DNA of 39,491 bases from a virus: IMG/VR virus record IMGVR_UViG_3300035698_006555, positions 1 to 39,491 of that record; one strand, written 5' to 3'. The position numbers were made by a program, and so were the translations under genes. The notes beneath the pieces were generated by a model. It was not told where the DNA came from, did no database searches, and was given only the letters and a program-made list of their open reading frames with translations. Shown piece by piece: positions 1-39,491 of this stretch (within the stretch, counting starts at the first letter, position 1; each line of letters begins with the position of its first letter).

Positions 1-127
1 CCTACTGGACGACGATCGAAAACACGATCGCACTGACGACCGAAGTCACCCTGACGAACGCATTCGGCCCTTTCGACTACGACATGGCCGACGGATCCAC
101 GGGGAAGGGTTATCCGTATGTCACCCA
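1..127. repeat. Terminal direct repeat, left copy (circular-genome overlap)
   Basis: These bases are identical to the last 127 of the window. The repeat lies inside one open reading frame that continues in phase across the join, so the window is a circular or circularly permuted molecule cut at an arbitrary point. A length of 127 equals a common largest k-mer of short-read assemblers, which suggests an assembly overlap rather than a biological terminal repeat. Confidence 0.95.
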
Positions 128-1949
128 GTACTTCATGGCCGCGGTCGACTCCGCGATCGAATCCCTGGCAGGACATACCGTCGCAATGAGCATCGAAGAC
201 GGGGGAACCTTTAATTCCTGGTTTGATCATCGCCTTTATGAATTCGATGAAGAAGGGGAATGCACGTCGACGAATCTTCTCCTGGTCCTTCCGATGAATA
301 CTATGGCGGGGATCGCCGATCGTGTGGGGGTCGGATATGTCACGAACCGGACCGGATATTCCTTCGACCCCGCGGAAGAAACGGTCGACTTCGTGACAGG
401 CGGGGACTTCGCATGGACGCGACAACCGGAGATCACCCAGTCCGTCGTCCTGGCCGAAGCCGTCATGATCAACCCCGCGATCGGATGGTCCTTCCGGGAC
501 GTCGGGGCATTCGACACGCGATTCTATTCCGATGAACTTCCTGTCCTTCATTTCCTGTCATGGACAAACAAGGCGCTTTCCGGATCCGTCACGATCGCGG
601 GGACCATCTTGATTATCTCGAATCAAACGACGAAGTCGGCTTCCGAAGTCGTCACGGTATTCGGGAGCATGACGACGAACGATCTGGGGCTTTATGAAGT
701 CCAGGTCGACCTGACGCTTCCCTGGTACGACGTGACAGCGATCACGGGGCCAAGTCACACGACGACCGGGGACGTCCTGACGGTCAAATGGGACGGGCCG
801 ATCGGCCTATATGGCGACCAGCCTTTCCGCTTGTATTCCGCCGACGTCGACGAACGGATCAAAGCGTTGAAAGCGATGCTATGGACATCGGCAACCCTGG
901 GGGTGGTCGCTCCGGATCCGGAAGGATCCCTGACGAACGTCGGATATGGGGAACAAGATTCCTTTGGGGACTGGGAATTCTTCCTGGAAGGAAACAACTA
1001 TGAAGCCGGGCACGCCCTAGCGGGCGCCGTTATCGATTCAACGGTCGACCCTGTAAATGAATTTGTGTCTGGGACGGCATGGACATTCGAGCTGGGCGGG
1101 ATAATATATCCGGCTTCAGCCTTCGCGTATATTCGGGCGTCGGATTCGCCCAAGGTCGTCTTCCGCGAAACCTATGTTTCGGCGACGGAAACGCATCGTA
1201 TGGGATACACGGGGAAGGCTGTCGCGACGTTCACTTATACGGCGGGAAGTGAAAGCCCTACCCAGGCGATTTTCGTGTCCATGTCGCCCCCCGGGCCCAC
1301 ATATCCCGCGAGGATCGACAATATCGGGGATTCCCTCACGTTGACCTCGGGCGTCATAACTGTCGACGCCCCCGGCGATCTGCGAGTGGCGGTCGCCGCT
1401 AATTGTAACGTTTATGCCCGGGCGACCGTTGACATCCAATGGGTCGCCTTTATCGAACTCGAACCCGACGTCGTAGCACACCGGGAATCGCGCGTCATCG
1501 GCGTCGACAACCTAATGACGAACGTGTCAAAGACCCTGGACCTTTATATGATCGGGGCGTATCCGGGAACGTCGGGGACGTGGGAAAGCGAAGTCCGGGC
1601 ATGGTCGGATGAACGGTGGGACTGGGACACAAACGACGTCCTTTTCTCCTGGGGGGATCCGGCACACGTCGCCCTGGAAGGGCTAACGGATCTCCATCCG
1701 GAGTACTTGGCGACCAACACGCCGGGATTCACCTGGGACACTTCTGACGTCACGGGCCTGGATGACCTGAATCTGACAAAGATGGTTTTTATTGACGACT
1801 TTGCAGCGACCGAAGGCGACATCTTCCGATGGACGGGCGCCGTCACGACGAACATTCCCTATGGATCCGCCCCCGCCTATGGGACTTCGAAGGGATGGCG
1901 GATCCGGCAAGGGGTCGGGGTCGTGAAGTGGGATCTGGAATATGATTGA
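3..1949 (+). CDS. Large secreted fibre/adhesion protein, C-terminal part (continues from 38875)
   Basis: This is the downstream part of a gene that starts at 38875 and runs through the circular join, giving 812 residues in all. The piece here has no start of its own: frame is open from the window edge, and the internal Met at 84 is not the start. The protein is rich in Thr, Asp, Gly and aromatic residues with alternating short hydrophobic strands, as expected of a beta-rich fibre or tip protein. No catalytic motif was recognised. It follows the tail genes and precedes three further secreted-looking proteins, so a role in host attachment is likely. The stop at 1947-1949 is followed one base later by a repeated leader element. 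The exact fold is unknown. Confidence 0.85.
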   Translation, partial: YWTTIENTIALTTEVTLTNAFGPFDYDMADGSTGKGYPYVTQYFMAAVDSAIESLAGHTVAMSIEDGGTFNSWFDHRLYEFDEEGECTSTNLLLVLPMNTMAGIADRVGVGYVTNRTGYSFDPAEETVDFVTGGDFAWTRQPEITQSVVLAEAVMINPAIGWSFRDVGAFDTRFYSDELPVLHFLSWTNKALSGSVTIAGTILIISNQTTKSASEVVTVFGSMTTNDLGLYEVQVDLTLPWYDVTAITGPSHTTTGDVLTVKWDGPIGLYGDQPFRLYSADVDERIKALKAMLWTSATLGVVAPDPEGSLTNVGYGEQDSFGDWEFFLEGNNYEAGHALAGAVIDSTVDPVNEFVSGTAWTFELGGIIYPASAFAYIRASDSPKVVFRETYVSATETHRMGYTGKAVATFTYTAGSESPTQAIFVSMSPPGPTYPARIDNIGDSLTLTSGVITVDAPGDLRVAVAANCNVYARATVDIQWVAFIELEPDVVAHRESRVIGVDNLMTNVSKTLDLYMIGAYPGTSGTWESEVRAWSDERWDWDTNDVLFSWGDPAHVALEGLTDLHPEYLATNTPGFTWDTSDVTGLDDLNLTKMVFIDDFAATEGDIFRWTGAVTTNIPYGSAPAYGTSKGWRIRQGVGVVKWDLEYD

Positions 1950-1950
1950 A

Positions 1951-1978
1951 TCGGAAATCCTGGCCGTCACTGAAAGGA
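1951..1978 (+). promoter_or_regulatory. Structural-gene leader repeat, copy 1
   Basis: The core TCGGAAATCCTGGCC begins one base after a stop codon and is followed by GTCACT and the Shine-Dalgarno-like GAAAGGA. The whole 28-base unit is identical to that at 34000. The next gene starts at 1988. Related copies lie at 23354, 24918 and 32939, always in front of structural genes, so it is a shared leader or translation-start element. Confidence 0.7.
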
Positions 1979-1987
1979 ATTAACGTC

Positions 1988-3706
1988 ATGAAGAAGAGAA
2001 TCATCCTGTATTCCGCGATGCTGATCGGGGCAACCATCGCCGCGGCCCAGGACCTGAGCGTCCCTACAATAGATATTTATGCCGACATCATGTTTCCACA
2101 ACGGGAATTCGCAATGCGAAGCGCGTCCGGATCGACTCCGGTCTTCCGCCTTTACACAGTATACGACGGGAACGAATTCAACGCGATGACGGGGACCGTC
2201 ACCTGGGCGGGCATCTTTTACTATTACGGCGCCGACTGGAACGCGACAAACTGGGTCGACATCCCCAGTACGACGTCCGGATCAAACTACCTGGACTTCG
2301 CTTGTGCGGTCGGGGACACGGCGACGAATGGGGAATTCACTGCGTTCTTTGTCGTCACGAATAGCGCCGGGAAAGTGTATCGATGGGGCCCTGGGGCCCT
2401 TACGTTAGACTACGTTCCGCCGCTTCTTTATGGCGGGGTCGGGCTCGACCTTTCAAGCTCCGGCACTGATCACGGGGGAATGACGGGCCTTTCCGACGAC
2501 GATCATCCGCAATATGTTTTGACGAACGACACGGCAAGCGTCGATCTGTCGGGATCCCCTTCCGTCCTGGTCCCTGAGTATGGGACGAACGATCCGGCGG
2601 ACGCGGTTTCTTATTCTCTTCTGACGTCCAGTGTGTCGTCAGTCCACAACGACATGACGGGGAAACAAGGCGGCACAACTGCCGAGTATTACCATTTCAC
2701 GGCGGCAGAACATACGATTCTTGCTTTATATGGCGCGATCAATCCGAGCGCAAACGTCCAATCCCTTTTGGGCGCGGCGAACTATGCGGCAATGCTGACC
2801 TTGCTTGACCTTGAAATCGGCATAGACGTGCAGGCATGGAGTGCGGTACTGGACACGCTTGCAACGCTGGACGGTGGAAGCTTGACGAATCTTACAGAGC
2901 GGGACCCCGTATGGGTGGCTGTATCGAACACGGTTACTACAGGCGCGGCGTTGGGCGCGACATCGGTACAGTCCGACATGAGCACACACATGTCGTTAGG
3001 TTCTGCTTTCTTCATATACTTTGACACTGACGATGCGGTGATGGTTTTACGAGATGCTTCCGCAGAGAACAAGGTGCGACTCTTTGAGACAAACTATGCG
3101 TACATGGTGTGGGCCGATAACGACCAGTACGACACGCAAGCGAAATTGGCAACCGACACCTACGCGATAGAGGTTCCTACCGGTAGAGGCGACACAAAGG
3201 TTAACGATTTACTGGCAGACACCGTTACGGCCACAGACTTCGTTGGGGACGGCGGAAGCCTAACGAACCTGAACGGCGCAAACGTCCAAGCCGGAACGAT
3301 AGATGAGACAGCCCTTGATGTGAGCGTGAATGCCTCGCTTGACCTTGCTGATAGCGCAATACAATCCTGGGCAAGCGTCCCTTCTTTCGTCATCGAAATG
3401 TCGGGGACGACGTTATATGACGCCGAAGGGGACGCCCTGGACTTCGATCTGGAACTGGCAGAAAACGGGGCCTGGACAAACTCGACCTATCTTATCACTA
3501 CGAACTCGACCGCCGGATGGTCCTTCTGGAATGGGTCATCGATGCAGGCCTTCCCGGCGACCGGACTTCCTTCTGAATACTGCGACCAGGACACGGGGCT
3601 GGTTATATATGAATCCACAAACACGGCGGCGACAATATGGGCCCGCTTCAGATCTTACGACGGCGCCGACTTTAGCGACTACAGAATAAGAAGGATTAAC
3701 CGATGA
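1988..3706 (+). CDS. Secreted tail-fibre-like protein with GLSDDDHPQY and GGT-YYH fibre motifs
   Basis: The 572-residue product starts with a textbook Sec signal peptide: Lys-Lys-Arg, a hydrophobic core and AAA at 18-20. The ATG at 1988 is preferred over the in-frame TTG at 1946 because it follows GAAAGGA and begins the signal peptide. GLSDDDHPQY at about 167-176 and GGTTAEYYHFT at about 228-238 match short motifs common in phage fibres. DGGSLTNL occurs twice, at about 295 and 421. Residues about 276-460 are encoded with a visibly different codon mix (more GTA, TTA, GGT, AGA), which suggests an acquired segment. The gene ends in an ATGA overlap with the next. A receptor-binding or fibre role is inferred. 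Confidence 0.8.
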   Translation: MKKRIILYSAMLIGATIAAAQDLSVPTIDIYADIMFPQREFAMRSASGSTPVFRLYTVYDGNEFNAMTGTVTWAGIFYYYGADWNATNWVDIPSTTSGSNYLDFACAVGDTATNGEFTAFFVVTNSAGKVYRWGPGALTLDYVPPLLYGGVGLDLSSSGTDHGGMTGLSDDDHPQYVLTNDTASVDLSGSPSVLVPEYGTNDPADAVSYSLLTSSVSSVHNDMTGKQGGTTAEYYHFTAAEHTILALYGAINPSANVQSLLGAANYAAMLTLLDLEIGIDVQAWSAVLDTLATLDGGSLTNLTERDPVWVAVSNTVTTGAALGATSVQSDMSTHMSLGSAFFIYFDTDDAVMVLRDASAENKVRLFETNYAYMVWADNDQYDTQAKLATDTYAIEVPTGRGDTKVNDLLADTVTATDFVGDGGSLTNLNGANVQAGTIDETALDVSVNASLDLADSAIQSWASVPSFVIEMSGTTLYDAEGDALDFDLELAENGAWTNSTYLITTNSTAGWSFWNGSSMQAFPATGLPSEYCDQDTGLVIYESTNTAATIWARFRSYDGADFSDYRIRRINR

Positions 3707-4323
3707 AAAGAATCTTCGTTTTGATCGTGATATGCGCGGGGATCGCCGCGACGGCGGGGGCATGGTTTGGCGGGGCGTCGGGGGATCCGATCGTCATCGT
3801 CGCCGCTTCGGAATGGGTCGCCATAACGAACACGACCCCGAACCTGTCGACCGACGCCTTCGACCTGGGCGACGCCGACGCCGTCATCGGGGAAAAATAT
3901 CATGGGCTGGATACGCCTTTCGACGACGGCGGATCCGTCGCCCTTCGCGTTTGGTTTATGCCATACCCGGACCCCGTCACAACGCTTTATGACGAAATGC
4001 TGATCCAGTATCACGAAGGAAGCGGTCCGACGATTGATTCGGATTGGACGACGATCGCGTCCATCGATGACGGCCTGGAAGCCCGCCTGGGGACGGGCGG
4101 TCTTCACTTCGGGGCCCGATGGATCCCGCCTTGCGTGACAAACGCTGTCCCTTACAATACTAACTATCTGATCCGGGTATATGCGAAGCTCACGGACGCA
4201 ACGGAAAGCAGCGACCTAGCAGAAACCGGGATCGGCGCGGATGGAAACTCTGGGACATGGGACGACAATGAAGTCCTATTGATCAATGTCACAACCAACA
4301 GAAAGCCGGGATATGTTTACTAG
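3703..4323 (+). CDS. Secreted beta-rich protein of the adhesion cluster, function unknown
   Basis: The 206-residue product begins with a Sec-type signal peptide: MKR, a hydrophobic stretch to about residue 17, and AGA at 18-20. The mature part is acidic, with many Thr/Asn and aromatic residues in strand-like alternation and no recognised catalytic motif. Translation is coupled to the preceding fibre gene by an ATGA overlap at 3703, and the next signal-peptide gene starts inside its last codons. Its position among four consecutive secreted-looking genes suggests a fibre accessory, chaperone or surface adhesin, but this is inference. Confidence 0.75.
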   Translation: MKRIFVLIVICAGIAATAGAWFGGASGDPIVIVAASEWVAITNTTPNLSTDAFDLGDADAVIGEKYHGLDTPFDDGGSVALRVWFMPYPDPVTTLYDEMLIQYHEGSGPTIDSDWTTIASIDDGLEARLGTGGLHFGARWIPPCVTNAVPYNTNYLIRVYAKLTDATESSDLAETGIGADGNSGTWDDNEVLLINVTTNRKPGYVY

Positions 4324-5842
4324 AATAATCGTTGGATTGATGATCGCGGGCGCCGTCGCCGCTAGTCCTGTCTCTGAGGAAATGCGCTATATGCATGGGG
4401 ACCCCGGCGACGCGCGGGTCGCACAATGGCGGGCCCTATATGAGTCCACACGATCGATGTCCATGTCCCCCAGGATCAACGTCCGGACCGTCGCGGCGGG
4501 CATCACGTCGGCAACCGCGGCGACGTCGCCGGAACAACTTCGAATCATCGGAGAATTAGGGTGCCCCCTGAGCGTCGAAGATCTTCCAGACCTTCGGGCC
4601 GCGATCGACGGATGGGCTGATCGAAATTACAACGCGGTTTTGTGCGTATGGTACGGGGAAGCGGACGTGTCTGGGCTAGTGTCTCTTATGGAGTACTCCC
4701 AGACCCAGGGATTCACGATCATCCTTGCGATCGGCGAACAAGGACCCTGGGATCTGAACGTCCCGATGGAGATCGACCCGCGCTTTTCGCAGTGGGATTC
4801 GACGCCCTACCATGACGCCGACGCACTTGCCAACGCGATCGAAAAGCTCACGCCTTTAGCCGATTACGTTTTGCCAGTTTGGCGCGGAACATCGCCCTCG
4901 CACTGGTGGGATTATTACCTGCACGCCAGCAGGGGCGACGACACGACAACGCGAAGCCCCGACATGGGGGCTTTTGCCGATTACGCGGACACCGTCGCCC
5001 GCTTGTGTCGCGCAGGCAACGCGAAGGTCAAAGTGTTGGGCGTCGTCGAATCCCTGAAGAATATGGGTCGGAAGACAGAGCCACGGGTGTGGGTCCCGAG
5101 CTACGCAGACGCGGTCCTGGTCATCGGCGTCGCGCAACAGAGACAGGGCGTCAGTATATGGCCGCGGAAGGTCCGCGGATGGGTTTCTGGCTTGATCGGG
5201 CATGAGAGCCCGCCGGTCATCATCGGGCCCGTCTTCTGGCCGTCGGCGTACTGGTGGCATAACCCACAAAGGAAAGCGGGAACGACCCCCTACTGTCCGC
5301 CGGATGTGGACGCCGCAACCATCAAGGAACAATCGAAGAAGGACAAAGATGGGAAGGTCAAATCCAAGTCGACAAAGGATAAGGAGTGGAAGCCTTCCAG
5401 CGCCACGAAAAAGCTAAAGATCAAGGAAATGATGAAGCATTCCCATGGACATTTCCGGGTCCCTGTTATCATCCAGACGACGCCCGCGGGAAGCAATGTC
5501 ATCCATGCCTTGTCGACGATCAAATCATATCCGGCATGGTCGAAGGATCCCAACAATCTGAGGGGATGCGGATACGCCGTCACGTATGAAGCCGAACAAC
5601 CCGGAGACACGAACACGCTTTATCAGATCACGGAACAAGGAACGAACGCCTACGACGCGATGGAATGGGCGTCACCCTCTCAACCCCTGGAAGAGATCGA
5701 CGACGAAACCGAATTGACGATGGACTGGGTCCTGGGGTCGACAAACGTCCTGGGCGCCCTTCGTTTGGTAGGGGATGGAAGCGGTCCACGCCGGGGGAAT
5801 AGCGATCGGATCGGATACCATTCCTTTCCCTGGCCGGAATAG
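4313..5842 (+). CDS. Secreted protein with a TIM-barrel-like region, possible glycoside-hydrolase-type tail protein
   Basis: The start at 4313 (MFTRIIVG...) is chosen because it begins a signal peptide with cleavage likely around residue 17; an in-frame ATG at 4286 would put nine polar residues in front of it. The product has 509 residues. Alternating strand-helix segments such as NYNAVLCVWYGEAD, GFTIILAIGEQ and DYVLPVWRG look like a beta/alpha barrel of the glycoside-hydrolase kind, but I cannot assign catalytic acids. A strongly Lys-rich stretch (about residues 340-380) interrupts the second half. The gene overlaps the previous one by 11 bases. A polysaccharide-binding or -degrading tail component is a reasonable hypothesis only. 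Confidence 0.75.
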   Translation: MFTRIIVGLMIAGAVAASPVSEEMRYMHGDPGDARVAQWRALYESTRSMSMSPRINVRTVAAGITSATAATSPEQLRIIGELGCPLSVEDLPDLRAAIDGWADRNYNAVLCVWYGEADVSGLVSLMEYSQTQGFTIILAIGEQGPWDLNVPMEIDPRFSQWDSTPYHDADALANAIEKLTPLADYVLPVWRGTSPSHWWDYYLHASRGDDTTTRSPDMGAFADYADTVARLCRAGNAKVKVLGVVESLKNMGRKTEPRVWVPSYADAVLVIGVAQQRQGVSIWPRKVRGWVSGLIGHESPPVIIGPVFWPSAYWWHNPQRKAGTTPYCPPDVDAATIKEQSKKDKDGKVKSKSTKDKEWKPSSATKKLKIKEMMKHSHGHFRVPVIIQTTPAGSNVIHALSTIKSYPAWSKDPNNLRGCGYAVTYEAEQPGDTNTLYQITEQGTNAYDAMEWASPSQPLEEIDDETELTMDWVLGSTNVLGALRLVGDGSGPRRGNSDRIGYHSFPWPE

Positions 5843-5873
5843 CGGACAAGACAAAGGGATCAGGGGGGGGAGA

Positions 5874-6224
5874 ATGGCACCGCCAAACCATCAAGGGGAC
5901 ACCTTCGCCGAATCACTGGGCAACTTCACGATCGAGCGCGTAAAGAACCGATTGAAAAGGGCGAAGGCGATCATCGATTCGAACGACTTCGCGGGATGTC
6001 CGGCGACGGGGATCCGCGACGCCTGGGAAGCCCTTCTGGAAATCCACGAAATCGTCGCGGCGGGATTGTGTATCCTGGTCGAACGTCGGGGCGACCGTCA
6101 TCCCCGGAACTTCCAGGACTGGGCTTTTTCGCTTCTGTATCACGCCCCCCTGGCCGCGGCCCTGGTCTTTTTCTCCGTCGTCCTTCTGAAAATTAACGGG
6201 CTAGACGTAAAGGATGTTTTCTAA
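5874..6224 (+). CDS. Small protein with one C-terminal membrane segment, possible holin-like protein
   Basis: The 116-residue product starts at an ATG four bases after an unusual all-G Shine-Dalgarno site (eight G then AGA). An upstream in-frame ATG at 5775 is rejected because it lies inside the previous gene. The N-terminal two thirds is soluble and helical; one hydrophobic segment lies at about residues 92-107, followed by a short acidic tail. It sits directly before two cysteine hydrolases, with a TAATG overlap to the first, so it may help release or localise a lytic enzyme. A single membrane span near the C-terminus is not diagnostic of a holin. Confidence 0.7.
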   Translation: MAPPNHQGDTFAESLGNFTIERVKNRLKRAKAIIDSNDFAGCPATGIRDAWEALLEIHEIVAAGLCILVERRGDRHPRNFQDWAFSLLYHAPLAAALVFFSVVLLKINGLDVKDVF

Positions 6225-6931
6225 TGGATGCAACACGATTCAAAAAGAGTCCCGATCCGGTCTTGTCTGAATACTGGGACAACAAACATCCGACGGCCCC
6301 AGTGGTCTACAACGGACGCACGATCCCCGGAATGAACGTCGCATATCCGATGGATGTCCGAAGGTTTATCTGGGGCGATGACGTCGTCCTGGGCGACATG
6401 ATCGATTCAGGGGACCGCTATCTGGACAAAGCCCTTGCGGCGGACAGCATGGACACGGTCGCCTTTATGGTCCAGAAGGCCGTCGTCCGGTCGATCCAAT
6501 ACGTCGCCGACAAATCCCTGGATCCGGAACGGAATGAATTCTGGCTTTTCCCTGGGGAAACCCGATTACGATGCAAGGGCGATTGTGAAGACGGGGCGAT
6601 CCTGATCGCGTCCCTTTGTTTGAACCTGGGGATCCCCCCGGACCGGATCCGCGTCGCGGCGGGGACAGTGAAGACGGGAAGGACCGAAACCGGGGGACAC
6701 GCCTGGGCAACATACCGCCGGGAATCTGACGACGAATGGGTCGCCCTGGACTGGTGTTTTCACGTCGACGACCTGACAAGGGTCAAAGACAAGAAACCCC
6801 TGAAGGACATGGATCCATACTTCGGGGGGAATCTGGTCTGGTTTAGCTTCAACAATTTACACGCATGGTCACACGAAGAAGACATCGCGATCGAAGGACG
6901 TATCCGGTCCGCGGTCCGGGGGAACTTATGA
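6224..6931 (+). CDS. Transglutaminase-like cysteine hydrolase
   Basis: The 235-residue product carries the catalytic triad pattern of the transglutaminase/bacterial cysteine protease fold: Cys121 in GDCEDGA, His159 in GGHAW and Asp176 in ALDWC, with the usual spacing. There is no signal peptide. In phages such proteins act as peptidases or amidases, sometimes on peptidoglycan stems, so a lysis or virion-associated role fits its place after the adhesion genes and before a second cysteine hydrolase. The fold and active residues are visible; the substrate is inferred. Confidence 0.82.
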   Translation: MDATRFKKSPDPVLSEYWDNKHPTAPVVYNGRTIPGMNVAYPMDVRRFIWGDDVVLGDMIDSGDRYLDKALAADSMDTVAFMVQKAVVRSIQYVADKSLDPERNEFWLFPGETRLRCKGDCEDGAILIASLCLNLGIPPDRIRVAAGTVKTGRTETGGHAWATYRRESDDEWVALDWCFHVDDLTRVKDKKPLKDMDPYFGGNLVWFSFNNLHAWSHEEDIAIEGRIRSAVRGNL

Positions 6932-7572
6932 CAGTCAAGGAAATCAGAATCGGATGGGCCGCGGGGACCGCCCGCCTTTCGCGATGGATCCGGGTCATGG
7001 ACTACGCCCGCGACAAACTGGGGAAACGGATCCCCTCACGAATCAATCATGTCCTGATCCACTTCATCTTCCAGGACGGCCCGGACATCATAATCGAAGC
7101 CCTATTCGACCGGGGGATCCAGACATCCCCCTTCCGTCACTTGGAACTTGCGCTGAGAGAGCAAAGAGTCACCCGCCTGATCGAATACGTCGTCCCCCTT
7201 CCGCCCGCGGCCCTGGCCGGGATCTGGACGGCGGCGGAACGCTATCACGGCAAGGGATACGACAAGCGTCTTCTGGTCTTGTATCTGATCTGGGGCCGAT
7301 ACTTCGGGAAGTCGAAGATCTGGGACTTCATCTTCCGCCTGGATAACCCGGATCGATTCACTTGCAACGAATTCGCCGTCGGCGTCCTGGCCGGACGGAT
7401 CCCTGAGATCCCCGCGACCGCCCCGAAGGACTTCACGCCTGAAGGGCTATTCAAAGCCGTCATGGGGATGTCATCCCCGGACTACGTCGCGAAGTTTCTG
7501 GATCCAATCGCAAAAGCCCGCCATGCGATCCAGATCGGAAAGCCCGAACACGTCCCGCCGACTATAGCCTGA
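6928..7572 (+). CDS. Permuted NlpC/P60-like (papain-fold) hydrolase
   Basis: The start at 6928 overlaps the stop of the preceding gene as ATGA. The 214-residue product has His41 in SRINHVLIHF near the start, Glu58 in IIEALF, and Cys146 in FTCNEFAVG towards the end. This His-before-Cys order is that of the permuted NlpC/P60 group (YiiX/LRAT-like), which cleave amide or ester bonds in cell-wall peptides or lipids. Together with the transglutaminase-like neighbour it forms a two-hydrolase cassette at the end of the late region. It is a candidate endolysin, but no separate cell-wall-binding domain is visible. Confidence 0.75.
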   Translation: MTVKEIRIGWAAGTARLSRWIRVMDYARDKLGKRIPSRINHVLIHFIFQDGPDIIIEALFDRGIQTSPFRHLELALREQRVTRLIEYVVPLPPAALAGIWTAAERYHGKGYDKRLLVLYLIWGRYFGKSKIWDFIFRLDNPDRFTCNEFAVGVLAGRIPEIPATAPKDFTPEGLFKAVMGMSSPDYVAKFLDPIAKARHAIQIGKPEHVPPTIA

Positions 7573-7786
7573 TCCCTTCACAAGCGGCCCAGGCGCCGGA
7601 CGTCATAGCGGCGATCCTGGCGCCCACACGGTCATCCAGACAAAACGCTTCCCCTGGGGCGCCCCCTGTCCCTTTTCGCCCCTTGAAAAAAAGATAAAGA
7701 AATGCAAAAAAACTATTGACGGTCCCGCGGGGATATGCAATTCTTTTGGCGAACTGACAGACAACCACAACACGAAGGGGACAGCG
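7573..7786 (+). other. Intergenic boundary between late and early regions
   Basis: These 214 bases hold no convincing gene. A GC-rich inverted repeat (GGGGCG at 7656 with CGCCCC at 7677) precedes an A-rich stretch with AAGATAAAG. A promoter-like site and a CACAACACGAAGGGG leader follow. It is the longest gap in the genome and the probable switch point between the lysis genes and the early operon; an origin here is possible but unsupported. Confidence 0.55.
7716..7744 (+). promoter_or_regulatory. Candidate early promoter
   Basis: TTGACG at 7716-7721 is followed after 17 bases by AATTCT, with TGC directly before it as in an extended -10. An A-rich stretch just upstream could act as an UP element. 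The -10 match is weak, so the evidence is mainly position in front of the early operon. Confidence 0.4.
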
Positions 7787-7963
7787 ATGAAGTGTGAACG
7801 CTCCTTCAAACGGGACAAGCTTACAATGTGGGGCATGGACGCACTGGACAGGGGCCGGACGTTGGAACAGGTCCAGAAGACGATCGGGCAAATGATGAAG
7901 AAGACGATGGTCAAAGTCGACGCCTTCATCGCAACGGACAAAGCAGAAAAGGGGACGCGATGA
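7787..7963 (+). CDS. Small early protein, 58 residues, unknown function
   Basis: This is the first gene after the late/early boundary. The ATG at 7787 follows the leader CACAACACGAAGGGG. The product is basic and predicted helical: a central segment with Met-Met-Lys-Lys and Leu/Val spacing, starting MKCERSFKR. No family was recognised. Its stop overlaps the next start as ATGA, so both are probably translated together. The first early genes of phages often modify host functions, but nothing in the sequence shows that here. Confidence 0.65.
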   Translation: MKCERSFKRDKLTMWGMDALDRGRTLEQVQKTIGQMMKKTMVKVDAFIATDKAEKGTR

Positions 7964-8163
7964 ACGACAAGCACAAAACGACGATAATGATGGTCCGCGT
8001 CCGCCTGACGGCGACCGACGGGACGAAGATGGCCGACATCGTCGCCCCGGGTCGCCCCCTGGACACGATCAAAAGGATTCTGGATAACGTCGGGCCGACA
8101 TTCATCCATGACGCGATGACAAACCTGGGCGGGATCACGGTATCCGCGACGATCGAAGGCTGA
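7960..8163 (+). CDS. Small early protein, 67 residues, unknown function
   Basis: It overlaps the previous gene by ATGA and ends 14 bases before a strong hairpin. The product alternates short strands (TTIMMVRVRLTAT at the start, GGITVSATIEG at the end) around a helical middle, an alpha/beta layout seen in small single-domain proteins. There is no cysteine, membrane segment or catalytic signature. An in-frame ATG at 7828 lies within the preceding gene and is rejected. Confidence 0.65.
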   Translation: MNDKHKTTIMMVRVRLTATDGTKMADIVAPGRPLDTIKRILDNVGPTFIHDAMTNLGGITVSATIEG

Positions 8164-8176
8164 AGGGGACAAAAAA

Positions 8177-8212
8177 GCGGGCCCCGGTGAACCGGGACCC
8201 GCCCCCCCCCCC
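8177..8212 (+). terminator. Hairpin followed by a run of 11 C
   Basis: GCGGG at 8177 pairs with CCCGC at 8198, and CCCGG at 8183 with CCGGG at 8192, with a TGAA loop. Instead of the usual T-tract, the hairpin is followed by eleven C (8202-8212). It may slow or end transcription after the first two early genes, or protect the mRNA end. Confidence 0.5.
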
Positions 8213-8263
8213 ACACGACGGGGATTGAACGGACAAGAACAACCCTACACGAAACGGACGAAT

Positions 8264-9058
8264 ATGAAAACACTTGTTTCTTTTTTTGATCACTCCGGGG
8301 CCTGGGCGCGACCCTTCTGGAATTCGGGGGACTGGGATGTCCACACTTTCGACCTGAAGGACGGCGACGACATCCGCGAACTGACGTCCGCCGAAGAATG
8401 CTGCGACCGATGGGACACGATCGACGGGATCCTGATCGCGGTCCCTTGTACGGAATTCACGACCGCCGCGGCCCAGTATTGGCCCACAAAGGACGCCGAC
8501 GGAAGGACCGCCGCGGCCCTGGACCTTCTTCGGATCAGCTTCCAGATCGTCGATCTGTTTCGCCCTACGGATCCGGACTACTACGCCGAAGGGGGATCCT
8601 TCTTCTGGGCCCTGGAAAACCCCGTCGGGCGCTTGCCTTCCCTGGTCGACGTTTGGCCTTGCGCGGATCTGGACGAACAGGCGGGGGGGGCGGGGGGCTT
8701 TTACGGATGGACAGACAACCCATTCCGCCCGCGATACTTCAACCCTTGCGACTTCGCGGGACACCTTCCAGGGATCGACGCCCAGGCCGCGGAACTGGAC
8801 AGGATCCGGATGAAGAACGGCGTCGCCGTCACGGCGGACGAAGCGGCCTTCGTCCTGGAATGGAACGCATACACAAAGAAGACGGGCCTATGGGGCGACT
8901 TTCGCTTTCCTGAAAAGCGGGCGATCGATCCGGTCCGATGTTGTAAACAAGGATCCCCCCTTCAGCGCCTGGGCGGGAAGTCGGACCGGACGAAGGACCT
9001 TCGGTCGAACACCCCGGAAGGCTTCGCTGAAGCATTCTTCGAAGCGAATAAAGAATAA
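8264..9058 (+). CDS. DNA (cytosine-5) methyltransferase, phage-type
   Basis: The 264-residue product has the short phage form of a C5 methyltransferase: a motif I-like SFFDHSGAWARPF at the N-terminus, an acidic motif II-like FDL at 29-31, the catalytic Pro61-Cys62 in AVPCTEF (motif IV) and ENP at 118-120 (motif VI). The C-terminus LGGKSDRTKDLRSNTPEGFA matches the usual tail of this phage family. It would methylate phage DNA, probably against host restriction. The ATG at 8264 is used because the one at 8225 only adds polar residues. Runs of eight and six G at 8683-8697 encode a Gly-rich loop and are prone to slippage. Confidence 0.88.
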   Translation: MKTLVSFFDHSGAWARPFWNSGDWDVHTFDLKDGDDIRELTSAEECCDRWDTIDGILIAVPCTEFTTAAAQYWPTKDADGRTAAALDLLRISFQIVDLFRPTDPDYYAEGGSFFWALENPVGRLPSLVDVWPCADLDEQAGGAGGFYGWTDNPFRPRYFNPCDFAGHLPGIDAQAAELDRIRMKNGVAVTADEAAFVLEWNAYTKKTGLWGDFRFPEKRAIDPVRCCKQGSPLQRLGGKSDRTKDLRSNTPEGFAEAFFEANKE

Positions 9059-9062
9059 ACGC

Positions 9063-9090
9063 TTGCAAAAAGATAAACGGTTTGTATATT
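9063..9090 (+). promoter_or_regulatory. Promoter, sigma-70 type
   Basis: TTGCAA at 9063-9068 and TATATT at 9085-9090 are separated by 16 bases. The spacer contains GATAAACGG, which is also found in the spacer of the promoter at 11731. Transcription should start near 9097 and read into the small genes at 9213-9746 and the ATPase. Confidence 0.75.
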
Positions 9091-9212
9091 CTAATGGAAA
9101 TGATAACAGACATCGACATCCTAACCGCGACGGGGGCGACTTGTTTCCCCTGGAAGGGCTTCGCGTTCGAAGTCTTGTGGGACAGGTATGTCAAAACAAA
9201 AGGGGGGAAGGT

Positions 9213-9392
9213 ATGCCCACACGAACAAGGGGGAAGACGACCACGATCGGGCTTCCGGTCACGGAGTCGCGCGAAGATCAGTCATTGCTTTGCAAACTCG
9301 ACAAGCTGAAACTGAAACGGGGCTTTCGAAGCCGGACAAGTCTTCTTCGCGTCCTGATCATGGAAGACGCGGATCGCCTGGGGGTCCGATGA
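9213..9392 (+). CDS. Small ribbon-helix-helix-like DNA-binding protein
   Basis: The 59-residue product starts at 9213 behind a strong AGGGGGGAAG site. Its layout is a basic arm, a strand (TTTIGLPV) and two short helices with Arg-rich connectors (KLKLKRGFRSRTSLLRVLI), which resembles a CopG/Arc-type ribbon-helix-helix repressor. Lying first in a transcript with its own promoter, it could regulate that promoter. The leader between 9097 and 9212 has an open frame from 9094 that I do not accept as a gene. Overlaps the next gene as ATGA. Confidence 0.6.
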   Translation: MPTRTRGKTTTIGLPVTESREDQSLLCKLDKLKLKRGFRSRTSLLRVLIMEDADRLGVR

Positions 9393-9574
9393 CCACTGAA
9401 GAAGACATCGATCGGATCCTGAAGATGGAAGGATGCGGACAGACATCCGCCGTCCCGACTTGGATCCTGGTCGTCGCGACCTTCGCCCTGGTCATCGGCC
9501 TGGGGGTCCTTGCGGCCCGATGCTTCGACCGCGACGCCTATCCGGCGCCGGACATCACAACGAACGGGGACTGA
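9389..9574 (+). CDS. Small membrane protein, 61 residues
   Basis: The start at 9389 overlaps the stop of the previous gene. The product has an acidic helical N-terminus (TTEEDIDRILKMEG), one clear membrane span at about residues 24-43 (WILVVATFALVIGLGVLAAR) and an acidic Pro-rich tail. No family was recognised. Early single-span phage proteins can act in superinfection exclusion or host membrane modification, but that is speculation here. Confidence 0.65.
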   Translation: MTTEEDIDRILKMEGCGQTSAVPTWILVVATFALVIGLGVLAARCFDRDAYPAPDITTNGD

Positions 9575-9575
9575 T

Positions 9576-9746
9576 ATGATACTATCAACAGAACAAAGGG
9601 AAGGTTTTGGCGAAGCCGCGAAACCGTTAATTAAATGGCTGAACGACAACTGTCATCCATACGTCACGGCAATCGTGAAACAGGACGGCGTTGAACTGAC
9701 GGAAAGTCTGGGTCTTCAAAAGATCGGGGACTTCATTAAAGACTGA
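9576..9746 (+). CDS. Conserved-type small phage protein, 56 residues
   Basis: The product contains AAKPLIKWLNDNCHPYVTAIV and then a strand pair GVELTESLG, a pattern I recognise from short hypothetical proteins encoded near recombination genes of other phages. Its function is not known. It starts one base after the preceding stop and is followed by a 45-base gap with the leader CACACGAACGGGGATTGAA before the ATPase gene. Codon use is slightly less GC-biased than that of neighbours. Confidence 0.65.
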   Translation: MILSTEQREGFGEAAKPLIKWLNDNCHPYVTAIVKQDGVELTESLGLQKIGDFIKD

Positions 9747-9791
9747 GCACGAACAGACACTGAGACAAACCACACGAACGGGGATTGAATT

Positions 9792-11273
9792 ATGCGAGTT
9801 ATATCATTAGAAACTGAACGGATCCGGCGCTTGAATGTCGTCCGGATAAACCTGAACGAAGAAGAAGCGGGCCCGATCTTTATTGTCGGGAATAATGACG
9901 AAGGGAAATCGTCGACACTGGATTCGATGATGCTGGCACTATGCGGCGGACGGATCGCGGATCCAATCCGTCACGGGGAAACCCAGGGGGAAATCCGCCT
10001 TGCACTGGGGGACGAAGAAGTCGTCTTGACGGTCCGGAAGGTATTCAAAGAAGGACAGGCCCCCCGCCTGATAGTCAAGACCGCCGATGGGATGACTGGA
10101 TCCCAGGCTTCCCTGGACGCGATCCTGGGGGCTATTGGAGTCGACCCTGTCGCCCTGGCCAACATGGACGCGGTCGCCCAGGCTGAAGCGATCCTTTCGG
10201 CCCTGGGGGTCGACATGACCGATCTGGATGACCGCTTCGCGCGGATCCACGAAGAACGGAAGACCCTGAATCGATGGGTCCGGGACAACACGGGGACGCT
10301 GAAGGCCTTCGTCGCGGATCCGGACACGCCGGACACAGAAGTCGTCGTCCAGGACTTGATGAACGAACTGGAAGCGATCAACGCGGAAAATCGGGACTAT
10401 GAAGTCAAGCGTCAACTGGCAATCGACGCGATGGAAGCGGTCAACAGCGAAACACGGCGGGCGTCCGAAAAGGCGGATGAAGTCCTTCGATTAACGGAGC
10501 AACTCGATAGGGTCCGCCTCGACGCCCAGGAAGCCCAGGAAGCCCAGGAAAGGGCCCAGGCCGAACTTCTTCAGGCGGAAGCCGACTCAACAGCGGCGAC
10601 GCAGTCGGATCCGGACCCGGTAAAGGCCCAGATCGCCCAGGCGGACACGATCAACACGGCGATCCGGGCGAAGAAGGCAAATTCGGCCCTGGTCATCCAG
10701 GTCGACGACGCGAAAGCGAAGTCTCTGGATCTGACGAACGAACTGTCGGCGATCGAAGTCGCGAAGACGGATCGGGTCATCAAGGCGGGGCTTCCTGAAG
10801 GCTTGCGGGGCATTGCCTTCACTGACGACGGCATGACATTCGAAGGCTTCCCCCTGGCTAACCTGGGGACAGGAAAGCGACTTCGCGTCGCGACCCAGAT
10901 CGTTATTGCGTTAAACCCGAAGCTGAAGGTCCTTCTGATCAAGGCCGGGAACGACCTGGACAGGCACAACCTTCGGGCGATTCTGGAAACCGCGGAAGAA
11001 GCTGGCTTCCAGGTCTGGATCGAATCGGTCTTCAAACGGGACGCCTATGGGCCCGAAATAGAGATCGTCGACGGGACCGCGGAATTCGGGAACTGGGAAG
11101 ACGTCGAAGACGTCCCCCCTTCTTCGGAGCCCGGACACGACGGGACCGACGAAGAAGTCGAAGCGGCGAAAGCGAAGGTCGTGAAGAAGAAGACCGACAA
11201 GGCCGCACAAAAGGCGCCGTCCGCCGCGGACATGATCCGGGACAAGATGCGGAAAGAAGGGCGTCTATTATGA
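9792..11273 (+). CDS. RecF/SMC-like AAA ATPase for recombination
   Basis: The 493-residue product has a Walker A motif GNNDEGKSS at 33-41, a long central coiled coil (about 190-300) containing a tandem EAQEAQEAQ, and near the C-terminus an ABC-like signature LGTGKRLRVATQI followed by KVLLIKAGNDLD. The normal Walker B aspartate/glutamate pair is not evident there (LLIKAGN). Such proteins form a phage family related to SbcC/RecF head domains, usually encoded with annealing proteins and nucleases, as here. The C-terminal 80 residues are acidic then basic, probably a flexible tail. Likely role: DNA end processing or recombination-dependent replication. Confidence 0.8.
   Translation: MRVISLETERIRRLNVVRINLNEEEAGPIFIVGNNDEGKSSTLDSMMLALCGGRIADPIRHGETQGEIRLALGDEEVVLTVRKVFKEGQAPRLIVKTADGMTGSQASLDAILGAIGVDPVALANMDAVAQAEAILSALGVDMTDLDDRFARIHEERKTLNRWVRDNTGTLKAFVADPDTPDTEVVVQDLMNELEAINAENRDYEVKRQLAIDAMEAVNSETRRASEKADEVLRLTEQLDRVRLDAQEAQEAQERAQAELLQAEADSTAATQSDPDPVKAQIAQADTINTAIRAKKANSALVIQVDDAKAKSLDLTNELSAIEVAKTDRVIKAGLPEGLRGIAFTDDGMTFEGFPLANLGTGKRLRVATQIVIALNPKLKVLLIKAGNDLDRHNLRAILETAEEAGFQVWIESVFKRDAYGPEIEIVDGTAEFGNWEDVEDVPPSSEPGHDGTDEEVEAAKAKVVKKKTDKAAQKAPSAADMIRDKMRKEGRLL
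10524..10550 (+). repeat. Three tandem copies of a 9-base unit
   Basis: The unit GCCCAGGAA is present three times and encodes Ala-Gln-Glu repeats within the coiled coil of the ATPase. It probably arose by slippage, and copy number may vary among relatives without breaking the frame. Confidence 0.85.
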
Positions 11274-11734
11274 AGATCACGGTCTTTATTCTATACGGGG
11301 GCGAAGGTGTCGCCTTCACGTCGAAGGAAGCGGCGGACGCCTATCATGCCGCGGACCATGGGGACATCATGGACGGGCCCTTCGACGCGGACATGACCGA
11401 ACCGAAGGGAACGGTCATGCTTCATCGAACGTCGGACAAAGCGATCGCGGATCTGGCCTTCGATTATATATCGAAGCGACGCCTGAAGATCCGGGCGAAG
11501 GGAAAGCGGGATCAATTCCTTCGAAAATGCGAACCGGATTATGGCAATTCGCCTTGTTGGATGGGCGACCTGGGTCCGGTCGACTCTGGGGATTGGTGTG
11601 AACATTGCATCCAGGCGGACCTATGTAATAATGAATATCACGCCCTTGCGGCGAAGACGGGCGGGGCCCTTCGGAAACTGGAAAGGCGGATAGCGTCCAG
11701 AACCGAAAAGGCGACGTCGCGGAATTCCTTTTGA
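11270..11734 (+). CDS. Cys-rich protein of the recombination operon, unknown function
   Basis: The 154-residue product overlaps the ATPase gene by ATGA. The first half is a small alpha/beta region (MKITVFILYGGEGVAFTSKEAADAY). The second half has Cys pairs in KCEPDYGNSPCW and WCEHCIQADLCNN, a possible zinc site. The C-terminus is basic. No family was recognised. Position right after the ATPase suggests a role in nucleic-acid handling. Confidence 0.7.
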   Translation: MKITVFILYGGEGVAFTSKEAADAYHAADHGDIMDGPFDADMTEPKGTVMLHRTSDKAIADLAFDYISKRRLKIRAKGKRDQFLRKCEPDYGNSPCWMGDLGPVDSGDWCEHCIQADLCNNEYHALAAKTGGALRKLERRIASRTEKATSRNSF

Positions 11735-11759
11735 CACTGAAACGATAAACGGATATAAA
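11731..11759 (+). promoter_or_regulatory. Promoter, near-consensus sigma-70
   Basis: TTGACA at 11731-11736 and TATAAA at 11754-11759 are separated by 17 bases, the best promoter in the window. It overlaps the stop codon of the previous gene. The spacer holds GATAAACGG as in the promoter at 9063. A small hairpin (GGCCC at 11768 with GGGCC downstream) lies in the leader, followed by ACACACGAAGGGGG before the start at 11847. Confidence 0.85.
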
Positions 11760-11846
11760 TTTACAACGGCCCGCCCAGGGGGCCGACGGACACGGAGCAA
11801 CGGACGAACCTGGGACGTCCGGAAACACACACGAAGGGGGTCATAC

Positions 11847-12800
11847 ATGACCACACTTAGCCAGGGGGCGCTTGTCCCCGAACACCTACCGCCCGAAGTT
11901 GACGGCGGGACACTTCAGACAACGGGATCGGCGGATGGTCTATCCCTGGTACACCTGAAGGAAATGGAAGCTGCTATCGACACACGGGTCCAGCTTCTGG
12001 ACAGGATCAAGGGGGTCATCGATCATCGGGTCAATCCCGATTGTTTCGATCGCTTCGAAGATCCTGACGGCGGAATGGTCGTCCGCCGCAACAAGAATTA
12101 TGCGGATGTGGTCGCCGCGACGATCGGGGCATCCTTCGCATACCTGAAGGATCCGAACGGGCGTCCGTTGTTTACACGGATCAATCGCGTCGACGACGAA
12201 GGCCCGTTTTACGTCTATGAATGCTTCGGGGTCGCGACGATCCCCGGCATGATGTCTGTCGAATGTTCCGGCGCCGCGTCGTCCAGGGACAAGTTTCTTT
12301 CCTGCGGGGGAAGGCTGGATGTCTCGAAGGTCGACGAACGCTTCGTCCGGCAAATGGCCGCGACCGAATGCCGGAAAAAGGGCATTCTGGCCTTGTTGGG
12401 TCTGTCGGGCGATTCTAGCCAGGACGAAATGGCGCGGGCCGGGAAAGACGCCGCGGGGCTGAAGGGTCACACCTTCCAGAAGGGCTCACAAGGGGGCAAC
12501 ACGGACACGGCGGACGAAGCGGACACGAAGGGCGAACTCGCCCGGATGTGTCAAGCTTTATTGGCGGCGGGATACGTCCGGGAAGGATACCCAGAACCGA
12601 CATCCGCGGACGCGGTCTGTCAAGTCATCACGACGTCGGATCGCTTCAAAGGATGGCGGTCGATCAAGTCCATTAGCGACAAGGGCGTCAAGGTAACAAT
12701 GGATCAGGTGAAGAAGGTCTTCGCCCAGGTCATAGGGGCCCAGGCTGAAGAAGGCGCCCCGGACGCCCAGGGGGACGAAGAGGAACTTCCCCTGACGTAA
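11847..12800 (+). CDS. Probable single-strand annealing/ssDNA-binding recombination protein
   Basis: The 317-residue product has its own near-consensus promoter, implying high expression. The central part reads as a phage family I associate with annealing or ssDNA-binding proteins: ADVVAATIGASFAYLKDPNG, a strand pair PFYVYECFGVA, a Cys/Ser-rich ECSGAASSRDKF, then FVRQMAATECRKKGILALLGLSG. The C-terminus is acidic (EEGAPDAQGDEEELPL), as in many SSB-like proteins that recruit partners. It lies between an SMC-like ATPase and a Cas4-like nuclease, the usual company of RecT/ERF-type annealers. The family assignment is from pattern memory and context. Confidence 0.6.
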   Translation: MTTLSQGALVPEHLPPEVDGGTLQTTGSADGLSLVHLKEMEAAIDTRVQLLDRIKGVIDHRVNPDCFDRFEDPDGGMVVRRNKNYADVVAATIGASFAYLKDPNGRPLFTRINRVDDEGPFYVYECFGVATIPGMMSVECSGAASSRDKFLSCGGRLDVSKVDERFVRQMAATECRKKGILALLGLSGDSSQDEMARAGKDAAGLKGHTFQKGSQGGNTDTADEADTKGELARMCQALLAAGYVREGYPEPTSADAVCQVITTSDRFKGWRSIKSISDKGVKVTMDQVKKVFAQVIGAQAEEGAPDAQGDEEELPLT

Positions 12801-12809
12801 AGGGATCAC

Positions 12810-12838
12810 GGGGGCCCTGGGATGGTCCTGGGGCCCCC
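12810..12838 (+). terminator. Strong GC hairpin between recombination genes
   Basis: GGGGGCCC at 12810-12817 pairs perfectly with GGGCCCCC at 12831-12838, and the loop can pair further (GGA with TCC). No T-tract follows; instead ACAACTACACAAAAAAGGAACT leads to the next gene. It may cut expression of downstream genes relative to the highly expressed annealing protein. Confidence 0.55.
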
Positions 12839-12866
12839 ACAACTACACAAAAAAGGAACTGTCATC

Positions 12867-13886
12867 ATGGTAAAGAAGAAATCAGACTTCGCCGCGGAAG
12901 CGAAGGCATGGAACAAGGATCATCCGAAAGGGATGGAAGTTGCGATCATAGGCGACGACGGAAACCGATGGATTGGGATCCTGGCCGATGTCGCGGAAGC
13001 GATCGGGAAGATCGCGGACGGCGTGACGGTCGTCGCGAAGGTCTACCGCGGGGAATTGGAAGACGGGATTCATCAAACGTCGGGCGAACACGTCGACGCG
13101 ACGGGCGAACCTGTCGAACGGACTATTATCCCGGACCACGGGACCCCGGTCATCCAGATCCCGATCGGGCGGATCCGGAAGCGGGCGATCGAACGGAAGG
13201 GGACGTCGAATCCCCTTCGCGTCCAGTTGACGACCGAAGAACGCCTGGAAGCAGGGAATCAGATCGCCGACGCGATGCAAACGATTTCCACAAGGAAGTC
13301 GGATCTGGACAAGATCAAAAAGAAGATCGGGGCGGAAGTCCTGGCCGCGGAATCCACCGTCGAAGCAGAGTCTGACAGACTTCGGTCTGGATATGAAATC
13401 CGTCCCGTCGAATGCCTGGACGTTGTCGACTTCGACAAATCGATCGTCACGGTCATCCGGAAGGACACCGGGGCCCAGATCACGGAAAGGAAGATCACGG
13501 GGGACGAACGCGCGAAGGAATTGGATCTGTTCCCGGAACTTCCCGCGAAAGAAGACAAGGAAGGCGCCCCAGGCGACGGGAAAACGCCTGAAGCGAAGGA
13601 AGGCAAGCAAACACCCGCGACCGCCCCGAAGGAAGCTTCAGGCGGATCCAGGCCCCCGAAGTCTGATCTTGTCGACGAAGGTCATATCGAAGCGGCGATG
13701 CAGGTCATGAGGGAGTCGAAGCGGGCTTCGACATCGCTTGTCCAGCGACGCCTGAAAATCGGATACGGGGCCGCTTGCAATATCATGGACGTCCTGGAAG
13801 AAAAGGGGGTCATATCGGCGCCCGCTTCTGAAGGTGGGGCCCGCGAAATTCTGATCGACCTTGACGCGGATCAGAAAACCGACTAG
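12867..13886 (+). CDS. Phage recombination-region protein ending in an FtsK-gamma winged helix
   Basis: The 339-residue product starts at 12867 after AAAAGGAACT; 12822 is rejected because it lies in the hairpin. Its middle part (about 125-235) contains LTTEERLEAGNQIADAMQ, a coiled coil, and SGYEIRPVECLDVVDFDKS, a conserved phage protein pattern of unknown role. A Pro/Lys/Ala linker follows. The last 73 residues match the FtsK gamma domain: EAAMQVMRESKRASTSLVQR, RLKIGYGAACNIMDVLEEKG and a beta wing REILID. In FtsK this winged helix binds KOPS DNA and activates XerD. No motor domain is present, so this is a domain fusion that may direct the protein to DNA sites or host Xer recombinase. Confidence 0.82.
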   Translation: MVKKKSDFAAEAKAWNKDHPKGMEVAIIGDDGNRWIGILADVAEAIGKIADGVTVVAKVYRGELEDGIHQTSGEHVDATGEPVERTIIPDHGTPVIQIPIGRIRKRAIERKGTSNPLRVQLTTEERLEAGNQIADAMQTISTRKSDLDKIKKKIGAEVLAAESTVEAESDRLRSGYEIRPVECLDVVDFDKSIVTVIRKDTGAQITERKITGDERAKELDLFPELPAKEDKEGAPGDGKTPEAKEGKQTPATAPKEASGGSRPPKSDLVDEGHIEAAMQVMRESKRASTSLVQRRLKIGYGAACNIMDVLEEKGVISAPASEGGAREILIDLDADQKTD

Positions 13887-13899
13887 AACACTGGTTACG

Positions 13900-13931
13900 G
13901 GGAAGGCCTTTCATGGTCGGAAGGTCTTCCC
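13900..13931 (+). terminator. Hairpin between FtsK-gamma gene and nuclease gene
   Basis: GGGAAGGCCTT at 13900-13910 pairs with AAGGTCTTCCC at 13921-13931, with a ten-base loop. No strong T-tract follows. It lies 14 bases after the preceding stop and 42 before the next start, so partial termination or mRNA stabilisation is likely. Confidence 0.55.
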
Positions 13932-13973
13932 TACAATCTGGAAACGACCAAACCACACGAAAGGGGCTATACA

Positions 13974-15062
13974 ATGCCAGTCATGACACACGTTCCGACG
14001 GACGCGATCCCGGACATCGCCGCGGCGATCAAAGAGAAGCGCAACACTGAATCCCAAACATATCCCGTTCGGTCGACATATGCGTCGAAGCTTGGACATC
14101 CTTGTCTTCGATCGCTTGTCTACCATCGGACCTTCTGGGACCTACTGAGGAAGCCGGACGCCGGACTAATGGGCGTCTTTCGCCGCGGTCGCGTCATAGG
14201 GCAAGACATCGCCCTGGAAGCGGCGGAAGCGATGAAGGCGAAGGGGGGCGAGATCGTCGGACAGGAAGTCCAGATCCCGCCGAACGAATTTGACATCGGG
14301 GGCCGGATCGACTTCGGCAATATGACCCCGCTTCCAGGGAAGGCCCGTCCGGTCTTCATCCCGGTCGAAGCAAAGTCCATGCATGAAGGCTATTTCCGAC
14401 AACTTCCGGAAGATGACGAAGAAGCGATCCAATGGATGTTGAATCATCCGTCCCCCTATATGCGATGCTATCCCGTCCAGATCCTAACCTATATGCATTT
14501 CAGGCGGATCGACGTGGGAATCATCTTCATCCGGAACGCCCAGAACTACGCGGACAGGCAAATCGTCATCCATGCGGATTCGGACATCATGGATTCGATG
14601 CTAGAACGCGCAATGGACATCAAGGAACGGACGGCGAAGATCACGGAAGGGCGGGGGTCCTGGGACTCCGAAGAACCGACGTCGGCGATCCTGGACAGGG
14701 TCGAAGATCATATGCCGGACCGGATCGACTTCGATCCCGGAATATGCGGGCGATGTGATTTCCAGCCATGGTGCGTTCCTGACATCCTGCAAGCACAAGG
14801 GATCATCGACCGCCTGTCCGACGAAGAACTGGACGCGGATTGTCAGATATATACGGACATGAAGGATCCCAGGGACGCCTATGAAGCGGCGAACAAGCGG
14901 ATCCTATCCCATGGCAAGGCTATCATGGTCAACGAAACGCCTGGGACTGGGAAGGTCGCCCTGACGAAGAACTTCGGGATCACCCTGAAGAAGACCGCGA
15001 AGGGCGTCACGAAGAAGGTTCTTCCCCTGGAAGACATCCTGAAGGGCGAAGACGATGACTGA
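13974..15062 (+). CDS. Cas4-like PD-(D/E)XK nuclease with an iron-sulfur cysteine set
   Basis: The 362-residue product has Cys44 (HPCLRS) near the start and Cys258-x2-Cys261-x5-Cys267 (GICGRCDFQPWC) near the end, the split four-cysteine pattern of Cas4/AddB-type Fe-S nucleases. Between them are Asp113 in GGRIDF, Glu132-x-Lys134 in PVEAKS and the QILTY motif at 169-173, giving a complete PD-(D/E)XK active site. It probably resects DNA ends for the annealing protein encoded upstream. It starts after the leader CACACGAAAGGGG. The last about 80 residues are an extra, basic extension. No CRISPR genes are nearby, so this is a recombination nuclease. Confidence 0.87.
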   Translation: MPVMTHVPTDAIPDIAAAIKEKRNTESQTYPVRSTYASKLGHPCLRSLVYHRTFWDLLRKPDAGLMGVFRRGRVIGQDIALEAAEAMKAKGGEIVGQEVQIPPNEFDIGGRIDFGNMTPLPGKARPVFIPVEAKSMHEGYFRQLPEDDEEAIQWMLNHPSPYMRCYPVQILTYMHFRRIDVGIIFIRNAQNYADRQIVIHADSDIMDSMLERAMDIKERTAKITEGRGSWDSEEPTSAILDRVEDHMPDRIDFDPGICGRCDFQPWCVPDILQAQGIIDRLSDEELDADCQIYTDMKDPRDAYEAANKRILSHGKAIMVNETPGTGKVALTKNFGITLKKTAKGVTKKVLPLEDILKGEDDD

Positions 15063-15480
15063 CGGCCCTGATCTTTTCGATCAGGCCGCGGACGACGTTA
15101 GGGGGATGCAGAAGTCCCCCTTCCGTCTTGTCCTGATCAACGCACTGGATCCGGACACCGACAAGGCCTTCGGCGTCCCCTGGTCCGACTGGATCGAATT
15201 CGAAGACTGGCGCCACACGGCCCCAGGACGCGAAATCTCGAATCTGGTCGTCCGCTATTCCCTGCAAATGCGGCGCCGGGGATGGAAAACCTTCGGGATC
15301 GAAGCGGTTATCAACAAGATTCGATGGGAACAAGCGTTGAAAGACGGCCCGGACGTCGACGGATCCCGGATAAACAATAACTGGAAAAAGCGACTGGCAA
15401 TCTGGGCGATGTCTCGCCATGATGACCTGAAAGACTTTTTCAGTCTTAGGGATCAACACGAAAGGACGGTCGCCCAGTGA
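15055..15480 (+). CDS. Conserved phage protein of unknown function, 141 residues
   Basis: The sequence pattern WIEFEDWRHTAPGREISNL, RRRGWKTFGIEAVINKIRWE and INNNWKKRLAIWAMS followed by DLKDFFSLR is that of a widespread phage protein often encoded near nucleases and replication genes. The function is not known. It is helical, with a basic centre. It overlaps the nuclease gene by eight bases and its stop overlaps the GTG start of the next gene, indicating coupled translation. Confidence 0.75.
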   Translation: MTDGPDLFDQAADDVRGMQKSPFRLVLINALDPDTDKAFGVPWSDWIEFEDWRHTAPGREISNLVVRYSLQMRRRGWKTFGIEAVINKIRWEQALKDGPDVDGSRINNNWKKRLAIWAMSRHDDLKDFFSLRDQHERTVAQ

Positions 15481-16454
15481 ATCACAAGGACGCGGGCATT
15501 CAAAGGCGGGTTTCTGAGCCCGTCTATTCTAAAGACATCCTGTCAGAAATCACGCTGATCATGGCCCCCCCAGATGTGAAGGGGGCCTGGGCATGGTGTC
15601 TCTTTACAATGTGGGAAAATGACACGGACAGGATCGAAGGAACCTTCGAAGAAATAGGCCGATTATGGGGATGTTCGGAAGCTGAAGCAAAACGCTTATC
15701 TGAAGAAATAAACCGCCGCATAATTGGGGACGTTCAAGTCGAAAAGAATGTTTGTTCCATCGTTTCGCGGCGATTGAATCGGCGGTATGCCGAAAAAGAC
15801 GGGGCAAGAAAGCGAAAGAAGAAGCAACGGGACAACGGCGGCGGCGATCCGGAAAGATGGACGTCCATCCGCGTCAAGATCCTAGAACGCGACGAGTATA
15901 TGTGTGCATATTGCGGGCGTAAAGCGGCGACCGTAGACCACATTCATCCGAAAGCGAAAGGGGGCGGCGAAACGTGGGATAACCTTGTGGCATGTTGCAA
16001 ACGCTGCAATATGGTCAAAGGAACGCGGTCGATGGAAGGCGCGGAAATGTCTTTCTATCAAGGGTTTAACAAAAAGTCGCTTGACTGTCACACCGATGTC
16101 TTACCTAAAAAACGGACTTCTTCTTCTTCTTCTTCTGTTTCTTCTTCTTCTTCCGGGGTTAATAAACCCCGAAAAGAGGGTCACGGGAATGATCTGAAGA
16201 TTACGGATTATTCTCATATCATGAACCCGGACACGTCGCCTATCGCGATCGCCTTCGTTATCACCGGGGAAGATCCGAAGGGGCCGGAAGGGGATCGGAC
16301 CGTCGGATATTATCGGAAGATGAAGACGAAGGTCGGGGACACGAACTTCCGGGCCTGTCTCGCCAAGATATGGGGCGAACATAAATCGGAAGGTCTGAAG
16401 AATCCCGCGGCGATGCTTGCGAACGCACTGAACGCGGTCGCGGATAGGGTCTGA
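15477..16454 (+). CDS. Replication-organiser-like protein with an internal HNH nuclease domain
   Basis: The gene starts with GTG in a GTGA overlap. Residues about 15-120 resemble the winged-helix N-terminus of phage replisome organisers (APPDVKGAWAWCLFTMWEN, FEEIGRLWGCSEAEAKRLSEEI) and end in a Lys/Arg-rich stretch. Residues about 127-190 form an HNH domain: Cys143-x2-Cys146, Asp154-His155, Asn169 and Cys174-x2-Cys177. A Ser-rich linker (215-226) is encoded by a CTT repeat, then comes a C-terminal helical region (NFRACLAKIWGEHKS, AMLANALNAV). The HNH part is AT-richer than the flanks, suggesting insertion of a mobile nuclease into a replication gene. The 325-residue frame is intact. Confidence 0.75.
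   Translation: MNHKDAGIQRRVSEPVYSKDILSEITLIMAPPDVKGAWAWCLFTMWENDTDRIEGTFEEIGRLWGCSEAEAKRLSEEINRRIIGDVQVEKNVCSIVSRRLNRRYAEKDGARKRKKKQRDNGGGDPERWTSIRVKILERDEYMCAYCGRKAATVDHIHPKAKGGGETWDNLVACCKRCNMVKGTRSMEGAEMSFYQGFNKKSLDCHTDVLPKKRTSSSSSSVSSSSSGVNKPRKEGHGNDLKITDYSHIMNPDTSPIAIAFVITGEDPKGPEGDRTVGYYRKMKTKVGDTNFRACLAKIWGEHKSEGLKNPAAMLANALNAVADRV
16117..16153 (+). repeat. Interrupted CTT microsatellite inside the HNH/replication gene
   Basis: Two runs of CTT separated by GTTT encode the Ser-rich linker. A perfect 7-bp hairpin (CGGGGTT at 16154, AATA loop, AACCCCG at 16165) follows at once. Slippage here changes length in multiples of three or shifts frame, so the tract could vary between relatives. 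Confidence 0.85.
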
Positions 16455-16483
16455 CAATCACACGACACACGAAAGGAACGGAC

Positions 16484-16996
16484 ATGAACGAACAACACGA
16501 CAAGCTGAATCTGGAAGGTCGACGGGTAGAGATTAAAAATCTCAAAGAGGGGGCGACGCTATACGGGACGTTTATCCGATGGGTTGACGATCCAGAAGAA
16601 GACGAACGCGGGTTTACCCCGTTCACGTCCGCGGCGATCCTCATGGATGACGGACAGGTCGGGGTCGTCGTCCCCAGGATGATCCGCTTCCTGGATCCCG
16701 CAGAACAGGCCCAGGATGATCTGAAGGTCGCCGAAAGGCTGATAGCCGAAAGGGATATATGGGTCCCCTGGGCAACGTACAAGGCGACAACGGACGGACG
16801 GGGGAAAGTCCTGTCCGGGCCGGACCTTCTTTCGCTAGGCAAAGAAACGATCCCTGTCGAATTGTTTGATGGAAATGCTGTCTACTACGCCATGACGGAA
16901 CCGGAAAAGTCACGGACGTCCCCGGAAAACGTATGCGACGCGATGAATGGGATCGGACGCCTGATAAATGCGAACGCAGAACGGGGCCCGTCATGA
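16484..16996 (+). CDS. Early protein, 170 residues, unknown function
   Basis: It starts after ACACACGAAAGGAACGG, one of the shared early leaders. The first third is beta-rich (RRVEIKNLKEGATLYGTFIRW, AAILMDDGQVGVVVPRMIRFLD), suggesting a small barrel that could bind nucleic acid or protein. The remainder is mixed. No motif of a known enzyme is visible. Its stop overlaps the next start. Confidence 0.68.
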   Translation: MNEQHDKLNLEGRRVEIKNLKEGATLYGTFIRWVDDPEEDERGFTPFTSAAILMDDGQVGVVVPRMIRFLDPAEQAQDDLKVAERLIAERDIWVPWATYKATTDGRGKVLSGPDLLSLGKETIPVELFDGNAVYYAMTEPEKSRTSPENVCDAMNGIGRLINANAERGPS

Positions 16997-17169
16997 CATT
17001 CGAGATCGGACAGGAAGTCACGGTCGACCCCGAAGTCTGCAAGCGATATGTGAAGGGCGAGATCGTCACGATCGCGGGTCCATACGTGAAGATCGCCCTG
17101 GGCTTCCACGGAAGGAAGGCTATCTTCGCCGACGTAAAGATCGCGGATCTGGAAAGGTGGAACTCATGA
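16993..17169 (+). CDS. Small SH3/KOW-like barrel protein, 58 residues
   Basis: Starts in an ATGA overlap at 16993. The sequence FEIGQEVTVDP, KGEIVTIAGPYVKIAL and KAIFADVKIADLE gives about five short strands in an SH3/KOW-like pattern, as in small proteins that bind RNA or DNA. No catalytic residues. A start at 16933 would overlap the previous gene without need. Confidence 0.6.
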   Translation: MTFEIGQEVTVDPEVCKRYVKGEIVTIAGPYVKIALGFHGRKAIFADVKIADLERWNS

Positions 17170-17669
17170 TCATCGCTTGCTATATATGCGGCGGAGTGGA
17201 AGCGGCGGCGCTTGTTGTCGGCGTCGGATGGATCGGGGTGCTGGTCTGCTACTGGAAGACCGATCGCGACTTTCTGAAGGGAAGGGGGGGACTACAGGGG
17301 GGGATGGGATTCCTCTTCAGGATGGGGATGAAGAAAGTCTTCTGGGATCTCCTGGCTATCACTGGGGCATTCATGAAGGCAAAACAGAACCTGACATACT
17401 TCCTGTTCTCCGGGAAGCGGAAGGCATGGGGCCGTCGCCTGAATCTGAATCCCGTCGGATGCGGACACTGTTTCTGGATCGGGCGCCGGAAGGATTGGAT
17501 ACACTCCTATCAAAGCGACGGTCGCGATGAAGCTGAATCCGTCGAACGCTGTCCGAAGTGTCGGGCTCTGGATCTCGACTTTATGGACTTTTACGTCACG
17601 CGGGCCCATTTTCTGGGAACGCTGAAAAACGCTGAAACCGAAAGGGGCATGGTACGACAGGGGCAATGA
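17166..17669 (+). CDS. Membrane-anchored protein with a C-terminal zinc-ribbon-like site
   Basis: The 167-residue product begins with a hydrophobic segment (about 9-29, VEAAALVVGVGWIGVLVCYW), then a Gly-rich loop encoded by two runs of seven G, a second weakly hydrophobic region, and a Cys4 site with CGHC near 99 and CPKC near 128. It may bind zinc on the cytoplasmic face of the membrane. No family was recognised. Both ends overlap neighbours by ATGA. Confidence 0.65.
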   Translation: MIIACYICGGVEAAALVVGVGWIGVLVCYWKTDRDFLKGRGGLQGGMGFLFRMGMKKVFWDLLAITGAFMKAKQNLTYFLFSGKRKAWGRRLNLNPVGCGHCFWIGRRKDWIHSYQSDGRDEAESVERCPKCRALDLDFMDFYVTRAHFLGTLKNAETERGMVRQGQ

Positions 17670-17854
17670 CACAAGACATCAAAAACGCGGCGACGAAACA
17701 CGGCGTACCGATCATGGTCGTCATCGCGATGGATCCGAAGACGGGCTTCATTTCCTTCGCGGCGATAGGGGACACGGCGTCGAATCATACGGTCGCCCGC
17801 CGGATAGCGGACAACCTTCAGAACATCTTCAAAACGTCGGGGCTATTCCGATGA
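17666..17854 (+). CDS. Small protein, 62 residues, unknown function
   Basis: Coupled by ATGA overlaps to both neighbours. The product has a strand (GVPIMVVIAMDPKTGFISFAAIGDT) and a following helix (ARRIADNLQNIFKTSG). No known motif. The high regularity of overlaps in this stretch supports it being a real gene. Confidence 0.65.
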   Translation: MTQDIKNAATKHGVPIMVVIAMDPKTGFISFAAIGDTASNHTVARRIADNLQNIFKTSGLFR

Positions 17855-18135
17855 ACGAAAAAAGAAAGATAGTCACGTGTCGAAGTTGCAAAGCGCGGAT
17901 CTTCTTCATCCAGACACCGAAAGGGAAGTCACACCCTGTCGATGAAAAGCCTGTCCGGATCTGGGTCGAAGACATGGTCGAAAAGCCGAACGATGAAAAC
18001 GGGGTCACGGTCACGTTTGTCTGGAAGCAGGTCGAAGGCTATATGTCGCACTTCGCGACCTGTCCGGACGCTGATCGCTTCCGGAAGACCAGGAAGGCTG
18101 AACGGGCGCCGCGGGACAAGGACGGGAATCGATGA
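17851..18135 (+). CDS. Zinc-binding small phage protein, 94 residues
   Basis: Cys10-x2-Cys13 (CRSCKARIFFIQTPKGKSHP) and a later SHFATCPDADRFRK give a Cys/His set that I recognise from short conserved phage proteins. The middle part carries two strands. It probably binds zinc; partner unknown. Starts in an ATGA overlap and ends in another with a 12-codon frame. Confidence 0.7.
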   Translation: MNEKRKIVTCRSCKARIFFIQTPKGKSHPVDEKPVRIWVEDMVEKPNDENGVTVTFVWKQVEGYMSHFATCPDADRFRKTRKAERAPRDKDGNR

Positions 18136-18170
18136 AAAAACGAATCGAATACCACAGGGGGGAAGAATGA
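18132..18170 (+). CDS. Possible 12-residue micro-ORF linking two genes
   Basis: The frame MKKRIEYHRGEE overlaps the previous stop as ATGA and the next start as ATGA, so ribosomes could pass through it from one gene to the next. It contains the GGGGGGAAG Shine-Dalgarno site of the following gene. It may serve only to couple translation; a functional peptide is unproven. Confidence 0.35.
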   Translation: MKKRIEYHRGEE

Positions 18171-18418
18171 AACCAGTCGAATTCAAAGGGTCAAACTGCG
18201 TTTATGCGAAGGATCAACCGGAATATTTGCCGTTGCCAGTCCGGAAGCAGAATTCCGAAGTCGGGGAAGTCGTCGCATGTTGGAAGATGTCCTTCCTGGA
18301 ACGCCTGAAGGCATTATTCACGGGCCGGATCTGGGTCAGTATGTGGATCTTCGGGAAACCGCTACCGCCGTCCCGCGTGAGCGTCAACCGCGGCGACATC
18401 ATCAAGGGGGAAGAATGA
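18167..18418 (+). CDS. Conserved small phage protein, 83 residues, unknown function
   Basis: The pattern LPLPVRKQNSEVGEVVACWK followed by SFLERLKALFTGRIWVSMWI and FGKPLPPSRVSV is that of a short hypothetical protein found in many phages, often near ASCH-domain genes. The Phe/Leu/Trp-rich middle may lie on a membrane surface but is not a clear span. Starts at 18167 after GGGGGGAAGA and overlaps the next gene by ATGA. Confidence 0.72.
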   Translation: MKPVEFKGSNCVYAKDQPEYLPLPVRKQNSEVGEVVACWKMSFLERLKALFTGRIWVSMWIFGKPLPPSRVSVNRGDIIKGEE

Positions 18419-18888
18419 TAGTCAACGCAATAACACTTCATGAGCCCTGGGCGTCTTTGATGCGGGCCGGGGAAAAGCGAAACGAGACACGATCCTGGGG
18501 AACGCGGCACCTGGGCCCCCTTCTGATATGCGCGGCGAAAACAAAGAAGGGCCTGACAGAAGAAACCGAATGGGCGATCCCTTTCCTTCGCGGGCCGTTG
18601 CTTAACTTCGGACACGCCGTCGCCCTGGTCAACCTGAAGCGGGTCGTCCGGACTGAGCATTTCAAGACGCCCGCGGACTGGGACAATTATCCGATGAATG
18701 AAAAGGCATTCGGGGACTATTCCCCTGGGCGCTTCGCCTGGATCACTGAACCGATCGACCTGGGCTTCGATCCTTTCCCTGTGAAGGGCCGTCAAGGGCT
18801 TTTCCGGATCGCCCTGGACACTGAAGAAGGGCCGGACGGAATGAAGGTCCTGGGGGAATATAAAGCCGCGGAAGAAGGGCCGTCATGA
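18415..18888 (+). CDS. ASCH-domain protein (PUA-like), first of two
   Basis: The 157-residue product opens with ITLHEPWASLMRAGEKRNET followed by RSWGTRHLGPLLICAAKTKK, the standard start of the ASCH fold: a Pro-Trp-Ala-Ser segment, Glu-Thr-Arg-Ser-Trp and a hydrophobic strand ending in Ala-Ala-Lys. ASCH domains bind RNA or modified nucleosides, and some hydrolyse N4-acetylcytidine. Here it may act in RNA or nucleotide handling during early infection. Coupled by ATGA to both neighbours. Confidence 0.82.
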   Translation: MIVNAITLHEPWASLMRAGEKRNETRSWGTRHLGPLLICAAKTKKGLTEETEWAIPFLRGPLLNFGHAVALVNLKRVVRTEHFKTPADWDNYPMNEKAFGDYSPGRFAWITEPIDLGFDPFPVKGRQGLFRIALDTEEGPDGMKVLGEYKAAEEGPS

Positions 18889-19247
18889 GAAATATGTCTT
18901 TCAGGCTGACGACTGATCAGATCGCGGAGCAGACCAAGACTGTCACGCGACGCTTTGGATGGCCTAACCTGAAGGCCGGGGATCTGCTTCAGCCAATAGT
19001 CAAGGGGCAAGGGCTGAAGAAAGGCGAGAAGGTCCAGCGGATCGGCCCGCCTATTCGGATCCTGTCGGCTACGACCGTCGCCCTGGACACGATCGACGCG
19101 GCGGACTGTATTCTGGAAGGCTTCCCACACCTACACCCTGACGCCTTCATCCTTATGCTTGTCTATGAAAGCGGATGTCGGGAAGACGCCCCAGTCAATC
19201 GGATTGAGTTTGAATACACCGACAAGCCGGGGAAGGCGACATCATGA
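18885..19247 (+). CDS. ASCH-like phage protein, second of two
   Basis: The 120-residue product has the phage pattern MSFRLTTDQIAEQTKTVTRR, then GWPNLKAGDLLQPIVKGQGLKKGEK and EGFPHLHPDAFILML, which belongs to short ASCH-related proteins widespread in phages. It probably forms a small beta barrel that binds RNA or a nucleotide. It directly follows and overlaps another ASCH protein, but the two are too different to be a recent duplication. Confidence 0.75.
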   Translation: MRNMSFRLTTDQIAEQTKTVTRRFGWPNLKAGDLLQPIVKGQGLKKGEKVQRIGPPIRILSATTVALDTIDAADCILEGFPHLHPDAFILMLVYESGCREDAPVNRIEFEYTDKPGKATS

Positions 19248-19510
19248 CTGGCGCCGCATTCCGGATATGCGTCGGCGTCGTATTGATGGCCGGGACGACG
19301 ATCCTATGCGTGATTTATGTTCTAATCGTCGCGGACTATTGTGAACAACAGGGGGAACATATGAAGAACTGTCCAGAATGCGGGAACGCGGTTTCAACAC
19401 GGGCGACGACCTGTCCACATTGCGGGCGACCGATGGGGGCGTCCGCCGTCCGGATCGGCGTCATCTTGTTCATCGGCGTCATCATCTATCTTTGGGCCTG
19501 GATCGTATGA
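19244..19510 (+). CDS. Zinc-ribbon protein between two membrane spans
   Basis: The 88-residue product has a membrane span at about 8-30, a zinc ribbon CPECGNAVSTRATTCPHCG at 43-61, and a second span at about 69-87. An internal ATG at 19361 with GGGGGAAC before it could give a shorter form holding only the ribbon and second span. Such ribbon-plus-helix proteins occur widely, with no specific function. Overlaps both neighbours. Confidence 0.68.
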   Translation: MTGAAFRICVGVVLMAGTTILCVIYVLIVADYCEQQGEHMKNCPECGNAVSTRATTCPHCGRPMGASAVRIGVILFIGVIIYLWAWIV

Positions 19511-19974
19511 CCGCGGCCCTGGAATACTTCGTCCCTGGTCGACCACGCCCGAAGGGATCCTGGAAGCCCGTCCCGATCAAGGGCCGGACGGTCCTGGTCC
19601 CTGACAACAAACGGTCCGCCCCCTGGGCGCGGGTCGTCGCGGCATATACACGGATCAAGATGTCGGGCCCGCCCTGGGAACCGGACGTCCCCGTCGGGAT
19701 CCGGATCCGCTTCTTCTTCCGGCGCCCGGATTCTCACTACAGGACCCGGAACAAGCGTCCAGATCGGTCCCCTGAAGGCCTGAAGGACCGATCCATGCCC
19801 TTCCCGATGGGGCGCCGGAACTATCCGGACACGGACAAGCTCGAGAGGAATGTCTGGGACGCGATCACGAAAATCGTATATGAGGACGACATCCAGATCG
19901 TCAAATGCGGGGCGACGAAGGAATGGGGCGAAGAAGAAGGGGCCCTGATTACAGTGTGGAAAATCAAAGTCTGA
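19507..19974 (+). CDS. rusA: RusA-family Holliday junction resolvase
   Basis: The 155-residue product contains the RusA active-site block: Asp108 and Asp110-Lys111 in YPDTDKLERNVWDAI, Asp118, and Asp127-Asp128 in YEDDIQIV. The N-terminal VPGRPRPKGSW is also typical. RusA cuts four-way DNA junctions as a dimer and here would resolve recombination intermediates or branched DNA before packaging. It is the last gene of the coupled early block; the leader after it begins a new unit. Confidence 0.88.
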   Translation: MTAALEYFVPGRPRPKGSWKPVPIKGRTVLVPDNKRSAPWARVVAAYTRIKMSGPPWEPDVPVGIRIRFFFRRPDSHYRTRNKRPDRSPEGLKDRSMPFPMGRRNYPDTDKLERNVWDAITKIVYEDDIQIVKCGATKEWGEEEGALITVWKIKV

Positions 19975-20020
19975 TCCCTCACACGACGTCACCGAACGGA
20001 CGCAACGGAAAAGGGGATCC

Positions 20021-20632
20021 ATGAAAGATTGTCACAAGTGTCCAGAATCGAAGAAGATCGCCGCGGGGGCATATGCGAAGATCCCCTGGGAGAAAACGCC
20101 TTGTGCGAAATGCCTAGCGTCCAGGCGGGCCCCCGCTTGTCGAACCTGTCCGACACAAAAGAAGATTAACCAGGGGGAACTGATCGGGATTTCCTTCCAT
20201 GATACGCCTTGCGCCAACTGTAAACACTTTTACGAACACGACCCGCTTTCAAATCATGGCCGGATCCATGTCGAATTCGATCCGAACCGACACGACACCG
20301 CGGTCTTGCCAACGGATCCGGAACTGGAAAGCGATCATCCGATATTCGAACCCCAGGACCCGAAGGCGCCGCACAGGAATCACCTGAAGCCCTCGATCGC
20401 CGCAATGTCCTATCTCATGAAGGCGATGGTCAGTCTTCCGAGCCTAACCAGGGAAGTCGTCCTGGATCGATTGGCATACCCGGAAAGGCCTATGGTTGAA
20501 ACGGCGGCCCGCCTGGGCGTCGCCCGATCCACGGTCCACGATCACCTGAAGCGGGCCCGCGCGAATTGGCCCGCCCTGGCCTGGGCTATCCCCATGAAGT
20601 CCTGGACCCAGAAGAAGAAAGAAAAAAAATGA
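20021..20632 (+). CDS. Probable transcription regulator: duplicated zinc cluster plus sigma-region-4-like HTH
   Basis: The 203-residue product has two copies of a cysteine unit, C4-x2-C7...C28-x2-C31 and C40-x2-C43...C64-x2-C67, each with KKI-x2-G and TPCA-x-C, so it arose by internal duplication. The C-terminus is a helix-turn-helix: LTREVVLDRLAYPERPMVET, ARLGVARSTVHDHLKRARAN, close to sigma factor region 4. Placed just before the terminase genes with its own leader (GGAAAAGGGGATCC), it is a candidate activator of late genes. A role in host-polymerase redirection is inferred. Confidence 0.72.
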   Translation: MKDCHKCPESKKIAAGAYAKIPWEKTPCAKCLASRRAPACRTCPTQKKINQGELIGISFHDTPCANCKHFYEHDPLSNHGRIHVEFDPNRHDTAVLPTDPELESDHPIFEPQDPKAPHRNHLKPSIAAMSYLMKAMVSLPSLTREVVLDRLAYPERPMVETAARLGVARSTVHDHLKRARANWPALAWAIPMKSWTQKKKEKK

Positions 20633-21132
20633 AGTCGGTGACAATCGAAGCCGATCATTTGCCCGTAGGAATGACCGTCCGGATTTATGGGAATTGCGGG
20701 GCGATGACGCGGGGCGTAAATGCCTTCATGAAGAAATGGGGGAAGACAAACCGCTTTCGGGGCGTATGGAACGGGCCCGCGACGGCGCACTGTATATCGG
20801 CGCGGATGTGGTCGCCCGCCTGGGGCGACGCCCCTTCGCGCTATATCTGGACGTCGACGCTGTTTTTCTACGCCCAGAACGTCGGCCCGGAAACGGTCGC
20901 ACACGAAGCCTTTCACGCGGCCCGCTTTTTCAGAAGGAAGCTTCAGGGAAAACGCCTTCTGAGGCCGCGGCGAAACAGGACGCCCTTCACGCGGGAGCTA
21001 TGGTTTGAGGAATGGGAAGCCGTATCCCTGGAACATATCATTTCCTTGATCAACGCATGGACGGAAAATAATCACAAGTGGGATCAGGAACGCTTCGCCC
21101 GCTTCACGCCGTACCCAACTATGAGGCCATGA
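20629..21132 (+). CDS. HExxH-type metallopeptidase-like protein
   Basis: The 167-residue product has His92-Glu93-x2-His96 in VAHEAFHAARFF and a downstream Glu cluster in WFEEWEAVSLEHI that could supply a third zinc ligand, the order of a gluzincin-like site. No signal peptide. Related small phage proteins exist with unknown substrates. It lies between the putative late regulator and terminase, overlapping the former by ATGA. Activity is unproven. Confidence 0.62.
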   Translation: MKSVTIEADHLPVGMTVRIYGNCGAMTRGVNAFMKKWGKTNRFRGVWNGPATAHCISARMWSPAWGDAPSRYIWTSTLFFYAQNVGPETVAHEAFHAARFFRRKLQGKRLLRPRRNRTPFTRELWFEEWEAVSLEHIISLINAWTENNHKWDQERFARFTPYPTMRP

Positions 21133-21602
21133 CGGAAATTCCGGCCCTTGTTATGCCAGGGACAAGAAAATCCGATGCAACCGCGTTAGACCGAATCGTC
21201 ATGATCGTCATGATCATCCTGTCCCTTGTCATTATCGTCGGGACGATTCGAGAATACGCGCGATGGAGAAACCGTCATGGGCAAAATAAAGAACCACCGA
21301 CGCGAACGAATGGCCCAGGAGTTGTTCCGCGGTCGCAAAGAGATCACGGCGTACAAACGTGCGGGATACAAGGGCAACGCCGAAGCCGGGGCGTCGAAGA
21401 TCGCGAACAGTCCGGAAGTCCAGGCCCGGATCCGCGAACTGTCCGGCAAAATAGAGCGTCGGAATATTATGGAGAAAACGGAAGCCCTGGAAATGCTCAC
21501 GACCGGGGCGCGGTCTGCCTTCGAAATCATCCGACACGCGACATCGATCGGGAAGACGGGCCTGATCACGCTATCCACGAAGGTCCTGAAGGACCGTCCT
21601 GA
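21129..21602 (+). CDS. Possible small membrane protein overlapping the terminase small subunit gene
   Basis: The frame starts in an ATGA overlap with the preceding stop. Its first 49 codons do not overlap another gene and encode a clear membrane span (about 23-41, IVMIVMIILSLVIIVGTIRE) with basic residues after it. The rest of the 157-residue frame lies out of phase over terminase small subunit codons and has Arg/Gly/Asp-rich shadow-like composition. Either the gene is real with a poorly constrained tail, or a shorter product is made. Confidence 0.45.
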   Translation: MTEIPALVMPGTRKSDATALDRIVMIVMIILSLVIIVGTIREYARWRNRHGQNKEPPTRTNGPGVVPRSQRDHGVQTCGIQGQRRSRGVEDREQSGSPGPDPRTVRQNRASEYYGENGSPGNAHDRGAVCLRNHPTRDIDREDGPDHAIHEGPEGPS

Positions 21603-21816
21603 TCTGCTTCATGCGATCAAGGAAGTAGTCAATCACGCCGACGGCCTTCATCAAACCGTCCGGATCCATGCCTTCCACGACCTGATCGAAACGATTTCCA
21701 AACTCGAAGGATGGGAAGCGCCGAAGAACTTGAACATCCGGCGCCGTCCCCTGGAAGAAATGTCGGACGCGGAACTGAACGAATTGGAAGGCCTGGGGAC
21801 CGATGGGGCTTCCTGA
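21277..21816 (+). CDS. terS: Terminase small subunit
   Basis: The 179-residue product has the small-terminase HTH pattern MAQELFRGRKEITAYKRAGY followed by KGNAEAGASKIANSPEVQAR, then a long helix and an oligomerisation-like region. It would recognise phage DNA and regulate the large subunit. The ATG at 21277 follows GATGGAGAAACC and starts a basic DNA-binding arm; the frame upstream lacks a good site. It overlaps the large subunit gene by 14 bases. Confidence 0.82.
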   Translation: MGKIKNHRRERMAQELFRGRKEITAYKRAGYKGNAEAGASKIANSPEVQARIRELSGKIERRNIMEKTEALEMLTTGARSAFEIIRHATSIGKTGLITLSTKVLKDRPDLLHAIKEVVNHADGLHQTVRIHAFHDLIETISKLEGWEAPKNLNIRRRPLEEMSDAELNELEGLGTDGAS

Positions 21817-23353
21817 TCTTCAAAAGCGGGTCCGGAAAAGGATCCAGCGGATCCGGAAGGCAAGGAAGCAGGGAAGGGAAACCCTTCTGGGCTTCCTGAA
21901 GGCCGTATGGTGGAAGCCCTGGACTCTACTGGTCGGACGACACACGAAGGCGATATGTGAGCGAATAGACATCGCGATCGCCGACTATTTCAAAGGGAAG
22001 TCGACCTTCCTTCTGGTCGCGGTCCCCTTCCGTCATGGGAAGTCGGATATATCGTCGCGGGCCCTTCCCCCTTTCTTCCTGGCGAAATGCAAGGCCGCGG
22101 GCATGGATCCGGATATAATTATGTCCGGATACGGGGACACGCTGATCAAGGGCTTCAGCAAAGACGCCCAGGGGATCATCCAATCCCCGAAATTCCAGGC
22201 GATCTTCCCTGACGTCAAGCTGTCCAGATACGAACGGGCGGTCCACGAATGGAGTATCGAAGGGACGACGGGCCGCGTCTATGGTATCGCCCTGGGCGGG
22301 GGCTTGATGGGCAAGGGCGGCGATCTGATCATCTTGGACGATTATTGTAAGAACCGCGACGAAGCCCGATCGGAAACCTACAGAGAAAAGACCTGGGCCC
22401 GCTTCCAGGACCTTCTGTCCAGGCGGGCGCCGACATCCATCTTCATCATCGCGGCGACGCCCTGGCATATTGACGACGTCCGGGGCCGGATAAAGAAGGC
22501 GATGGAAGAAGACCCGGACTTCCCCCGCTTTGAGGAATTGAACTTCCCGGCGAAGAACAAGGATCCGAAGACCGGGGTCTGGGACGGATCATTCCTATTC
22601 GAAGGCCGCTTCCCGAAAGAATGGTATCGGGGGCAATACTCCGCCCAGGGGACCTTCGCCCCGGCGCTTCTGGATTGTGATCCGGTCATGGAAGGCGGGA
22701 ACCTGTTTGATATGACGCGACTGGTTTATCACGACACCCTGGACGACTTCCCGAACGCGATCGAACTGGACGACGGGACCTTCAGCCTTCGCGGGTACAA
22801 GCGCGGATGGGACCTTGCGTCGACGGAGAAACAACGGTCGAAGTCCGATCCGGACTTCACTGTCGGCGTCAAGGGCTTTGTGAAGGTCACGACCCAGGCC
22901 GTCCAGGGGGTCGAATTGCGGGCGGTCGACATATGGGTCGCCGACGTTGTATACCTTCAGGCGAAGGCGCCGAACCGGGACAAGACCATTCTGGACGCGG
23001 TCATCCGGGACGGGCGGTCGACATCACATTCGATCGAAGCCTTCGGGGCATACAAAGACGCCTATGAAACCTTCAAAAAGCTATTGCGGGGCGTCGTCCT
23101 GATCGAGAAATCCCATATGCCGGGGGACAAGGTCGCGAAGGCTTCCCCGATGGAAGAAGCGTTCAACGCGGGGCGGGTCCATGTCCTTCGGGCGCCCTGG
23201 AACGCTTTCTGGGAAAAACACTTCATGCAATTCCCCGACGGGACCCACGACGACGCGGTCGACGCGACCGCGGTCATGTTTGACGCCTTCATGAAAAACA
23301 AAGCGGGGATCGCGTCCCCTGAATTCTTCCGAATGTTAAATGGCGGACAGTGA
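21803..23353 (+). CDS. terL: Terminase large subunit
   Basis: The 516-residue product has the ATPase motor with Walker A AVPFRHGKS (73-81), Walker B LIILDD (175-180) and a coupling segment IIAATPWH, followed by an RNase H-like nuclease with Asp337 in GWDLAS and Asp483/Asp484/Asp487 in HDDAVDA. The Arg/Lys-rich N-terminus suits DNA binding. It packages phage DNA through the portal and cuts concatemers; packaging type (pac or cos) cannot be read from the sequence, though a circularly permuted assembly is compatible with headful packaging. Confidence 0.93.
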   Translation: MGLPDLQKRVRKRIQRIRKARKQGRETLLGFLKAVWWKPWTLLVGRHTKAICERIDIAIADYFKGKSTFLLVAVPFRHGKSDISSRALPPFFLAKCKAAGMDPDIIMSGYGDTLIKGFSKDAQGIIQSPKFQAIFPDVKLSRYERAVHEWSIEGTTGRVYGIALGGGLMGKGGDLIILDDYCKNRDEARSETYREKTWARFQDLLSRRAPTSIFIIAATPWHIDDVRGRIKKAMEEDPDFPRFEELNFPAKNKDPKTGVWDGSFLFEGRFPKEWYRGQYSAQGTFAPALLDCDPVMEGGNLFDMTRLVYHDTLDDFPNAIELDDGTFSLRGYKRGWDLASTEKQRSKSDPDFTVGVKGFVKVTTQAVQGVELRAVDIWVADVVYLQAKAPNRDKTILDAVIRDGRSTSHSIEAFGAYKDAYETFKKLLRGVVLIEKSHMPGDKVAKASPMEEAFNAGRVHVLRAPWNAFWEKHFMQFPDGTHDDAVDATAVMFDAFMKNKAGIASPEFFRMLNGGQ

Positions 23354-23380
23354 TCGGAAATCCTGGCCGAATACGAAAGG
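23354..23380 (+). promoter_or_regulatory. Structural-gene leader repeat, copy 2
   Basis: TCGGAAATCCTGGCC begins at the base after the terminase stop, followed by GAATAC and GAAAGG. The portal gene starts at 23387. Same layout as copies at 1951 and 34000. Confidence 0.68.
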
Positions 23381-23386
23381 ACCATC

Positions 23387-24892
23387 ATGGCCAACAAGAC
23401 CGAAGCAGACCGCCGGACAAACCGGATCCACGCGATTCTCGCCGATCGACTAACGCAAATTCAGCGGAATCTCATGGCAGACGCCGGGGGCGGGCCCTAT
23501 ATCCACGAACGACTTTCCCGCTTCCCTTCTGAATCGAAGCTGTCCTGGGAAGGATCCGTAGCGTCATCGATCGCGTCCCGGAAGGAACGGGCGTTCCTGA
23601 TCAATTACGCGGGCCGCGTCACGACAAAGATCATCCAGTATGTCTTCGCCCAGGGGGTCCAGCGCGAAGGGGTCGATGAAACATTCCGGAAAGATGCATC
23701 GAAGACAGGTCTGACAGTCGACGCCGTCATGAAGGAAGTTGCAAGGAATCAGATCGCGGGACAGTGGTCCTGGATAGGGATCGACCGCGGGACGCCTGGA
23801 ATCGATCCGGCAACTGGGCAAGCGTCGAAGCGATCGATCGCGGCCCGGAAGCAAGCGGGGGACCGGATCTTCTGGACTCATTGGCGGGCCGATGAAGTCG
23901 TCGACTGGAGCTTCAACGCGGGCGGATCCCTAAAATGGCTAATCACCCAGGTCGATGTTTATGAAAACGAAGACCCGAAGGCCGACGCCGTCACACGCCG
24001 GATGCGGACGCTATGGGAAAAAGGCGGGGGCGTCCGGATGATCATGAAGGCCGGGGAGAATACAGAAATCGACCACGAAGAAGAATTCGACTTGTCCGCG
24101 GACGTCGTCCCCTTCGTCCTTCACGGAATCCCGTCCATGGCCCCACACTGGTATGACGACATCGAAAGAATCCAGTGTGCGATGATGAATCTGGAATCCG
24201 CACACCATGAAAACCTGATCAAAGCGGTCTTCCCGCAACTGGTCATCCCTTCGTCCCTGGTCCGGGAATTGATGTCGATGTCGGACAGGTCATTCGAAGA
24301 CGCCCTGGAACTGGTCCGCGGGATTGAATTCCCGTTGATGGAACCGTCGGACGATTCAGGGATCACCCGCCTGATTATGCCGAACGCTTCTGACATGAAG
24401 GCGATCCCGGACGAACTCATGCGGCGCCGGGGCGAACTATTCGAAATTGTCGGACAGGCCCTTCGCGGGGAAGACACGAAGCAGGTCCAGTCCGCCGACT
24501 CGAAGGCCTGGGACCATCGGGACATCGAAGCGACCCTGGCCGATAATGCCGAAGCCCTGGAAGAAGTCGAAACGAAGGCTGTCGACATATCCCGGCAACT
24601 GGACAACACGTTTGACGTCTATCAACCCGCATACCCCAGACAATTCGACTTGCCAAACATGGAAGATGACTGGAAGATCCTGACGGAAATGGAGAACACG
24701 TCGAACCTTCCGGACGCGGTCCTTCGGGCGATCGCGAAGGTAAAGGTCCAGATCCTGGACAAGATCCATCACCTGGACAAAGACGCGAAGGCGAAGGCGA
24801 TGCAAGAAATCGACGATATGGACTTCGACGACCTGAAGGCAATTACAGAAGCGCCCCTTCCCCCGACTCTGAAAGAAGAACCGGAAGAATGA
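23387..24892 (+). CDS. Portal protein
   Basis: The 501-residue product follows the terminase and precedes the scaffold and capsid genes. Typical portal features include an N-terminal helical region (ASRKERAFLINYAGRVTTKI), a strand-rich wing domain with GDRIFWTHWRADEVVDW, the hinge segment PFVLHGIPSMAPHWYDDIER, a helix pair with NLESAHHENLIK, and a long C-terminal helix region. The pattern is closest to DUF4055/SPP1-type portals. It forms the dodecameric DNA gate at one capsid vertex and carries no signal peptide. Confidence 0.85.
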   Translation: MANKTEADRRTNRIHAILADRLTQIQRNLMADAGGGPYIHERLSRFPSESKLSWEGSVASSIASRKERAFLINYAGRVTTKIIQYVFAQGVQREGVDETFRKDASKTGLTVDAVMKEVARNQIAGQWSWIGIDRGTPGIDPATGQASKRSIAARKQAGDRIFWTHWRADEVVDWSFNAGGSLKWLITQVDVYENEDPKADAVTRRMRTLWEKGGGVRMIMKAGENTEIDHEEEFDLSADVVPFVLHGIPSMAPHWYDDIERIQCAMMNLESAHHENLIKAVFPQLVIPSSLVRELMSMSDRSFEDALELVRGIEFPLMEPSDDSGITRLIMPNASDMKAIPDELMRRRGELFEIVGQALRGEDTKQVQSADSKAWDHRDIEATLADNAEALEEVETKAVDISRQLDNTFDVYQPAYPRQFDLPNMEDDWKILTEMENTSNLPDAVLRAIAKVKVQILDKIHHLDKDAKAKAMQEIDDMDFDDLKAITEAPLPPTLKEEPEE

Positions 24893-24901
24893 TTTTGTCT
24901 T

Positions 24902-24932
24902 GATTTCCGGCTTTCTTTCGGAAATCATGGCC
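24902..24932 (+). promoter_or_regulatory. Hairpin carrying leader repeat, copy 5 (variant)
   Basis: GATTTCCG at 24902-24909 pairs with CGGAAATC at 24919-24926. The 3' arm is part of TCGGAAATCATGGCC (24918-24932), which differs from the other leader copies at one base. Here alone the repeat sits in a hairpin, about 95 bases before the scaffold start. Confidence 0.55.
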
Positions 24933-25026
24933 CAAATTAGACAACACGTCGACGCGACCCGACGATTTAAGGCCGCGACCGGATCGGGATCCGGAAAAGT
25001 AAAATTCTGGATAGGGAATTCACACT

Positions 25027-25722
25027 ATGAACCTGACGACCATCCTGGCGAAGATCGCCCGCGGCGAAGACTTGTCCGAAGCTGAAAAAGCCTTCATCGC
25101 GGAATATGATCATCAAGCGGCGATCGACGCGATCGCGGCAAACGCTCGTCGCAAATCGGAAGATCGCGCAACCGTCGCCGAAAAGGAACTGACGGAAGCG
25201 AACCGAAAAGCGAAAGAGATCCAGGACGCCCTGGAAGCGAAGGAACTCGAAGGCAAACCGGAACTGGAAAAGCTTCAAGCGGAAAACGAACGCCTGAAGA
25301 CCCAGATCGCCGAACGGGACACCCAGATCGAAACCCTGTCGAAAGACAAGGAAGGTCTGACCCGCGAATCGACACTGGAAACAGTCTTCCGAAAAGCCGG
25401 ACTTCAATTCGTTGACAAGGTCGATGCGGTCGCGATGACGGCCTTCTTCAAAAACGCCTTCGGGACCCTGTCCCTGGAAGATCTGGGCGACGACGCCCTG
25501 GTCGGGCCGATTGTGGAAGCGTTCAAAAGCGCGAACGAAGCGATCCTGGCAGACACTTCAGGTCATGGATCCGGGGACGAACCGAAGAATCGGATCACGT
25601 TCCAGGGGGCAAGTGTCGCGAATCCCTGGTCGAAGGACACGATGAATCTGACCTTGCAAGGACAGATCTTCAAAGAGAATCCCGCGTTAGCGGAGAAACT
25701 AAAAAAGCAAGCTGTCGGATAG
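25027..25722 (+). CDS. Capsid scaffolding protein
   Basis: The 231-residue product is highly charged and helical, with a coiled coil at about 45-115 (EKLQAENERLKTQIAERDTQ). The C-terminus NPWSKDTMNLTLQGQIFKEN followed by PALAEKLKKQ matches the end of many siphophage scaffolds. It lies directly before the major capsid gene and lacks any signal peptide. No protease gene is apparent, so scaffold removal may be by release. Confidence 0.8.
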   Translation: MNLTTILAKIARGEDLSEAEKAFIAEYDHQAAIDAIAANARRKSEDRATVAEKELTEANRKAKEIQDALEAKELEGKPELEKLQAENERLKTQIAERDTQIETLSKDKEGLTRESTLETVFRKAGLQFVDKVDAVAMTAFFKNAFGTLSLEDLGDDALVGPIVEAFKSANEAILADTSGHGSGDEPKNRITFQGASVANPWSKDTMNLTLQGQIFKENPALAEKLKKQAVG

Positions 25723-25753
25723 TCCGGCACACTGGGAAAGAAGGGGTTATATT

Positions 25754-26827
25754 ATGTTGAATATTGATGTATTGATGGGGCTATGCGGCCTTGTGGGGCT
25801 CTGGGGATGTCTGGGCGTGGTAGCGACGGCGACGAAGGTGTCCGACGTGATTCAGCCTGAGATCTGGGCGCCGTACATGATCGAACGGACCGCCGAACTG
25901 TCGTCCCTGATCGCGATGGGGATCGTCGAGTCGGATCCTGAGATTCAGCGGTTGATTCAAGAGGGCGGACGAATGATCGACCTTCCCTTCTGGACCGATC
26001 TGGACGGGGCTGAAGAGTCTATACAGGACGATTCTGATCTGACACCCGCGGCGATCGATGCGTCACAAGATCAGGCCGTCAAGCTGATCCGCGGAAAAGC
26101 CTGGGGCGTGAATGATCTTGCGAAACACTTGTCGGGATCCGATCCCGCGAAGGCGATCGCCGATCTGGTCGCGGCATGGTGGAACCGTAGGGAACAGGCA
26201 ATTCTGATCAATGTCCTGGCGGGCGTCTTTGCTGATAACGTCGCGAACGATAGCGGCGACATGGTCAAGGATATTGCGATCGAAGAAGGAACCGCGGCCC
26301 TTGCGGCGAATCTTATCAGCGGCGAAGCTGTCATCGATGCGGCCCAGACTATGGGCGACGCGAAGGACAAGCTGACAGCAATGGCGATCCATTCGGTGGT
26401 CGAAGCGCGACTGGCAAAGAATGACCTGATCGAATACGAACGCGATTCGACTGGGACGATCGTGAAGCGGACCTTCATGGGTCTTTCGCTGATCGTGAAC
26501 GACTCCTGTCCGACTGTCGACGGAACGACCGACGGCACGAAATACACGTCCTACCTTTTCGGACGCGGCGCAATCGCCCGCGGCGACAAGACACTGGACG
26601 CCGGGGAAGCGGTCGAAACGGACAGGGACGGTCTTGCTTCTGAGACATACCTGATCACCCGCCGACACCTGATCATTCATCCGCGCGGCGCCGCATGGCA
26701 GGACGCAACTGTCAGTAACACGTCCCCCAGGAATCCTTCGAACGCGAATCTGGCCGTCGAAGCGAACTGGAATCGTGTCTACGAACGAAAGAACCTTCGC
26801 CTTGCGTCCCTGATCACGAACGGCTAG
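25754..26827 (+). CDS. Major capsid protein with an N-terminal signal-like extension
   Basis: From residue 27 on, TKVSDVIQPEIWAPYMIERT and ELSSLIAMGIVES match the start of HK97-fold capsid proteins of a known phage family, with the later parts (YLITRRHLIIHPRGAAW, NLRLASLITNG-like end) also typical. Before it lies a 26-residue hydrophobic extension ending in ATA, like a signal peptide or membrane anchor, though without basic residues at the start. The ATG at 25754 is supported by AAGGGG at 25741-25746. A GTG near codon 22 would give the usual form but lacks an equally good site. The product is 357 residues. Confidence 0.88.
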   Translation: MLNIDVLMGLCGLVGLWGCLGVVATATKVSDVIQPEIWAPYMIERTAELSSLIAMGIVESDPEIQRLIQEGGRMIDLPFWTDLDGAEESIQDDSDLTPAAIDASQDQAVKLIRGKAWGVNDLAKHLSGSDPAKAIADLVAAWWNRREQAILINVLAGVFADNVANDSGDMVKDIAIEEGTAALAANLISGEAVIDAAQTMGDAKDKLTAMAIHSVVEARLAKNDLIEYERDSTGTIVKRTFMGLSLIVNDSCPTVDGTTDGTKYTSYLFGRGAIARGDKTLDAGEAVETDRDGLASETYLITRRHLIIHPRGAAWQDATVSNTSPRNPSNANLAVEANWNRVYERKNLRLASLITNG

Positions 26828-26842
26828 AACCATCCGGGGAAA

Positions 26843-26864
26843 CCCGCGGCCTACGGGTCGCGGG
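26843..26864 (+). terminator. Hairpin after the capsid gene
   Basis: CCCGCG at 26843-26848 pairs with CGCGGG at 26859-26864. It lies 16 bases after the capsid stop, with no T-tract after it. It probably stabilises the capsid mRNA end or reduces read-through. Confidence 0.5.
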
Positions 26865-26890
26865 GAGTCCTGGAACGAAAGGGGGCCCAC

Positions 26891-27256
26891 ATGGGCGACA
26901 CTAAAGACAAACTGAGCCCGCGACTCATTCAGAAGCGGAAGGCCCGGAAGCTTCAGGCCCAGGCATTCAAAGACGCGAAGGAAATGGGACTGGATACCGC
27001 CGGGATGGGATATTTTGCTGTCCAGGCGATGGTCGCCGAAGCGCAGGGGGCAATCGACCCCGCGGAAGACGTCGACGACGTCACGGTCGATCTGGACAAG
27101 CTGAAGAAGGCCGAACTGGAAAAGGTCATGACCTTCCTGGAACTGGATCTGGCAAGCGTGAAGAACAACGGCGATCGGGTCGACGCGATCCGGACGTCCG
27201 ACGCATGGCCGGAAGACGGGGACGCCCAGGCCGCGATCGTTAGCGCGATCGAATAG
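26891..27256 (+). CDS. Head protein with a SAP/HeH-like C-terminal helix pair
   Basis: The 121-residue product has a basic N-terminus (SPRLIQKRKARKLQ), a helical centre, and a C-terminal KLKKAELEKVMTFLELDLAS followed by NNGDRVDAIR. That helix-extension-helix pattern resembles SAP/HeH domains found in small capsid-adjacent phage proteins. Its place after the capsid gene suggests a head completion or DNA-contact role. No signal peptide, unlike the next two genes. Confidence 0.65.
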   Translation: MGDTKDKLSPRLIQKRKARKLQAQAFKDAKEMGLDTAGMGYFAVQAMVAEAQGAIDPAEDVDDVTVDLDKLKKAELEKVMTFLELDLASVKNNGDRVDAIRTSDAWPEDGDAQAAIVSAIE

Positions 27257-27343
27257 TCCACAACGAACACGAAAGAACTGAACCGACACGGCGGACGATT
27301 GAACAAAGCGGAAACGCAAATCACTAAAAAAGAGGTAACGAGA

Positions 27344-27766
27344 ATGAAACATCTTCGACTTCAAATTCTGGCACTCCTGGCCGTCATGGCTATCCTGGCA
27401 ACCGGGGCGCTGGCCGCGGATCCGCCCATACTCGAAGGGGCGGCGACTAATTCGGTGACTCTGGCGAATGCACTGGGGCGGGCGTATGAGCTCGAAGGAG
27501 TCTTCGTCAAGGTCCGCGGGGACACGACCACGACGAACACCCTGGCGATCGCCGTCATTAACACCCAGGACACGGACCTGACGGGAACTAATGCGACCCA
27601 GACCGCGATCACTTACACGATCAAAGAGTCGGGAAGCTATACAACCGGATATGACTGGACACCGGACGAACTGATCCGCGTTCCGACTGGGGCTTCGCTG
27701 AAGTTGACATTCACGGGGTCTTGCACAAACGACTATCTGATCTTCCGCGACGACGCGGACGACTAA
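27344..27766 (+). CDS. Secreted-looking head accessory protein, 140 residues
   Basis: The ATG at 27344 (after AGAGGTAACGAG) begins a clear signal peptide: MKHLR, a long Leu/Ala core, and ALAA before Asp26. A TTG at 27299 upstream is not needed. The mature part is Thr/Asn-rich and strand-like, ending with SLKLTFTGSC. It may decorate the capsid or act at the cell surface. Placing a signal-peptide gene directly among head genes is unusual and is repeated in the next gene. Confidence 0.78.
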   Translation: MKHLRLQILALLAVMAILATGALAADPPILEGAATNSVTLANALGRAYELEGVFVKVRGDTTTTNTLAIAVINTQDTDLTGTNATQTAITYTIKESGSYTTGYDWTPDELIRVPTGASLKLTFTGSCTNDYLIFRDDADD

Positions 27767-27780
27767 TCGCGACTTGTCTG

Positions 27781-27806
27781 GGGGCCCTGTCACACGGGCC
27801 CCTTTT
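27781..27806 (+). terminator. Rho-independent terminator
   Basis: GGGGCCC at 27781-27787 pairs with GGGCCCC at 27796-27802 across an eight-base loop and is followed by TTTT. It lies 14 bases after a stop codon. The next gene starts only 28 bases later, so the site may attenuate rather than fully stop transcription. Confidence 0.75.
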
Positions 27807-27833
27807 CAACCATTCGAAAGGGAAGGCGACAAG

Positions 27834-28544
27834 ATGAAAAGATTCTTTGTTATAGCGGCGGCGATACTGATCGCGGCCCTCACAGTCCACGCGGACGGTC
27901 TGTCCGCAATCCGGATCCAGCGGGCACTGAACGGGGTCGCACCTTCCGGATCCATATCGTCCGACGAAATCGCGACCGGGGCCGTCGGGACTTCGGAAGT
28001 CCTGGATGAAACCATCGGGCCCGACGACATGGACGACGGGGACGACGGGGCCGTCGTCGCGGCGGTCGGATATGTCGCGGAGTCTGTTGTCTTCACGAAG
28101 AGAACGACCTTTACGGCGACAAACCTTGTCCTGACGGCGACCGCCGGAAGCGACGAAGGCGAATCGACGAAGATCTTCGACCTGGACGACGGGGCGATCT
28201 TGTTACAGGTCGCGGTCGCGAATATGGAAGTCATTTCGTCCGTCGACGCGACGAATGTTTTCGTCGTATCGATCGGGACCGCCGCGGCGGCGGACGATGC
28301 AAGCTTGACAGGGACGGAAGCGAACATCATCCCTTCGACGTCGATTGACACAACCGCCGGGACCGTCATGACGAACGACTTCGACGCTATCCTTGCGGCG
28401 CCCTTCACGATCGACGGGACAGCGACCGCGGGCGACATTTACATGAATGCTGGCATCGTTGACGCCGACATGACGAACGACGTGACACTGACCTTCAGCG
28501 GGACTGTCACCCTGGACTATATCCCCGGCGTTGACAATCAATAG
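27834..28544 (+). CDS. Secreted-looking head accessory protein, 236 residues
   Basis: The start at 27834 follows AAAGGGAAGGCGAC and begins a signal peptide (MKRFFVIAAAILIAALTVHA, cleavage after residue 20). The mature protein contains SGSISSDEIATGAVGTSEVL followed by DETI, a motif style shared with fibre repeats, then Thr/Ala/Asp-rich strands and a final LTFSGTVTLDYI. It resembles a beta-sandwich head fibre or decoration protein. It has the second signal peptide among three consecutive small head genes. Confidence 0.78.
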   Translation: MKRFFVIAAAILIAALTVHADGLSAIRIQRALNGVAPSGSISSDEIATGAVGTSEVLDETIGPDDMDDGDDGAVVAAVGYVAESVVFTKRTTFTATNLVLTATAGSDEGESTKIFDLDDGAILLQVAVANMEVISSVDATNVFVVSIGTAAAADDASLTGTEANIIPSTSIDTTAGTVMTNDFDAILAAPFTIDGTATAGDIYMNAGIVDADMTNDVTLTFSGTVTLDYIPGVDNQ

Positions 28545-28567
28545 AACGATCAGGCCGGGAAAGCCTT

Positions 28568-28585
28568 CCCCCTGGTAACGGGGGG
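28568..28585 (+). terminator. Small hairpin after head accessory gene
   Basis: CCCCC at 28568-28572 and GGGGGG at 28580-28585 form a short stem with loop TGGTAAC, nested inside AGGCC (28552) and GGCCT (28596). It is the first of two hairpins in this gap. Confidence 0.45.
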
Positions 28586-28616
28586 ACGCGATCCTGGCCT
28601 TTCATTGGAAAACGGT

Positions 28617-28647
28617 CCTGGGCCCCCCGATCATTCCGGGGCCCAGG
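28617..28647 (+). terminator. Strong hairpin between head accessory genes
   Basis: CCTGGGCCCC at 28617-28626 pairs perfectly with GGGGCCCAGG at 28638-28647 around an 11-base loop. No T-tract follows. It probably limits read-through or protects the mRNA of the capsid genes. Confidence 0.6.
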
Positions 28648-28668
28648 CCAACTTCTTCAGGGGACGAT

Positions 28669-28938
28669 ATGACGAAGGTCCGAAAGTGGAAAGCCCTTGC
28701 GACCGCCGTCCTGGCAATGGGCGCTATCATCGTCGAGTTGTGTTGGAAAACTACGCCTATGACTACGGTCCAGGCATTGCCCACGGACGTATGTCGGGCA
28801 GAACAGGAAGGGTCTGAAATGGCAAAGACAGTCAAAATGAAGAAAGACACTTGCATCGTCGACGCCGCGGCGTCCGCCGCCGCCGGATATAAGAAGGCCG
28901 GATGGGAAATCGTAAAGACGACCGCCGCAAAGAACTAG
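28669..28938 (+). CDS. Small head protein with an N-terminal signal-like extension
   Basis: The C-terminal 39 residues (MAKTVKMKKDTCIVDAAASA, then YKKAGWEIV) match a small conserved protein usually encoded after the capsid gene. A preceding 50-residue region has basic residues, a hydrophobic core (about 10-24) and VQA at 34-36. If translation starts at 28669 the family member carries a signal-like N-terminus, as the capsid protein does. If it starts at the internal ATG at 28819 (after GGAAGGGTCTGAA) it is the ordinary short protein. Both may be made. Confidence 0.65.
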   Translation: MTKVRKWKALATAVLAMGAIIVELCWKTTPMTTVQALPTDVCRAEQEGSEMAKTVKMKKDTCIVDAAASAAAGYKKAGWEIVKTTAAKN

Positions 28939-28947
28939 GGGGATCCC

Positions 28948-29340
28948 ATGTCGTTTGACAAAGCCGGGGCCGATCTATACTTCGCCGCGACGAATCATCC
29001 GCGATCATCGGTCTGGACGGGGTTTTCTGAAAACAACCTTCAAAGCGCGGCGATCGCCCAGGCGGTCCGGACATGGGGCCGCGTCCTGAAGCGAGTCATG
29101 GCGGAACCTGACGACGCGACTGACGTCACGGAGTTTCCCAGGGACGACTATACGATCTTCGAACAGGCCTTGTTCGATCTGGAAAACGGAATCATCGCCG
29201 ACGGATCCATGGCGACGACGAAATTCATCGCGGGCCGGACGAAGACTGACGAAGCCCGCGAACGATCGGAAGATATGCTGGCGCCGGAAGCTATGCGATG
29301 GCAATTCCGCGGGCGCGTTATGATGACCCGCGGATGTTAA
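28948..29340 (+). CDS. Head-tail adaptor/connector protein
   Basis: The 130-residue product begins FDKAGADLYFAATNHPRSSVW and continues AAIAQAVRTWGRVLKRV and FPRDDYTIFEQALFDLENGI. This is the layout of the HK97 gp6/DnaT-like connector family, in which helices stack on the portal ring. It lies between head accessories and the MuF-like gene. The family match is by pattern. No signal peptide. Confidence 0.65.
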   Translation: MSFDKAGADLYFAATNHPRSSVWTGFSENNLQSAAIAQAVRTWGRVLKRVMAEPDDATDVTEFPRDDYTIFEQALFDLENGIIADGSMATTKFIAGRTKTDEARERSEDMLAPEAMRWQFRGRVMMTRGC

Positions 29341-29353
29341 GAAGCGGGGCCCT

Positions 29354-31141
29354 ATGCCGGACGCAAAGACGATCCAGAAGCTGAAGCGCCGACAATCGAT
29401 CGCGAAGGGCGAACTGATCGTCCGCGTGAAGAAGGCCCAGGTCCGGATCGCAAAGAAGATCCAGGGACTTCGCCCGAACGACTTCCCGGTCTGGGACAAG
29501 AAATTCCGCGACTCCTTCTTCGGTCAAGTCGGATCCCACTATGAAGTCATAGGGAAAGAACTGGACGCCTGGGGGAAGGAACTGGCGGGAAAGACCGCCG
29601 TCGACTTCCATAAATCAGCGATCACTGACATCAAAAGCCTGACAGGGAAGGCCGTCAAGGGGTCCACGCTTCGCTTTTCACGGGCCCGCGTCAATCGATA
29701 CTGGGAAATCATTCACCCAGACAACACGCAACACCTAGCCGCGGTCTTCACGAACAAAATGGCCGCGACCGACATCCGGGCCCTTCGATCCGCTTTCCTG
29801 GACACGTATCGTCAACGGTCATTAGAATCCTGGTCCCAGGCTGAATTCCACAAGCGTCTATATTCCGCCTGGGAAGTCGTCGGCGGGAATCTGGGATCTC
29901 ATAAATTCGTCGACGCCGCGGGGCGCCCCTGGGCGAACGACCGTTATCTGTCGATGCTCACAAGGACGACGACGGCCCGCGTCGCCCGCGACTCCTATAT
30001 CGACACCCTGGTCCAGAATGGCGACGATCTGGCAAGGATAGGACCGTCCGGGGACTCCTGTCCGATCTGTCGCCGATGGATCGGGGTCATCATTTCCATT
30101 TCCGGCAAGGATCCGAAATATCCTTCTTATTCTCAAACCCTGGGGGCCGGGATGTGGCACCCGAATTGTGACTGTCTCATGTCCCGGATGGACGAAACGG
30201 TCCACGCGGAAGAGATCGAGAAACAGGCGGAATCCAAAAACGTCGACTGGAATGATCCGAAACAAATGAACCGCTATCGAAAATCGATCGGCCTTCCGAC
30301 GGTAGAGAGCCCGAAGGGGAAGGCCCCAGTGGCCCGGATCCCGATCCCGAAGCCGAAGCCGAAGGCGAAGGCGAAACGCAAGACCCCGATGACGGCGATC
30401 GAAGCGTCCCAGGCCCTGGTCGACGACGGGATCGCGAAGACGGCGGACCTGTCCAGACTGGACGACGTTCTGGCCGTCGACATCCATTCGACGCTGAAAG
30501 AACTCACCGACGAATTTAAGTCCTGGACTGAACGGCTTACGGAAGGGGCCGGGAAGCCCGTCGGGCATAAGTTATTATTAGTCGCCACGGGGGAGCGTCG
30601 CGCAAATGTGTATGCGTCTTGCAATCCTATTACGGGGGCAATGAATTTTAATGCTTCCGGTCTTATGAAGGACGCGAAGACATTCGGCAAGGGTTTCTCT
30701 AACGACATCGCGGCGGGCTTCCATCCCCCAGTGAAGGCCGGGGTTTCCTATGCGAAGGCGATCACGACACACGAATTCGGACACGCCCTTCTGAGTAAGG
30801 ATTTGATTTCAGGAAGTCGGGCGATGCGGATGAAACCGGATCCGCTTTTCGCCGAGATTAAATCGATCAAAAGGAAATACACGCGGCAAATGCACAAGAT
30901 GCAGCGACTATCGCGATCGACCCCTGGGCCGCGACCCTATCAGCCTGATCTTCCCCCGATCACCGAAGCCCAAGTCGCGGAAGGCAAGGCCTGGATGAAA
31001 AAGAACTACATTTCCGGGTATGGCGAAAAAAACCTTGACGAATTTGTGGCGGAAGCGTTCACTATGGCTAGATTGTCACCTGATCCGTCGCCTTTTGCTC
31101 TTCGGGTTTATGACATCATAAAGAAAGGCGCGGGCCGCTAA
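29354..31141 (+). CDS. MuF-like head protein with a C-terminal HExxH peptidase domain
   Basis: The 595-residue product has an N-terminal MuF head morphogenesis domain: LTRTTTARVARDSYIDTLVQ, Cys236-x2-Cys239 (CPICRRW) and WHPNCDC at 268-274. A Pro/Lys linker (PIPKPKPKAKAKRK, about 330-343) leads to a second domain with His473-Glu474-x2-His477 in THEFGHALL and Glu563/Glu567 in DEFVAEAF, a zinc peptidase site. Phages often attach toxin domains to MuF proteins, which are carried in the head and can be injected. Bases about 30570-31130 use more A/T-ending codons, so the C-terminal part may be transferred. It lies later in the head module than usual. Confidence 0.82.
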   Translation: MPDAKTIQKLKRRQSIAKGELIVRVKKAQVRIAKKIQGLRPNDFPVWDKKFRDSFFGQVGSHYEVIGKELDAWGKELAGKTAVDFHKSAITDIKSLTGKAVKGSTLRFSRARVNRYWEIIHPDNTQHLAAVFTNKMAATDIRALRSAFLDTYRQRSLESWSQAEFHKRLYSAWEVVGGNLGSHKFVDAAGRPWANDRYLSMLTRTTTARVARDSYIDTLVQNGDDLARIGPSGDSCPICRRWIGVIISISGKDPKYPSYSQTLGAGMWHPNCDCLMSRMDETVHAEEIEKQAESKNVDWNDPKQMNRYRKSIGLPTVESPKGKAPVARIPIPKPKPKAKAKRKTPMTAIEASQALVDDGIAKTADLSRLDDVLAVDIHSTLKELTDEFKSWTERLTEGAGKPVGHKLLLVATGERRANVYASCNPITGAMNFNASGLMKDAKTFGKGFSNDIAAGFHPPVKAGVSYAKAITTHEFGHALLSKDLISGSRAMRMKPDPLFAEIKSIKRKYTRQMHKMQRLSRSTPGPRPYQPDLPPITEAQVAEGKAWMKKNYISGYGEKNLDEFVAEAFTMARLSPDPSPFALRVYDIIKKGAGR

Positions 31142-31142
31142 A

Positions 31143-31334
31143 ATGGACGACAATGGTTTCCAGTGTATGGGATGCAAGCGACTGAAGCGCGATGCTTTGC
31201 CGTATTCATATCTATGCGAAGCCTTTCCCGATGGGATCCCGGACGCGATTGTCTTCGGGGACCACGACCACGCCGAACACTTCCCAGGGGACCACGGCCT
31301 GAAGTTGGACCCGATCGATCCCGTCGACGAATAA
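31143..31334 (+). CDS. Small conserved Cys-containing phage protein, 63 residues
   Basis: FQCMGCKRLKRD, a third Cys in YLCEAFPDGIPDAIVFGDHD, and HFPGDHGLKLDP follow the pattern of a short protein often found beside MuF or portal genes. It may bind zinc through Cys and His. Function unknown. It starts two bases after the MuF stop, so it is probably co-translated. Confidence 0.72.
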   Translation: MDDNGFQCMGCKRLKRDALPYSYLCEAFPDGIPDAIVFGDHDHAEHFPGDHGLKLDPIDPVDE

Positions 31335-31426
31335 AGCCTTGATTCCCCGGCGGCGAAGACCTACAGTCGACCATTGCATGGGCGATTCAGGAAAGGAACG
31401 GACAACCCCTTCCCGCCCCCGCAAAG

Positions 31427-31439
31427 CACACGAAAGGGG
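31427..31439 (+). promoter_or_regulatory. Early-type leader motif inside the head region
   Basis: CACACGAAAGGGG, seven bases before the ATG at 31446, is the same leader as before the nuclease gene at 13974 and resembles those before several other early genes. Here it precedes a small gene between head and neck genes. The 111-base gap holds no other clear feature. Confidence 0.6.
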
Positions 31440-31445
31440 ACCATC

Positions 31446-31751
31446 ATGGAAATTCACACGAAGGACGGGTTCTTTTCCGTCGTCCAGGACAGGGATGACG
31501 CGACCGTCGTCCTGGTCCGGGCCGGGATCCGGGAACACCTGGAAGCGATCCTGAAGACGAAGGAAGAACGGGCCGCGATCCAGGACACGCCGGGGGCCGA
31601 TCACGCCTTCCGGATCTTCATGGACCGGAAGACCTGGGTCCGATATGTCGCCGGGGCCGCGGGCCGGATCGATTACGAAACATTTCCCCAGGACACCGGG
31701 GATCCCAGGACGCCGGAATTCGGGGTCGCCTTCACGGGGGGCGAATCATGA
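31446..31751 (+). CDS. Conserved small protein, 101 residues, unknown function
   Basis: The pattern FFSVVQDRDDATVVLVRAGI followed by REHLEAIL, then DHAFRIFMDRKTWVRYVAG and IDYETFP is that of a widely distributed small protein in phages and bacteria. Its role is unknown. It starts after the CACACGAAAGGGG leader and overlaps the next gene by ATGA. It may belong to an accessory insert (31446-32864) between head and neck genes. Confidence 0.68.
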   Translation: MEIHTKDGFFSVVQDRDDATVVLVRAGIREHLEAILKTKEERAAIQDTPGADHAFRIFMDRKTWVRYVAGAAGRIDYETFPQDTGDPRTPEFGVAFTGGES

Positions 31752-32293
31752 ACCGTCAGGAACGCCGGAAAGAATTACGCCTTCAGACTAAAGCGCGGGC
31801 GAACGCGCGGATCGCGGTCGCGACCCAATTAACGAAGCTAAAGCGTGAAGTGACTGTCGACTGGTTGCAAGACCCTGGGGACCTTCAGTCTGTCATGGAA
31901 GCGGCGATCGCGAAGAAGGCCTTCGACACCCTGGTCGTCGCATACGCCGCGGCGATCATCATCGAAGGGCCGAATGGCCTTGTCGACTGGGACCGGATCC
32001 ACAAGTTGACGGGGAAAGCCTGGGCCTTCCCGAACGTCGACGAAGTCCTGAAGGAACGGGCCTGGAAGCATATCGCGACGGCGAAGAAGCGCCAAACCGT
32101 CATGAAGCGGAACGGGCGGTCCCCCATGACGCCCGAAGACGTCAAGGCAAGCGACGACAAGGCCGCGAAGACGAAGGCCGTCCTGGGCGACGTGGGGAGC
32201 TGTCTCGCTTACGTGATCGCCGGGATCCTGGTCTTCATCGGGATCCGGTTTGTCTGGGTCGTCATCCGCGCGATTCTGGGAAGGTGGATCTAA
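31748..32293 (+). CDS. Protein with a C-terminal membrane span, 181 residues
   Basis: The N-terminus is basic and helical, starting MNRQERRKELRLQTKARANA. The centre contains a hydrophobic AFDTLVVAYAAAIIIEGPNG, perhaps a buried helix. A membrane segment spans about 153-175 (AYVIAGILVFIGIRFVWVV). No family was recognised. It lies in the accessory insert between head and neck genes and overlaps neighbours at both ends. A holin or exclusion role is possible but unsupported. Confidence 0.62.
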   Translation: MNRQERRKELRLQTKARANARIAVATQLTKLKREVTVDWLQDPGDLQSVMEAAIAKKAFDTLVVAYAAAIIIEGPNGLVDWDRIHKLTGKAWAFPNVDEVLKERAWKHIATAKKRQTVMKRNGRSPMTPEDVKASDDKAAKTKAVLGDVGSCLAYVIAGILVFIGIRFVWVVIRAILGRWI

Positions 32294-32514
32294 TGGCCGC
32301 GGCAATTCGCGACGCGATAGGGATCCCCGACTGGGTCGCCGAATTGATTGGCAGACCGAAGGCCGAAATCATGTCTGTCGATCTTCGCTTCCGGCGTGAT
32401 TCCTTCCCGGAAGCCGACATCCGGACGGTCCCGATGACCGACGGGGATCCGCCGGACGGGGTCCTGGTCCGCTATCAAATGTTCGAGATCCCAAAAGACG
32501 GGAATCCATCATGA
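32293..32514 (+). CDS. Small protein, 73 residues, unknown function
   Basis: Starts in a TAATG overlap at 32293 (an in-frame GTG lies at 32284). The product is acidic, with a helix (AAAIRDAIGIPDWVAELIG) and a strand region (EIMSVDLRFRRD). No known motif. It overlaps the next gene, an HNH protein, by ATGA. Confidence 0.6.
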   Translation: MAAAIRDAIGIPDWVAELIGRPKAEIMSVDLRFRRDSFPEADIRTVPMTDGDPPDGVLVRYQMFEIPKDGNPS

Positions 32515-32864
32515 AACGCATGGACGCGGTTTGTCATCCCCTGATCGCGATGGATCTGGACTTCGTTGTCCGACATCCGGTCGTCGCCGCGAAGGATCCG
32601 CGGACCGCCTGGGCGACGCGGAAGGCAATGAAGGCCTATCGGGAAGATCATCCGGTATGCGAATGGGACGGGAGAACGACGCCCGTCGAAGTCCATCACG
32701 TCATCCCGATCCACGTCCGCCCGGATCTGGCCGCGGATCCGGACAACTTCTGTTCCCTGGGGGCCCGCCGGAATCATTTCGTCATAGGACACCCCGGCGG
32801 ATGGAAGAAATGGACGCGGAATCTTCATTACCTGATCGAAGTACGAAGGATTGAACGACCCTGA
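32511..32864 (+). CDS. HNH endonuclease-like protein
   Basis: The 117-residue product has CEWDGRTTPVEVHHVIPIHV, giving Cys50 and the His62-His63 pair, then NFCSLGARRNHFVIGH, which supplies the Asn and last His of the HNH fold. Small HNH proteins near phage terminase or neck genes can help packaging or act as free-standing homing nucleases. It overlaps the preceding gene by ATGA. Confidence 0.75.
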   Translation: MKRMDAVCHPLIAMDLDFVVRHPVVAAKDPRTAWATRKAMKAYREDHPVCEWDGRTTPVEVHHVIPIHVRPDLAADPDNFCSLGARRNHFVIGHPGGWKKWTRNLHYLIEVRRIERP

Positions 32865-32938
32865 CGCCCCAGGCGTCCGCTATCGCCTTTCTCCTGTCCC
32901 GGACGTGCAAACACCCGCGGGACGCCCCGGACGCCCTG

Positions 32939-32966
32939 ACGGAAATCCTGGCCTTATTCGAAAGGG
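32939..32966 (+). promoter_or_regulatory. Structural-gene leader repeat, copy 4
   Basis: ACGGAAATCCTGGCC differs from copy 1 at the first base and is followed by TTATTC and GAAAGGGG. The next gene starts at 32973. Upstream, 32861-32989 is an open frame without ATG that would encode this motif as Thr-Glu-Ile-Leu-Ala. Confidence 0.62.
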
Positions 32967-32972
32967 GTCGGG

Positions 32973-33482
32973 ATGATAGGAATGAATGAGGATTTTGCGG
33001 TCACGCTGGTCGGGCTGGATGAAGCCTTCCGGATCCTGAATTCGATTTCTTCCAACTCTGAAAAGGTCATGGCGCGGACCATGTATCGGATCGCGGCACT
33101 GAACCGCGACGCGATCCGCCTGAAGTACACACCCAGATCCCCGACGATCGAAGACACGAAAGCGGGAAGCGGGGCGGGGACAATCTCCAAGACGCCGTCG
33201 AATCATAAACGGGTCCATCCTGGGGGACTCGAAAGGGCGATCGAATTCGCGTCATCGGCCCAGGAAGCATCTATCTACGTCGCCGCGAACTCTGAAGCCG
33301 GGGCCTATGCCTTCGTGATCCATGAACTGAAGGGGATCAAATGGCACAAGCGCGGCCTGGGCACGATCAGTAAAGGCCCGAAGGCGGACGACGACTTCAT
33401 CCCCAGGGGGATCGTCGACCACGCGACGCAATCTTTCGCGATCCTGTCCGACGCCCAAACAAAAGCACTAAAGGCAATATAA
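32973..33482 (+). CDS. Neck/tail-completion protein, HK97 gp10-like
   Basis: The 169-residue product has an N-terminal DFAVTLVGLDEAFRILNSIS, a middle MARTMYRIAALNRDAIRLKY and later GGLERAIEFASSAQEASIYV and AYAFVIHELKGIKW, which fits the gp10/minor-tail joining family by order and content. It comes directly before the probable tail terminator. An alternative start at 32982 would remove three residues. Confidence 0.6.
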   Translation: MIGMNEDFAVTLVGLDEAFRILNSISSNSEKVMARTMYRIAALNRDAIRLKYTPRSPTIEDTKAGSGAGTISKTPSNHKRVHPGGLERAIEFASSAQEASIYVAANSEAGAYAFVIHELKGIKWHKRGLGTISKGPKADDDFIPRGIVDHATQSFAILSDAQTKALKAI

Positions 33483-33483
33483 G

Positions 33484-33999
33484 ATGACACTAGCATATGA
33501 CCCGACAAGCTTCACGACGGCGAAGCGACTGGTCTTCGAAAGACTGGTCGCGTCGACTGGGACCCTGACGTCCCTTCCCGGATGGACGGCGAAGAACGGA
33601 AAGAATTCCTACAACGGATTTCTTCCCCCGGCATTCGATATATGGGCGATCACCTTCGGGGGCGGGGGCGACGTCCGCCAAACATGGAACACGGTCCCCT
33701 GGGCCCTTCACATGAATGCAGACATCGAAGGGCAATTCCGGGAACAACCGACGGCGGACGAAGTCGGAATGAGACTGGTCGAAGGCCTGGGCGCCGGAAT
33801 GAGATGGATAAACGACGCCGGGGTCCAGGTCGCCCAGACAAGTCCGCACCGGATCCAAGCTTTCCGGATGCGATCGGGCGGGAATCTGGATGTCTTCCTG
33901 GGTCACAAACAGATCGCGAACGAAGCTGAAGCGGCCCTGGTCTGGATCATGAAGATCGGATGTGAAATCGTTTTCAATACAGGGACCGACGCCGCATGA
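33484..33999 (+). CDS. Probable tail terminator or neck protein, 171 residues
   Basis: Position between the gp10-like gene and the tail-tube candidate suggests a terminator. The product has a helical start (SFTTAKRLVFERLVASTGTL), a central strand region with WAITFGGGGDVRQTW and WALHMNADIEGQF, and a helix-strand end (EAEAALVWIMKIGCEIVF). No specific family motif. Starts one base after the previous stop. Confidence 0.55.
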   Translation: MTLAYDPTSFTTAKRLVFERLVASTGTLTSLPGWTAKNGKNSYNGFLPPAFDIWAITFGGGGDVRQTWNTVPWALHMNADIEGQFREQPTADEVGMRLVEGLGAGMRWINDAGVQVAQTSPHRIQAFRMRSGGNLDVFLGHKQIANEAEAALVWIMKIGCEIVFNTGTDAA

Positions 34000-34027
34000 T
34001 CGGAAATCCTGGCCGTCACTGAAAGGA
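34000..34027 (+). promoter_or_regulatory. Structural-gene leader repeat, copy 3
   Basis: The 28 bases are identical to those at 1951-1978: TCGGAAATCCTGGCC, GTCACT and GAAAGGA. It begins directly after the stop codon at 33997-33999, and the next gene starts at 34038. Confidence 0.7.
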
Positions 34028-34037
34028 TCTTGACTAT

Positions 34038-34397
34038 ATGTCGATCACCCTGAACTTAGATATAGCGATGGACTCCGTCGTCGACGGACTGGACACCGAA
34101 CATATCGGCCCGTTGAACCTGACGATCGACACCGGGGACGATCTTGTCCGGAAGCGCGTCACGCTGTCTGCTACAAAGTGGACAACTCTGGACGCCGGGG
34201 AAGTCGGGACGCCCTGGGGATGGGTCCTTTTCAACGTCGGGGACGATTCAATCGAAGTCGGATTCGGGCAAGGGGTCAAGATGACCCTGGAATCGGGCGG
34301 GCTTCCTGGAATGTGGACAGGATCATCTATCCCCTACGCGAAGGGATCGTCGGCGGATTCGAAGCTTTTATATATCGCGATCATAGTCATCGCATAG
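34038..34397 (+). CDS. Beta-rich structural protein, 119 residues
   Basis: Mostly strand-forming (SITLNLDIAMDSV, LNLTIDTGDD, WGWVLFNVGDDSIEVGFGQG), ending in hydrophobic KLLYIAIIVIA. It could be a small tail or decoration subunit. It follows an identical leader to that of the fibre gene at 1988, suggesting similar translation control. No family was recognised. Confidence 0.6.
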   Translation: MSITLNLDIAMDSVVDGLDTEHIGPLNLTIDTGDDLVRKRVTLSATKWTTLDAGEVGTPWGWVLFNVGDDSIEVGFGQGVKMTLESGGLPGMWTGSSIPYAKGSSADSKLLYIAIIVIA

Positions 34398-34425
34398 AAC
34401 GGGAAACCGAAAGGAAGGCAATCAA

Positions 34426-35088
34426 ATGTCAGAAGTACATATAGCAACGACGGACCCCCTGGGACTCGGATCAATAGTCGGCGGGCCGATCAACGTCACG
34501 GATATTTCAGGCGGACCCCGATCTGACTTTCTGGAAGTCGCGGGGGGGGACGGAAAATTCATCCAGTCCGCCCTGGTCGCCCTTCGCCCTGTCGAAGAAT
34601 GGTCGATCCAATATGAATTACTCGACACGGCGTCCTTTTCCATCGCCTTCGGGGCAATGGTAAACACAAACTATCTGGTCACGTCCTTTTCAGCGTCTTG
34701 CGGGCCGGATTCGTATCCGACTGTGAGCGTGACTGTCTTGAAACCGTCCGCCGCGGCGAAGGTGAAGGCATACGGATCATCGATCACCCAGACGCTAACC
34801 GGGGGCTTCGGGATTGTGGAGAAATTCGGGGCGACCGCGACGGAAGCTTTCGTGTCGTCATCTTGTAATATCACGATGCAAACCCTGGAAGCTATGGGCG
34901 AAACCGACGGCGACTTCATGGCCGCGGGTCTGTACCATTATGGATTCAAGCGGGAAGTGTCCATCGAAGCCTATTCAGCGATCACAACCCCGGCGGCGAA
35001 TCAAGTCACGGACACGGACATCCGCGAAAGCCGGGACGGATGGAAGATATTTGCGGCGAACTACTGGTCCTACCTGGACGCAAGCTAA
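34426..35088 (+). CDS. Major tail (tube) protein candidate
   Basis: The 220-residue product is beta-rich, of usual length for a siphophage tail tube subunit, and lies between neck genes and the chaperone/tape-measure pair. Motif-like stretches are LGLGSIVGGPINVTDISGGP and SFSASCGPDSYPTVSVTVL. A later AGLYHYGFKREVSIEAYS may be the tube-interface strand pair. Assignment rests on order and size, since no signature is decisive. Confidence 0.55.
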   Translation: MSEVHIATTDPLGLGSIVGGPINVTDISGGPRSDFLEVAGGDGKFIQSALVALRPVEEWSIQYELLDTASFSIAFGAMVNTNYLVTSFSASCGPDSYPTVSVTVLKPSAAAKVKAYGSSITQTLTGGFGIVEKFGATATEAFVSSSCNITMQTLEAMGETDGDFMAAGLYHYGFKREVSIEAYSAITTPAANQVTDTDIRESRDGWKIFAANYWSYLDAS

Positions 35089-35103
35089 AAGGCCTGGGGA
35101 TGA

Positions 35104-35913
35104 ATGAATCCGCTTTTGCTTTCAGCTATCCGCGAACTGAAGAACGCCCATGGGGTCGCACTTGATCCCCTGGTCGATCTTCAGCATATCCTCACACTCA
35201 AAGAACTAGCCGATCGCGTCATCCACGTCCAGAAGGACATCCACGCCGAAGCCCTTCTTCATCCTGTCCGGTACGTCCCCGGCGTGACACTCCGTCGCCT
35301 ATCGATCGGGGCCCACACCTTTCTTCAGGACGAAGTCGCGGAATGGTACGCCCCCGAATCCCCCTGGACCGCCTATTCCTTCGCGTACTGTCATGCCCAC
35401 GTCGACACCCCCGCGGGGATCTGGGAACATATGGGATCCCCCAGGACATGGAAGAAGGCCCTGAAGCGATGGAAGAAGACCCTGGAATGTTCCGACGCGG
35501 AACTGTTCACGGCGGTCGTCGCCTTCCAGAATGAAACCGATGACCTGGACGACCTTCTTCAACGCCTGGGCGAAGTCAAGAAACCCGATCCGGAAGCGAA
35601 CGGCGAAGCCGGATCCGGAAACATGGGATCCCTGGTCGAATTGTTGTCGGCGACATATAGCGCGGTCGTCCCGGAAGGGATGACCCCCGCCGAATATTGG
35701 ATCTGGAAAGTTCCCATGGATGAAGTCGGGCTATTCGCGACCGCATACCTGGACCGAACCGACATGGAAGACCGAAAGAAAGAACTACCAGGGAAGCATT
35801 CTTCCGCCCAGGATCCGGACAAGACATATATTCGGGCGCATCGCGCACTGAAGATGTATGTCCAGAAGATCGTCGACAAAAAGAAGGGGGGCGAAAATGC
35901 CGTCGGGGAATAA
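35104..35913 (+). CDS. Tail assembly chaperone-like protein, 269 residues
   Basis: It lies directly before the tape measure and overlaps it by 17 bases, the position of tail assembly chaperones. The sequence is helical and acidic in the centre (ETDDLDDLLQRLGEVKKPDP) with a C-terminal helix ELLSATYSAVVPEGMTPAEY and a basic end. Unlike typical pairs made by programmed frameshift, both halves are in one frame, and I found no clear slippery site. Function by position. Confidence 0.55.
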   Translation: MNPLLLSAIRELKNAHGVALDPLVDLQHILTLKELADRVIHVQKDIHAEALLHPVRYVPGVTLRRLSIGAHTFLQDEVAEWYAPESPWTAYSFAYCHAHVDTPAGIWEHMGSPRTWKKALKRWKKTLECSDAELFTAVVAFQNETDDLDDLLQRLGEVKKPDPEANGEAGSGNMGSLVELLSATYSAVVPEGMTPAEYWIWKVPMDEVGLFATAYLDRTDMEDRKKELPGKHSSAQDPDKTYIRAHRALKMYVQKIVDKKKGGENAVGE

Positions 35914-38077
35914 GACTCTTGAATTCAAAATATGGGCGACGAATCACGTCCGCCGCGGGGCCCAGGCCGCGAAGCGCGAAATGGCGGGGCTGAAGCGGGT
36001 CGCGAAAAGTCTGACCGCCGTCGGGCGGGGTCTGGGACGGGCATGGAAGGGCGTCCGATCTACCTTCCTGAAGGTCGCCGCGGGCTTCGCGATCGTCGCG
36101 GGCGCCCTGGCGATCACGCTGAAAAAAGCCTTCATGTTCGAACGCTTCACGATCCAATTCAAGGTTTTATTCCGCGACATGGATCGGGCGAAAGCTCACA
36201 TGAAGTCACTGGCCGAATTCTCCGCGAAGACTCCTTTCCAGATCGGGGATCTTGCCAAGGCGTCAAGACAGTTGATTGTCTTCACGGACGACGTCATGTC
36301 CACGACCGCGGCCCTGACGCTTGTTGGCGACGCCGCGGCGGCAACGGGTAACGACATAAGCGCCGTCGCGTTGTGGACCGCTAGGGCCTATTCACTGATC
36401 AAGGGCGGGCAACCATTCGGCGAAGCGGCCCTTCGCCTTCAGGAAATGGCGCTTCTGTCATCGAAGGCGCGGGCGGAAATGGAAAGGCTGATTAAAGCCG
36501 GGGCCCCAGTCGGACAAGTCTGGGCGATCCTATCCGGCGAACTGGATCGCTTCACTGGGGGAATGCAGGAAGCCGCGATGACAGGCGAAGGCCTGACGTC
36601 GACCCTTCGGGATAATCTGGGTCTTGCCCTGGCGGAATTCGGCAACGTCTTCATGGAAGACGCGAAGGGCGGGATCCAGGGGCTGATCGAATGGCTTCAG
36701 AAGCTGAAGAACGACGGGACGATCAAAGCCTGGGCGGAACAAGCTCGCGAACTGATAGGACTAACCGCGGAAGTCGCGAAGGCTATTTCCGGGGCGTCGG
36801 GCGACGACAAGCGGACGAAGGCGATGGAAGGCATCGTCGAAATGATCGCCGGGGCTTTCCAGTGGGGGGCGGGATTGGCCGTCGACGTGCTGATCAAGGC
36901 GGCGCCACTGATCGGGGACCTACTGGGGGCCGCGGCGGCCAAGCTTGCGATGTCCCCGATCAAGAATGCCGCCGAAAGAAGCATAGCGTCGGAACAAGTC
37001 CTGGACGAAATGAAGGCGGAAGAAGCGGCGGGACAGAAAAAGCACAAAGGCGCTTTTGGGTCCATGATCGGGACGACGGAATATAAGCAACGAGTCGAAG
37101 CAAGACGTAAAGAAATTCATAATACGATGCTTCGCGAAAAAGGCGAAAGCGCCGTCGTCGGGGACACCTGGACGGAAAGAGGGAAATCAAGAGTTGAAAA
37201 TGCGAAGGTGAAGCTTGGAAGCCTGGGCCTCACGGATGAACAGAAGGCCGCAAGGAACGCACACGCGGGGGCGACTGAAGCGGCGCGGGCGACGCGGATG
37301 AAGGCGATCGGGGAAGCGAAAAAAGAAGTCAAAGCGGCGGATCCGAAAGATCAGGGGAACCTGATGAAAGCGTTCCAGGAACTGATCCACAAGATGGATG
37401 CGTCCGGCGCCGGACCGAAGTCGGGAACATATCAGGACATCTTCGACGATTACAAAGAAGCGCGGGCGGGCAAGGCGCGACAACGTAAAAAAGAACAGGA
37501 AGACATGGCGGCGACTGAACTTGTGAACGCCGGACTACGGAAGGAAGAATCCGCCAAACTGTTCAAAGAGGGGAACGGAAAAGAAGCGTACAAGCGGGCC
37601 CGCGAGAAACTAGGGCACGATCCGAAATCGTCCGTTGATTGGCTCACGATCACGAAGGCAATGAAAAAGGCCCTTGTGAAGATCGCGTCGGAAAAAGAAG
37701 CGGAAACGGAACGTGTCAAAACAAAAACCGAATCCCTGGCCGAACGGAAGCGGCGCTTCGCGGTTTCTTTGATGTCCCCTGAGAATCAGAAGAAGGCGAC
37801 CGAAAAGAATATCGCGGACCTGAAAGACCAGCGGGCGAAGGCGACGGATCCAGAAACGAAGATCGACCTGGGGACGAAGATCCAGGACGAAATGGAACGC
37901 CTTCAGGGGATCCAGGGGAAGAACGCCCGGAAGACTATCGGCCTGGGCGAGATCTTTACGCGGATACACGGACAGGGGCAAGGATCGAAGGATCCCGCCA
38001 TTCAACAGGTCGACCTATTGCGTGAAGTCAAAGGGATCCTGAAATCGATCGAAGGCAAAGGGGGGATGAATCCATGA
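35897..38077 (+). CDS. Tail tape measure protein
   Basis: The 726-residue product begins after GGGGGGCGAAA at 35897. It has a basic N-terminus, a first hydrophobic segment (about 57-75, VAAGFAIVAGALAITLKKAF), the conserved region FRDMDRAKAHMKSLAEFSAK, then TPFQIGDLAKASRQLI, TGNDISAVALWTARAY and TSTLRDNLGLALAEFGNVF, characteristic of tape measures, and a second hydrophobic region at about 310-350. The long charged helical C-terminal half follows. It sets tail length, implying a fairly short siphovirus tail. It is the longest gene wholly inside the window. Confidence 0.87.
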   Translation: MPSGNKTLEFKIWATNHVRRGAQAAKREMAGLKRVAKSLTAVGRGLGRAWKGVRSTFLKVAAGFAIVAGALAITLKKAFMFERFTIQFKVLFRDMDRAKAHMKSLAEFSAKTPFQIGDLAKASRQLIVFTDDVMSTTAALTLVGDAAAATGNDISAVALWTARAYSLIKGGQPFGEAALRLQEMALLSSKARAEMERLIKAGAPVGQVWAILSGELDRFTGGMQEAAMTGEGLTSTLRDNLGLALAEFGNVFMEDAKGGIQGLIEWLQKLKNDGTIKAWAEQARELIGLTAEVAKAISGASGDDKRTKAMEGIVEMIAGAFQWGAGLAVDVLIKAAPLIGDLLGAAAAKLAMSPIKNAAERSIASEQVLDEMKAEEAAGQKKHKGAFGSMIGTTEYKQRVEARRKEIHNTMLREKGESAVVGDTWTERGKSRVENAKVKLGSLGLTDEQKAARNAHAGATEAARATRMKAIGEAKKEVKAADPKDQGNLMKAFQELIHKMDASGAGPKSGTYQDIFDDYKEARAGKARQRKKEQEDMAATELVNAGLRKEESAKLFKEGNGKEAYKRAREKLGHDPKSSVDWLTITKAMKKALVKIASEKEAETERVKTKTESLAERKRRFAVSLMSPENQKKATEKNIADLKDQRAKATDPETKIDLGTKIQDEMERLQGIQGKNARKTIGLGEIFTRIHGQGQGSKDPAIQQVDLLREVKGILKSIEGKGGMNP

Positions 38078-38427
38078 TCTGGCAACTGGGGGAATGGTCC
38101 GACAATCTGGACACGACGGAAATTGACAACGAAGTCCAGATCCGGCATCACAATGTCTTTTCCCGATATGCGATGGTCTTGGCGTCGGCGGCGATTACGA
38201 CGTCCGACGTCGGGAAGACTTTGTCGTCGGTGTCTTATTATGTCGGCGGGAAGTCGTATTCGAAGACGATCGTCGGCGCCGCTTCAGCGGGGAAATATAT
38301 TTGCGTCAAAGACGGGACGGCGCCGCAGCAACCGGGGACGCCTGGGGATTATGTCCTTCGAGAACAGGTCTACGAATATTATGGGGAATGGGAAGACGCC
38401 CCCGCCGGATGGGGAGAAAATGTCTAA
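38074..38427 (+). CDS. Tail-region protein, 117 residues, unknown function
   Basis: It overlaps the tape measure by ATGA. Beta-rich, with TSDVGKTLSSVSYYVGGKSY and a Pro/Gly loop (QQPGTPGDY). At this position many siphophages have a distal tail (Dit) protein of about twice this size; no such pattern is visible. It may be a reduced tip component. Confidence 0.6.
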   Translation: MIWQLGEWSDNLDTTEIDNEVQIRHHNVFSRYAMVLASAAITTSDVGKTLSSVSYYVGGKSYSKTIVGAASAGKYICVKDGTAPQQPGTPGDYVLREQVYEYYGEWEDAPAGWGENV

Positions 38428-38933
38428 TGGCAAGGGCTGATTCAGGACTGGGGCGCGGGCTATTCGCCCAGAACCGACGGAACGGATCGGTATCCGCCCG
38501 CGATCTGAATCAGATCATCCGGGCCTTGACGATGGCCCACGGCGTCGGGAATACTACGGTCCGATGGACAGGGACAGGTCTTGAGGTCAACGCCGGGGAT
38601 AGCTTCCCCTGGACGCGGGTCGCCCTGGGATACAAGCTGACGTCCGCTACGAAATGTAAAATCTATGCCGGATCCCTACGGATCCACGGGGTCGGAACGT
38701 ATCCGATCGTGGAAACCGAACATACTCTGGACGGGGCCGTCGCCTGGGTCTTCGTCAAACATGCCAGGGACCATTCGTCGACGATCCTGGATTCGACCAC
38801 GACCGAACCGGAAACGACGTCGACCGAATTACAGATCCCGCTATATCGTTTTGTCAGATCATCAAAGGGGAAATATGCAATATCGCGGGTTTGCAATGTG
38901 GGCGACATTAACCTGGACACTCCTGTCCGGTAA
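38427..38933 (+). CDS. Tail tip/fibre-base protein candidate, 168 residues
   Basis: Starts in a TAATG overlap. The N-terminus NGSVSARDLNQIIRALTMAH is helical, then repeated strands: LEVNAGDSFPWTRVALGYK, YPIVETEHTLDGAVAWVFV and LQIPLYRFVRSSKGKYAISR. This resembles small beta-sandwich proteins at the base of fibres. The next gene starts inside its last 59 bases. Confidence 0.58.
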   Translation: MARADSGLGRGLFAQNRRNGSVSARDLNQIIRALTMAHGVGNTTVRWTGTGLEVNAGDSFPWTRVALGYKLTSATKCKIYAGSLRIHGVGTYPIVETEHTLDGAVAWVFVKHARDHSSTILDSTTTEPETTSTELQIPLYRFVRSSKGKYAISRVCNVGDINLDTPVR

Positions 38934-39491
38934 CGCCCAGGCGGGCTTCGTCGGATACCCCTTCGAAGCGAACGACGCTTCAGCTTATGTCCTTCAGGAA
39001 GATCTGGACATGGTCTTCCAAGTATGGACCGCCGTCGTCGAACGATGCGAAGCGTTCGGCGTAGCGACGCCCGAAATCATCGAAACCTGGACCTGTTCAA
39101 CGGGTACGGAAAAAGTCGACCAGACTGGCCTTGTCTTGTATGGCTACGGGTCGTCCATGGCGGAAGGGTTTTACACTAACGGGCCGTACGACGGCCAATG
39201 GTTATCGGAGAACGGGGGCGAGATCTGGCTTAGGGATGACGAAGGCGTCCCGTCGTATTATGTCTACGGATACGTTGACGGATGGCGATACTATTACATT
39301 ATTCCCACGAATGGACCTTTCGGCGCCGGACGGCTTATTGACGGGACGCCCCCCCTGGGGGGGACCTACTGGACGACGATCGAAAACACGATCGCACTGA
39401 CGACCGAAGTCACCCTGACGAACGCATTCGGCCCTTTCGACTACGACATGGCCGACGGATCCACGGGGAAGGGTTATCCGTATGTCACCCA
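38875..39491 (+). CDS. Large secreted fibre/adhesion protein, N-terminal part (continues at 3)
   Basis: The gene starts at 38875 behind AAAGGGGAAAT and reads in frame past the window end into position 3. The N-terminus MQYRGFAMWATLTWTLLSGN followed by AQA at 21-23 is a signal peptide. The segment after it is aromatic and Gly-rich (LYGYGSSMAEGFYTNGPYDG, YYVYGYVDGWRYYYIIPTNG). The complete product is 812 residues. A start inside the previous gene is unusual but the ribosome site is strong. It is the first of four consecutive signal-peptide genes. Confidence 0.85.
   Translation, partial: MQYRGFAMWATLTWTLLSGNAQAGFVGYPFEANDASAYVLQEDLDMVFQVWTAVVERCEAFGVATPEIIETWTCSTGTEKVDQTGLVLYGYGSSMAEGFYTNGPYDGQWLSENGGEIWLRDDEGVPSYYVYGYVDGWRYYYIIPTNGPFGAGRLIDGTPPLGGTYWTTIENTIALTTEVTLTNAFGPFDYDMADGSTGKGYPYVT
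39365..39491. repeat. Terminal direct repeat, right copy
   Basis: Identical to positions 1-127. It marks the overlap at which the circular genome was opened; the unique length is 39,364 bases. Confidence 0.95.

Follow-up and report, generated by a model that had tools for sequence, protein, structure and literature searches.

On the prevailing view, the heads of tailed phages are built in the cytoplasm out of soluble capsid subunits, and to our knowledge the T4 portal is the sole known case of a head being tied to a membrane. Why, then, does the major capsid protein of one tailed phage begin with a hydrophobic stretch? The question arises from an IMG/VR virus record of 39,491 bases, here called the window (the whole stretch of DNA that was analysed). 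From the letters of the window, the original prediction had read residues 1-26 of this protein as a signal-peptide-like extension. Searches of the open-access literature turned up no tailed phage in which the capsid protein was described as hydrophobic or as carrying a signal. We find that the extension is real and that its hydrophobicity is under selection, and propose a possible role as an anchor or staple of the assembling head. Because a selected N-terminus of transmembrane length is present in one clade and absent from its sister, direct tests can be made of membrane-guided assembly or of a new hydrophobic capsid staple.

The extended protein within the SPP1 gp13 family

The window derives from a tailed phage; its genes for terminase, portal, scaffold, capsid, minor head and tape-measure proteins follow an SPP1-like order. 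Two of its genes are central here:

25754-26827, plus strand: major capsid protein, SPP1 gp13-like (phrog_247, PF20036), by profile matches and fold
25027-25722, plus strand: scaffolding protein gene, directly upstream of the capsid gene, with a C-terminal region conserved with an unextended sister

The capsid reading frame (357 aa, ATG start) matches phrog_247 across the whole core (E 6.6e-100) and PF20036 at 34.6 bits against a cut-off of 26.4; PDB 6r3a matches by sequence at E 2.5e-69 and is also the best solved fold. SPP1 gp13 (PDB 6r3a, 4an5) thus shares family and fold with the window protein, and both phages place a separate scaffold gene directly upstream of the capsid gene. The two proteins differ at the N-terminus: SPP1 Thr4, preceded by Met-Ala-Tyr alone, aligns with window Thr27, which is preceded by the 26 residues MLNIDVLMGLCGLVGLWGCLGVVATA. 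Judged by sequence, the extended protein is a variant within the known SPP1 gp13 family, and its departure at the N-terminus is not grounds for exclusion.

Other additions to capsid N-termini are of a different kind. The delta domain of HK97 and T5 is likewise an extra N-terminal capsid segment, located inside the prohead, but it comprises ~100 charged residues, is removed by the phage protease and, in the HK97 type, replaces a separate scaffold. By contrast, the window has 26 hydrophobic residues and its own scaffold gene, and the head genes scanned gave no match to a protease family. Within the SPP1 gp13 family, gp48 of Enterococcus phage phiFL3A (L111) is annotated with an N-terminal addition as well, MEKSLIKMNLQIFAAK; this peptide of ~13 residues contains Lys, falls below transmembrane length and is not that of the window.

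Translation and origin of the extension

The following features define the N-terminus of the capsid gene:

25740-25746, plus strand: Shine-Dalgarno-like GAAGGGG, 7 nt upstream of the ATG, seen in the sequence; L001, L002 and L012 likewise have purine-rich sites ahead of the ATG
25754-25831, plus strand: N-terminal extension, codons 1-26, of a kind kept in four loci of one clade and absent from other sampled family members
25769-25834, plus strand: run of 22 residues (6-27) without K, R, D, E, N, Q or H, containing the small-hydrophobic-hydrophobic triplets GLC GLV GLW GCL GVV

Viral contigs yielded three closest relatives, whose capsid proteins are 70-82% identical to that of the window and carry the same kind of extension. 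They come from three independent contigs (L001/L022, L002 and L012/L021), with these extension starts:

L001: MNLEALMTIIGILGGFGFLGVVATATKV
L012: MFESLFSILGVFGLFSVLGVVATSTKV
L002: MNELLLAVGSGGGILGGLLFLVPFCLGAATKV

Each relative has its own ATG and purine-rich Shine-Dalgarno-like site, and no downstream start is common to all. Some 30-35 bases separate the scaffold stop from the capsid start in the extended relatives, and the gap is equal in the sister L003, the unextended capsid protein of which starts MAATKV. In the other 70-odd sampled family members, the protein begins at the TK motif or a few residues away from it, mostly as M-A-x-T-x (typically MA-x-TK), in line with the original prediction that the family normally begins after the extension. 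Four loci among ~80 are therefore extended, and two more viral-contig scans added none. In a tree built without the extension, these four proteins group together with support of 98/92, so that one gain suffices; within this sample of four known loci, all of one clade, the extension appears to have arisen once. One scan of prokaryote genomes for hosts or prophages returned none, and the window and two larger relatives hold no tRNA genes. The triplets at 25778-25822 correspond to a degenerate 9-base periodicity in the DNA, and the extension might have arisen by slippage.

Could the apparent extension instead be an annotation artefact, with the true start downstream and the upstream codons serving as an untranslated leader or RNA element? 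A GTG does exist at codon 22 of the window gene, and the original prediction had named downstream initiation, for example there, as one outcome that would overturn it. However, none of the three relatives has a start codon at the aligned position, and in L021 and L022 the stretch from the hydrophobic run to TKV contains no start codon at all, which makes a downstream start very unlikely. The ATG with its Shine-Dalgarno-like site, as already noted in the original prediction, the open frame and the hydrophobicity kept across four diverged loci also argue against such a start. An RNA element in these codons was rejected, as neither a stable fold (z 1.37, -0.72, 0.82, 2.02) nor an Rfam match was found. 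On the comparison of these loci, the artefact explanation appears largely refuted.

Selection for hydrophobicity

Among the four loci, synonymous change in the extension is almost saturated (pS 0.53-0.82), and pN/pS reaches 0.50-0.90 in the extension versus 0.20-0.36 in the capsid core. Despite this loose constraint, the run without charged or amide residues remains 22-27 residues long, and an uncharged run of at least 20 residues and a KD value of at least 2.1 are kept in the extensions. When the window sequence was mutated by the observed amounts under no constraint, run and hydrophobicity were both kept in <1% of trials per lineage. The hydrophobic character is thus selected, and the exact sequence much less so; selection is for hydrophobicity rather than sequence, as in lipid-facing segments.

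Comparison with Sec signal peptides

The phages themselves encode proteins with classical Sec signals, against which the extensions can be set. Four further window genes carry such signals (1988-3706, 3703-4323, 27344-27766 and 27834-28544), and others are found in G001 and G002. The capsid gene and the head-completion genes flank two of the four:

27344-27766, plus strand: secreted head-module protein with a classical Sec signal (MKHLRLQILALLAVMAILATGALA, then ADPP), with a signal-bearing homologue in the L002 contig
27834-28544, plus strand: second head-module protein with a Sec signal (MKRFFVIAAAILIAALTVHA, then DG), phrog_11997; its C-terminal part resembles a protein adjoining the tail-fibre gene of Pseudomonas phage Rollin

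If the extension were a true Sec signal, the capsid protein would be exported, cleaved or not by host signal peptidase between ATA and TKV, and the head or a sub-population of it would act outside the cytoplasm. The hydrophobicity of the extensions is indeed similar to that of Sec signals from the same phages, and the residues at -3 and -1 before TKV are small in all four (ATA, ATS, ATA, GAA), such that a cleaved product would begin at the family's normal start. Part of this pattern is ancestral, however, because the -1 Ala and the Thr are already present in the L003 start MAATK. Moreover, all four extensions contain no Lys or Arg and have one acidic residue (Asp or Glu) near the N-terminus, whereas the n-regions of the evident Sec-type proteins in the full comparison set carry charges of +1 to +4; the window proteins at 27344, 27834, 1988 and 3703 begin MK, MKR or MKK. 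Signal peptidase I substrates have an h-region of ~7-15 residues followed by a polar c-region, but the extensions have uncharged runs of 22-27 residues, longer than in most Sec-type proteins compared, and almost no c-region. The scaffold, portal and terminase of the phage also have ordinary, cytoplasmic-type N-termini. Export through Sec is accordingly an improbable account of the extension.

The original prediction was right in its observation, which has better support than could be known from the window alone, and export is not the best interpretation of it. Of the signal-peptide reading, the extension itself and the small -3 and -1 residues stand, and the cleavable export signal is not supported. 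The fallback offered with it, an assembly peptide or anchor, fits better with the absence of Lys and Arg, the acidic tip and the long uncharged run. Our best reading is of a predicted uncleaved addition to the capsid N-arm, membrane-seeking or self-packing, rather than a Sec leader.

A possible membrane tail or capsid staple

In the SPP1 procapsid, the N-terminal helix lies beneath the shell and is bound to scaffold; as the head expands, the N-arm passes through a gap, so that its tip touches the adjacent capsomere on the outside of the head, where N-arms of neighbouring capsomeres make antiparallel mutual contact (PMC6813328). By homology, the extension is added exactly at the tip of this arm. 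It could then act purely between proteins, never meeting a membrane, and pack with neighbouring N-arms or scaffold to stabilise the procapsid or expanded head like an extra clasp. Both the antiparallel contacts outside and the scaffold-bound N-terminus in the SPP1 procapsid (PMC6813328) favour such a role. So do the small-hydrophobic-hydrophobic triplets in three of the four extensions (p 0.0009-0.01 each, not independent), since a small residue at every third position could mean specific packing. Yet the L002 extension has no triplet pattern, specific contacts would be expected to conserve sequence more tightly than pN/pS values of 0.5-0.9 imply, and soluble arms do not usually contain 22 consecutive residues of which none is charged or an amide. 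A co-adapted scaffold C-terminus was not seen; this region is unchanged from that of the unextended sister, so a new scaffold contact is not an obvious reason for the extension. We regard a protein staple as a genuine but tentative possibility.

We favour over the staple a membrane-seeking tail that keeps the capsid protein at the inner membrane during assembly, with a probability of roughly 0.4, because the acidic tip followed by uncharged residues and the loose sequence constraint resemble N-out segments such as that of Pf3, and because the extended clade also has genes for secreted or single-span proteins in its head modules. The extension would be a translated, uncleaved addition of ~25 residues to an SPP1-type N-arm, in which the acidic tip and 22-27 uncharged residues would form a segment of the N-out/C-in kind handled by YidC. 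This segment would keep freshly synthesised capsid protein on the cytoplasmic side of the inner membrane while scaffold-driven heads form in the cytoplasm; once the head has expanded, the extension would be exposed on its outer surface, at the end of the N-arm.

Two phage systems offer partial precedents. The coat protein of filamentous phage Pf3 has an acidic N-tail and documented N-out insertion via YidC (PMC8548208), and its short acidic tail followed by one uncharged segment of transmembrane length is also found in the extension. Pf3 coat is, however, a small membrane-spanning protein of unrelated fold in a filamentous virion. Head initiation in T4 is membrane-bound through portal gp20, which crosslinks to YidC (PMC9958956), and would similarly place assembly at the inner membrane; there, the portal attaches rather than the capsid protein, and gp23 has no hydrophobic leader.

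Several properties weigh on the membrane tail. The charges after the segment (K28, then D31 and E36) are balanced, with no clear bias, which leaves topology unfixed and weakens the claim of a consistent N-out topology. The extension is rich in glycine, and a crude estimate of its insertion energy gives a borderline value. AlphaFold modelled the extension at pLDDT ~50, giving no usable structure. The strongest objection is geometric: with the N-terminus inside the procapsid, as in SPP1, an external membrane could not retain all of several hundred inserted copies, which would need to withdraw from it during closure of the shell. It is rather unlikely that the capsid protein itself enters the inner membrane through an N-out segment of the YidC type, with heads built on the membrane together with the small membrane and secreted proteins of the head module.

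Secreted and membrane proteins of the head module

Besides the two Sec-type proteins, the head module of the window encodes a membrane protein:

28669-28938, plus strand: small protein with one transmembrane segment, homologous to a membrane protein of 45 aa that the closest relative, G001, encodes in its head module

Secreted or membrane proteins are encoded in the head modules of 3/3 extended-clade loci versus 1/27 others, a link with the extension that is only suggestive, as it comes from one clade and is not phylogenetically independent. The unextended sister G002 has Sec-type genes too, elsewhere in its genome. The single-span protein is 40% conserved with G001:C1:30979-31113 (minus strand), both lying in head modules, and the L002 contig has an unrelated 30-aa membrane ORF in its place (L010 5828-5920). 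Scans of viral contigs returned no homologues of the 27344 and 27834 proteins, and AlphaFold gave only a low-confidence beta model for the former.

Elsewhere in the window, the protein encoded at 12822-13886 ends in an FtsK gamma (KOPS-reading) domain (E 1.4e-16), which is not usual for the replication module of a siphophage, and 6224-6931 encodes a protein with a transglutaminase-like domain that scores just above the Pfam cut-off.
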